A DNA stretch of 35,043 nt from Candidatus Aerophobota bacterium (GTDB lineage: Bacteria; Aerophobota; Aerophobia; Aerophobales; JAGGXI01), in NCBI GenBank assembly GCA_021163155.1, contig JAGGXI010000075.1:1-35043 (forward strand). The letters are read 5' to 3'. Under the pieces are notes generated by a model, which saw only the letters and a program-made list of their open reading frames with translations, was not told the origin of the DNA and did not search any database. The translations under genes were made by a program, and so were the position numbers. This document shows, piece after piece, positions 1 to 35,043 of the stretch; the first letter of the stretch is position 1, and each line of letters starts with the position of its first letter.

Positions 1-2
1 AC

Positions 3-119
3 ACACAGGATGCGGATTATAATGCGTCTTTGAATATCTTAAATCTTGGCATAGCTCAGCAGTCTATGGTCGCTGAAAGTGCGAAAGTTAGCCAAATGGA
101 TATTTGTCCATTAAACTAA
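3..119 (+). CDS. tnpB: TnpB-like (IS200/IS605 OrfB) nuclease, C-terminal fragment
   Basis: Only the last 38 codons are in the window; the gene enters from the left edge in frame 3 and stops at TAA 117-119. The peptide contains QDADYNASLNILNLG, which matches the C-terminal RuvC-III segment of TnpB (the D-x-N-A-x-x-N-I pattern). TnpB is an RNA-guided DNA nuclease of IS200/IS605 elements, a Cas12 relative. No TnpA is visible in the window. A small hairpin lies just past the stop, where the right end of such an element is expected. The family call rests on this short motif; intactness cannot be judged. Confidence 0.75.
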   Translation, partial: TQDADYNASLNILNLGIAQQSMVAESAKVSQMDICPLN

Positions 120-123
120 CAAC

Positions 124-146
124 TATATGTTTGAAGTAGTCATATA
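124..146 (+). repeat. Possible IS605-type right-end hairpin
   Basis: TATATG at 124-129 pairs with CATATA at 141-146 around an 11-nt loop, five bases after the tnpB stop. IS200/IS605 elements carry imperfect subterminal hairpins at their ends, and the guide (omega) RNA of TnpB ends in this region. The stem is only 6 bp and AT-rich, so this is suggestive rather than proven. Confidence 0.35.
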
Positions 147-184
147 TTAAATTACATACTAAATTTTTACAAGGAGCTAATTTT

Positions 185-1294
185 ATGTGGTTTAAACGTA
201 TGTTAATAGAAAAGGAATCACCAGAGGAATATGGATACGAAAAGATTAAGTATAACCTTACTGAAAGTTCAGTTACCGATTGTAATTTAGACGAATTAAA
301 TGTTAATCTTGGAAATCTTTCTATAGCTTATGGAAATCATAGTGGGGAACCAGAGTTAAGAGAATTAATAGCTCAAGAATATGATGGTCTTTCTGCTGAT
401 CAGGTTCTTATCACCAGTGGTGCTGCTGCAGCCCTTTTTATTGTTGCTGTTTCTCTTCTTAAACCAGGTGACCATATAATAGTAGCACATCCTAATTACG
501 CATCGAACATTGAAGTGCCGAGGTCCTTAGGGTGCAAAGTTGATTTTTTAAACTTGAGGTTTGAGGAGAATTTCAAGTTAAATTTGGATGAACTTGAAGA
601 TTTAATTACACCTGAAACTAAGATAGTAAGTCTAACTTATCCCAACAATCCTACGGGAACTATGATTTCAGCAGAAACTTTAGAAAGAGTTATAGAAATA
701 GTTGAGTCCCATAATTGTCATTTGTTATTTGATGAAACATATAGAGAAATGACATTTGGCCATAAACTACCAACAGCAGCTTCATTAAGTCCAAAAGCAA
801 TAAGTGTAGAGTCTTTATCAAAATCCTATGGTCTCCCAGGAATTAGAATAGGATGGCTGGCAACAAAAGATAAATCTTTAAAAGAATTGCTCCTCGCGGC
901 TAAGGAACAGATTAGTATCTGTAATTCAATAGTTGATGAAAAAATTGCTCTTTCAGTTCTAAAGAGAAAAGATAAATTTATGAATAATATTAAACAGAAT
1001 ATTCAAGCAAAATTTAAAATAATAACGGCATGGATGGATACTCAAAGAGATTTAAAATGGATACAGCCAGAGGGTGGGGTAGTATGTTTTCCTAAAATTA
1101 AGTCAGATATAAATATAAACCTAAATGATTTTTACCAAATACTGAATGAAAAATATAAGACATTTGTTGGACCTGGCCGTTGGTTTGAAATGGACGATAA
1201 ATACTTTAGAATTGGCTATGGATGGCCATTGGAAGAAAACCTGGAAATCGGACTTAAAAATATTACCAGGGCGTTTCAAGATACAAAACAGTAG
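185..1294 (+). CDS. PLP-dependent aminotransferase, class I/II
   Basis: A 369-residue fold-type I aminotransferase of unknown substrate. Visible motifs are YPNNPTGT (near 150), the Asp of FDETYREM that contacts the pyridine nitrogen (near 182), SLSKSYGLPGIRIGW with the PLP-binding Lys (near 212), and a C-terminal RIGYG containing the Arg that usually binds the substrate carboxylate. The length is normal for the family. AAGGAG sits eight bases before the ATG and supports this start. The N-terminus (ESPEEYGYEKIKYNL) is not that of the classical AspC group, so the substrate cannot be named. The gene stands alone, between the tnpB remnant and a repeat-filled gap. Confidence 0.85.
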   Translation: MWFKRMLIEKESPEEYGYEKIKYNLTESSVTDCNLDELNVNLGNLSIAYGNHSGEPELRELIAQEYDGLSADQVLITSGAAAALFIVAVSLLKPGDHIIVAHPNYASNIEVPRSLGCKVDFLNLRFEENFKLNLDELEDLITPETKIVSLTYPNNPTGTMISAETLERVIEIVESHNCHLLFDETYREMTFGHKLPTAASLSPKAISVESLSKSYGLPGIRIGWLATKDKSLKELLLAAKEQISICNSIVDEKIALSVLKRKDKFMNNIKQNIQAKFKIITAWMDTQRDLKWIQPEGGVVCFPKIKSDININLNDFYQILNEKYKTFVGPGRWFEMDDKYFRIGYGWPLEENLEIGLKNITRAFQDTKQ

Positions 1295-1374
1295 ATTCCT
1301 GATTAACCTGGAGAACTAATATTTGATAACTTAAATTTATAACATTATATAGAGCTCATTAAAGTTCTCTATCT

Positions 1375-1460
1375 GGGTAGGGGAGGCTTTAGCCTCCCAA
1401 TTGCTTTCTAACTCTTGATTTACAAAGGGCGATTAGTCTCGCCCTTACCCACAAGTGGGT
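1375..1460. repeat. Cluster of three hairpins, cloverleaf-like palindromic repeat
   Basis: The 256-bp gap before the oxidoreductase gene holds three perfect stems: GGGAGGCT/AGCCTCCC (1381-1398), AAGGGCGA/TCGCCCTT (1425-1446) and ACCCAC/GTGGGT (1447-1460). GGGTA at 1375-1379 can also pair with TTACCC at 1445-1450, closing the first two hairpins into a three-way junction. No T-run follows any of them, so they are not convincing terminators. The architecture resembles the element at 21206-21263, and both look like intergenic REP-type repeats. Confidence 0.6.
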
Positions 1461-1550
1461 TGTCTAAAATTTTGGTAGGCTGAAATAGGTTAAAAATAGA
1501 GAGAAAGAAGTTCTTAAATCATCTCTTATATAAAAAGGAGGAAATTGTAA

Positions 1551-3437
1551 ATGAGCTATTATAAAAAATTATTGCGAATTAACTTAAGCTCAGAGACAAT
1601 CTCTATTGAAGAGATTCCGGAGAAATATAGGATAAAATATCTTGGCGGTTTGGGATTTGCTACTCGCTATCTTTATGATGAGGTCCCTGCGGATATCGAC
1701 TCTTTAAGTGAGAACAATAAAAGTATTCTTGCTCCGGGGCTTCTTACCGGCCTAAAGGTAGGAACTGCCTCTAAAACTGTTGTCTGCTTTAAATCACCAC
1801 AGACAGGTGGTTACGGAAGGTCTATTGTAGGGGCAAAATTAGGGGTAGCCCTAAAGAAGGCTGGGTATGATGTAGTTATTATTGAAGGAAAATGTTCTCA
1901 TCCGGTATATATTCACATAGCCGATGATAAAATAGAATTTATGGATGCCTCTTCCCTCTGGGGTAAGGATTGTTTTGAGGTCACTGATATTTTAAAAGAG
2001 GAATATGGTAAAAACTTTGCTGTAGCTACCATAGGAATAGCAGGGGAAAATAAGTGTTTTATAGCTGGGATAGATATGGAGGGTAGACAGGCAGGAAGAG
2101 GAGGGGGAGGTGCAGTTTGGGGAGCGAAAAATCTTAAAGCCATTGTTTGCAAGGGAACAGGAAAAATTGAGCCTTCAAATCCAGAAAAGATAAAAGAACT
2201 TGCTGCTTACTGGGCAAAAATAATTAAGAACCATCCATCTACCAAAGATGATATGGGCTATGGCTCAGGTGAATTTTATTCCTGGATGAACAAAGAGAGA
2301 GGTGTTTTTCCTTCCAGGAATTTTCAAGAAGGATACTTCCAAAAAATATATGATAACTTAAAAGAGGGAGAGAAATCTCATTTAGATCCTTATTATTGGG
2401 TACCTGGATATTCTGTAGGGAGAAATCCTTGTCCTAGTTGTAATAAACCCTGTAGTCGTGTGGTAGAGGTAAAAGAGGGAGAGTTTTCCCCAGCTAAAGT
2501 AGATGGAGTAGATTATGAACTTCTCTACTCTTTAGGAGGAGCTCTTTATATAGATGATATCGAAGCGGTGATAAAGGCAAATGAGCTCTGCGATCGCATG
2601 GGATTAGACGCTATATCCACCGGAGTTACCATTGGTTGGAGTATGGAGGTTTATGAAAAAGGCCTTTTAACCAAAGAAGATACGGATGGATTTAAGCTTA
2701 CTTTCGGTAATAAAGAAACACTGCTAAAATTGATTCCCTTAATGGCTAAGAAGGAAAGCAAAATAGGAAAACTTCTATCAGATGGGGTAAAGAAAGCCTC
2801 GGAGAGACTGGGCAAAGGCAGTGAAAAATTTGCTCTTTGTATTAAAGGATTAGAACTCCCAGGATACGATATAAGAGGAATTAAAGGGATGGCTTTGGCA
2901 GAAGCGGTATCAGTTAGAGGAGCTTGCCACCTCACTGCTTGTGCCTATGGCCTGGAGCTTACAGGTAGCTGGTGGAAGTTTGAAGGTATAGATAGACTTA
3001 GTACAGAAGGTAAAGGATTTGAAGTTAAAACTCTGGAAGACTTAATGGCCCTTTATGATGTTTTTGGTATATGCAAATTCTCCCGCCATATGTATTTATT
3101 AGAAGGGTTTAAGGATTTGTTGAAAGCAGCTACAGGAATAGAAAAAAGCTTAGGCGAACTTATGTTAGTTGGAGAGAGGGTTTATAATATATCTAAAGTT
3201 TTTAATGTTAAAGCAGGATTAAACCGCAAAGATGATAGCTTGCCCTACAGAGTAATGTATGAGCCCATACCTGAAGGCGTATCAGCAGGAAATCTGGTAA
3301 CTCCCAATGAACTGGAACAGATGAAAGACGATTACTACCAGGCTCGGGGTTGGTCGCAGGAAGGTATACCTATTAAGGCAAAACTCTTTATGCTGGATGA
3401 GCCAGAAATGGCTGAAGAGATAGGAGCAGGGGTATAA
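1551..3437 (+). CDS. aor: Tungsten-containing aldehyde:ferredoxin oxidoreductase
   Basis: A 628-residue member of the AOR family, which oxidises aldehydes to carboxylic acids with ferredoxin as acceptor, using a tungsto-bispterin and one 4Fe-4S cluster in the cytoplasm. The cluster ligands are visible as C-x2-C-x3-C at Cys294, 297 and 301, with the distal fourth Cys at 508 in DVFGIC. The pterin-binding segment GRGGGGAVWGAKNLKA lies at 182-197. The length is typical (about 600-620). AAAAGGAGGA before the ATG fixes the start. No ferredoxin or pterin gene is adjacent; MocA and YqeC lie about 19 kb away. The exact subfamily and aldehyde substrate are not resolvable from sequence alone. Confidence 0.9.
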   Translation: MSYYKKLLRINLSSETISIEEIPEKYRIKYLGGLGFATRYLYDEVPADIDSLSENNKSILAPGLLTGLKVGTASKTVVCFKSPQTGGYGRSIVGAKLGVALKKAGYDVVIIEGKCSHPVYIHIADDKIEFMDASSLWGKDCFEVTDILKEEYGKNFAVATIGIAGENKCFIAGIDMEGRQAGRGGGGAVWGAKNLKAIVCKGTGKIEPSNPEKIKELAAYWAKIIKNHPSTKDDMGYGSGEFYSWMNKERGVFPSRNFQEGYFQKIYDNLKEGEKSHLDPYYWVPGYSVGRNPCPSCNKPCSRVVEVKEGEFSPAKVDGVDYELLYSLGGALYIDDIEAVIKANELCDRMGLDAISTGVTIGWSMEVYEKGLLTKEDTDGFKLTFGNKETLLKLIPLMAKKESKIGKLLSDGVKKASERLGKGSEKFALCIKGLELPGYDIRGIKGMALAEAVSVRGACHLTACAYGLELTGSWWKFEGIDRLSTEGKGFEVKTLEDLMALYDVFGICKFSRHMYLLEGFKDLLKAATGIEKSLGELMLVGERVYNISKVFNVKAGLNRKDDSLPYRVMYEPIPEGVSAGNLVTPNELEQMKDDYYQARGWSQEGIPIKAKLFMLDEPEMAEEIGAGV

Positions 3438-3564
3438 AACAGGACACAATTTTCTCTGGAGTAGTTTAGTTTTTCCCAAAGATTTGATATGTCTTTCCAA
3501 TTTTGATATCTTTCCCTTTGTATTCACAAAGAATTAAAATCTTATTCTGAAAATAAAATTTTGT

Positions 3565-3592
3565 TTGACAAAGGGTTAAAGTTTGCTAACTT
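3565..3592 (+). promoter_or_regulatory. Sigma-70-type promoter for pheS
   Basis: A consensus -35 TTGACA (3565-3570) is followed after 16 bp by TAACTT (3587-3592). Predicted transcription starts near 3599, giving about 35 nt of leader before the pheS ATG. That is too short for a T-box leader. The 16-bp spacing recurs at other promoters in this window. Confidence 0.55.
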
Positions 3593-3633
3593 ATTTTTTG
3601 GAATAAAATAATCATAGGAATTTAAAGGAAAAA

Positions 3634-4653
3634 ATGATGCGGCAGAATATAGAAAAGATAAAAAGGGAAGCTGAGGAAAGAATTGATAAGGCGCAAAATG
3701 AAAAAGATTTAAAAGAGTTACAAATTAAATTTTTAGGAAGAAGACAGGGTGAGATTACTCAGATATTAAGAAATATGAAAAACTTACCTTTTGAGGATAG
3801 ACCTATTATAGGTAAGTTAATTAATGAGCTAAAAGAAGAAATAGAAAAAAAATTAAGAGAAAAAAGAAATGAGATAATAAAAGAAGAAGGAAAAGAAGGG
3901 GAAGAAAGCATTGATATAACTCTCCCGGGCAAGAGAATCCCTTTAGGAAGGTTGCACCCCATTACTCAGACGATTGAAGAGATTAAAAGAATTTTTATAG
4001 GTTTAGGTTTTCAGATAGTAAGAGGTCCTGAGTTAGAAACTGAATATTATAATTTTGAAGCTTTAAATATGCCCAGGTATCATCCAGCCAGAGATGAACA
4101 GGACTCCTTTTATATAAATGATACTCACCTTCTACGAACTCAAACCTCGCCAGTGCAGATTAGAGTAATGGAGAAAAAAGGACCCCCTATCAGAATAATT
4201 GCTCCCGGGAAGTGCTATAGAAGAGACGCTATTGATGCCTCTCATTTTCCTATGTTCCACCAGGTAGAGGGATTAGCAGTGGATGAGAATGTTACTTTTT
4301 CCGATTTGAAGGGCTCCCTTGCCTACTTTGTCCATCAGATGTTTGGCAAGGACACTCGTCTTCGTTTTCGCCCCAGTTTTTTCCCTTTTACAGAGCCGAG
4401 TGCAGAGGTAGATATTAGTTGTATTATGTGTAAAGGCAAAGGATGCAGAGTCTGCTCGGGAAAAGGATGGTTGGAGATTTTAGGTGCAGGAATGGTAGAC
4501 CCCGAAGTTTTTAAGAATGTTAATTATGATACTGAAAAGTATCAAGGATTTGCTTTTGGGATGGGAGTAGAAAGAATTTGTATGTTAAAGTATGGAATTG
4601 ATGATATCCGTCTATTGTTCCAGAACGACCTCCGCTTTTTAAAACAATTTTAA
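3634..4653 (+). CDS. pheS: Phenylalanine--tRNA ligase alpha subunit
   Basis: The catalytic alpha subunit of the alpha2-beta2 enzyme that charges tRNA-Phe. It is 339 residues, normal for bacterial PheS. An N-terminal basic coiled-coil (about 1-95, rich in Lys/Glu) precedes the class II core. Motif 2 ([19 protein letters not shown]) lies near 195-212, the [12 protein letters not shown] segment near 247, then [17 protein letters not shown] and motif 3 [10 protein letters not shown] near 310. The start has a weak AAAGGAAAA ribosome site; a second in-frame ATG is absent nearby. pheT, which normally follows directly, is missing here: ftsZ is next, after a hairpin terminator. Confidence 0.95.
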
Positions 4654-4689
4654 CTTAAATTCGGCAAATTATTAAAGTTGAGATTTATG

Positions 4690-4733
4690 AAAAAACCAGA
4701 AATCTCTGTAATCAGAGGACTCTGGAGGTTTTT
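4690..4733 (+). terminator. Hairpin terminator of pheS that overlaps the ftsZ ribosome site
   Basis: A nested hairpin: AAAAACCAGA (4691-4700) pairs with TCTGGAGGTTTTT (4721-4733), enclosing a perfect CTCTG-TAAT-CAGAG stem (4704-4715). It ends in TTTTT, like a rho-independent terminator. The GGAGG at 4724-4728 is both part of the descending arm and the only good ribosome site for the ftsZ ATG at 4734, so pairing should hide that site. The right arm is nearly identical to a segment on the other strand at 23261-23283. Confidence 0.6.
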
Positions 4734-5837
4734 ATGATTGAGTTTGAGCCAGATTCTTCAAGTTTGTTATCCTCACCATGCACGAAAGAGAGTTCTTCTA
4801 TTCGGATAAAAGTTTTGGGTGTAGGAGGGGCAGGATGTAACATTTTGTCTCGTTTGAGATGTTCTTCATTAAATGAGATAAAATTTATAGCCCTTGATAC
4901 AGATAGAAAAAATTTGGCTGAATGCAAAAGAAAAAAAATAGTTCAGTTGGGGGAGAATATTTCTGGAGGATGGGGAACAGGAGGAGATCCAGAAATAGGT
5001 AGACAAATAGCTCTTGAAGAAAAAAGTCGGTTAAAGAAGATTTTAGAAGATGCAGACTTACTTCTTTTAATTTCCGGCCTGGGAAAAGGGACAGGAACAG
5101 GTATTTCTCCTGTAACAGTCCAGTTAGCCAAGGAAATGAATAAATTAGTATTAGCTCTTGTTATTTTTCCTTTTTATTTTGAGGGGGACGAAAAGCTCTC
5201 TAAGGCTAAAAAAGGATTACAGGAGTTAGAGAAGGTAGCAGATGCACTAATGGTTGTTTATAATGATGATTTGTTAAAAGAGAAAGATATTTCTTTAAAA
5301 GAGGGATTAAAAAAGATAGATGGAGTTTTAGAAAGTACTGTTAGGGCTATAAGCGGGCTATTTTTTCATCCTTCCTTAATAGGGATGGGACTCGACTTTG
5401 CCGATATCAAATCTTTTTTAAAAAAGAGGGGTTATATGCAGGTGGCTGTGGGAAAAGGGAAAGGAAAGGAAGCAGCTATTAATGCATTAAAAGAAGCTAT
5501 TCCTTCCCCTATGCAGCATAAAGTCTCTTTTGAAAAAACGAAAGGGATAATCCTTAATATTCGTGGAGGTAAGAATTTATTATTATCGCAGGTGGAAAAG
5601 GCAGCTTCTCTTGTGAAGAGAGGTATCTCTCGAGAAGTAGAATTTTTTTGGGGAGTAAGTGTAGATGAAAATTTATCTGATGAGGTGTCTCTTACACTTA
5701 TTACTTTAAATAGCCAAATGCATTCAAAAAGAGAAAAAGAAGAGAAAAGGAAACCTTCGCAGGGAGAGTTGAATCTAAAAATTTATGAAGATGATGATTT
5801 AGATATTCCTACTTTTTTAAGGAAGAGAGAAAATTAA
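4734..5837 (+). CDS. ftsZ: Cell division GTPase FtsZ
   Basis: A tubulin-like GTPase that forms the cytokinetic Z-ring, 367 residues. The nucleotide fold begins at VLGVGGAGCN (27-36). The tubulin signature is GKGTGTG at 117-123, where most FtsZ have GGGTGTG. The T7 loop reads GLDFAD, keeping the catalytic Asp but not the usual Asn. A charged linker leads to the C-terminal peptide LDIPTFLRKR (356-365), which in other bacteria binds FtsA, ZipA or SepF. The N-terminal extension of about 25 residues is slightly long. Neighbours are pheS and rph; no ftsA or ftsQ is in view. The C-terminal peptide argues for a true division FtsZ, although the signature changes would also fit a diverged paralogue. 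Confidence 0.9.
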   Translation: MIEFEPDSSSLLSSPCTKESSSIRIKVLGVGGAGCNILSRLRCSSLNEIKFIALDTDRKNLAECKRKKIVQLGENISGGWGTGGDPEIGRQIALEEKSRLKKILEDADLLLLISGLGKGTGTGISPVTVQLAKEMNKLVLALVIFPFYFEGDEKLSKAKKGLQELEKVADALMVVYNDDLLKEKDISLKEGLKKIDGVLESTVRAISGLFFHPSLIGMGLDFADIKSFLKKRGYMQVAVGKGKGKEAAINALKEAIPSPMQHKVSFEKTKGIILNIRGGKNLLLSQVEKAASLVKRGISREVEFFWGVSVDENLSDEVSLTLITLNSQMHSKREKEEKRKPSQGELNLKIYEDDDLDIPTFLRKREN

Positions 5838-5858
5838 AATGGAAAGAGAGTATTTATC

Positions 5859-6593
5859 ATGCTCATAAGAAGAGATGGACGAGTGGTTGATGAACTACGG
5901 AAAGTTAATATAGAAAAGAATTTTATTAAATATGCTCAAGGCTCTGCTTTAATAAGTTTTGGGGATACAAAAGTAATCTGCACAGCTATGGTCGAGGAAA
6001 GAGTTCCTCATTTTCTACATAAAACAGGCAAAGGGTGGCTTACTTCAGAATATATTATGCTCCCTTTTTCTACCCCTAACAGAACTCCTTTAGAGATAGA
6101 GAAGAAAAAAGGTAGATCCTATGAAATACAGAGGTTAATTGGAAGGTCCTTAAGAGCAGTAGTTGACTTATCTTCTTTAGGGGAGAGAACCATCTGGATT
6201 GATTGTAATGTTCTTCAGGCAGATGGAGGAACCAGGTGCGCTTCTATTACAGGCTCTTTTGTGGCTTTAATAGATGCGGATAGATGGTTAAGAGAAAAAG
6301 GGATAACAAAAAAGTCAATTATTAAGGAATCATTAGCGGCTGTCAGTGTAGGAATTAGTAATGGTGAAAAGTTGCTGGATTTATCTTTTCAAGAAGATTC
6401 AGAGGCTGATGTAGATATGACAGTAGTAATGACAGGCAAAGGTGACCTTGTTGAGGTTCAGGTTAGTGGGGAAGAATATGTTTTTTCTCGAAAAACTTTC
6501 TGGGAGTTGTTTGATTTAGCTGAGAATGGTATCAAAAAGGTATTCCAGTACCAGAAGGAGGCTGTAGGAGAAAGTAAATGGAAATGGTCTTAG
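5859..6593 (+). CDS. rph: Ribonuclease PH
   Basis: A phosphate-dependent 3'-5' exoribonuclease that trims tRNA 3' ends and works as a hexameric ring. The 244-residue length matches the family. Recognisable segments include the N-terminal RRDGRVVDELR, SFGDTKVICTA (near 33-43), GKGWLTSEY, the RNA-binding RSLRAVVDLSSLGERTIWIDCNVLQADGGTR stretch (about 98-127, phosphate-binding Arg/Gly-Gly-Thr-Arg) and EADVDMTVVMTG near 189. The ATG follows GGAAAGAGAG. It starts 22 bases after ftsZ and its 3' end overlaps the next gene by 16 bases, so the two genes are probably translationally coupled. Confidence 0.95.
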   Translation: MLIRRDGRVVDELRKVNIEKNFIKYAQGSALISFGDTKVICTAMVEERVPHFLHKTGKGWLTSEYIMLPFSTPNRTPLEIEKKKGRSYEIQRLIGRSLRAVVDLSSLGERTIWIDCNVLQADGGTRCASITGSFVALIDADRWLREKGITKKSIIKESLAAVSVGISNGEKLLDLSFQEDSEADVDMTVVMTGKGDLVEVQVSGEEYVFSRKTFWELFDLAENGIKKVFQYQKEAVGESKWKWS

Positions 6594-7780
6594 CTACTCG
6601 AAATATAGATAAAATTAGAGAGATTCAAAAAATTCTCGGCAATTTAAAAATAAACCCCGTTAGATGTTTATTATCTAATGAGGTAAAAATATTAACTTTT
6701 AAGGATTTTCCAACTTTTCCTTTTATAATAGAGGATAAAGATAGTCTTAGGGGCAATGCTCTTAAAAAGGCAAGAGCTATCGCTAAATTTACAGGTAAAA
6801 TAGCTTTAGCTGATGATTCTGGATTGGAAGTAGAGGCATTAAGAGGGGCTCCGGGTATTTTTTCTTCCCGTTTTGCAGGCGAGGATGCCTCTTACGAAGA
6901 TAATAATCGAAAACTTCTTTCTCTTTTAGAAGGGTTTGATTCCGAAAAGCGTAAAGCAATTTTTAGATGTATAATAGCTATTGTTGACCCTTATGGAGGA
7001 GAAAAAGTAGTAGAAGGAATCTGCAAGGGAAAAATTATCTCGGAGGAGAGGGGAAGTAATGGATTTGGTTATGACCCCATATTTCAACCAGAAAAATTTA
7101 ATAAGACTTTTGGCGAAATAAACTCCGAAGAAAAAAATAAGATAAGCCATCGAGCTAAAGCTTTAAAAAAGGCAAGATTGATTTTAGAAGAGAGGTTAAA
7201 CAAAAGAAAAGTTATTGGGCTTACAGGAAATATTGGTTGTGGCAAGACTACGGTGGGGAGAATATTTGCGGAATTGGGAGCTACTCTTATTAATGCAGAT
7301 ACAATAGGACACCTTCTTCTTGAAAAAGATGTGGTAAAAAATAGAGTTGTTGAGGAGTTTGGTAATTCAATACTGGATGAAAAGGGCTCCATTGGCCGGA
7401 AGAGATTAAGAAAAATAGTATTTAGAGATAAAGATAAATTGCAACAGTTGAATTTGATTCTTTCTCCTTTAATAAAGGAAGAGATAAAAAAGAAAATTGA
7501 AAATAGCTTATCTTCCCTCATTGTGTTAGATGCGGCTATTCTTTTGGAAGCGGGTTGGGATTCACTGGTAGACAAGATTATCGTGGTTACCGCCTCTCCC
7601 GATGTTCAACTTAGGAGATTAAGGCGAACCACAGATTTTACTCCCGAAGAGATTAAAGGAGTGATGCAATCCCAGTTGCCCCAGGAAGAAAAGGCAAAGA
7701 GAGCTAACTTTGTTATTCATAATGATGGTGATTTTGATAAACTAAAAAGTAGAGTCAAAGATATCTGGCTAAAGATATAA
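6578..7780 (+). CDS. rdgB-coaE: Fusion: RdgB/HAM1 XTP/dITP diphosphatase + dephospho-CoA kinase
   Basis: A 400-residue two-domain protein. Residues 1-205 are RdgB, which hydrolyses deaminated purine triphosphates (ITP, XTP) to monophosphates: ATRNIDKIREI at 6-16, ADDSGLEVEAL at 78-88, SNGFGYDPIF at 160-169, SHRAKAL near 190. Residues 211-400 are CoaE, the last step of coenzyme A synthesis: P-loop GNIGCGKT at 217-224, NADTIGH, and the LLEAGWD segment. No stop or start separates the halves and both look complete. Residues 26-36 are encoded by a palindromic repeat (separate entry). The ATG lies inside rph; a second in-frame ATG two codons later is equally possible. Confidence 0.92.
   Translation: MEMVLATRNIDKIREIQKILGNLKINPVRCLLSNEVKILTFKDFPTFPFIIEDKDSLRGNALKKARAIAKFTGKIALADDSGLEVEALRGAPGIFSSRFAGEDASYEDNNRKLLSLLEGFDSEKRKAIFRCIIAIVDPYGGEKVVEGICKGKIISEERGSNGFGYDPIFQPEKFNKTFGEINSEEKNKISHRAKALKKARLILEERLNKRKVIGLTGNIGCGKTTVGRIFAELGATLINADTIGHLLLEKDVVKNRVVEEFGNSILDEKGSIGRKRLRKIVFRDKDKLQQLNLILSPLIKEEIKKKIENSLSSLIVLDAAILLEAGWDSLVDKIIVVTASPDVQLRRLRRTTDFTPEEIKGVMQSQLPQEEKAKRANFVIHNDGDFDKLKSRVKDIWLKI
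6654..6684. repeat. Palindromic element inserted in-frame in rdgB
   Basis: ACCCCGTTAGAT (6654-6665) and ATCTAATGAGGT (6673-6684) form an imperfect 12-bp inverted repeat with 10 of 12 pairs. It encodes NPVRCLLSNEV in the rdgB frame, at a place where RdgB proteins usually run directly from the first helix into the next strand. In-frame palindromic insertions of this sort are known in Rickettsia (RPE elements); calling this an analogue is inference. Confidence 0.55.
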
Positions 7781-7801
7781 ATTCGGGGGAAGAAAATTTA
7801 C

Positions 7802-8743
7802 ATTAAAATTCTCGGAGCCGAGTCTTTAGGCGTGCGTGGCCTCAGTTGTGTGGTAAAAATGAAGGATCATACCATAGTTATTGATCCCGGTGTAGCATTG
7901 GGCTACCAACGTTACGGATTGCTTCCTCACCCAGTTCAAATAGCGGTTGGCGAAGAGATCCGCCGAGCAATTATGGTAACACTAAAAGATGCTACCGATA
8001 TAGTAATTAGCCATTTCCATGGTGATCACGTTCCGCTTGTTGATGCTAATCCGTACCAACTTAAAGCGCAGAAAGTAGCAGGATTATGTCAAAAGCCTCG
8101 ATTATGGGCTAAAGGTCCTGAAGGGCTTTCTTATAATATGAGGTGCAGGATAAGAGATTTAGGCCATGTATTAAATAGAGTTTTACCAAATGCAGAGAGG
8201 CAATCCGAGGGACCAATGGAATTCTCCGGGCCAATGCCTCATGGAAAACCACGTACCCAATTTGGCACAGTAATGATGACCCGCATTAAAGATGGAGACG
8301 ATGTGTTTGTACATGCCTCAGATATCCAACTTCTTAATAGCAAGGCCGTATCACAAATACTAAATTGGTATCCCAGTATAGTATTAGCTGGCGGACCACC
8401 TATATATCTTTCGTGGATGTCATATAGAGAACAAAAGAGTGCATGGAATAATGCATTACAACTGGCTAAAGGAGTAAACACGCTAATCCTTGACCATCAT
8501 CTACTACGTTGTGAAGAAGGACTTTCCTGGTTAAACCGTCTTTCATCTAGGTCGGGACATAGGGTAATTTGTGCTGCAGACTTTATGAAACGTCCACGTT
8601 GTTTACTTGAAGCCCGCCGACGTCAATTATATAGGGAAATGCCAGTTCCTGATAAGTGGCATGAAAACTATGCACACAATAATGCCAATACTCAAAAATA
8701 TCGGGATTATGCAAGAAAGAGATATAAATGGTTCAACTATTAA
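7802..8743 (+). CDS. Metallo-beta-lactamase-fold hydrolase, COG2248/UPF0282-like
   Basis: A metal-dependent hydrolase-fold protein of unknown substrate. HFHGDHVPL is the zinc-binding H-x-H-x-D-H motif, further His/Asp ligands appear as HASDIQ and LILDHHLL, and the early IDPGVALGYQRYGLPHP-like stretch is typical of the UPF0282 group. The first conventional start (GTG 7832) would cut off LGAESLGVRG, which belongs to the family N-terminus (…SLGVRSM). The frame stays open upstream and GGGGGAAG lies 10 bases before ATT 7802, so an ATT start giving about 313 residues is preferred. It follows rdgB-coaE by 21 bases and ends just before the repeat island. Confidence 0.75.
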   Translation: MKILGAESLGVRGLSCVVKMKDHTIVIDPGVALGYQRYGLLPHPVQIAVGEEIRRAIMVTLKDATDIVISHFHGDHVPLVDANPYQLKAQKVAGLCQKPRLWAKGPEGLSYNMRCRIRDLGHVLNRVLPNAERQSEGPMEFSGPMPHGKPRTQFGTVMMTRIKDGDDVFVHASDIQLLNSKAVSQILNWYPSIVLAGGPPIYLSWMSYREQKSAWNNALQLAKGVNTLILDHHLLRCEEGLSWLNRLSSRSGHRVICAADFMKRPRCLLEARRRQLYREMPVPDKWHENYAHNNANTQKYRDYARKRYKWFNY

Positions 8744-8745
8744 AT

Positions 8746-8776
8746 GGGGTCAGGTCTCAACATTTGACATTTCACG
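8746..8776 (+). repeat. Island repeat copy A (31-bp terminal sequence)
   Basis: Begins GGGGTCAGGTCTCAACATTT and continues GACATTTCACG. It lies three bases after the upstream gene's stop. The same 31 bp recurs inverted at 9393-9423 (28 of 31 identical), direct at 9950-9980 (30 of 31) and degenerate near 11664. Sequences of this type are often found near REP-associated tyrosine (RAYT) transposases; that link is from memory and no such transposase is in the window. Confidence 0.8.
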
Positions 8777-8838
8777 AACCCCCTCCAAATTCCTAAAATG
8801 AAGAAAACACTAAGAAAGCCGAATAAGGAGCTAAAATA

Positions 8839-9027
8839 ATGAGTAAAATAAAAATTGAGGTTGGCCTTGAGGAGTTAAAGAAGGCTATCTCCGAGCTTTC
8901 CGATGATGAGAAAGAAGAGCTATTCTTTGAGCTTAACCCTGCCTGGGGAAAGGCTCTTAAAAAGATGGAAAAAGAAGTTCTTCAGGAAGATGAGGAAGGA
9001 AAGACTATCAGCTTAGAGGATATCTAA
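8839..9027 (+). CDS. Putative antitoxin of a type II toxin-antitoxin pair
   Basis: A 62-residue acidic helical protein (KIEVGLEELKKAISELSDDEKEELFFELNP...). No DNA-binding motif is evident, but its size, charge, position one base before a RelE/ParE-like toxin and a good AAGGAG site before the ATG all fit the antitoxin role. In such modules the antitoxin wraps and neutralises the toxin and often represses the operon. The acidic C-terminus (LQEDEEGKTISLEDI) resembles the toxin-binding tail of short antitoxins. The function is inferred from the partner. Confidence 0.65.
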   Translation: MSKIKIEVGLEELKKAISELSDDEKEELFFELNPAWGKALKKMEKEVLQEDEEGKTISLEDI

Positions 9028-9028
9028 G

Positions 9029-9319
9029 TTGAGCTACGAGATAAAGTTAGGAACAAGAGCTACAAGTCAATTAAAGAAGCTGGATCTTCATATAAAAGAG
9101 ATAGTTAAAAGAAAATTGAGGGACAATCTTACTTTGAATCCTCATAGATGTCCTCTTTTATCAGGTAAATACTCCAGTTTAAGAAGAATAGCCTTTTCTA
9201 CTCCTGGAGGAGAATACAGGGCAATTTATACTATCAGGGAAGATAAGAAAAGAGTCGTTGTTCTTTTTGTAGGAGCCAGAGAGAATTTTTATAAAGAGTT
9301 TGAAAGGTATTTAAGTTAA
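9029..9319 (+). CDS. RelE/ParE-superfamily toxin
   Basis: A 96-residue basic protein starting at TTG 9029, one base after the antitoxin stop. It opens with SYEIKLGTRATSQLKKLD, has the helical stretch IVKRKLRDNLTLNPH, then the beta-sheet core YSSLRRIAFSTPGGEYRAIYTIREDKKRVVVLFVGARENFYKEFERY: Arg-Arg, E-Y-R-A-I-Y and V-V-x-L-F-V-G-x-R-x-x-F-Y match the RelE/ParE fold. RelE proteins cut mRNA in the ribosome and ParE proteins poison gyrase; which one applies here is unknown. The pair sits between oppositely oriented copies of the island repeat. Confidence 0.85.
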   Translation: MSYEIKLGTRATSQLKKLDLHIKEIVKRKLRDNLTLNPHRCPLLSGKYSSLRRIAFSTPGGEYRAIYTIREDKKRVVVLFVGARENFYKEFERYLS

Positions 9320-9348
9320 AATAGCTTAATTTCACATATAACGAGAGA

Positions 9349-9423
9349 GTTCAAGCCTCAATAGAGAATTTAACTGCAGCATGACATAACAGAGTAAAAT
9401 GTTAAATGTTGAGACCTGACCCC
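9349..9423 (-). repeat. Island repeat copy B, inverted, apparently a full short element
   Basis: The right 31 bp (9393-9423) are the reverse complement of copy A with three changes. To its left, AATTTAACTGCAGCATGACA resembles the internal part of copy C (AATTTAAATATAGCATGGTA), and GTTCAAGCCTCAAT at 9349-9362 looks like a decayed left end (compare GGTCAGGCCTCAAC). Copy B therefore looks like a roughly 75-bp MITE-like unit with two opposed ends. Confidence 0.65.
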
Positions 9424-9461
9424 AATTATATACTATAAGAAAAAGTGAGAAAGGGAAAATT

Positions 9462-9728
9462 ATGCCATTATTAAGCCGAAAAGAAGTTTTAAATCTAAAA
9501 CTTAGTAGCATTCCTTCATCACAGTTAAGGATATTTGCTTCAATCTTGGGGATTTTAGATAAAGGTCCGGTTCCAAAGATTATCAAAAAGATATTGGAAG
9601 AGCCAATAGATGAGAAAATAATTGATGAGTTCATAAGGCAAAAATATAGAGAGAAAACTCAAAAAAGGACAACAAGAGTAAAATCGCCGCAATGGCTAAT
9701 AAAGAGGAAACACAAACATGAAGATTAA
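9462..9728 (+). CDS. Hypothetical protein, 88 residues
   Basis: Not recognised. It is helical and increasingly basic toward the C-terminus, ending KSPQWLIKRKHKHED. AGAAAGGGA precedes the ATG at a plausible distance. It lies in the island between repeat copies B and C, downstream of the toxin-antitoxin pair, so it may be cargo. No signal peptide or membrane segment is visible. Coding status is moderate: codon use resembles its neighbours and no competing frame is better. Confidence 0.45.
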   Translation: MPLLSRKEVLNLKLSSIPSSQLRIFASILGILDKGPVPKIIKKILEEPIDEKIIDEFIRQKYREKTQKRTTRVKSPQWLIKRKHKHED

Positions 9729-9736
9729 CTTGAAGA

Positions 9737-9934
9737 GTGATTTGGAGCAATTGTTTTTCTGACTTTGAATGGAAGATAAAGGGTATGATTGATAAAGATG
9801 ATAATATATATCCTATTCCTCCAATACAGCGAGTTATAACAGGAATCTTTCAAGAGATAGCCAAACATAAGATTAAGAAGTTCATGAAAGAAAAATACAG
9901 ATGCGAGATAATCGAAGGAGGACCAAGAGAATGA
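9737..9934 (+). CDS. Hypothetical small protein
   Basis: Not recognised. The frame is open from GTG 9737 (65 residues), but the first dozen residues (IWSNCFSDFEW) look unlike the rest. A start at ATG 9785, after AAAGGG, would give 49 residues beginning MIDKDDNIYPIPPIQRV. The C-terminal half, FQEIAKHKIKKFMKEKYRCEIIEGG, is a basic helix and resembles in style the C-terminus of the preceding ORF (DEFIRQKYREK). It may be a decayed relative or partner. It ends 15 bases before repeat copy C. Confidence 0.35.
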   Translation: MIWSNCFSDFEWKIKGMIDKDDNIYPIPPIQRVITGIFQEIAKHKIKKFMKEKYRCEIIEGGPRE

Positions 9935-9949
9935 ACAAAACAAACAAGA

Positions 9950-10039
9950 GGGGTCAGGCCTCAACATTTGACATTTCACGGGTTAGGAAATTTAAATATA
10001 GCATGGTATAATACAGAGAAAAAGAGAGCCCGACCGACC
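9950..10039 (+). repeat. Island repeat copy C, direct, with internal promoter-like sequence
   Basis: The first 31 bp (9950-9980) match copy A at 30 of 31 positions. The internal part, AATTTAAATATAGCATGGTA, resembles copy B, and GAGAGCCCGACC at 10024-10035 looks like a decayed right end. A TATAAT at 10007-10012, preceded by TGG, could act as an extended -10 for the glycosylase gene downstream. Coordinates of the right edge are approximate. Confidence 0.65.
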
Positions 10040-10074
10040 ACTATGCATATATAAAGACAAAGAGGAATAAACAA

Positions 10075-11337
10075 ATGAAATACGGTAAAGATTATAATTA
10101 CGATTGGGCTAATGTTAAGAAAATACTTGAGATGAAAGCCGGTGATGCACTTTCCAAAGGTATGGCTATCAAGATATACGAAGATGAAAGTGAAGAAATA
10201 TTTGGAAAATCTATATCTCGAGCTATGCCGGGAAAATGCATTTTAGAAAATGATGATAAACCCGGTGAGATAACTCCTACAATTCCTCGTCATTTAGGCG
10301 AATTGGGATATTCCAATCGGGTGGGGACAGAAAAAGGAAAGAAATACGTGCTTATTTGGAAACCTCATTATAAAAAAATTGGAAAGAGCACTGATGGAGA
10401 GAGAAAAGAAGCTTTAGAAAGCTCTAAAAAGAAAAAATTCTTCAAAAATAAAACATCAGAGAGATATTATAAGAGGGAGCAAGAAGTAAATTTCGTTAGA
10501 ATAAAAGCAATAGCGGATGTTTTTGCTTCTCTTGAATGGGAGGGAATTATTAAGTTTGATTTAAAGGAACCAGAATACTTATGTTTTTACAAATTGAAAC
10601 CGAAGGCAGATTTTACTCATCTCTGCCTTATGGCAATATGTGCGGGAATTATAGATTATCAATTAGCTGGAGATGCTTATCTTTTTTGGAGGACATTAAG
10701 AGATGTTGCCTCCAAATATGATAAATTCCAAGATATAGATACAGTTAAACAAATAATCTATAAATTTTTAGATTGCTCAGTAAATGCGAGATTAAACAGC
10801 CAGAAAAGATATTGTTTGGATCGGATATTTTCTTCTTCTTTTCCTCAAAAAATAATTGGTGATTCCGAATTTTTAAGACAAAAACCATACTCACTGTGGC
10901 AACAGCTGTCTGAAGTAACAAATAGAAAAATGGATATGAAAACGGTGGTTATGGCAATGAAAGTTTTTGATCTTGTGCATTTACTTTATTATGAAAATTA
11001 TGCAAATTTTCCGGAAGACATCCCTATACCTGTGGATATTCACATAAAAAGAATGTCGTATATTTCAGGAATAGTGGAAGACGAAGAGATAAGTAACAAT
11101 ATTATAAGATTTGCTTGGGGGAAAGTTTGCAAAAGAGTGTCGAATACATTAGATAAAACAATTACTTCCTTTAGGATCGATAGTTCAGTTTGGCAGATTG
11201 GGAAGTTAGCTTCTCAAAGTAACTGGAGATTGAAAACTGTGTTAGATTACTTAAATCATGAGATACAGATTAACAAAGATAAAGCAGAAAAACTTGCCAA
11301 AGAGTTTTTATGGAGGAGGCTAATAAAAAGGGGTTAA
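10075..11337 (+). CDS. AgoG-like N-glycosylase/DNA lyase with N-terminal extension
   Basis: A 420-residue protein. Residues about 140-400 resemble AgoG, the archaeal 8-oxoguanine DNA glycosylase of the HhH-GPD superfamily. The catalytic Lys of KTVVMAMK is K289 and the Asp of DIPIPVD is D321, 32 residues apart as in Pyrobaculum AgoG (K140/D172). A later D-x3-W (D369, W373 in RIDSSVW) matches AgoG residues that contact the base. AgoG itself is about 256 residues, so residues 1-140 are extra; they include a possible small domain (IPRHLGELGY...KYVLIW) and a Lys-rich linker. Likely role: excision of a damaged or modified base followed by strand cleavage. Substrate unknown. It sits in the repeat island and runs straight into a small frameshifted gene. 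Confidence 0.75.
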   Translation: MKYGKDYNYDWANVKKILEMKAGDALSKGMAIKIYEDESEEIFGKSISRAMPGKCILENDDKPGEITPTIPRHLGELGYSNRVGTEKGKKYVLIWKPHYKKIGKSTDGERKEALESSKKKKFFKNKTSERYYKREQEVNFVRIKAIADVFASLEWEGIIKFDLKEPEYLCFYKLKPKADFTHLCLMAICAGIIDYQLAGDAYLFWRTLRDVASKYDKFQDIDTVKQIIYKFLDCSVNARLNSQKRYCLDRIFSSSFPQKIIGDSEFLRQKPYSLWQQLSEVTNRKMDMKTVVMAMKVFDLVHLLYYENYANFPEDIPIPVDIHIKRMSYISGIVEDEEISNNIIRFAWGKVCKRVSNTLDKTITSFRIDSSVWQIGKLASQSNWRLKTVLDYLNHEIQINKDKAEKLAKEFLWRRLIKRG

Positions 11338-11340
11338 AAA

Positions 11341-11635
11341 ATGTTGGATCAGTACCTTTCGAAGAATTTCAAGAAAAATAGCGATGGATTGTATGAAGTC
11401 TATAATAGATTTTCTTTTGATAATATTTTTAAGACTGCTTTTAAATAATGATTTCGAATACGAAGATGCTTTAAGTTTTATTTTATGCAATTGTGCTTTA
11501 AGCACTTTAGTATTTCAAGAAAGAATTTATAATAAGTATTATCTGGGCATTGATCCTGTTGATACATTATCTCCAGACTTAGTAAAGTTGAGAAATTACT
11601 ATCTTCTTAAGATTATACGAAAGAGGCAAAAATAG
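11341..11635 (+). pseudogene. Small gene with a +1 frameshift, downstream of the glycosylase
   Basis: An ATG at 11341, three bases after the glycosylase stop and preceded by AAAAGGGG, opens a 35-codon frame (MLDQYLSKNFKKNSDGLYEV...NIFKTAFK) that stops at 11446-11448. The +1 frame then continues without a break to 11635 (NDFEYEDALSFILCN...LKIIRKRQK). Skipping one base at the TTTAAAT run would give a single protein of about 97 residues. The product is not recognised. The shift could be a mutation, an assembly error or programmed; the good ribosome site and the intact downstream frame suggest recent or no decay. Confidence 0.5.
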
Positions 11636-11663
11636 TGTATAATTCTGCAAACAACAGAAGCAA

Positions 11664-11692
11664 GAGGACTCAATCCTTAACATTTGGCATTT
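11664..11692 (+). repeat. Island repeat copy D, degenerate
   Basis: GACTCAATCCTTAACATTTG followed by GCATTT aligns with the 27-bp core of copies A-C at roughly 20 positions. It lies at the right edge of the accessory island, between the frameshifted gene and the secreted-protein gene. Being so diverged it could be an old copy or chance. Confidence 0.4.
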
Positions 11693-11755
11693 TTTCTACT
11701 TATTATATTATAAAATTATCTTTAATTAATGAAAAGCTGAAAAGAGGTGACAAAA

Positions 11756-12322
11756 GTGAGAAAAAGAGGCTTGTTGATTAAAGCGGTAATATTGAGTGTC
11801 TTATTGGCAATTTTGACCAATACAGGTGCAGTTGCTTCTCAAACAAAACGTATTATAACTGCTACGGGTGAGGGGATAATTCTTAATTATAATGAGGAGA
11901 TTTATTGGAGTGAGGAACAATTTGATCAAGAATATGAGAAATATTCTGAAAATAAGGCAAAATATCTGGAGAATTTTGTAGAAAATTTTTCAAATACATT
12001 TTTGAAATCTAATCTTAAAGCTGATGGTTGGAGTGTATCTTTTGAATCTCGATATAGCTTGAAAGATAAGAAAACCGTATATTTAACTTCAATTCAATGC
12101 AAAATAGATGGAGCGGCCACTGGGACAGCAAAAAGTCCTTATTTTAGAACTGAATGGTTGCTAATACCTATTTTAGGGAGAGGAGTTGACCTTCTCAGCT
12201 TTAACTATTTAACAGATAAAATAATTGTTTACAAAGGTGAGATTAACCATACTCCAATAAAAATTACTTTTAAGTTTTCAAAGCCTGTAAGCCATTGCCA
12301 CTACCATATCTGGTATAAATAA
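11756..12322 (+). CDS. Secreted protein of unknown function
   Basis: About 188 residues with a clear Sec signal peptide: basic VRKRG, hydrophobic LLIKAVILSVLLAILTNTG, then AVAS|Q as a likely cleavage site. No lipobox Cys is present. The mature part is a mixed beta-rich protein with Trp/Tyr-rich segments (EEIYWSEEQFDQEYEKYSENK) and no family I recognise. GTG 11756 is preferred over GTG 11747, because AAGAGG at 11742-11747 is then correctly spaced as ribosome site. It is the first gene after the accessory island and lies 63 bases before polX. Confidence 0.7.
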   Translation: MRKRGLLIKAVILSVLLAILTNTGAVASQTKRIITATGEGIILNYNEEIYWSEEQFDQEYEKYSENKAKYLENFVENFSNTFLKSNLKADGWSVSFESRYSLKDKKTVYLTSIQCKIDGAATGTAKSPYFRTEWLLIPILGRGVDLLSFNYLTDKIIVYKGEINHTPIKITFKFSKPVSHCHYHIWYK

Positions 12323-12385
12323 AGAAAAGAATATTGCAAACAAAAGATTAATAAATAAAAAGGCATAACTACATAAAGGGATAAA

Positions 12386-14110
12386 GTGAAAATTGATGCA
12401 TTTAAAGTTGCCCATATATTCAGAGAAATGGCTGATTTTCTCTCTATTAAAGGAGAGAATCCTTTTCGTGTGAGAGCTTATCAGAAAGCTGCTGATGCTT
12501 TGGAACATCTTTCAGGAGATTTAGAGATTCTCTATCATCAAGGTAAGTTACAGGGTATTACAGGTATTGGCAAAGGAATGTTGGAGAAGATTGAAACAAT
12601 TTTAGAGACAGGAAAGCTACCCGCTTATGAGGAATTAAAGAAGGAGATTCCCGAAGGCTTAAGGGAACTTTTATTTATTCCTGAAATGGGACCAAAGACA
12701 GTTAAGGTTATTTATGAAAAAGGAAATGTTAAAAATATAGAAGATTTAGAAAAATTTGTTCAGTCTCATAAATTACGTAATCTTCCTGGTATGGGGGCAA
12801 AAACAGAAGAGAATATTCTCAGGGGGATAAAGCTTTATCGAAGCAGTAAGGGACGCATCTTATTGGGTAAGGCTTTACCTTTAGCAGAAAAGGTTATTGC
12901 GGAATTAAAGAATAGTGTTTCTTCCTATATAGAAAAGATTTCCCCGGCAGGGAGCTTAAGGAGGGGTAAGGAAACAATAGGAGATATAGACATTTTAGTC
13001 TCCTCTTCTAACTCCTCTCCCATTATGGATGCTTTTACTAATTTTTCTTTTGTAGAAGGAGTTTTAGCTAAAGGAAAGACAAAATCAAGCGTATTAACCA
13101 ATGATGGCTTGCAGATAGACTTACGGGTAGTATCTCCAGATTCTTTTGGAGCAGCTCTTCAATACTTTACCGGTTCCAAATCTCATAATATAAATTTGCG
13201 GGAAAGAGCTATAAGAAAGGGATTGAAAATTAATGAGTACGGTGTTTTTACTCAAAAAGGAGAAAAACTGGCAGGTAAAAATGAAGAAGATGTCTATGCT
13301 TCTCTTTCTCTTCCCTTAATCCCTCCCGAACTTAGAGAGGATAGAGGAGAGATTGAAGCAGGAGAAAAGGGAAAGATTCCTAATTTATTAAAAGAAGGTG
13401 AAATAAAGGGAGATTTACATATTCATACTAAAGCAAGTGATGGAGCTAATTCCATTAAGGAGTTAATAGAGAAAGCTAAACAAAAAGGGTATGAATACAT
13501 AGCTATTACTGACCACTCTGCCTCGCTTAAGATAGCGGGGGGATTGAGTGGCGATAGGCTTCTGCAACAGATAAATCAAATAAAGGAAATAAATTCCCAC
13601 CTCCAGGGCTTTAAAGTATTTGCAGGAAGTGAAGTAGATATTAAAAAGGATGGAAATTTAGATTATCCTGACGAGCTTTTACAGAAGCTGGATATCGTTA
13701 TCGCTGCTGTTCATACAAGTCTTAAACAGAATAAAAAAACGATGACTAATAGAATAATTAAAGCTCTACGTAATCCTTTTGTTCGTATTTTTGCTCACCC
13801 TACAGGTCGACTTTTAGGAGAAAGAGAGGCTTCTTCTATCGATTTAGATAAAGTGCTTCAAGTAGCTAAGGAAGAAAACATCTGGATAGAAATAAATGCT
13901 CAGCCACAAAGGCTTGATTTAACTGATTTATGGATAAAAGAAGCAAAAAAGAGAAATATAAAATTAGTAATTAACACCGATGCTCATCATCTAGGTAATC
14001 TTGATTTTATGCCTTTTGGCGTAATTACCGCTCGTCGGGGATGGTTAGAGAAAGTAAATGTAGTAAATACTCTTCCCCTACGCGATTTTTTAACCTTTTT
14101 ATCTCTTTGA
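12386..14110 (+). CDS. polX: DNA polymerase/3'-5' exonuclease PolX (Pol beta-like + PHP)
   Basis: A 574-residue family X DNA polymerase for gap-filling repair. The N-terminal helix-hairpin-helix region (about 1-150) shows GITGIGKGMLEKIETIL and LPGMGAKTEENIL. The nucleotidyltransferase core has GSLRRGKETIGDIDILV with the two metal-binding Asp (near 190-206) and the third in QIDLRV. The C-terminal PHP nuclease domain (about 335-574) has GDLHIHTKASDG, ITDHS, FAHPTGR and NTDAH metal ligands. The length is that of bacterial PolX. The start is GTG 12386 after AAAGGGATAA. Its 3' end overlaps the convergent rpsI by 12 bases, leaving no room for a terminator between them. Confidence 0.95.
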   Translation: MKIDAFKVAHIFREMADFLSIKGENPFRVRAYQKAADALEHLSGDLEILYHQGKLQGITGIGKGMLEKIETILETGKLPAYEELKKEIPEGLRELLFIPEMGPKTVKVIYEKGNVKNIEDLEKFVQSHKLRNLPGMGAKTEENILRGIKLYRSSKGRILLGKALPLAEKVIAELKNSVSSYIEKISPAGSLRRGKETIGDIDILVSSSNSSPIMDAFTNFSFVEGVLAKGKTKSSVLTNDGLQIDLRVVSPDSFGAALQYFTGSKSHNINLRERAIRKGLKINEYGVFTQKGEKLAGKNEEDVYASLSLPLIPPELREDRGEIEAGEKGKIPNLLKEGEIKGDLHIHTKASDGANSIKELIEKAKQKGYEYIAITDHSASLKIAGGLSGDRLLQQINQIKEINSHLQGFKVFAGSEVDIKKDGNLDYPDELLQKLDIVIAAVHTSLKQNKKTMTNRIIKALRNPFVRIFAHPTGRLLGEREASSIDLDKVLQVAKEENIWIEINAQPQRLDLTDLWIKEAKKRNIKLVINTDAHHLGNLDFMPFGVITARRGWLEKVNVVNTLPLRDFLTFLSL

Positions 14111-14488
14111 ACTTTGAGGTTTTCCTCTTGCTCCTGTTAAACCCGGTTTCTTTCTCTCTTTCATTCGAGGGTCACGGCTGAGAAATCCTTTCCTTTTTAG
14201 AGGTATTCGAAGGCTGGGGTCTATTTTTAATATACTACGAGCAAGACCCAGTCTAATGGCTCCTGCTTGCCCGTTTAGTCCTCCCCCCTCTGTTTCTGCC
14301 TTTACATCATATCTATCCAAAAGATTTACCTCTTCTAAAGGCTTTTTTGCCATTATCCTATAAATTTCACGGGGAAAGTATTCTTCCACAGATTTTCCAT
14401 TGATTATAAATTCTCCCTTACCTGCTTTTATCTTGACTTTAGCTATAGCCTTTTTTCTTCTTCCTACAGCATATAATTTTTCCTTCAT
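14099..14488 (-). CDS. rpsI: 30S ribosomal protein S9
   Basis: A 129-residue S9/uS9 protein of the small-subunit head whose C-terminal tail reaches the P-site tRNA. It shows the N-terminal YAVGRRKKAIAKVKI, INGKSVEEYFPRE, GGGLNGQAGAIRLGLARSI and the basic tail ending SSKR. AAGGAG lies just before the ATG. Most bacteria place rplM (L13) directly upstream in one operon; here the upstream region holds a promoter and no L13, so rpsI is transcribed alone. Confidence 0.97.
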   Translation of the reverse strand: MKEKLYAVGRRKKAIAKVKIKAGKGEFIINGKSVEEYFPREIYRIMAKKPLEEVNLLDRYDVKAETEGGGLNGQAGAIRLGLARSILKIDPSLRIPLKRKGFLSRDPRMKERKKPGLTGARGKPQSSKR

Positions 14489-14525
14489 TATTTATACTCC
14501 TTATGCCTCTGATTTCTTTTATTTT

Positions 14526-14553
14526 AATATATAATTATTTTAAATTCAGTCAA
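14526..14553 (-). promoter_or_regulatory. Promoter of rpsI
   Basis: On the minus strand, TTGACT (14553-14548) and TATATT (14531-14526) are separated by 16 bp. Predicted start near 14519, giving about a 30-nt leader with AAGGAG before the rpsI ATG. Confidence 0.65.
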
Positions 14554-14595
14554 GGAGAGTCTCGGGACTTTTCCAGAAATTTCTCTATAAATTGG

Positions 14596-14623
14596 TTGAC
14601 AAAAATAATTATCGAACTATATT
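14596..14623 (+). promoter_or_regulatory. Sigma-70-type promoter with no intact gene behind it
   Basis: TTGACA (14596-14601), 16-bp spacer, TATATT (14618-14623). It is divergent from the rpsI promoter. The upstream sequence ACTTTTCCAGAAATTT...TTGG resembles that upstream of the fur promoter (23325-23355). What follows is a broken ORF and a terminator. Confidence 0.65.
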
Positions 14624-14677
14624 AAAATAGAAATTGGTTTCATAATACGGGATAAATAAATTGGAAAGGAAAGCAAA

Positions 14678-14901
14678 ATGGAGTTTAAATTTAGTAGTTA
14701 AAGCAATGAAATTATTAGAGAAGCTAATCAAATAACAAAAATAATTGAGATGAATATAGAGACAAAGAAAATCCTCAAGGAATATGCTTCAAAAATATTG
14801 ACAAAAAAGATAAAATAGTAATAATCATTGATGAAGTCGAGTCTTTGATAAAGGAAAAGCTAAAGGTAAGATTAGAAGGAAGTAAAAAAAATAAGAAGTA
14901 G
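14678..14901 (+). pseudogene. Decayed small gene in the rpsI-carbamoyltransferase gap
   Basis: GGAAAGG precedes ATG 14678, but the frame stops after seven codons (MEFKFSS*). It reopens directly (SNEIIREANQITKIIEMNIE...LKEYASK), and a shift of frame near 14790-14805 continues into DKKDKIVIIIDEVESLIKEK...EGSKKNKK, ending at 14901. Read together these give a coherent Lys/Glu-rich protein of about 75 residues with one stop and one frameshift. The product is not recognised. The remaining bases of this 619-bp gap hold the promoters and a terminator; nothing else is clear. Confidence 0.4.
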
Positions 14902-14961
14902 CAGATCGTTAGCTGAGAGTCAAAAAGAGGTCTTCTAAAGGGGAAAATGTTGATTAATCTC

Positions 14962-14987
14962 TCTTTTGAAAGCTTTCAAAGTTTTTT
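14962..14987 (+). terminator. Rho-independent terminator
   Basis: CTTTTGAA and TTTCAAAG form a compact stem (about 14963-14981) followed by TTTTTT (14982-14987). It would end a transcript of about 360 nt begun at the 14596 promoter, before the carbamoyltransferase gene. Confidence 0.6.
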
Positions 14988-15107
14988 GTAGAAGAAAAGC
15001 AATATCTAAAGAAATAAAAAAGGTTTGAAGTGATTTAGAGATTTATTTAGAAAATTATATATAAGAGTGATAGTATTATATATTTCTTAAAGAAAGGCGG
15101 TAGAAAA

Positions 15108-16100
15108 ATGATGTATTCTAAGATGGTTGAAAATGCTCAAAAACCTTCAGAACAAAGACTTTTTTTAATGAAGGGTAAAGATGTATTGTCTGCTTATCAA
15201 TTTAATAAAGAAGAGTTAAGTGTGGTTATAGATACCGCAGCATATTATGAGAAAGCATTGGTAGAGAAAAGAAGATTGAGGAACATGGAAGGAAAAATTA
15301 TGGCTGCTTTATTCTATGAACCCAGCACAAGAACAAGATTGTCTTTTGAGACTGCAATGCATAGATTAGGTGGTTCAGTAATAACTATTGCAGAATCATT
15401 AAAATATCAGACTTCTTCTATGTCAAAGGGAGAGTCATTGCATGATTCAATTACAGTGGTAGATCAATATGTAGATGTGCTTGTGGTGCGTAGCCCTATC
15501 AATGGATCTGCTGAAATAGCGGCTAATGCAGCTGAGAATCCTGTGATTAATGCTGGAGCTGGAGCTGGACAGCATCCTACTCAAGCTTTATTAGATGTAT
15601 ATACAATCTTAAAAGAAAAAGGAACTTTAGAGGGATTGACTGTAACTTTGTTAGGTGATTTAAAATATGGTCGTACTGTGCACTCGCTGGTAGATTTCTT
15701 ATTATTGTATGGTTGTGACTTAATCTTTGTATCGCCTAAAGAATTGGTTATGCCTGAAGATATAACAAATAAATTGTGCAACAAAGGTATTAAAATTAAA
15801 GAAACAGATAATCTTTTAGAGGCTGTGAAGGATACCGATGTATTGTATGTAACAAGAATTCAAAAGGAACGTTTCGCAACTGTAAAAGAATATGAGAGTG
15901 TAAAAAATTCTTATATTGTTGATGATACAATTGTAAAGAAGAGCAAAGAGGGAATGTTGATTCTTCATCCACTACCAAGAGTAAATGAAATAGCAGTTTC
16001 GGTTGATAAGTATCCTGGGGCTGCGTATTTCAGACAGGCTGCAAATGGTGTTCCTATTAGAATGGCTCTCTTGTCGCTTACTACAGGGAATGTTCTATAA
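15108..16100 (+). CDS. pyrB: Aspartate-carbamoyltransferase-like enzyme
   Basis: A 330-residue transcarbamoylase. The carbamoyl-phosphate site STRTR is at 73-77, the flexible SSMSKGES loop at 103-110 (Ser/Lys as in ATCase), HPTQ at 156-159, GDLKYGRTVHSL at 183-194 and HPLPRVNEI at 287-295. These match the catalytic chain of aspartate carbamoyltransferase better than ornithine carbamoyltransferase. No regulatory pyrI chain is present. An N-terminal stretch of about 20 residues precedes the usual start of the fold. It sits 46 bases before carbamate kinase and upstream of a molybdenum hydroxylase, so a catabolic role running in reverse (carbamoyl phosphate release) is as likely as pyrimidine synthesis. 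AAAGGCGG precedes the ATG. Confidence 0.8.
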   Translation: MMYSKMVENAQKPSEQRLFLMKGKDVLSAYQFNKEELSVVIDTAAYYEKALVEKRRLRNMEGKIMAALFYEPSTRTRLSFETAMHRLGGSVITIAESLKYQTSSMSKGESLHDSITVVDQYVDVLVVRSPINGSAEIAANAAENPVINAGAGAGQHPTQALLDVYTILKEKGTLEGLTVTLLGDLKYGRTVHSLVDFLLLYGCDLIFVSPKELVMPEDITNKLCNKGIKIKETDNLLEAVKDTDVLYVTRIQKERFATVKEYESVKNSYIVDDTIVKKSKEGMLILHPLPRVNEIAVSVDKYPGAAYFRQAANGVPIRMALLSLTTGNVL

Positions 16101-16146
16101 AATATTTTGCATAAAGTAAATATAAAGAAAGGCGGGATATAAAAAG

Positions 16147-17091
16147 ATGAGTAAATTAGCTGTAGTTGCTATAGGTGGTAATTCGTTAATTAAAGATAAG
16201 ACAAAAATTGCAATGTCTAACCAATTAGAATGTGTCCAGGAAACCTGCAGGTATATAGCAGATATAATTGAAAAAGGCTGGAATGTAGTAATAACTCATG
16301 GTAATGGTCCACAAGTTGGCTTTCTTCTGCGGAGAATTGAGTTAGCTGCTAAATATCTCCCTTTGGTTCCTTTGGACTTTATCGGTGCAGACACACAGGG
16401 AGCTATTGGATATATGATTCAGCAATCCTTGCAGAATGAATTAAGAAGAAGAGGGATTAAACGCAAAGTTGCAACTGTTGTTACACAGGTGAAAGTAAAT
16501 AAAGATGACCCTGCATTTCAAAAACCAACAAAACCTATTGGTGAATTTATGGAGAAAGATGAGGCATCAAGACATCATAAGAAGGATGGTTGGCATGTAG
16601 TTGAAGATGCTGGGAGGGGTTGGAGGCGTGTTGTTCCATCTCCAAAACCCCTGGAAATTATAGAAAGGGACGCTATAGCTGACCTGGTTGAAAAAGGGTC
16701 TATAGTTATCTGTGTTGGAGGAGGGGGCATACCTGTTGTTGAAAATGAAGAAGGTTTGAGGGGTGTTACTGCAGTTATAGACAAAGATTATGCTTCTTCT
16801 TTGATAGCTAGTAATTTAGGTGCCGATTTATTGCTTATTTCAACAGCTATTGAGAAGGTAGCTTTAAATTTTGGTACCAAAAATCAAATTGATTTAGAAA
16901 AGATGACTTTAGATGAAGCAAAGAAATATCTTAAGGAAGGTCATTTTGCTGCAGGTAGCATGAAACCAAAAATTATTGCCAGCATAAAATTTTTAGAAAA
17001 AGGAGGGAAAGAAGCTTTAATTACTTCTCCGGAGAAAATAAGGGAGGCCTTAGAAGGAAAGACAGGGACGAGAATAGTATCTAATGAATAA
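16147..17091 (+). CDS. arcC: Carbamate kinase
   Basis: A 314-residue amino-acid-kinase-fold enzyme that in fermenting cells makes ATP from carbamoyl phosphate and ADP. It shows VVAIGGNSLI at the N-terminus, THGNGPQVG, KPTKPIGEF, the W-R-R-V-V-P-S-P-K-P segment, CVGGGGIPVV, and GSMKPKIIA near the C-terminus, all typical of ArcC. GGCGGGA precedes the ATG. Its placement directly after a transcarbamoylase is the usual layout of a phosphorolytic pathway such as arginine deiminase or purine breakdown. No arginine deiminase is present, so the carbamoyl donor here is something else. Confidence 0.93.
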   Translation: MSKLAVVAIGGNSLIKDKTKIAMSNQLECVQETCRYIADIIEKGWNVVITHGNGPQVGFLLRRIELAAKYLPLVPLDFIGADTQGAIGYMIQQSLQNELRRRGIKRKVATVVTQVKVNKDDPAFQKPTKPIGEFMEKDEASRHHKKDGWHVVEDAGRGWRRVVPSPKPLEIIERDAIADLVEKGSIVICVGGGGIPVVENEEGLRGVTAVIDKDYASSLIASNLGADLLLISTAIEKVALNFGTKNQIDLEKMTLDEAKKYLKEGHFAAGSMKPKIIASIKFLEKGGKEALITSPEKIREALEGKTGTRIVSNE

Positions 17092-17372
17092 GTATTAAAA
17101 GAGGCCTCTAATCTGTGTAATCTCTAAAATGGTTATTGGTATAATGAATTTAAACAGATAGATTTTTTCCAGGCAAAGAGAGAAAGAGTTCCCTTTGCAC
17201 TAAAATTCTGAACAATAACTTTTAGAAGAGTGAACATTAATTAAAAAAGATTAGTAAAAACTTATTAAGGAATAATTCAGATTTACAAAAATATTTAATT
17301 CAACTTTAAAGAAAAGTAAATAATTTGAATTTGTTTAGGATTTTGGATTTAAAGAATAGGGAGGTATCTTAA

Positions 17373-19739
17373 TTGGAAAATAAACAATTTATAGCTATTA
17401 GCAAACGGTTTGATATAAAAAATGTTGGTAAGGTAACAGGTAAAGAGATTTATGCTTCTGATGTGAATATTCCTGGTATGATGCATGCTGTTGTTTTGCG
17501 TAGCCCTTACCCTCATGCCGAAATTAAGAGTATTGACTTAACAGAAGCTGAAAAAACAGGTGCTATTTGTATTTCCCGTGATGATGTACCAGATCTTATA
17601 TACAATGAGCGAATAGTTAGTATCCCAGATAAAACATATAAAGATAGAACAGTTTTGCCCAAAGATAAAGTTCGTCATACTGGAGAGGCTGTTGCTGCTG
17701 TTGCTGCTGATACAGAAGAAACGGCTTTTAAAGCATTAGAGAAGATAAAGGTAGAGTATAAAAAGTTACCAGCAGTATTTGATATTGATGAAGCGATGAA
17801 ACCAGATACAAGTCAACTGTATAGTTATGTGTATCTTGGTGATAAAAAAATAGATATTGAGAATAATATTGCTTGCGTTAGAAATATTTCTGTTAGTGAT
17901 ATAGATAAGGGCTTTGAAGAAGCAGATGTAATTGTTGAGGAAACATTTAATGTTCAAAGAATCTATCATATGCAATTAGAAACAAAATCTACAGTGTGTG
18001 TCCCTGAAGCGGATGGAGGCATAACAATTTGGACGACTACTCAAGGAATTCACAATGTACGTATCCTTTTGGGTGAAATTTTTAATATTCCACTTCATAA
18101 AATAAATGTTAAAAGAATCACTTTAGGGGGTTCTTTTGGTTCAAGTATTCAGATGAATTCAATCACACCTATCTGTGTTGCTTTAGCCTTAAAGGCAAAA
18201 AGTCCTGTAAAATTAGTGATGCCAAGAGAAGATGATATCTATGACCATGCAAGTTATCCTTTGAGAACCAAGATAAAAATTGGGGCTAAAAAAGATGGAA
18301 CATTAACTGCTGGGCACTGTAAAGTGTGGGTAGAGATTGGCGCTCACAATATTCAGGCTTATCCCTATCTTGGATGTATAGCTGGATGGTTTGCATCACT
18401 TTACAAATGGATTAATATAAAATATGAAGGAAAGGCTGTCTATACAAATAAGACACCTACCTGTGCGAGGCGGGGGTATGGCAGTCCACAAATAAATTTT
18501 CCTGTAGAAAATGCAATGGATATTTTAGCAGAAAAATTAGGAATGGACCCGATTGAACTTCGCCTTAAAAATTATGTAGGAAAAGGTGATGAATTTTGGG
18601 GTCAGGGTCCAACCATAAAGTCCATTATTAGAAGCTGTGGAGTAGAAGAAATGCTCGTTGAAGGCTCTAAACTTATTGGATGGGATAAGAGGATTCCACC
18701 TTCTGAGAAAACTGGAGATATTAGACGGGGTATAGGAGTAGCAAGAGGATTTCATACTTCTGGTACAGGTGGCCCTAATCCTGGTGAGGTTATAGATTAT
18801 TCAGGTGCTACAGTTAAAATTAACGAAGATGGTTCAGTGGATGTAGTAACTGCACTTATGGATCATGGTGGAGGCACGTGGGATGTAGCGGCAAAGGTTG
18901 CAGCTGAAGTCTTGAAAGTCCCTTTTGATAAAGTAGGTATTTATAATGGTGTAGATACCCGTACAACAGTTTTTGATGTTAATACTCACGCCACCAGAGG
19001 TGTATACTGTGGATGTGGCGCAGTAAAACTTGCAGCTGAAAAGGTTAAAAAGATACTTTTAAATTATGCCGCAACTCTTTTTAAAGATTTACCAGAAAAT
19101 TTAGAATTAGTTTGTAATGAGGAACTTGGGCAGGCAGTAGTTTACCCTAAGGGCTTACCTGAAAAATACAAGACAGTAGGCGAGATAGCAAAAACTGCGC
19201 AAATTAAGAGTTGGGGAACTATTGCCTATACAAGCAGTCTTAGACAAAAAAATTGTCCTCCCTGTTTCATTACATATTTTACCGAAGTTGAGGTAAATAC
19301 AAAAACAGGGCAAATTAAGATACCAAGAGTAATTATGATGGGTGATTCAGGAACTATAATGAATCCTGAGCTATGGAAAGGACAAATAATTGGTGCTTTT
19401 TCCCAGGGAATTGGTTTAGGTTATATAGAAGAAATACCTTACGATACTAATACAGGTAAATTGAAATGTAATGGTTTTATAACTGACTTTAAAGTTTTGA
19501 CTACAACTGAGATGCCGAAAATTGATGATATAAAAGTTCTGCCTGCGCATACTTATGAACCAACAGGTCCATTTGGAGCGAAAGGAATAGGTGAAGCGGC
19601 TTTAAGTGCTGTAGCTTCCTCATTTGGGAACGCTGTTTATAATGCTGTTGGAATTAGATTTTATGATCTTCCAATTACACCAGAAAAGATGCTTAAGGCT
19701 TTAAAAGAGAAAGAAGAGAAAAAGGATAAGAAGGAGTGA
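17373..19739 (+). CDS. xdhA: Molybdenum hydroxylase large (Mo-binding) subunit, xanthine dehydrogenase family
   Basis: A 788-residue catalytic subunit that carries molybdopterin-cytosine-dinucleotide and hydroxylates a heterocycle or similar substrate with water. Visible: VRHTGEAVAAVAA near 105-117, GGSFGSS near 252 (GGGFGGK in most relatives), ARRGYGSPQ near 366, and the catalytic Glu in FGAKGIGEAALSAV near 738. It lacks the AYRCSFR loop of CO dehydrogenase. It starts at TTG 17373 after GGGAGG; no better start exists. The next gene overlaps by 4 bases. Xanthine or hypoxanthine is the default substrate, but the altered GGSFGSS loop leaves this open. Confidence 0.85.
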   Translation: MENKQFIAISKRFDIKNVGKVTGKEIYASDVNIPGMMHAVVLRSPYPHAEIKSIDLTEAEKTGAICISRDDVPDLIYNERIVSIPDKTYKDRTVLPKDKVRHTGEAVAAVAADTEETAFKALEKIKVEYKKLPAVFDIDEAMKPDTSQLYSYVYLGDKKIDIENNIACVRNISVSDIDKGFEEADVIVEETFNVQRIYHMQLETKSTVCVPEADGGITIWTTTQGIHNVRILLGEIFNIPLHKINVKRITLGGSFGSSIQMNSITPICVALALKAKSPVKLVMPREDDIYDHASYPLRTKIKIGAKKDGTLTAGHCKVWVEIGAHNIQAYPYLGCIAGWFASLYKWINIKYEGKAVYTNKTPTCARRGYGSPQINFPVENAMDILAEKLGMDPIELRLKNYVGKGDEFWGQGPTIKSIIRSCGVEEMLVEGSKLIGWDKRIPPSEKTGDIRRGIGVARGFHTSGTGGPNPGEVIDYSGATVKINEDGSVDVVTALMDHGGGTWDVAAKVAAEVLKVPFDKVGIYNGVDTRTTVFDVNTHATRGVYCGCGAVKLAAEKVKKILLNYAATLFKDLPENLELVCNEELGQAVVYPKGLPEKYKTVGEIAKTAQIKSWGTIAYTSSLRQKNCPPCFITYFTEVEVNTKTGQIKIPRVIMMGDSGTIMNPELWKGQIIGAFSQGIGLGYIEEIPYDTNTGKLKCNGFITDFKVLTTTEMPKIDDIKVLPAHTYEPTGPFGAKGIGEAALSAVASSFGNAVYNAVGIRFYDLPITPEKMLKALKEKEEKKDKKE

Positions 19740-20632
19740 TAAAATTGCAAACCGATACAAAGATTTTAGCCCATGAGTTTGAATATTTAACCCCTAACAC
19801 CTTAAATGAAGCTTTAGATATGCTTGATAGATATCAAGATAAGAATGCTAAAATATTAGCAGGGGGTACCGACCTTTTGGTTAAAATGAAAACCATTAAT
19901 TTAAAACCTGATTATATTATAAATATAAAAAATATTCAGGAGATTAACTTTATTACCTATAATGATGATGGATTAAAAATAGGGGCAGTTACCTCTTTAT
20001 CTCAAGTTGAAAAGTCAAAAGAAGTTAAAGCAAAATATTCTGCATTATATGAGGCAATTAAATCTATGGCAGCAATAGCTGTAAGAAACATGGGAACTAT
20101 AGCCGGTAATCTCTGTAATGCTTCACCTGCAGCTGATACTGCTCCACCGCTAATTGCATATGGAGCAGAAGTAAAACTGGCTAATAAGAGAGGAGAGCGT
20201 GCAGTGCCCGTAGAAGAATTTTTAACCGGACCAGGTAAAACAGTTATATCATCAAATGAATTACTCACTCAACTCAATATTCCTGTATTGGATGAAAATA
20301 CAGGGAGTAGTTTCCTTAAAATAGGCCGTGTAAAAGCTGATATTGCGAAAATTAATATAGCAGTTTATCTTGAGAGAAAAAATAATGTATGCAAGAGTTG
20401 TAAGATAGTATTTGGGTCTGTTGCCAAAACCCCAATTAGGGTTAAAGGTGCAGAAGATATTCTAAGGGGACAGCAATTAACGTCTGATGTCTTAACTAAG
20501 GTGGCTGAAAAGGCATCAGAAGAAATCAAACCTATAACTGATATTCGTTCAACTGCTGAATACAGACATGAAATTGCAAAAGTAATGGTTGAGAAAGCTG
20601 TTAATCTGGCCTGGGAGAGAGCTGGAGATTAA
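19736..20632 (+). CDS. xdhB: Molybdenum hydroxylase FAD-binding (medium) subunit
   Basis: A 298-residue CoxM/XdhB-type flavin subunit passing electrons from the 2Fe-2S centres to the acceptor. FAD-binding segments are AGGTDLLVKMK (near 41) and GTIAGNLCNASPAADTAPPL (near 120). The start is GTG 19736, overlapping the stop of the large subunit in a GTGA junction, with AAGGAG upstream, which implies coupled translation. Downstream is the 2Fe-2S subunit. The 4Fe-4S insertion of 4-hydroxybenzoyl-CoA reductase is absent, as the length is standard. Confidence 0.9.
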   Translation: MIKLQTDTKILAHEFEYLTPNTLNEALDMLDRYQDKNAKILAGGTDLLVKMKTINLKPDYIINIKNIQEINFITYNDDGLKIGAVTSLSQVEKSKEVKAKYSALYEAIKSMAAIAVRNMGTIAGNLCNASPAADTAPPLIAYGAEVKLANKRGERAVPVEEFLTGPGKTVISSNELLTQLNIPVLDENTGSSFLKIGRVKADIAKINIAVYLERKNNVCKSCKIVFGSVAKTPIRVKGAEDILRGQQLTSDVLTKVAEKASEEIKPITDIRSTAEYRHEIAKVMVEKAVNLAWERAGD

Positions 20633-20666
20633 TTTTAATTGAGAATAAAGGAGATAAGATTATAAA

Positions 20667-21143
20667 ATGAAAAAGGCTGAAATAGAATTCACGGTTAATG
20701 GTAAAAAAAGGACGCTCTTTGTAAAGACTAACGAACTTCTAATTAATGTATTAAGGAATGACTTGAATTTAACCGGGACTAAGTATGCTTGCGGTATTGG
20801 TGAATGTGGTGCATGTACCGTTTTATTAGAGGGCAGGCCAGTTTTGTCTTGTTTGACCCTTGCTGTAGATGTTAATGGTAAGAATATTACTACTATTGAA
20901 GGGATTAGTAAAGATGGGTTTGACCCTGTACAGAAATCATTCTTAAAAAATGCAGCAGTACAATGCGGTTTTTGTACTCCTGGAATGATACTTATGGCAA
21001 AATCGTTGTTAAAAGAAAACCCTAATCCTACAGAGGATGAAATACGAGACTATTTAAGAGGGAATATTTGTCGCTGCACAGGATATACTCAAATAATAAA
21101 GGCAGTCAAGGAATGTGCTAACAATCATAATCAGGATAAATAA
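20667..21143 (+). CDS. xdhC: Molybdenum hydroxylase 2Fe-2S (small) subunit
   Basis: A 158-residue iron-sulfur subunit with two clusters. The plant-ferredoxin-like cluster uses CGIGECGACTVLL plus a following Cys (near 42-60); the second uses CGFCTPGM and CRCTGY (near 101 and 134). AAAGGAGATAAG precedes the ATG. Gene order Mo, FAD, FeS with gaps of -4 and 34 bases indicates one operon. The symbol follows E. coli usage, in which xdhC is the Fe-S subunit. Confidence 0.93.
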   Translation: MKKAEIEFTVNGKKRTLFVKTNELLINVLRNDLNLTGTKYACGIGECGACTVLLEGRPVLSCLTLAVDVNGKNITTIEGISKDGFDPVQKSFLKNAAVQCGFCTPGMILMAKSLLKENPNPTEDEIRDYLRGNICRCTGYTQIIKAVKECANNHNQDK

Positions 21144-21205
21144 ACTTGCCAATATTATTAGATATTAGCATGAATTACTGGCAGCTAACTTTTGCACGAA
21201 AAAAT

Positions 21206-21297
21206 GGTAGCTGCGAGGCTCAGAGCCTGCGTAAAACAGCGCAACCTAAAGGTTGCGGCTACCGTCCTTTGTAGCACAAACTCAGATGTTACAAAGG
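21206..21297. repeat. Cloverleaf-like palindromic repeat plus adjacent hairpin
   Basis: Outer arms GGTAGCTGC (21206-21214) and GCGGCTACC (21255-21263) pair with one mismatch and enclose AGGCTC-A-GAGCCT (21215-21228) and GCAACCT-AA-AGGTTGC (21241-21256). A further perfect stem CCTTTGTA/TACAAAGG (21266-21273/21290-21297) follows. It lies in the 543-bp gap after the hydroxylase operon. The rest of that gap holds one promoter-like site and is otherwise AT-rich sequence in which I see nothing. Confidence 0.7.
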
Positions 21298-21433
21298 TAA
21301 CCATATCCTAAATGTGAAATCTATGATTTTGAAATTAATCTTTCTCTTTTTACATAGATCGTTGTTAATGTAAATATTACGGATTTCAAGATATTCTAAA
21401 AATCTAATAAGATGAGTTTCCTGCAAAAGTTGG

Positions 21434-21461
21434 TTGACATAAAAAATAAGAAGGGGATAAC
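21434..21461 (+). promoter_or_regulatory. Possible promoter upstream of yqeC
   Basis: TTGACA (21434-21439), preceded by the AAAGTTGG seen at the fur promoter, with GATAAC 16 bp later (21456-21461). The -10 is weak. If used, yqeC would have a leader of about 220 nt with no structure I can recognise. Confidence 0.4.
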
Positions 21462-21686
21462 TATAAACTTAATTAGCTGTATTTCTTCTAAAAAAGCTTA
21501 AATTATAATATGAATACACTAACATGTTTCCAAATACAAGAGCTTAGAGGGTGATATTTGACTGTTTTAGTAATTATCTACATAAGCTTTATACACAAAT
21601 CGTGCAAGGTGTATTATCTCCCATAGGAAATCTTTCCTTATAAGCAAAGAAAAAACAAATTCTTCTACATAAATAGGTTAAATTAA

Positions 21687-22487
21687 ATGTTAATTAGTGA
21701 AGCCTTAGACATAAAAGGGAGAGCATTTATATCTCTGGTGGGAGCAGGAGGAAAGAGTACCCTTTTTAATCGATTAGCAGGGGAGTTAGCTTTTCGAAGG
21801 AAACGAATGATTTTAACTACTACCACTCATATGTTTGGATGGCAGCTGGATCCTTTTATAAAAAAGGGTAAATTAGCTGAAAGTAAAGATGAGAATATTT
21901 TTCGGGACTGTATTAGAAAGTACTTTTCCTCTGAGAGTCAAGGAGAGGGATTAGTAGTTATTTATGATAGAGAATGGGAAGGAGAAAACGAAAAATATTG
22001 TGGTCCTCCTTCTGAGTGGCTTGATAAATGGTGGAGAGAGGGATTAGCAGATTTTTTCTTAGTGGAAGCTGATGGAGCGCGAAGAAGGTCCATAAAAGCC
22101 CCAGCCTTTTATGAACCAGTAATCCCTTTATCGACTACTGATTTGATTGGAGTAGTTGGAATAGATGCAGTCGGTTTGCCTTTGCAAGAAAAAAATGTTT
22201 TTCGTCCGAAGATTTTTGCTCAATTAACAGGAGTAGAATTTGGAGAAAAGCTTAAGATAAAAGATATTGCACATTTAGTTTGTCATCCTTACGGTTTATT
22301 TAAAGGGGCTACTAAAGGTTGCAATTGTCATCTTTTTATTAATAAAGTAGAGAATAAAAAAACACGTAAATTAGCTAAAGAACTCGCTTCTCAGGTTTTT
22401 AAGTATTGCGCAGGAAGAGTAAATGATATAATTATTGGAGCTGCCTGCCATGACAAGGCAGTTGAATTAATAAAGGGAGTAAGATAA
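21687..22487 (+). CDS. yqeC: YqeC-family selenium-dependent hydroxylase accessory protein
   Basis: A 266-residue P-loop protein. GAGGKST (near 19-25) is the nucleotide-binding loop; ILTTTTHMF, FFLVEADGARRRSIKAP and VVGIDAVG are typical of the YqeC family linked to selenium-dependent molybdenum hydroxylases. Its biochemical reaction is unknown. It lies 2 bases before mocA, an arrangement also seen in purine-degrading Clostridia and in E. coli. The partner yqeB is not in the window. The ATG has no strong ribosome site. Confidence 0.85.
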   Translation: MLISEALDIKGRAFISLVGAGGKSTLFNRLAGELAFRRKRMILTTTTHMFGWQLDPFIKKGKLAESKDENIFRDCIRKYFSSESQGEGLVVIYDREWEGENEKYCGPPSEWLDKWWREGLADFFLVEADGARRRSIKAPAFYEPVIPLSTTDLIGVVGIDAVGLPLQEKNVFRPKIFAQLTGVEFGEKLKIKDIAHLVCHPYGLFKGATKGCNCHLFINKVENKKTRKLAKELASQVFKYCAGRVNDIIIGAACHDKAVELIKGVR

Positions 22488-22489
22488 TT

Positions 22490-23134
22490 ATGATTTCAGG
22501 AATAGTTTTAGCAGCGGGTGAGGGAAAGAGGATGGGGAAGGCAAAATTACTTCTTCCTTTGGGTAATAAGCCATTGATTGAATGGATGCTTAAGGCAGTT
22601 AAATTGTCTTCTCTTAATAAGTTTTTCTTAGTGGTTCGTCCTGGTGATAGTGAGATTATTAAATTAGGTAGAAAGTGGGGAGCTGAAATTGTTTTAAATC
22701 CTGACTTTCAATCCGGGATGAGTAGTTCTATTAAAAAGGCACTTCAACATTTTCCTGCGGAAAGAGTAAAGGGATTTCTTATTTTTTTAGGCGACCAGCC
22801 TTTAATTAACTCTATTATAATAAACCAGATAATTAGTGCTTTTTCTCCGGGTAAAGGGGAAATGGTAGTGCCTTTCTATAAAGGACGACGGGGCAATCCT
22901 GTGCTCTTTGATATATGTTGGAGAGATGAATTAATGGCAGTTACAGGTGATGTAGGGGGAAGAGTTTTGATTAAAGCCCATCCCAAAAAGGTGAAAGTAG
23001 TTAAAATATCAAATGAGGCAGTATTATTTGATATTGATAAAGAAGAAGATTATTTGAAAGCTCAAACATATTTTAATCCGGATACCCAAACCAAGCACTT
23101 TAACAGTTTGCCGAATCTGGGTTTAACTTTTTAA
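22490..23134 (+). CDS. mocA: Molybdenum cofactor cytidylyltransferase
   Basis: A 214-residue nucleotidyltransferase that joins CTP to molybdopterin to form the MCD cofactor of xanthine-dehydrogenase-type enzymes. It shows GIVLAAGEGKRMGKAKLLLP (4-23), NPDFQSGMSSSIKKAL, FLGDQPLI (the metal-binding Asp) and GRRGNPVLF with GDVGGR. AAAGGGAG overlaps the end of yqeC. It should mature the large subunit encoded upstream. The last 20 or so residues (after DYLKAQ) extend past the usual end and look like read-through of formerly intergenic sequence. Confidence 0.9.
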   Translation: MISGIVLAAGEGKRMGKAKLLLPLGNKPLIEWMLKAVKLSSLNKFFLVVRPGDSEIIKLGRKWGAEIVLNPDFQSGMSSSIKKALQHFPAERVKGFLIFLGDQPLINSIIINQIISAFSPGKGEMVVPFYKGRRGNPVLFDICWRDELMAVTGDVGGRVLIKAHPKKVKVVKISNEAVLFDIDKEEDYLKAQTYFNPDTQTKHFNSLPNLGLTF

Positions 23135-23250
23135 AGAGGAAGAAAGATAACTGAATAATTAAAATGAATACAAGGTTAGTAATTATTTGAGGGGGTGTAT
23201 TAAAGGCAATTTGTGCTTATTTAAATAAGAAATTAATATGATTAGAAAAA

Positions 23251-23290
23251 GAAGCCTCTGAAAAACCTCCAGAGTCTTCTGATCTGTGTA
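23251..23290 (-). repeat. Dispersed repeat shared with the pheS-ftsZ terminator
   Basis: The minus strand of 23261-23283 matches 4711-4733 at 22 of 23 bases (ATCAGAAGACTCTGGAGG and then T5 against ATCAGAGGACTCTGGAGG and then T5). The flanking GAAGCCTCTG and ATCTGTGTAAT are echoed at 17099-17120 (GAGGCCTCTAATCTGTGTAA). It lies between mocA and fur and could serve as a terminator on the minus strand. The 284-bp gap also contains the fur promoter. Confidence 0.5.
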
Positions 23291-23355
23291 ATTTGGACTT
23301 TTATCTGTAAAATCAAAGATTTCCAACTTTTCCAGAAATTTTAGAAAAAAGTTGG

Positions 23356-23408
23356 TTGACAAATAAAAAATGAATACTATAATTGTAGTTGAGATTAAAT
23401 TGCAATTA
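23356..23408 (+). promoter_or_regulatory. fur promoter with overlapping palindromic operator
   Basis: TTGACA (23356-23361), 16-bp spacer, TATAAT (23378-23383). A 29-bp palindrome, TAATTGT...(15 nt)...GCAATTA at 23380-23408, begins inside the -10 and covers the transcription start. The operator at feoA has the same outer arms and the same phase relative to the -10. Binding there should block RNA polymerase, implying autoregulation of fur. Confidence 0.8.
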
Positions 23409-23418
23409 GGAGATAGTA

Positions 23419-23853
23419 TTGATTACTCCAGAGGATAAGTTTAGAAGTTATCTTAAGTCAAGGGGATTGAAATTCACTCCACAAAGGAGTTTTATTTTAA
23501 AGGAAGCATTCTTTTTTCAGGGACATTTTAATGTAGACCAACTTTACGAAAAGCTGCGTAAGAGAATCTCCCGAGCTACTATTTACAGAACTCTTTCTTT
23601 ATTGGTGAAGGGCGGCTTAATTGAAGAAACATTTCGTTGCCAGGATAAGGGTAGTTATGAATATATTTTTGGGCGGAAGCATCATGACCACTTGCTGTGC
23701 ATAAAGTGTGGCAAGATTATTGAATTTAGAGAAGATAAAATAGAAAAATTACAAGAAGAAGTTTGTAAAAGATATGGTTTTACGCCTATTGAACATAGGT
23801 TGGGCATTAAAGGGTATTGTGAGGAGTGTTCTAAAAGTTTAAAGAAGGGTTGA
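23419..23853 (+). CDS. fur: Fur-family metal-responsive repressor
   Basis: A 144-residue Fur/PerR/Zur-type regulator. The winged helix occupies about 1-85 with the recognition region SRATIYRTLSLLVKGGLIEE. The dimerisation domain has the HHDH metal site (near 92) and two C-x2-C pairs, CIKCG and CEEC, forming the structural zinc site. It starts at TTG 23419 after AGGAGA. It is followed 64 bases later by the feo operon, whose promoter carries the same palindrome as its own, so it most likely senses ferrous iron and controls iron uptake. PerR-type peroxide sensing cannot be excluded. Confidence 0.9.
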   Translation: MITPEDKFRSYLKSRGLKFTPQRSFILKEAFFFQGHFNVDQLYEKLRKRISRATIYRTLSLLVKGGLIEETFRCQDKGSYEYIFGRKHHDHLLCIKCGKIIEFREDKIEKLQEEVCKRYGFTPIEHRLGIKGYCEECSKSLKKG

Positions 23854-23902
23854 CAAATATTTTTTTTAAAATATAATTGTGATTGAATCTCAATTACAAT
23901 TA
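23850..23902 (+). promoter_or_regulatory. feo operon promoter with overlapping Fur-type operator
   Basis: TTGACA (23850-23855), 16-bp spacer, TATAAT (23872-23877). The palindrome TAATTGT...(15 nt)...ACAATTA at 23874-23902 starts inside the -10 exactly as at fur, with matching inner bases TTGA and AATT. The -35 overlaps the last codons and stop of fur. Transcription should start near 23884, downstream of the GTG at 23879, which rules that codon out as the feoA start. Confidence 0.82.
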
Positions 23903-23917
23903 CGAAAGGTAAGAGTT

Positions 23918-24148
23918 ATGTTTAACGGGTGTTTAAATGAGTTAAAACCTGGAGAATGGGGAAGGGTTGTAGCTATAGAAGGAGGACGGGGTATCAGACA
24001 AAAGCTTTTATTAAGAGGTATAACAGAAGGGAGTGTTATTAGGATGATATCCTGTTATCAGGGGCCAATTGTAGTGGAAGTTAATAGGAGTATAGTTGCC
24101 CTTGGCAGAGGCATGGCAAAAAAAATTAAGATAATAAGGGGGGATTAA
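23918..24148 (+). CDS. feoA: FeoA-domain ferrous iron transport protein (first)
   Basis: A 76-residue SH3-like FeoA protein thought to interact with FeoB. LKPGEWGRVVAIEGG, RGIRQKLLLRGITEGSVI and the closing VALGRGMAKKIKI fit the family. The frame is open back to GTG 23879, but that codon lies upstream of the predicted transcription start and inside the operator; ATG 23918, with GAAAGG nearby, is the sound choice and gives a normal FeoA length. A second feoA starts at 24149, sharing the TAAATG junction. Confidence 0.88.
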   Translation: MFNGCLNELKPGEWGRVVAIEGGRGIRQKLLLRGITEGSVIRMISCYQGPIVVEVNRSIVALGRGMAKKIKIIRGD

Positions 24149-24376
24149 ATGGAGAAAAAACTACCCGAGATGAGATATGAGGAGAAAGGTGTAGTGAAAA
24201 TGATAGAAGGAGGATTTCGAGAAAGAGTAGCCGGTATGGGTATCAGGATTGGTAAAGAGATTAAAATGCTTACAAAACAGCCTATGAAGGGTCCTGTAGT
24301 AGTAGTGGTAGATGATGCAAGGACGTCTTTAGGATTGAGGATAGCAGAGAAAATTATCGTGGAGGTAAGTAAATGA
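24149..24376 (+). CDS. feoA: FeoA-domain ferrous iron transport protein (second)
   Basis: A 75-residue FeoA domain (EEKGVVKMIEGGFRERVAGMGIRIGKEIKML...GLRIAEKIIVEV). It lacks obvious metal ligands. GGGGGGA lies just before the ATG, which abuts the stop of the first feoA, and its own last codons overlap the GTPase gene by 4 bases (ATGA). Tandem small FeoA proteins are common in anaerobes. It shares little identity with the first copy beyond the fold pattern, so the pair is not a recent duplication. Confidence 0.87.
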   Translation: MEKKLPEMRYEEKGVVKMIEGGFRERVAGMGIRIGKEIKMLTKQPMKGPVVVVVDDARTSLGLRIAEKIIVEVSK

Positions 24377-24918
24377 AGGTTTTACTTATGGGACATCCAA
24401 ATGTTGGTAAAAGTGCGGTTTTTAATCGTCTAACGGGAGCAAATGTTATTGAATCAAATTATCCTGGTACAACCGTTGATTATACAAAAGGATATATGCG
24501 GATAAAAGGTGAGGATATCACAGTTGTAGATGTCCCCGGGACATTTTCTTTAGAACCGAAAGATAAGGCGGAAGAGGTAGCAGTGAAGATGCTCGAGGAG
24601 GAGGAAGAAGGCACTGTGGTAATATGTGTTATCGATTCTTCAAAGATAGAGAGAGGGCTTTACTTGGCATTGGAAATTATGGAGAGAGGGTATCCAGTCA
24701 TGCTTGCCCTTAATATGTGGGACGTTGCTGAGGATAAAAATATAGATATTGACGTAGAGAAGTTAAGGAAAATTTTTGGCATACCGGTGATACCAACAGT
24801 GGCTATAAGTGGTGAAGGAATTGGGGAGTTAGTAAAGAAAATAAAAGAGACAAGGCCGGTTGAGGTGGATAAAATTATTAAAAAAGTGGGAGGTATAGAT
24901 GGAACTAACCGTCGATAA
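24373..24918 (+). CDS. feoB: FeoB G-domain as a separate protein (split FeoB, N-terminal half)
   Basis: A 181-residue soluble GTPase. G1 GHPNVGKS is at 7-14, G2 NYPGTTVD near 29-36, G3 DVPG at 53-56, G4 NMWD at 114-117 and G5 ISGEG near 145. It ends with KIIKKVGGIDGTNRR and stops, where normal FeoB continues through a helical GDI domain into the membrane part. The membrane half begins in another frame 20 bases before this stop, with its own ribosome site, so the split seems real. GTP hydrolysis by this protein should gate ferrous iron entry through the partner. Confidence 0.92.
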   Translation: MKVLLMGHPNVGKSAVFNRLTGANVIESNYPGTTVDYTKGYMRIKGEDITVVDVPGTFSLEPKDKAEEVAVKMLEEEEEGTVVICVIDSSKIERGLYLALEIMERGYPVMLALNMWDVAEDKNIDIDVEKLRKIFGIPVIPTVAISGEGIGELVKKIKETRPVEVDKIIKKVGGIDGTNRR

Positions 24919-26113
24919 ACGTTGGAATTTAATTGAGAGAATATCAAAGGAAACTGTAACCTTTGGCAGGTACAGGCATACATTAAAGGATGCGATTGGG
25001 GAGCTTACTGTTAAGCCTTTGATGGGTATACCTGTTGCCATTGCCGTTTTATACGGTTTCTGGAGTGTATTTTGCTCATTTGCGGGAACATTATGTACTG
25101 ATGGATTTCTCGTCAAGTTGTTTGATGCACGCTGGTTGCCCTGGATACAGGCAAATTTCCCCGGCAAAGGGAGTTGGCTTTATTATATTCTTGTGGGAGA
25201 CCCTTTAGCGGATAACTGTTTTGAGGCCTTTGGTGTGCTGACATCCGGACTTTTTGTTCCCTTTGGCGTTGTCTTACCCGCAGTGTTCATATTCTATCTG
25301 ATGCTTACACTGTTGGAGGATATAGGATATATGCCAAGACTTGCTGTGCTAATCGACACAGTTTTGCACAAAATCGGTTTGCACGGATATGCGATTGTGC
25401 CTACAATCCTTTCTCTTGGATGTAATGTTCCCGCGGTAACGGCAACGAGAATTCTGGAGACAAAAAAGCAACGATTTATAATGATGACACTCCTCGCCAT
25501 ATTCATTCCCTGCGGTGCTCAACTTGGAATTATGCAAGAGGTAATTCCTGATACGATGGGTTTAGTCTTGCTTTATCTACTTATAGGATATTTCATCTTT
25601 GGTTTTGTCTTGAATAAGGCTATTCCGGGAAGATGCCCAGAAATCTTGATAGACGTACCCTCTTATCAAATGCCCACAAGGCGCAATGTGGAAAGAAAGG
25701 TGTGGATGAGGACAAGCGGTTTCCTAAAAACTGCGGTTCCGTTTGTGTTGTTGGGTTGTTTGGTTGTGAATGTTTTGTATCTTGCTGGAGTTATCAGCTG
25801 GCTGGGTGATGTCTTCTCGCCTATTTTCATTAGTTGGTTTGGTGTGCCTAAGGCGACCGTGGGCCCATTAATTGCGGCATTCTTAAGGAAAGACCTCGCT
25901 GTGGCACAACTTAGCGCAATTGAGATGACCAAATATCAGATGATAACATCTGTAGTGCTTGTCTCTATCTACTTTCCCTGCGTGGCGACATTTGTGATGA
26001 TGCTTAAAGAAGGGTGGAGGGAGTTATTAGGAAGTTTGGGTGTTCTTGTAGCGGTCGTATTTCTCTACGGAGGTTTGCTACATTTAATATGGACATTAAT
26101 GGGGGTGGGATAA
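24899..26113 (+). CDS. feoB: FeoB membrane domain as a separate protein (split FeoB, C-terminal half)
   Basis: A 404-residue polytopic membrane protein. It opens with VDKRWNLIERISKET, the last helix normally joining the G-domain region to the membrane part of FeoB. Gate motifs are GCNVPAVTATR and FIPCGAQLG, with a third Cys-Pro site in YFPCVATF. The ATG 24899 is preceded by a stop codon (TAG 24896-24898) in its own frame and by GGGAGG at the right distance, so it is an independently translated ORF that overlaps the G-domain gene by 20 bases. Most of the GDI helical region is missing from both halves. Confidence 0.92.
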   Translation: MELTVDKRWNLIERISKETVTFGRYRHTLKDAIGELTVKPLMGIPVAIAVLYGFWSVFCSFAGTLCTDGFLVKLFDARWLPWIQANFPGKGSWLYYILVGDPLADNCFEAFGVLTSGLFVPFGVVLPAVFIFYLMLTLLEDIGYMPRLAVLIDTVLHKIGLHGYAIVPTILSLGCNVPAVTATRILETKKQRFIMMTLLAIFIPCGAQLGIMQEVIPDTMGLVLLYLLIGYFIFGFVLNKAIPGRCPEILIDVPSYQMPTRRNVERKVWMRTSGFLKTAVPFVLLGCLVVNVLYLAGVISWLGDVFSPIFISWFGVPKATVGPLIAAFLRKDLAVAQLSAIEMTKYQMITSVVLVSIYFPCVATFVMMLKEGWRELLGSLGVLVAVVFLYGGLLHLIWTLMGVG

Positions 26114-26114
26114 A

Positions 26115-26567
26115 ATGAGTAAAAATAATGTTGGTAGTTTATATTTTGGCATCCTGGGTGTCATTGCTTTAGCTTTTGGAATTGCAGATTTAGTAGTGAC
26201 AATAGGAGGGAGTAGCGTCTGTTGGGGTATTTTAGAGATACCTAACGATATGTTTAGAGGAGGATGGGGAGGATTTATCGTGCTATTTGCTGGAGTGTTT
26301 TACCTTTCAGGGACGAAAAATTTCTCTGAGATTCATCAATTTTCAAAAGTAGTAATGGGAAGTATCCTCATATGGATAATAGCGGGATGCGATATATTTG
26401 CGATGATCACCGAATCAATACCTGGAGGTGAAGAGGGCCCCTGGTTAAATACACTTGAGGGATTTCTGGGAACATATACGCCGCCTTATCCGCCAGCGAT
26501 ATTTTTATTACCCTTTTCCCTTGTAGCAATTTACTATATAAGAAAGAGGAAGCAATACGGAGGATAA
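26115..26567 (+). CDS. Small integral membrane protein of the feo operon
   Basis: Not recognised. 150 residues with about four membrane segments: LYFGILGVIALAFGIADLVV, GGFIVLFAGVFYL, VVMGSILIWIIAGCDIFAMI and AIFLLPFSLVAIYYI, ending in the basic RKRKQYGG. It starts one base after the FeoB membrane-half stop with GGGGTGGGA before it, so it is cotranscribed. It could be an accessory to the split transporter. No metal-binding cluster is evident. Confidence 0.7.
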   Translation: MSKNNVGSLYFGILGVIALAFGIADLVVTIGGSSVCWGILEIPNDMFRGGWGGFIVLFAGVFYLSGTKNFSEIHQFSKVVMGSILIWIIAGCDIFAMITESIPGGEEGPWLNTLEGFLGTYTPPYPPAIFLLPFSLVAIYYIRKRKQYGG

Positions 26568-26727
26568 CTTGATTGGGATGGCTGAGAGATATCCTCTGTA
26601 ATGGCTATATGGCGGGGATTAGAAAAATGTGAAAGCAATAAACAAATTTCTTGAAGATTGAATTCAGGAGAGCAAAGATATTTTTCTATTTATCGAGCCT
26701 ATAAATCATAAAAGGTAAGTAATTAAA

Positions 26728-27287
26728 ATGTTAAATAATTTTTGGAGCAATCCACTTTTTTGGATAAGTATCTATCTGGTAGGTTATATAACAGCAATAG
26801 TAGTGCTTGGTTTAAGAGAAGTATCAGTTAAGGTTGAAAATAAAACACCAAAACCTCTTGTTAGAATCTTTGCCTTGCTCACCTTTGGAGTGTCAATAAT
26901 TGCCTTACCATTTACTGAGGGACCCAGGATAGCGATTCCAACGTCAGTTACTTTAGCAGCGGGGGCGATAATCTTAGGAATAAATTTCATCATCAAGATA
27001 TTAACCCAAAGACAGATAGGAGCCTCTCCCGCCTTAAAAAGTAAAGCGAAATTGGTTACGACAGGTATATACGGAATTGTTAGAAACCCTTTATATATGA
27101 GTAACGGATTATTAGCTGTAGATATGGCTATTCTCTTTAAATCAATGTATGCTCTCCTATTCCCTATTCCCTTTCTTATCTTCTTATCATATATTTTGAA
27201 GAAAGGGATTTGCTGAAAAAATATGGGAAAGAATACAAAAAATACGTAGAGAAAGTTAGATGGAGGCTGATTCCATATTTATTTTAA
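26728..27287 (+). pseudogene. Isoprenylcysteine/phospholipid methyltransferase-like protein, frameshifted
   Basis: An integral-membrane methyltransferase of the ICMT/PEMT type. The intact part (26728-27216) has several hydrophobic helices and the SAM-binding signature GIYGIVRNPLYM. The frame stops early after KKGIC, but the +1 frame from about 27192 gives FEERDLLKKYGKEYKKYVEKVRWRLIPYLF up to TAA 27287, which is the expected family C-terminus (E-E-R-x-L-x-x-x-[FY]-G-x-x-Y). One inserted base near 27191-27197 explains it. Mutation and assembly error are both possible. Substrate unknown. Confidence 0.65.
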
Positions 27288-27326
27288 CAAAATAATTTCC
27301 CCAGTATTATATAGATAAATGCTAAT

Positions 27327-27917
27327 ATGCTCAAAGAATCCGATATTTTAAAGATAGTAAAAGAGGATATGTTAAGAATATTGGGTGAAAGAAAAGAGAA
27401 AACCCCGTTAGGCTCTATTGAAACGGGAATTAAAGTTTTTAGTTCTTTTGTGTCTGAAGCAATTAAATGTCTTAAAGAAGAGGGTTTAATACGGGTTGAA
27501 GAAAAATTTGTTAAATTGACACAAATTGGACGAGATAAAGCAAAAGATATTTTAAGAAAACACCTTATTCTTGAGAATTACTTTAAGAAAACCTCAAATG
27601 AAAAGATAGCACATAGAAAAGCCCATATTCTTGAGCATTATATCTCCGAAGAAGTTATTAAAAATATAAAAAAGATATGTACATTAAAAGAAAAGGGAAT
27701 TTCTCTAACAAAACTTAAATTGCATAAAGAGAGCTTAATTGCTGATATTACCACTCCAAACAGTGAACTATTTGAAAGAATGGTTAGTATGGGAATATTT
27801 CCGGGAGAAGAGATAAATATAACAAATAAAATCTCAAATGGTGTTGTCGTTAAAATAAAAAACAAAAAATTTGCCCTCGGCAAAGATATAGCAAAAGAGA
27901 TTAAAGTGATAAAATAA
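27327..27917 (+). CDS. DtxR-like metalloregulator fused to a FeoA domain
   Basis: A 196-residue protein. Residues 1-70 form a winged helix (FVSEAIKCLKEEGLIRVEEKFVKLTQIGRDKA), residues 70-115 resemble the DtxR/MntR dimerisation region (HLILENYF...AHILEHYISEEV), and residues 130-196 are a FeoA/SH3 domain (LIADITTPNSELFERMVSMGIFPGEEINI...FALGKDIAKEI). DtxR relatives repress metal uptake with bound ferrous iron or manganese. It overlaps the second feoB by one base, so it may regulate or act with that transporter. The ribosome site is weak. Confidence 0.78.
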   Translation: MLKESDILKIVKEDMLRILGERKEKTPLGSIETGIKVFSSFVSEAIKCLKEEGLIRVEEKFVKLTQIGRDKAKDILRKHLILENYFKKTSNEKIAHRKAHILEHYISEEVIKNIKKICTLKEKGISLTKLKLHKESLIADITTPNSELFERMVSMGIFPGEEINITNKISNGVVVKIKNKKFALGKDIAKEIKVIK

Positions 27918-29821
27918 TGAGAAAACTTAAGATACTTTTAATTGGTCAACCAAATGTAGGAAAGTCATCGCTACTTAATGGATTGATTGGTTCAAGAGTT
28001 ATAGTATCTAACTATCCGGGAACTACAGTTGAAGTAATACAGGCAGAAAAAATTTTTAATAATACAAAAATAAAATTTGTTGATACACCGGGAATATATT
28101 CCATATCTGATAGAAGCGAGGAGGAAAAAGTTACTGAAAAGGCTTTGTTTGAAGAAAAAGTGGATGAGGCAATAGTGGTTGCCGATGCAACATCTCTTGA
28201 GAGAAGTCTTTATATGGCTTTGCAAATTTTGGAGGCGGAAATACCCACTGTTATAGCTTTAAATTTTGTGAGAGAGGCTGAAAAGAAAGGAATAAAGATC
28301 GATTCAAAAAAATTGGCAAAACTTCTTAATATTCCAGTTATGCTTATAAATCCTTTAACTAAAAGGGGGATAAATGAACTTGTAGATATAATATCAAGAA
28401 TTAAAAAGAGGAAGGGGCGGAGTTTTAAGATTAAATACGATGACCATATAGAAGAGGCAATAAATAAAATATCATCGCAGATAAAGGAAACTTCCATACC
28501 AACGAGATTTATAGCATTAAGAGTTTTAGAAGAGGATGAGGATTTTTATAAATATTTGAAGGATAAGAGAGTAATTGAAGAAGTTAAAGAGAGTTTAGCA
28601 GAACATCCAAAAGTTGCAGAGAATGTATCCATAACCAGATATGGAACAGCCTCATTTATAGCAGAAAGGATTACTAAAATAGTTCCTTTAGAAAAAAGAC
28701 TACAACCCTATGGGTCCCTAAGATTGCAAGAAAAAATTGATGATATTTTATTTCGTAAAATATGGGGTTCATTTATAACTGGTTTATTTATTCTTACTAT
28801 CTTTGGAACGCTGTTATATCTGGGCAATTTTATACAAAATATTCTTATGGATTTAACAGAGAGCTTTTTGTCTTTTTTTGGCACAGCAGAACATTCTATT
28901 ACTGCTATGATATTAGTTCAGGGTTTAACGGGGCTTACAGCGGGTATTTCTGTTGCTTTGCCCTATGTGTTTCTGTTTTATCTGTTTTTGGGATCACTGG
29001 AAGACATAGGACTCCTTTCCAGATTTATTGTTAATGCGGAAAGGTTTTTGAAAAAATTAGGTCTTTCTGGAAAATCATTTATTCCCTTAGCTCTTGGTTT
29101 AGGTTGTTCTGTGCCGGCAATTAGGGCTACCAGGATCTTGTCTTCTAAAAAAGAACAATTTCATACCGCATCGTTGTTTGCTTTTACACCTTGCTCCTCA
29201 AGGATCGCCATAATAATGGGGATAGTTGGATTTTATGGAGGTATAAAGTTGGCTTTTTCTGTTTTTGCCACTTTATTTGTGGCTGGTTTAATTTGGGCTT
29301 TTTTTATTAAAAAAATTGTTCATATAAAAAGTAAATATCTACTTTTAGAATTGCCTCCTTATAGAAAGCCTTTAATTAAAAATATTCTTGCTAAAAGCTG
29401 GATTAGAATGAAGGATTTTGTATATATAGTTATACCTTTGCTGATACTCGGAGGAATAGCTTGCGGTATTTTAAATGTAACGGGTTTTTCTAAATATATA
29501 GTAGAGCCCCTTTTACCAATCACTACCTGGTTGGGATTACCTGCGATGACTATTATCCCTTTAGTATTCGGATTTTTACAGAGAGATTTAACTGGAGCAA
29601 TGCTTTTATCAGTTTTAGGCAGCAAAATATCTTTAGCTATGACTCCCCTTCAAATATATACATTTGGTATAGCTTCTACAATTGGAATACCATGTATAAT
29701 TGCTTTAGGAATGCTTATTAAAGAATTTGGATTTAAGAAAGCAATAGTTTTAACAATAACCTCAATAGTTTACGGTCTTTTATTTGCTGGTTTAGTTTGG
29801 AGAATAGTCTCTCTTTTTTAA
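27917..29821 (+). CDS. feoB: Ferrous iron transporter FeoB (second, full-length)
   Basis: A 634-residue unsplit FeoB. G1 GQPNVGKS is at 10-17, G2 NYPGTTVE near 32-39, G3 DTPG at 56-59. The G4 position reads NFVR (116-119), lacking the Asp of N-x-x-D that reads guanine. A shortened helical region follows, then the membrane part from about residue 280 with gate motifs GCSVPAIRATR and FTPCSSRIA, plus GIPCIIALG. It starts at the TAATG junction with the regulator gene. Two adjacent FeoB systems of different build suggest different affinities or metals; which is inference. Confidence 0.9.
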   Translation: MRKLKILLIGQPNVGKSSLLNGLIGSRVIVSNYPGTTVEVIQAEKIFNNTKIKFVDTPGIYSISDRSEEEKVTEKALFEEKVDEAIVVADATSLERSLYMALQILEAEIPTVIALNFVREAEKKGIKIDSKKLAKLLNIPVMLINPLTKRGINELVDIISRIKKRKGRSFKIKYDDHIEEAINKISSQIKETSIPTRFIALRVLEEDEDFYKYLKDKRVIEEVKESLAEHPKVAENVSITRYGTASFIAERITKIVPLEKRLQPYGSLRLQEKIDDILFRKIWGSFITGLFILTIFGTLLYLGNFIQNILMDLTESFLSFFGTAEHSITAMILVQGLTGLTAGISVALPYVFLFYLFLGSLEDIGLLSRFIVNAERFLKKLGLSGKSFIPLALGLGCSVPAIRATRILSSKKEQFHTASLFAFTPCSSRIAIIMGIVGFYGGIKLAFSVFATLFVAGLIWAFFIKKIVHIKSKYLLLELPPYRKPLIKNILAKSWIRMKDFVYIVIPLLILGGIACGILNVTGFSKYIVEPLLPITTWLGLPAMTIIPLVFGFLQRDLTGAMLLSVLGSKISLAMTPLQIYTFGIASTIGIPCIIALGMLIKEFGFKKAIVLTITSIVYGLLFAGLVWRIVSLF

Positions 29822-30009
29822 ATAGTTCGAATAAAAGATTAAAGATTAAAACTATTTTAGATTGTATTATGAAATAAATATATGTAGAGAATGAACTTAA
29901 TATCAGGGAAATACTTCCTTTAAGTTAATTTTCAATCCTTCTACTGTGCTAACCTGTAAAGCATCATATTTTTAAAATACTCCTTTAAACTTATAATTTC
30001 CTTCCTTAG
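29822..30009. other. AT-rich gap left of the insertion sequence
   Basis: AATAGTT (29821-29827) and AACTATT (29849-29855) can pair and are followed by a short T-tract, a weak candidate terminator for feoB. The remainder to the IS edge, including TTAG 30006-30009 (the left target repeat), shows no gene. Confidence 0.35.
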
Positions 30010-30143
30010 CCCTACTTCCACACTTAAATATCAAAATTGAACCTTTTTGAATGATCAGGTAACCGAAACTCTCTATTTATCTTATTTTTCTTTTCTGTTT
30101 TTTGAGAATTGAATAATAGTGACGAATAAATAAGCTAAAAGAC

Positions 30144-30171
30144 TTGACAAAACAAATATATATAGTATAAT
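30144..30171 (+). promoter_or_regulatory. Consensus promoter of the IS transposase
   Basis: TTGACA (30144-30149), 16-bp spacer, TATAAT (30166-30171). The transposase ATG is at 30179, only seven bases after the -10, so the transcript should start at or next to the start codon. Confidence 0.75.
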
Positions 30172-30178
30172 AGTAACT

Positions 30179-32035
30179 ATGTATATAAGAAAAACAGTTA
30201 AAAAAGTTAAAGATAAGGTATACGAGAATTACCTTTTAGTCGAGTCCATTGCAACTCCTAAGGGGCCTCGCCAGAGGACTATCTGTTCCATTGGCCATCT
30301 TAAACCAAGACCAAGAGAAGAATGGCTTCACCTTGCCAGAAAGGTAGAGACTGCTCTTAAGGGTCAGCTAACCTTTGAGAAAACAGAACCCGAAGTAGAG
30401 GAACTGGTAAGAAAAGCCAGGGAATTTAAATCTCAGGATAAAAGATCACCAGGAAAGAAAAATGATGATATCGTTTCTATTCATACCGATAAGGTTGAAA
30501 TGGAAAAGGCAAGAGAAGCTGGCCCTGTCTATGTGGGATACGAGTTCTGGAGAAAGCTTGGAATAGATGATATCCTTAAAGAGGCAGGATTTTCTAAAAG
30601 AACAAGGTTATTAACCCTTGTTATGGCAATGAACCGTCTCATAGCCCCCTCATCAGAACATAGAATACCGGGATGGGTCAATGGTACAGCTCTTCAAGAT
30701 ATCCTTTCTGCTGATTTAGAGAGCTTGAATGATGAGGCTCTGTATCGTAATATGGATAAGCTCTATCCAAAGCGAGGGGTTATTGAGAAACTGTTAGCTG
30801 AAAAAGAGAGGAATCTATTTAAGCTTGATGATACAATCTATCTGTACGATTTAACTTCCACTTATTTTGAAGGAGAGGCTCTTTCTAACCCCCAAGCACA
30901 ATATGGTTATTCGAGAGATAAAAGATTTGATTGCAAACAGGTTGTAGTAGGGTTAGTGGTTGATCGTGATGGATTTCCTAAGGCACATGAGATTTTCTCC
31001 GGTGAGCGAAAAGATGCTACCACTGTAGGTGAGATGCTGGATATCCTCAAGAAAAGAGTGAGCAAAAGGAAGGAAACTACCGTAGTTGTAGATAGGGGTA
31101 TGGCTTATGAGGACAATATTAATGAGATTAAGGAAAAAGGATACCATTATATTGTAGCTACCAGACAGACAGAGAGGAATCAATATCTCGATGATTTTGA
31201 AGAAGGAGGCTTCTGTGAGCTCATTAGGAGTGTATCACCAACAAATTCTTCCAAGAAGAAATCAGGCGTTTTTATAAAGAAAATAGAAAAAGAAAACGAG
31301 CTTTACATCCTTTGTATTAGCGAGGGAAGAGGAGAAAAAGACAAATCGATTAGAGAATCTCACGAGAAAAAGCTAAAATGTGACCTTAAGAAGTTAACTA
31401 AAAGGATTAATAAGGGACGATTGAAAAAAGAAGAAAAAATATATGAGGCGATTGGAAGAATCAAAGAGAGATATCCCCGTGTAGCACGCTACTACAAAAT
31501 AGAGTACGATAATCTTACTAAACAACTGTCCTATCAAGAGAACACTGAAAGAAAGTCTGTTGCAGAAACCTTAGATGGAAGCTACATGCTAAGAACAGAT
31601 AGATGTGATATGAGCGATGATGAGATCTGGCGCACCTACTCACTTTTAACCAGGGCTGAGAATGCTTTTCGTAACATGAAAAGTCCATTATGTGAAAGAC
31701 CAATTTTCCATCAACTTAAAAGAAAAGTTCAAACCCATATCTTTTTATGTATCCTCGCTTATCATCTGTTAGTAGCTATTGAAAAGACCTTTCTTGATAA
31801 GGGGATACATACTTCTTGGGGAACAATCAAGGATACACTAAAAACTCACCAGGTTGCTACAGTTATTCTGCCAACAACCAGTGGTGAGATTTTAAAAATT
31901 CGTCGAGGAGTTAATGCAGAACCTCAGCATCTCGAAATTTATAAGAACCTTCGTATTCCTTCTAAGATTATGAAACCCATAAAAACATGGCATACTAAAA
32001 ATATAGTGACTGAACGGACTCGCAAACCCCTATAA
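30179..32035 (+). CDS. IS1634-family DDE transposase
   Basis: A 618-residue transposase. The DDE residues are likely D in IYLYDLTSTYFEG (near 224), D in VVVDRGMAYED (near 304) and E in LTRAENAFRNMKSPL (near 496); the last matches the Y-x2-R/x-x-E-x-x-F-R-x-M-K pattern of IS4 relatives. The N-terminus (YIRKTVKKVKDKVYENYLLVES) is typical of IS1634. There is no Shine-Dalgarno sequence, as expected for a leaderless mRNA. The stop codon lies in a CCCCTA/TAGGGG stem (32026-32041) that may end transcription. The ORF is intact, so the element may be active. Confidence 0.92.
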   Translation: MYIRKTVKKVKDKVYENYLLVESIATPKGPRQRTICSIGHLKPRPREEWLHLARKVETALKGQLTFEKTEPEVEELVRKAREFKSQDKRSPGKKNDDIVSIHTDKVEMEKAREAGPVYVGYEFWRKLGIDDILKEAGFSKRTRLLTLVMAMNRLIAPSSEHRIPGWVNGTALQDILSADLESLNDEALYRNMDKLYPKRGVIEKLLAEKERNLFKLDDTIYLYDLTSTYFEGEALSNPQAQYGYSRDKRFDCKQVVVGLVVDRDGFPKAHEIFSGERKDATTVGEMLDILKKRVSKRKETTVVVDRGMAYEDNINEIKEKGYHYIVATRQTERNQYLDDFEEGGFCELIRSVSPTNSSKKKSGVFIKKIEKENELYILCISEGRGEKDKSIRESHEKKLKCDLKKLTKRINKGRLKKEEKIYEAIGRIKERYPRVARYYKIEYDNLTKQLSYQENTERKSVAETLDGSYMLRTDRCDMSDDEIWRTYSLLTRAENAFRNMKSPLCERPIFHQLKRKVQTHIFLCILAYHLLVAIEKTFLDKGIHTSWGTIKDTLKTHQVATVILPTTSGEILKIRRGVNAEPQHLEIYKNLRIPSKIMKPIKTWHTKNIVTERTRKPL

Positions 32036-32101
32036 ATAGGGGATTCTTTCTTAGAAATGTGGAAGTAGGGTTAGATTTTTTTAAAGAACGGAATCTTTAA
32101 A

Positions 32102-32377
32102 TTACTGAAAATAGGTTAGCCCCTCTTCCAGAGCTATGGGGTTAGCGGAATCAAATACAAGGGGAAGATTTGTTGCTTTGGACACTACCTCGGTTAACCA
32201 TTTCATATCGTCTACTTCTTTTGCAGAATCGCCACCAGCATTGACATCTATATGAGTTGCACCTACTTCCGCCTGTTTTTTAGCTTCTAAGATAATAAAA
32301 TCAGTATCCCTTTTTCATACCCTTTCTTTAATTTTCTTTCGGGTCATATTGATCCGCTCTCCAATGATTGTGAACAT
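32102..32377 (-). pseudogene. Methyltetrahydrofolate methyltransferase (AcsE/MtrH-like), truncated
   Basis: The minus strand from ATG 32377 encodes MFTIIGERINMTRKKIKERV, a TGA stop (32317-32315), then KRDTDFIILEAKKQAEVGAT and, after it, HIDVNAGGDSAKEV, KWLTEVVSKATNLPLVFDSANP up to TAA at 32102. GERIN, DVNAG and FDSANP are pterin-binding-domain motifs of the enzyme that moves the methyl of methyl-tetrahydrofolate to a corrinoid protein. Only about 90 of some 260-300 residues remain, and they end 32 bases from the IS edge. Frame is preserved apart from one stop, so decay is recent. AAGGAGGAAAGG precedes the ATG. It is downstream of the cobalamin genes, in line with a corrinoid role. Confidence 0.75.
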
Positions 32378-32395
32378 AACCTTTCCTCCTTATAA

Positions 32396-33238
32396 TTAGT
32401 TTTTGGTTGCTGGTTCTTGGTAGCCGCGGAACTTATAGCCTCGTGGGGTAATCATAAATTTTCCTTTGGTATAGGTTTTAGAATTTCCCACAATTAGGAC
32501 AGTTCCCATATCAATTTTCTTTAATAAAAGCATATTTTTTAAAGTAGTAATTACTACTTCTTCATTTTCTCTTTGAGCATTTCTTACTATTCCCACAATT
32601 GTATTCCTTGACCTGTATTCCATTAAAATCTCCCATGCCCTTTTGAGTGGTCTTATCCTCTTTTTGCTCTTAGGGTTGTAAAAGACTATTACAAAATCAC
32701 CCCTGGTGGCTAATTCAATCCTTTGCTCAATTAACTTGCTATCAGTGAGAATATCGCTTAAGGAAATTACGACAAAATCATGCATTAATGGCGCTCCTAA
32801 AAGAGCTGCGCAAGAAGAAGCGGCTGTAATTCCAGGGATAATCTCTATTTTAATTTTATTTTCTTCCTTATCTAAAAGCTGTAAAACTACGCCAGCCATA
32901 CCGTAGATACCAGGATCTCCATCAGAAATAAGAGAGACATTATCCCCACTCAATGCTCTCTTTATGGCATATTTAGCCCTTTCTACTTCTTGAGTCATAC
33001 CGTAAGAGATTACTTCCTTATCCTTTATTAAATTATCTATAAGCCTTATATAAGTGCCATATCCTATGACTACCTGGGATTCCTCAATTATTTTTTGCGC
33101 TTTTTGAGTTAAAAGGCTCGTATTCCCCGGGCCAATCCCTACTATATACAGTCTTCCCTGGCTATGGCTACAGTAACCCTGGGGTAAATTTTCTTTTTCA
33201 AGATTAACTTCGTTTTTCTTCCAGCTAATAGTGCACAA
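32396..33238 (-). CDS. cbiH: Precorrin-3B/cobalt-factor III C17-methyltransferase
   Basis: A SAM-dependent ring-contracting methyltransferase of corrin synthesis. The fold starts at RLYIVGIGPGN (near residue 29) and shows the GYGTYIRLI segment, SDGDPGIYGMAG, IPGITAASSCAALLGAPL and HDFVVISLSD, all typical of CobJ/CbiH. The only conventional start is TTG 33238, which gives 280 residues with about 28 extra at the front and a 97-base overlap with cbiG. The family normally starts at the RLYIVG strand. A start inside the overlap or a frameshift fusion with CbiG is possible. Terminal corrin gene of the visible run. Confidence 0.9.
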   Translation of the reverse strand: MCTISWKKNEVNLEKENLPQGYCSHSQGRLYIVGIGPGNTSLLTQKAQKIIEESQVVIGYGTYIRLIDNLIKDKEVISYGMTQEVERAKYAIKRALSGDNVSLISDGDPGIYGMAGVVLQLLDKEENKIKIEIIPGITAASSCAALLGAPLMHDFVVISLSDILTDSKLIEQRIELATRGDFVIVFYNPKSKKRIRPLKRAWEILMEYRSRNTIVGIVRNAQRENEEVVITTLKNMLLLKKIDMGTVLIVGNSKTYTKGKFMITPRGYKFRGYQEPATKN

Positions 33239-33888
33239 GGTTCACATACTCCTTTCAATCCTAAATTTCGCTCTACAACTTCTGATGTTTCAATCTCACC
33301 GCAAAAATTTTTAATTCTTTCTTTAGAGATAAAGACTAAGGAAAGATTTAGTTCTAAACAAGCTTTTATTAATCCTTTTTCATTACGTTTAATATCAAGA
33401 GTAGCCACCAGACGCACTTCCTCTAATGGAATATTTTTCTCTTTAAGAGAGTTTAAAATGGCTTTCTTAACTGCATCTTCAGAAATACCTCTTCTGCATC
33501 CGATACCTACAATGATTTTTTTTCCCGTATCAGATGCAGTGGTAATGATAGGTATTGCATCTAATATCCGAGCTACTATAAAGGTAAGTTTATTAGCCCC
33601 TCCTTCATGTCCAGAAAGTGCGCTGATAGCAAACCTTTTAGCTTTATCAACAACAACTACAGCAGGATCATAATATTTATCTTTGAGATAAGGAGCAATT
33701 ACTCGCACCACAATACCTAATGCCATAATAAAGATGATACCATCAAATTTATTAAAAATTTCTCCCACCAGATTTTTTAGAGAGACCTTATTTGTAAGGG
33801 TGTAAATCTCACTATCTATAAAGTTGCGATTGAGTATTTGAGCTGTTTTTTTACCTTCCTTATTAATGGCAATAATAGCTATCTTCAT
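33142..33888 (-). CDS. cbiG: Cobalt-precorrin-5A hydrolase
   Basis: A 248-residue CbiG, which opens the delta-lactone ring and releases acetaldehyde in the early-cobalt (anaerobic) route. Visible: MALGIVVRVIAPYLKDKYYDPAVVVVD (about 55-81), ALSGHEGGANKL, ITTASDTG, GIGCRRGIS and the C-terminal GVCEPCALLAG...VTVAIAR. It overlaps cbiF by 4 bases (ATGA) at its start. CbiG marks the anaerobic pathway, in agreement with the rest of the window. The length is on the short side but all regions are present. Confidence 0.93.
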   Translation of the reverse strand: MKIAIIAINKEGKKTAQILNRNFIDSEIYTLTNKVSLKNLVGEIFNKFDGIIFIMALGIVVRVIAPYLKDKYYDPAVVVVDKAKRFAISALSGHEGGANKLTFIVARILDAIPIITTASDTGKKIIVGIGCRRGISEDAVKKAILNSLKEKNIPLEEVRLVATLDIKRNEKGLIKACLELNLSLVFISKERIKNFCGEIETSEVVERNLGLKGVCEPCALLAGRKTKLILKKKIYPRVTVAIAREDCI

Positions 33889-34640
33889 CTTTCTTTCTTG
33901 CGAAATGAGTGAGTAAAGGAAGTATCATATAATCTTGATTTTTGATACTTCTTCTTTAATACTTCTCCTATTAAAATAATTGCCTGGTGTGTAACTTTCG
34001 CTTCTTTTACTTTCTGAGCGATATTGGAAAGATTCCCCTGAATAATTTTTTCCTCAGGCCATGAAACTTTGTAGATAATAGCTACAGGTGTATCAGAGGA
34101 ATATTCAGTAAGAAGTTTTGTAACTACCTTATCAATTTCCTGGATACTTAAAAAGATGATCATAGTAGCTTTTGCCCTTGCTAAGAGTGATATAGCTTCT
34201 CCTGGAGGGACTTTCGTTCTTCCAGAGATTCTGGTCAAAATTACACTCTGACTTACCCCGGGTAATGTTAGTTCCTGCTTAATTTTTGCCGCTGCCGCCG
34301 AAAAAGAACTTACGCCAGGGATAACCTCGTAAGGGATTTTCTCTTTTTCACACCAATCCATTTGTTCCTGAATAGCACTATAAAGAGAGGGATCGCCGCT
34401 ATGAATTCTGGCTATAGTACCATTTTTTTCTTTTGCTTTATTAAAAATTTTCGTAATCTCATTTAAACTCATTTTTGATGAATCATAACTCTTTGCTCTG
34501 TCTTTAGCAAAATTTAAAATTTCTTTATTTATTAGGGAGCCTGCGTAAATAACTATATCTGCCTTTTTAATAATTTTTTGCCCTTTTATAGTTAAAAGCT
34601 CTGGGTCTCCTGGCCCTGCACCAATGAAGAAAACTTTCAT
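33885..34640 (-). CDS. cbiF: Precorrin-4/cobalt-precorrin-4 C11-methyltransferase
   Basis: A 251-residue SAM-dependent methyltransferase of corrin synthesis. It begins MKVFFIGAGPGDPELLTIKG, then shows YAGSLIN, RIHSGDPSLYSAIQEQ, IPGVSSFSAAAAKIKQELTLPGVSQSVILTR and VAIIYKVSWPEEKI, all typical of CobM/CbiF. The C-terminus has a basic tail (THSFRKKER). Its start is two bases after the cbiL stop and its end overlaps cbiG, so the cluster is a tight operon. Confidence 0.95.
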   Translation of the reverse strand: MKVFFIGAGPGDPELLTIKGQKIIKKADIVIYAGSLINKEILNFAKDRAKSYDSSKMSLNEITKIFNKAKEKNGTIARIHSGDPSLYSAIQEQMDWCEKEKIPYEVIPGVSSFSAAAAKIKQELTLPGVSQSVILTRISGRTKVPPGEAISLLARAKATMIIFLSIQEIDKVVTKLLTEYSSDTPVAIIYKVSWPEEKIIQGNLSNIAQKVKEAKVTHQAIILIGEVLKKKYQKSRLYDTSFTHSFRKKER

Positions 34641-34642
34641 CT

Positions 34643-35043
34643 TTAAACTTTTTCCTTATTTTTAACAATTAAAATAGAAAGGTACCCTGAAGCTTCCTCG
34701 CTCAAATAAGATACGCCTTTTGCAATATACTGTTTAGGACATCCAGCGCGGCTCACAAAAAAAGCTGAATCCTCTAATCCCATCTTTTTTAAAAAAGTAA
34801 TTAAAGGCTTTAACCTTCTCCCAATTTTCATTAAAACAGTTGTATCAAACTTGCAAAATATCTCTTTTAACCTATCCAAATCCTCTGGAAGGGGTAAAAC
34901 AACAAGGTTTTCATCCCCCTCAACTAAGGGAACTTCCATTAAAGAGGCGGCTAAATTTATTGCACTAATACCTGGAACTGTTTCTACAGGAATCTCCGGC
35001 CTTTTACTCTTTACACATTTAAGAAGATAAGAGTAAGTGCTGT
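34643..35043 (-). CDS. cbiL: Precorrin-2/cobalt-factor II C20-methyltransferase, C-terminal part
   Basis: The gene runs off the right edge; its open frame covers about 132 codons. Starting at the edge it reads STYSYLLKCVKSKRPEIPVE, then TVPGISAINLAASLMEVPLV, which is the Y-S-T-x-x-Y-L ... V-P-G-[IV]-S-A region of CbiL/CobI. The ATG at 34939 is internal and should not be taken as the start. CbiL adds the C20 methyl to cobalt-factor II. It is the most upstream gene of the visible operon. Confidence 0.9.
   Translation of the reverse strand, partial: STYSYLLKCVKSKRPEIPVETVPGISAINLAASLMEVPLVEGDENLVVLPLPEDLDRLKEIFCKFDTTVLMKIGRRLKPLITFLKKMGLEDSAFFVSRAGCPKQYIAKGVSYLSEEASGYLSILIVKNKEKV

What the first reader, a model, noticed from the sequence alone, without database searches (positions are those of the whole stretch)
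8746..11692. Accessory island built from small cargo genes separated by copies of one 31-bp sequence
Copies A (direct), B (inverted), C (direct) and a decayed D divide the region into a toxin-antitoxin cassette, a two-ORF cassette and a glycosylase cassette. A and B are inverted around the toxin-antitoxin pair with 28 of 31 identity, so that 678-bp segment looks like a compound mobile unit. B and C also share internal sequence, which suggests a parent MITE of about 75-90 bp. No transposase is in the window, so movement would have to be in trans, perhaps by a RAYT-like enzyme.
Basis: partly seen in the sequence, partly recalled or inferred. Interest (0 to 1): 0.62.

Follow-up and report, generated by a model that had tools for sequence, protein, structure and literature searches.

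The report
Scattered ends of a small jumping gene
The repeated 31-base sequence is the end piece of a known kind of small bacterial jumping gene (a tyrosine transposase element and its gene-less mini-copies), several of which landed and decayed in one spot; the toxin-antitoxin and DNA-repair genes between them are most likely neighbours, not cargo.

Summary
The repeats are real. A (8746+), B (9423-) and C (9950+) match at 28-30 of 31 bases, against zero expected by chance; D (11666+) is weak. The conserved core is 25 bp, GGGGTCAGGTCTCAACATTTGACAT. It occurs 20 times in this genome (an Aerophobetes-type bacterium, by its relatives) and exactly in 86 stretches of public genomes labelled with about a dozen phyla. 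It is the terminal inverted repeat (TIR) of ~1-kb elements encoding a Y1 tyrosine transposase with a DnaA-like C-terminal domain: the "TIRtron/TIRYT" class of Di Nocera 2013, subclass 2.1 of Quentin 2018. Most other pairs are gene-less 45-185-bp mini-elements. B and C are themselves ~80-bp mini-elements, each with one eroded end; A is a single end.

The cargo reading does not. Of 61 inward-facing public pairs, 50 are mini-elements, 11 carry the transposase, none carries another gene. Toxin and glycosylase homologues lack the repeats; a like pair elsewhere brackets tmRNA. Three copies in 1.2 kb is improbable at random (p about 0.001), so a hotspot is likely. No target duplications in 43 mini-elements, as expected of single-strand transposition. 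No intact cognate transposase remains here.

The parts
8746..8776 (+). Copy A: single TIRtron end (25-bp core 8746-8770 plus 6 bp shared with C); no recognisable second end
   Evidence: 25/25 to consensus; no inverted partner within 400 bp better than background
9344..9423 (-). Copy B: whole ~80-bp mini-element; intact end 9399-9423, eroded end about 9344-9365
   Evidence: 24/25 end; interior matches C (p=0.001); folds with its eroded partner end; aligned with C and the 83-bp MITE
9950..10037 (+). Copy C: whole ~85-bp mini-element; intact end 9950-9974, eroded end about 10015-10037
   Evidence: 24/25 end; interior matches the genome's 83-bp MITE (p<0.001)
11666..11690 (+). Copy D: possible strongly decayed end (18/25)
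   Evidence: p about 0.005-0.013 in a 3-kb stretch; weak
8839..9027 (+). Antitoxin-like ORF (62 aa), partner of the ParE-like toxin
   Evidence: no convincing family match; conserved next to the toxin homologue in L196, L197, L198 at 61-71% identity
9029..9319 (+). ParE/RelE-type toxin (96 aa)
   Evidence: PF15781 E 4e-9, PF05016 E 1.9e-6
9462..9728 (+). 88-aa ORF of unknown function, found in no other of 61 genomes
9737..9934 (+). 65-aa ORF, possible remnant of an EcoRV-type restriction enzyme N-terminus
   Evidence: PF09233 E 0.002, below cut-off
10075..11337 (+). AGOG-family 8-oxoguanine glycosylase/lyase with an extra ~140-aa N-terminal part
   Evidence: PF09171 E 6e-23
11384..11635 (+). 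83-aa ORF of unknown function
7832..8743 (+). Upstream neighbour: metallo-beta-lactamase-fold protein ending 3 bp before copy A

Best explanation
The repeat is the terminal inverted repeat of a TIRtron: a ~1-kb element whose only gene is a Y1 (HUH) tyrosine transposase of the TIRYT type (RAYT subclass 2.1, with a DnaA-like HTH C-terminus). Gene-less derivatives of 45-185 bp with two such ends (MITEs) are moved in trans by that enzyme, most likely as single-stranded DNA folded through its inverted ends. B and C are two such MITEs that inserted separately and then eroded at one end each. A is a single surviving end and D possibly another. The toxin-antitoxin pair, the two small ORFs and the glycosylase are genes that happen to sit between the insertions; they are not carried by them. 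Shown: identity of the repeat with transposase-element ends, MITE forms, absence of target duplications, absence of cargo in other pairs. Inferred: movement in trans, the single-strand intermediate, and that the cluster marks a tolerant or preferred site.
For: Inverted copies frame Y1 transposase genes at ~1-1.2 kb spacing in the own genome (C22:1000-2042, frameshifted; C18, two decayed) and in G030, G037, G055 and 11 public loci. Genome-specific variants of the repeat match the variant at that genome's own transposase ends (GTGTCAGG in G037, GGGTCTGG in G030). 50 inward pairs of 45-185 bp without genes; an 83-bp MITE in the own genome with perfect 24-bp arms, z=-10.2 as folded ssDNA. B and C share interior sequence with it or with each other. 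No target duplication of 3-8 bp in 43 MITEs. Pfam: Y1_Tnp + Bac_DnaA_C. The TIR begins GGGGTCAG, fitting the published TIRYT consensus GGGGWSAS (PMC3733652; PMC6006769).
Against: Three copies within 1.2 kb is improbable for independent random insertions (p about 0.0005-0.0016), so some non-random process is needed. A has no detectable second end, and 28 of 108 exact copies in public hits also lack a partner, which simple MITE decay does not readily explain. No intact TIRYT gene was found in this 93%-complete assembly.
Confidence: 0.88

Rival explanations
1. The A-B segment is a compound mobile unit: two TIRtron ends in inverted orientation carry the toxin-antitoxin pair as cargo, mobilised in trans.
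For: A and B are inward-facing with 28/31 identity, 678 bp apart; copies cluster more than chance; a second non-transposase pair in the genome brackets a transporter-like gene (C34:49321-50591).
Against: 0 of 61 inward pairs in public hits hold non-transposase cargo; the same toxin-antitoxin pair in G002, G003 and G008 lacks the repeats; a like pair in G030 brackets tmRNA, a core gene; B is a complete element in itself.
Confidence: 0.07
2. The repeats belong to a DDE transposon family (ordinary TIRs with target duplications), and the link with Y1 transposases is incidental.
For: Long perfect inverted ends look like DDE transposon TIRs; one complete DDE insertion sequence is in the window.
Against: The DDE element has unrelated ends, TA(g/a)CCCTACTTCCACA; no 3-8-bp target duplication in 43 MITEs; Y1 genes are framed by the repeat in several genomes with matching variants.
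Confidence: 0.02
3. The repeat is a host regulatory element or integron-type attachment site separating gene cassettes.
For: Spacing of small genes by one repeat resembles a cassette array.
Against: Copies occur in both orientations, mostly as 45-185-bp inverted pairs without genes, they frame transposases, and no integrase among the window ORFs scanned nor any Rfam family was found.
Confidence: 0.02

Closest known systems
TIRtrons / TIRYT elements (Di Nocera 2013, PMC3733652)
   Same: Y1 tyrosine transposase gene framed by long TIRs starting GGGGWSAS; dispersed single, dimeric and grouped TIR copies in the same genome.
   Different: This exact 25-bp TIR, the Aerophobetes host group and the exact identity across contigs labelled with about a dozen phyla do not appear in the text of that paper (its figures are not held); a full-text search for GGGTCAGGTCT returned only unrelated titles.
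TnpAY1 subclass 2.1 (Quentin 2018, PMC6006769)
   Same: NHYH and YIHLNP motifs, DnaA-like C-terminal HTH; that paper suggests subclass 2.1 = TIRYT and asks for confirmation.
   Different: They found no REP-like repeats beside subclass 2.1 genes; here the repeat is plainly at the ends.
REPINs / REPtrons (RAYT with GTAG REPs)
   Same: Small non-autonomous inverted pairs tied to a Y1 transposase, plus singlets.
   Different: No GTAG foot; ends are 25-bp terminal repeats, and the transposase gene itself lies between them.
Mobile insertion cassettes (MICs)
   Same: Would be the name for transposon ends around non-transposase cargo.
   Different: No second example of this cargo, and no cargo in any of 61 public pairs; not supported.

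Membership tests
TIRtron / TIRYT (TnpAY1 subclass 2.1) | Y1_Tnp (HUH + Tyr) transposase between the repeats | tested here: met
   PF01797 in framed genes, NHYH and YIHLNP present; in the own genome only broken copies
TIRtron / TIRYT (TnpAY1 subclass 2.1) | C-terminal HTH of Bac_DnaA_C type | tested here: met
   E 8.5e-11 and 2.1e-9 in two of three full-length proteins; E 1.6e-4 (below cut-off) in the own broken gene
TIRtron / TIRYT (TnpAY1 subclass 2.1) | TIRs with GGGGWSAS consensus | tested here: met
   GGGGTCAG
TIRtron / TIRYT (TnpAY1 subclass 2.1) | Dispersed TIR copies, single and paired | tested here: met
TIRtron / TIRYT (TnpAY1 subclass 2.1) | Enzyme cleaves and joins the TIR as ssDNA | not testable with these tools
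   no experiment
REPIN / REPtron (GTAG type) | GT[AG]G tetranucleotide at the foot of a hairpin | tested here: not met
   no GTAG or GTGG in the 25-bp end
Mobile insertion cassette / compound transposon | Same cargo between the same ends at another site, or absent as a unit in a relative | tested here: not met
   toxin and glycosylase homologues lack the ends; no cargo in 61 public pairs; the within-species empty site could not be tested
DDE transposon MITE | Target site duplication | tested here: not met
   43 MITEs, 3-8 bp duplications at expectation

The most novel reading that the evidence does not exclude
The locus is a landing site where TIRYT enzymes repeatedly act on pre-existing ends, so that copies accumulate and the toxin-antitoxin segment between A and B can move as a single-stranded compound element: the first cargo-bearing TIRtron.
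Probability: 0.06. Interest if true: 0.6.

Novelty: new member of a known kind. Interest (0 to 1): 0.3.

Why it matters
It names a 25-bp repeat, ties it to a transposase class whose repeats were in doubt (subclass 2.1), and gives ready test substrates (perfect 57- and 83-bp MITEs) for whether TIRYT enzymes mobilise their ends in trans. It also warns that inverted pairs of such ends around accessory genes are not by themselves evidence of cargo.

Tried and rejected
Compound cargo unit (rejected on pair statistics and homologue flanks). Integron-like cassettes (no recombinase seen, mixed orientation). DDE origin. Promoter carried by the repeat: sigma-70 scan no better than shuffles (7 found, 4.7 expected). 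RNA element: no Rfam match. Empty site of the whole island: the lactamase-fold gene has a 68%-identical homologue in G002 but with different neighbours, so no clean empty site; a decayed copy (17/24) lies 40 bp downstream of it. A literature search for RAYT plus toxin-antitoxin plus MITE found nothing.

Full report
The observation. A is 8746-8776 on +, B 9393-9423 on -, C 9950-9980 on +, with 28/31 (A:B) and 30/31 (A:C) identity. Shuffles of the window gave no such match. The fourth, D at 11666 on +, matches 18 of 25; that has p about 0.005-0.013 in a 3-kb stretch and is weak. The conserved unit is 25 bp, GGGGTCAGGTCTCAACATTTGACAT; beyond it the copies go their own way, except that A and C agree for six more bases.

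What the repeat is. The own genome (1.83 Mb, 119 contigs, 93% complete) holds 20 copies at up to 3 mismatches, against none of the reversed control. Searching the same genome for Y1 transposases (PF01797) gave three places. Two of them are framed by this repeat: C22, where inverted copies at 1000 and 2042 enclose a transposase gene now split by a frameshift, and C18, where 3117 (+, exact) and 3527 (-) enclose a decayed transposase with two stops; beside it 4258/4457 enclose a second remnant. The third (C26) has other repeats. The same arrangement, inverted ends about 1.0-1.2 kb apart around a 304-335-aa transposase, recurs in G030, G037 and G055 and in 11 public loci, a few of these shorter or decayed. 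In each genome the variant of the repeat at the transposase ends is the variant scattered through that genome (GTGTCAGG in G037, GGGTCTGG in G030). That co-variation is the strongest evidence that the enzyme and the repeat belong together. In several elements the right end even supplies the last codons and stop of the gene: its reverse complement reads M-S-N-V-E-T-stop, and L122, L145, L151 and L192 end in SNVET.

The mini-elements. Of inward-facing pairs closer than 3 kb in the 86 public stretches, 50 are 45-185 bp long with modes near 57-61 and 80-83 bp and no gene, and 11 hold the transposase; none holds anything else. The own genome has one 83-bp mini-element with perfect arms (C50:4214-4296; ssDNA fold z = -10.2). 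The interiors of B and C are related to each other in the expected orientation (p = 0.001), and C's to the 83-bp element (p < 0.001 in 1000 shuffles). B still pairs with its eroded far end when folded, though not better than many shuffles. So B and C are whole mini-elements of about 80-88 bp, each with one good end and one eroded end. A is a single end: nothing beyond its 31 bp resembles the others.

How it moves. In 43 paired mini-elements, flanking duplications of 3-8 bp are no commoner than chance. DDE transposons normally leave such duplications; the single-strand cut-and-join of IS200/IS605-type Y1 enzymes does not (established knowledge; PMC8266576, for the strand-specific ssDNA mechanism). 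One species pair shows an approximate empty site for a 59-bp element (L133 with, L150 without), though the flanks are too diverged to fix the cut points. Movement in trans is inferred. No intact cognate transposase is left in this assembly, so the copies here may be fossils.

Is the toxin-antitoxin pair cargo? The evidence says no. Homologues of the toxin were found in 33 of 337 genomes; outside this window none of the fetched loci has a good copy of the repeat beside it (one has a 6-mismatch copy, L205), including G002, G003 and G008 where the two-gene pair is conserved at 50-71% identity. The glycosylase homologue of G006 (57-59% identity) also lacks the repeat. An inward pair 794 bp apart in G030 brackets tmRNA, a core gene. 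In the own genome a further inward pair brackets a transporter-like gene (EamA-type by eye; not tested by profile).

What remains odd. Three copies within 1.2 kb has p about 0.0005-0.0016 under random placement of 17 insertions. Published TIR families also occur in clusters (PMC3733652). Two orthologous-site comparisons show a different mini-element family where one genome has this one (L126 versus L115, with TIR GGGGTCAAATCTTTATTCTTGACAA; L122 versus L145, with GGGACACATCC), and one element is nested in another (L120). This hints that such sites are re-used, which would account for clusters without any cargo; two cases do not prove it. Also, 28 of 108 exact copies in public hits have no partner at all while most others have a near-perfect one. 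Some of these are truncated transposase elements, but others look like true singlets, like A.

Placement among known systems. Di Nocera et al. (PMC3733652) described 'TIRtrons', Y1 transposase genes framed by TIRs, many sharing GGGGWSAS, with families of dispersed TIRs; GGGGTCAG fits. Quentin et al. (PMC6006769) suggested that their subclass 2.1 (DnaA-like C-terminus, NH[YF]H, Y[IV]HLNP, no REP found) is this TIRYT group and asked for confirmation; the framed proteins here show Y1_Tnp and, in two of three full-length proteins tested, Bac_DnaA_C. The finding is therefore a new member of a known kind.

Limits. Breadth across phyla rests partly on metagenome bins, and some look mis-binned: L155 (labelled Spirochaetes) is 97% identical over 2.2 kb to L170 (Atribacteria), and L150 (Actinomycetota) is 81% identical over 1.65 kb to L133 (Atribacteria). 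The whole-genome searches, with up to 43 copies in unrelated genomes that have their own matching transposases, do not depend on single contigs. Partner detection without gaps misses ends with deletions (L126 is one). The host name is inferred: same-order genomes share contig coordinates with records titled Candidatus Aerophobetes.

Noticed in passing
   Followed up: partly
window 10075-11337: AGOG-family 8-oxoguanine glycosylase (a family known chiefly from archaea, from memory) with an extra ~140-aa N-terminal part; only one close homologue in 337 genomes (G006).
   Followed up: partly
window 9737-9934: Possible remnant of an EcoRV-like restriction enzyme (PF09233, E 0.002) next to an orphan 88-aa ORF.
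   Followed up: partly
L126:6200-6420 versus L115:20-250; L122:3420-3600 versus L145:6140-6340: Orthologous intergenic sites carry mini-elements with different TIR families, as if the site had been re-used or the ends replaced.
   Followed up: partly
L109-L194: Exact copies split sharply into those with a near-perfect inverted partner and those with none (28 of 108), suggesting a class of true single ends.
   Followed up: partly
L122, L145, L151, L192: The right TIR encodes the C-terminus and stop codon of the transposase (MSNVET-stop), so the repeat is partly constrained as coding sequence.
   Followed up: partly
L071:4005-5434: In distant genome G037 a homologue of the 191-aa protein at window 11747-12322 lies directly upstream of the lactamase-fold gene, so these two genes are associated in both genomes but in opposite order.
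   Followed up: no
L155/L170 and L150/L133: Contigs labelled Spirochaetes and Actinomycetota are closely similar to Atribacteria contigs: likely mis-binned public genomes.
   Followed up: no

Follow-up and report, generated by a model that had tools for sequence, protein, structure and literature searches.

A FeoB subfamily with altered guanine-recognition motifs and putative ATP use in bacteria and archaea

FeoB may act as a GTP-gated channel or as an energised pump, and this question, together with that of the nucleotide needed, is treated as unsettled in two reports (PMC11406355, PMC4847171). It is raised in a particular form by a 35,043-nucleotide stretch of DNA from a Candidatus Aerophobota bacterium (hereafter the window), which encodes a second FeoB of 634 amino acids (feoB, positions 27917–29821, plus strand) with NFVR in place of NxxD at the G4 motif of its G domain. 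An earlier note on this DNA had claimed that loss of the G4 aspartate relaxes base use, such that ATP or any NTP may serve. Is the loss genuine, is it shared by relatives of the protein, and which nucleotide would such a FeoB use?

The second FeoB and its G domain

The protein is a full-length FeoB comprised of a G domain, a cytosolic helical domain, Gate motifs, and FeoB_C, with Pfam matches to FeoB_N, FeoB_Cyto, Gate, and FeoB_C. In addition to this domain order, it shares the P-loop, the switches, the Gate motifs, and three membrane cysteines with canonical FeoB (such as that of E. coli), and it scores 376 bits against the NCBIfam FeoB model TIGR00437 (equivalog cut-off 315.65; model positions 1–594 of 594). 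It differs from canonical FeoB in the absence of the G4 aspartate, in an Asn-Pro at G5, and in Ser428 and Ile595, each of which lies close to one of the cysteines. As the protein passes for an ordinary FeoB under this curated NCBI model, annotation would not reveal the subfamily described below.

Motif comparison showed that G1 (the P-loop GQPNVGKS, residues 10–17, positions 27944–27967, including Asn13 and Lys16), G2 (switch I, NYPGTTVE, residues 32–39, positions 28010–28033, including Thr37), and G3 (DTPG, residues 56–59, positions 28082–28093) are intact, all on the plus strand. By translation and alignment, G4 is NFVR (residues 116–119, positions 28262–28273, plus strand, codons AAT TTT GTG AGA), and the G5 loop is Asn-Pro-Leu (residues 145–147, positions 28349–28357, plus strand), which replaces the usual [V/I/S]-[A/G/S]-x. 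The phmmer alignments with the G domains of Thermotoga maritima (3a1s) and Methanocaldococcus jannaschii (2wjg) FeoB contain no gaps through G4, as is the case for all three alignments with solved FeoB G domains, and Arg119 therefore occupies the position of the G4 aspartate. Its counterpart in E. coli K-12 FeoB, by the alignment made in this analysis, is Asp123. A displaced motif elsewhere in the G domain was ruled out, since residues 1–170 contain neither NxxD nor [NT]KxD. The absence of the aspartate from a G domain with intact G1 and G3, as the earlier note had described it, was thus borne out, and so was the NMWD that it had read at G4 of the neighbouring split FeoB (G-domain half, 24373–24918; membrane half, 24899–26113; both on the plus strand, by ORF and Pfam).

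An AlphaFold2 model of the protein (17-row alignment, mean pLDDT 71.6, below 50 in switch I, no ligand in the model) places Asn116 where a strand ends, with residues 144–151 in the loop preceding the next helix, as expected of G4 and G5. When compared with a fold library, the modelled cytosolic part matched E. coli NFeoB-GDP with a Z score of 28.6 over 249 aligned residues. The fold-library rows mostly cover model residues 1–255, and the membrane part matches CNT nucleoside transporters (Z 17.7–18.1).

Signature, origin, and spread of the subfamily

The comparison set contains 98 distinct FeoB G domains, admitted only if the match spans from residue 40 or earlier to residue 160 or later. Thirty-five of them, the window protein included, are members of the subfamily; the 63 non-members represent high-scoring FeoB matches to the window protein in the sampled genomes and not a random sample of the FeoB family. 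A partial member (L049, with NFVE and NPL) and several partial relatives in which the G4 region is missing (L051–L053, L106, and L127) lie outside the 35. The identity of the other 34 members to the window protein is 38–76%. Members were picked by G5 (Asn145 with Pro or Leu at 146), and the G5 counts therefore hold by definition: Asn145 in 35/35 members and 0/63 others, and, at residue 146, Pro in 34 members and Leu in one, with Ala, Gly, or Ser in all 63 others. Residue 147 is Leu, Val, or Ile in every member (Leu in the window), never Thr. On the other hand, the agreement of residues 119, 428, and 595 and of the trees with this grouping does not follow from the definition.

At residue 119, glutamate is present in 34 of the 35 members and arginine in the window protein only, while aspartate is kept in 61 of the 63 non-members. 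The two remaining non-members (L059 with Tyr and L082 with Lys) have lost the aspartate without the remaining package of changes. With regard to the membrane domain, the three conserved cysteines are kept, and the residue two positions after two of them is changed. Cys397 (29105–29107, plus strand) aligns with Cys403 of E. coli. In Cys426-Ser427-Ser428 (29192–29200, plus strand), Ser428 replaces Ala, with Ser in 34/34 members and Ala in all 60 others having a letter at this position; in Cys593-Ile594-Ile595 (29693–29701, plus strand), Ile595 is found in 34/34 members and replaces the Ala (54), Ser (5), or Val (1) of 60 others. Lys16, Asn13, Asp56, Gly59, and Asn116 are identical in 35/35 members, and residue 37 is Thr in 34 and Ser in one. 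A smaller earlier comparison (17 members, 48 others) gave seven positions that are at least 90% conserved in the others and have a different majority in the members, i.e., 20, 63, 119, 366, 428, 505, and 595.

At the sequence level, these alignments show that the guanine-recognition positions have been replaced together in the subfamily, with the base-independent apparatus kept. As judged from the same comparison, loss of the G4 aspartate is fixed across the whole clade, accompanied by the changed G5 loop; the window protein belongs to this subfamily and is not a lone odd protein, and NxxE is the rule of the clade, from which the window arginine is its own deviation.

Members were also grouped together by phylogenetic analysis. 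In a first tree, for which 61 full-length proteins were left after 4 of 65 rows had been omitted as short, 16 members lie on one branch with support of 100/100 and a long stem. The trait columns were removed from a second tree, which omitted 10 rows of 87, short ones included. In a third tree, built from 93 of the 98 rows (L037 and rows shorter than 560 amino acids omitted) with G4, G5, and both membrane stretches removed, the 34 members present form one clade with an SH-aLRT of 100, within which L100 and six proteins of the G1175 class (support 76) are split from the rest (support 100). The trees thus indicate a single origin of the subfamily, which is one clade even without the trait columns.

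Between the window gene and the eight nearest of 14 relatives, dN over the whole gene is 0.13–0.17 and dS 0.72–1.06, a pattern that indicates purifying selection; for the six more distant relatives, dS is at least 2 or saturated. The arginine codon is two base changes away from GAA/GAG, and no relative has Arg at this position. The arginine may be a recent change, and an assembly error is less likely than such a change. The assembly of the window genome consists of 119 contigs. Judging from the comparison, the loss of the aspartate is real and old, yet the arginine itself is a singleton. The singleton Arg119 and the presence of two other FeoB loci in the genome would fit a G domain that is degenerate or dead, either through decay of a redundant FeoB or, in the window, through an assembly error. 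This reading is most improbable: the catalytic motifs are conserved among the members, which argues that the domain is not dead, dN is far below dS, the regulator remains linked, and the contigs that carry the members L123 and L125 are 2.0 and 1.2 Mb in length.

A contig scan of GTDB species yielded 17 loci with close relatives, some of them partial. Whole-genome searches, in which the genome sets overlap in part and strict E limits (1e-60 to 1e-115) may have missed distant members, found members in 4 of the 386 genomes that surround the window genome, 3/50 in the phylum of G387, 6/147 in that of G386, 4/296 in that of G395, 3/300 in that of G390, and 6/294 in that of G388, as well as in 7 of 229 genomes of the class of G1175 (one partial and lacking the G domain). 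Non-member matches were removed by motif in these searches (10 of 14 around the window genome, and 2 of 8, 12 of 15, and 1 of 7 in the phyla of G386, G390, and G388, respectively). By these counts, the subfamily is rare but widely scattered over bacteria and archaea. Its presence in archaea is based on L123 and L125, which belong to the class of G1175 (itself chosen from the phylum that includes a bin labelled Thermoprotei), as well as on five similar proteins from the set of genomes that share a phylum with a bin labelled Methanosarcinaceae. Very similar regulators were observed in L038 (labelled WOR-3) and L040 (labelled Methanosarcinaceae). Cross-domain gene transfer is not claimed from the contig-scan matches, which come from metagenome bins and mostly from short contigs, with some binning errors likely, L038 and L040 being a case in point. 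Plasmid or viral carriage was rejected as the cause of the wide spread: with a limit of E 1e-60, four plasmid records matched, each of them 29–31% identical, and a scan of viral contigs found no relative.

Nucleotide use

Several proteins of the GTPase fold that have a G4 without aspartate have been studied previously. SpoIVA is an ATPase that descends from GTPases and carries NSxR at G4, and Era that was given NSxR and SxE hydrolysed ATP and no longer specifically hydrolysed GTP (PMC7952092). Restoring the aspartate alone in SpoIVA did not significantly change the efficiency with ATP or GTP, and the G5 glutamate of SxE also mattered (PMC7952092), which implies that G5 counts too. It was also reported that Asp-to-Asn replacement in Ras leads to a preference for xanthine (PMC7952092). 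SpoIVA has the same arginine as the window protein but is a spore-coat protein with SxE at G5.

The YchF/OLA1 proteins have NxxE at G4 (PMC8779481, PMC9748339), which is held likely to cause their ATP use and is shared by the 34 other members, though not by the window protein with its arginine. ATP is preferred by E. coli YchF (PMC8138138), and human OLA1 is said to bind ATP only, whereas plant YchF1, which also has NxxE, hydrolyses GTP as well as ATP, and mutation of G4 made a rice YchF GTP-only (PMC9748339). The YchF of the window genome itself has NVGE at G4 and SAK at G5 (by eye). However, these proteins belong to the Obg family, lack a membrane domain, have an ordinary G5 (SCA or SAK), and in some cases use GTP, and they are related to FeoB via the G fold only. 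The YchF family model TIGR00092 gave no match to the window protein at E 0.001, and the YchF-related model NF007171 scored 19.7 bits (cut-off 387).

Among FeoB proteins, E. coli D123N did not rescue iron transport (PMC8980893), which indicates that loss of the aspartate from an ordinary FeoB is not neutral, and P. aeruginosa D123N was reported to have no iron-stimulated GTPase activity (PMC4847171). The FeoB of V. cholerae is nucleotide-promiscuous and keeps the G4 aspartate; its Ser148 and Asn150 matter for ATP use, and position 150 is Thr in strict GTPases and variable in promiscuous ones (PMC11406355). These two residues correspond to Asn145 and Leu147 of the window protein, with numbering transferred via E. 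coli (Asp122 = Asp123) and not by direct alignment. Both marks of a GTP-specific, E. coli-type FeoB are thus replaced in the subfamily, namely NxxD at G4 (Arg119 in the window, Glu119 in the other 34) and Thr as the third residue of G5 (position 150 in V. cholerae and 151 in E. coli; Leu147 in the window) according to the published criterion (PMC11406355).

The clade-wide loss of the aspartate, together with the changed G5, makes relaxed or switched base use the most economical reading. Within this single clade, G4 carries either Glu or Arg, and in both cases G5 is changed, but not to the SxE found in SpoIVA. Since the NxxE and NxxR precedents use ATP, and some of them also GTP, ATP is the better-supported guess, with "any NTP" as one rival; the earlier proposal is partly borne out, in its direction. 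We lean, by a little, towards an accessory FeoB, from a subfamily of its own, in which guanine selection by the G domain has been lost and ATP would be used at least as well as GTP. A fuller version is put forward more tentatively, namely a dedicated ATP-driven FeoB subfamily in bacteria and archaea, in which a switch of fuel would have come about through replacement of the G4 Asp by Glu (by Arg in the window) and remodelling of G5 to Asn-Pro, with a paired change by two membrane cysteines and possibly import of Mn(II)/Fe(II) under its own metal sensor.

In Ras-type proteins, the backbone NH at the second G5 residue contacts O6 of guanine. Without the aspartate carboxylate and with Pro at this residue, the pocket of the members would stop favouring GTP. 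The kept Asn116 and the new Asn145 might then hold adenine, so that ATP would be bound and hydrolysed, and hydrolysis would be coupled via the helical domain to the passage of a divalent metal in the membrane domain, as proposed for other FeoBs.

Several points count against this use of ATP. The G5 of YchF is ordinary (SCA in rice, PMC9748339; SAK in this genome), and no tested precedent for a G5 proline was found. Moreover, Glu119 might still reach guanine. The members would then still be GTPases, with Glu119 (one methylene longer) and Asn145 reading guanine in a shifted geometry, in keeping with the carboxylate retained through Glu in 34 of 35 members and with a different G4 change, TAID, that is tolerated in T. 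maritima FeoB. This is considered unlikely: the window arginine cannot stand in for a carboxylate, Pro146 occupies the second G5 residue, at which, in NFeoB of S. thermophilus, a change from Ala to Ser is already enough to displace the base (PMC4266920), and the GTP-only rice mutant implies that the NxxE form is not GTP-only (PMC9748339).

As plant YchF1 takes both nucleotides (PMC9748339), NxxE can also mean relaxed and not switched. The pocket might accordingly accept several NTPs, with either no preferred base or some remaining preference for GTP, as an extreme case of the NTPase FeoB type of V. cholerae, with which the members share possible use of non-GTP nucleotides and the lack of Thr at the equivalent of position 150 (35/35), the residue that marks strict GTPases (PMC11406355). 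However, the G4 Asp, which is kept in the tested promiscuous FeoBs, and Ser148 of V. cholerae are both replaced here (Arg/Glu119 and Asn145) (PMC11406355), and a replacement (E, N, P) fixed over deep divergence resembles selection for something specific; such promiscuity is thus given a low probability.

A clade that has replaced its guanine-recognition positions but kept the motifs of catalysis offers a direct test of the FeoB nucleotide question. Should members prove to transport while running on ATP, FeoB function would not depend on guanine, and a further GTPase-to-ATPase switch would be added to those of YchF and SpoIVA. To our knowledge, no such switch has been described for a transporter. 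In the titles and abstract openings of the published FeoB literature retrieved for NxxE, the NxxD/G5 motif, nucleotide specificity or promiscuity, and subfamilies (mostly excluding subscription papers), no such clade is described.

Locus setting, regulator, and cargo

The window genome has two further FeoB loci, each divided between two reading frames, and their G4 motifs are NMWD and NMVD. No further FeoB was found in four of the 17 contig-scan genomes (G393, G397, G398, and G400) and a weaker one in G396, several of the 17 assemblies being small, and at least one further clear FeoB is present in the other 12 (G386–G392, G394, G395, G399, G401, and G402). A member is usually a second FeoB of its genome.

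The feoB gene is preceded, with a one-base overlap, by a gene for a DtxR-family regulator of 196 amino acids with a C-terminal FeoA-like domain (27327–27917, plus strand). Its Pfam matches to Fe_dep_repr_C (43.1 bits) and FeoA (46.5 bits) are both above cut-off; the N terminus has no Pfam HTH match at E 0.001, and the HTH region is only weakly covered in alignments to SloR, ScaR, and others. Such a regulator lies upstream on the same strand in 35 of 36 member loci, these being the loci with at least 240 bases upstream, with the near-identical L043 and L044 counted apart. It mostly overlaps or abuts feoB, with a gap of 100–190 bases at L039, L041, and L098 and an intervening NifU_N gene at L042; it is cut by the contig edge at L041, L045, and L099, and only L097 lacks it. 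Weaker DtxR-FeoA-like matches were detected at 21 non-member FeoB loci, and the pairing as such is therefore not unique to the subfamily.

The earlier note had regarded the regulator as a DtxR-FeoA fusion paired with this FeoB and had proposed control separate from the Fur-linked feo operon. The linkage is indeed tight, but the protein is not a special fusion, as a C-terminal FeoA-like domain belongs to the normal DtxR architecture (PMC4805248). Expression of the member FeoB is probably set by the co-encoded metal-sensing regulator. Separate control remains plausible, given that a Fur-family gene (23419–23853) and two FeoA genes (23879–24148 and 24149–24376) precede the split FeoB on the plus strand, although no convincing shared operator palindrome was seen when the upstream stretches of 13 loci were read by eye.

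With regard to cargo, a FeoB paralogue that shares an operon with a DtxR-FeoA regulator is also known from P. gingivalis, where the operon of FeoB2 (FB2), a FeoB-type manganese transporter, includes the gene for PgMntR, a DtxR-type regulator containing FeoA domains (PMC4805248). The likeness is one of operon layout, and PgMntR differs in having two FeoA domains. The main change in the subfamily could thus be one of cargo, with the members importing Mn(II) or another divalent metal and the G-domain change being secondary, a reading that overlaps with ATP use. It is possible, though rather improbable. Among 29 regulators, the putative metal-ligand positions are occupied by Asp14 (29), His79 (28), Glu103 (29), and His104 (29), and position 100, which corresponds to Cys102 of DtxR, by His, Asp, or Asn (19, 8, and 2, respectively). 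Asp14 aligns with the Asp of manganese sensors (mapping by alignment and PMC4805248), but metal ligands alone do not settle Fe versus Mn. In the transporter, the second residue after each of two conserved cysteines is altered in 34/34 members (Ser428 and Ile595), whereas all three cysteines are still present, and the NifU_N gene in the L042 operon is a link to iron. Taken with the Asp14-type regulator, the changes after Cys426 and Cys593 make Mn(II) a possible substrate beside Fe(II).

Split FeoBs of the genome

Each of the two remaining FeoBs in the genome is encoded by two ORFs, one for the G domain and one for the membrane part, which overlap in different reading frames; one of these FeoBs is located in the window (24373-26113) and the other at G000:C36:573-2479. 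Their nearest matches in four other genomes (G386, G391, G392, and G394) are single open frames. The two-ORF state of both copies may represent a natural split, a frameshift, or an assembly error. A 150-aa ORF (26115-26567), located 3′ of the split FeoB in the window, had no match in a Pfam search at E 0.001.

Loss of the G4 Asp outside the clade

The G4 Asp is also absent from two non-member FeoBs, in which the motif reads NMVY (locus L059) and NMVK (locus L082). G5 lacks Asn-Pro in both.

Neighbors and regulators of member genes

A DDE transposase gene (30179-32035, Pfam DDE_Tnp_1) lies directly 3′ of the feoB under study (27917-29821) and could be connected with its scattered distribution.

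With regard to other member loci, the L042 operon is ordered as regulator, NifU_N gene (1292-1717), and feoB; this intervening gene, which encodes an Fe-S scaffold, suggests an iron link for that operon. At L105, the regulator (3380-4366, minus strand, 328 aa) carries an additional N-terminal PadR-like domain, followed by DtxR-FeoA.
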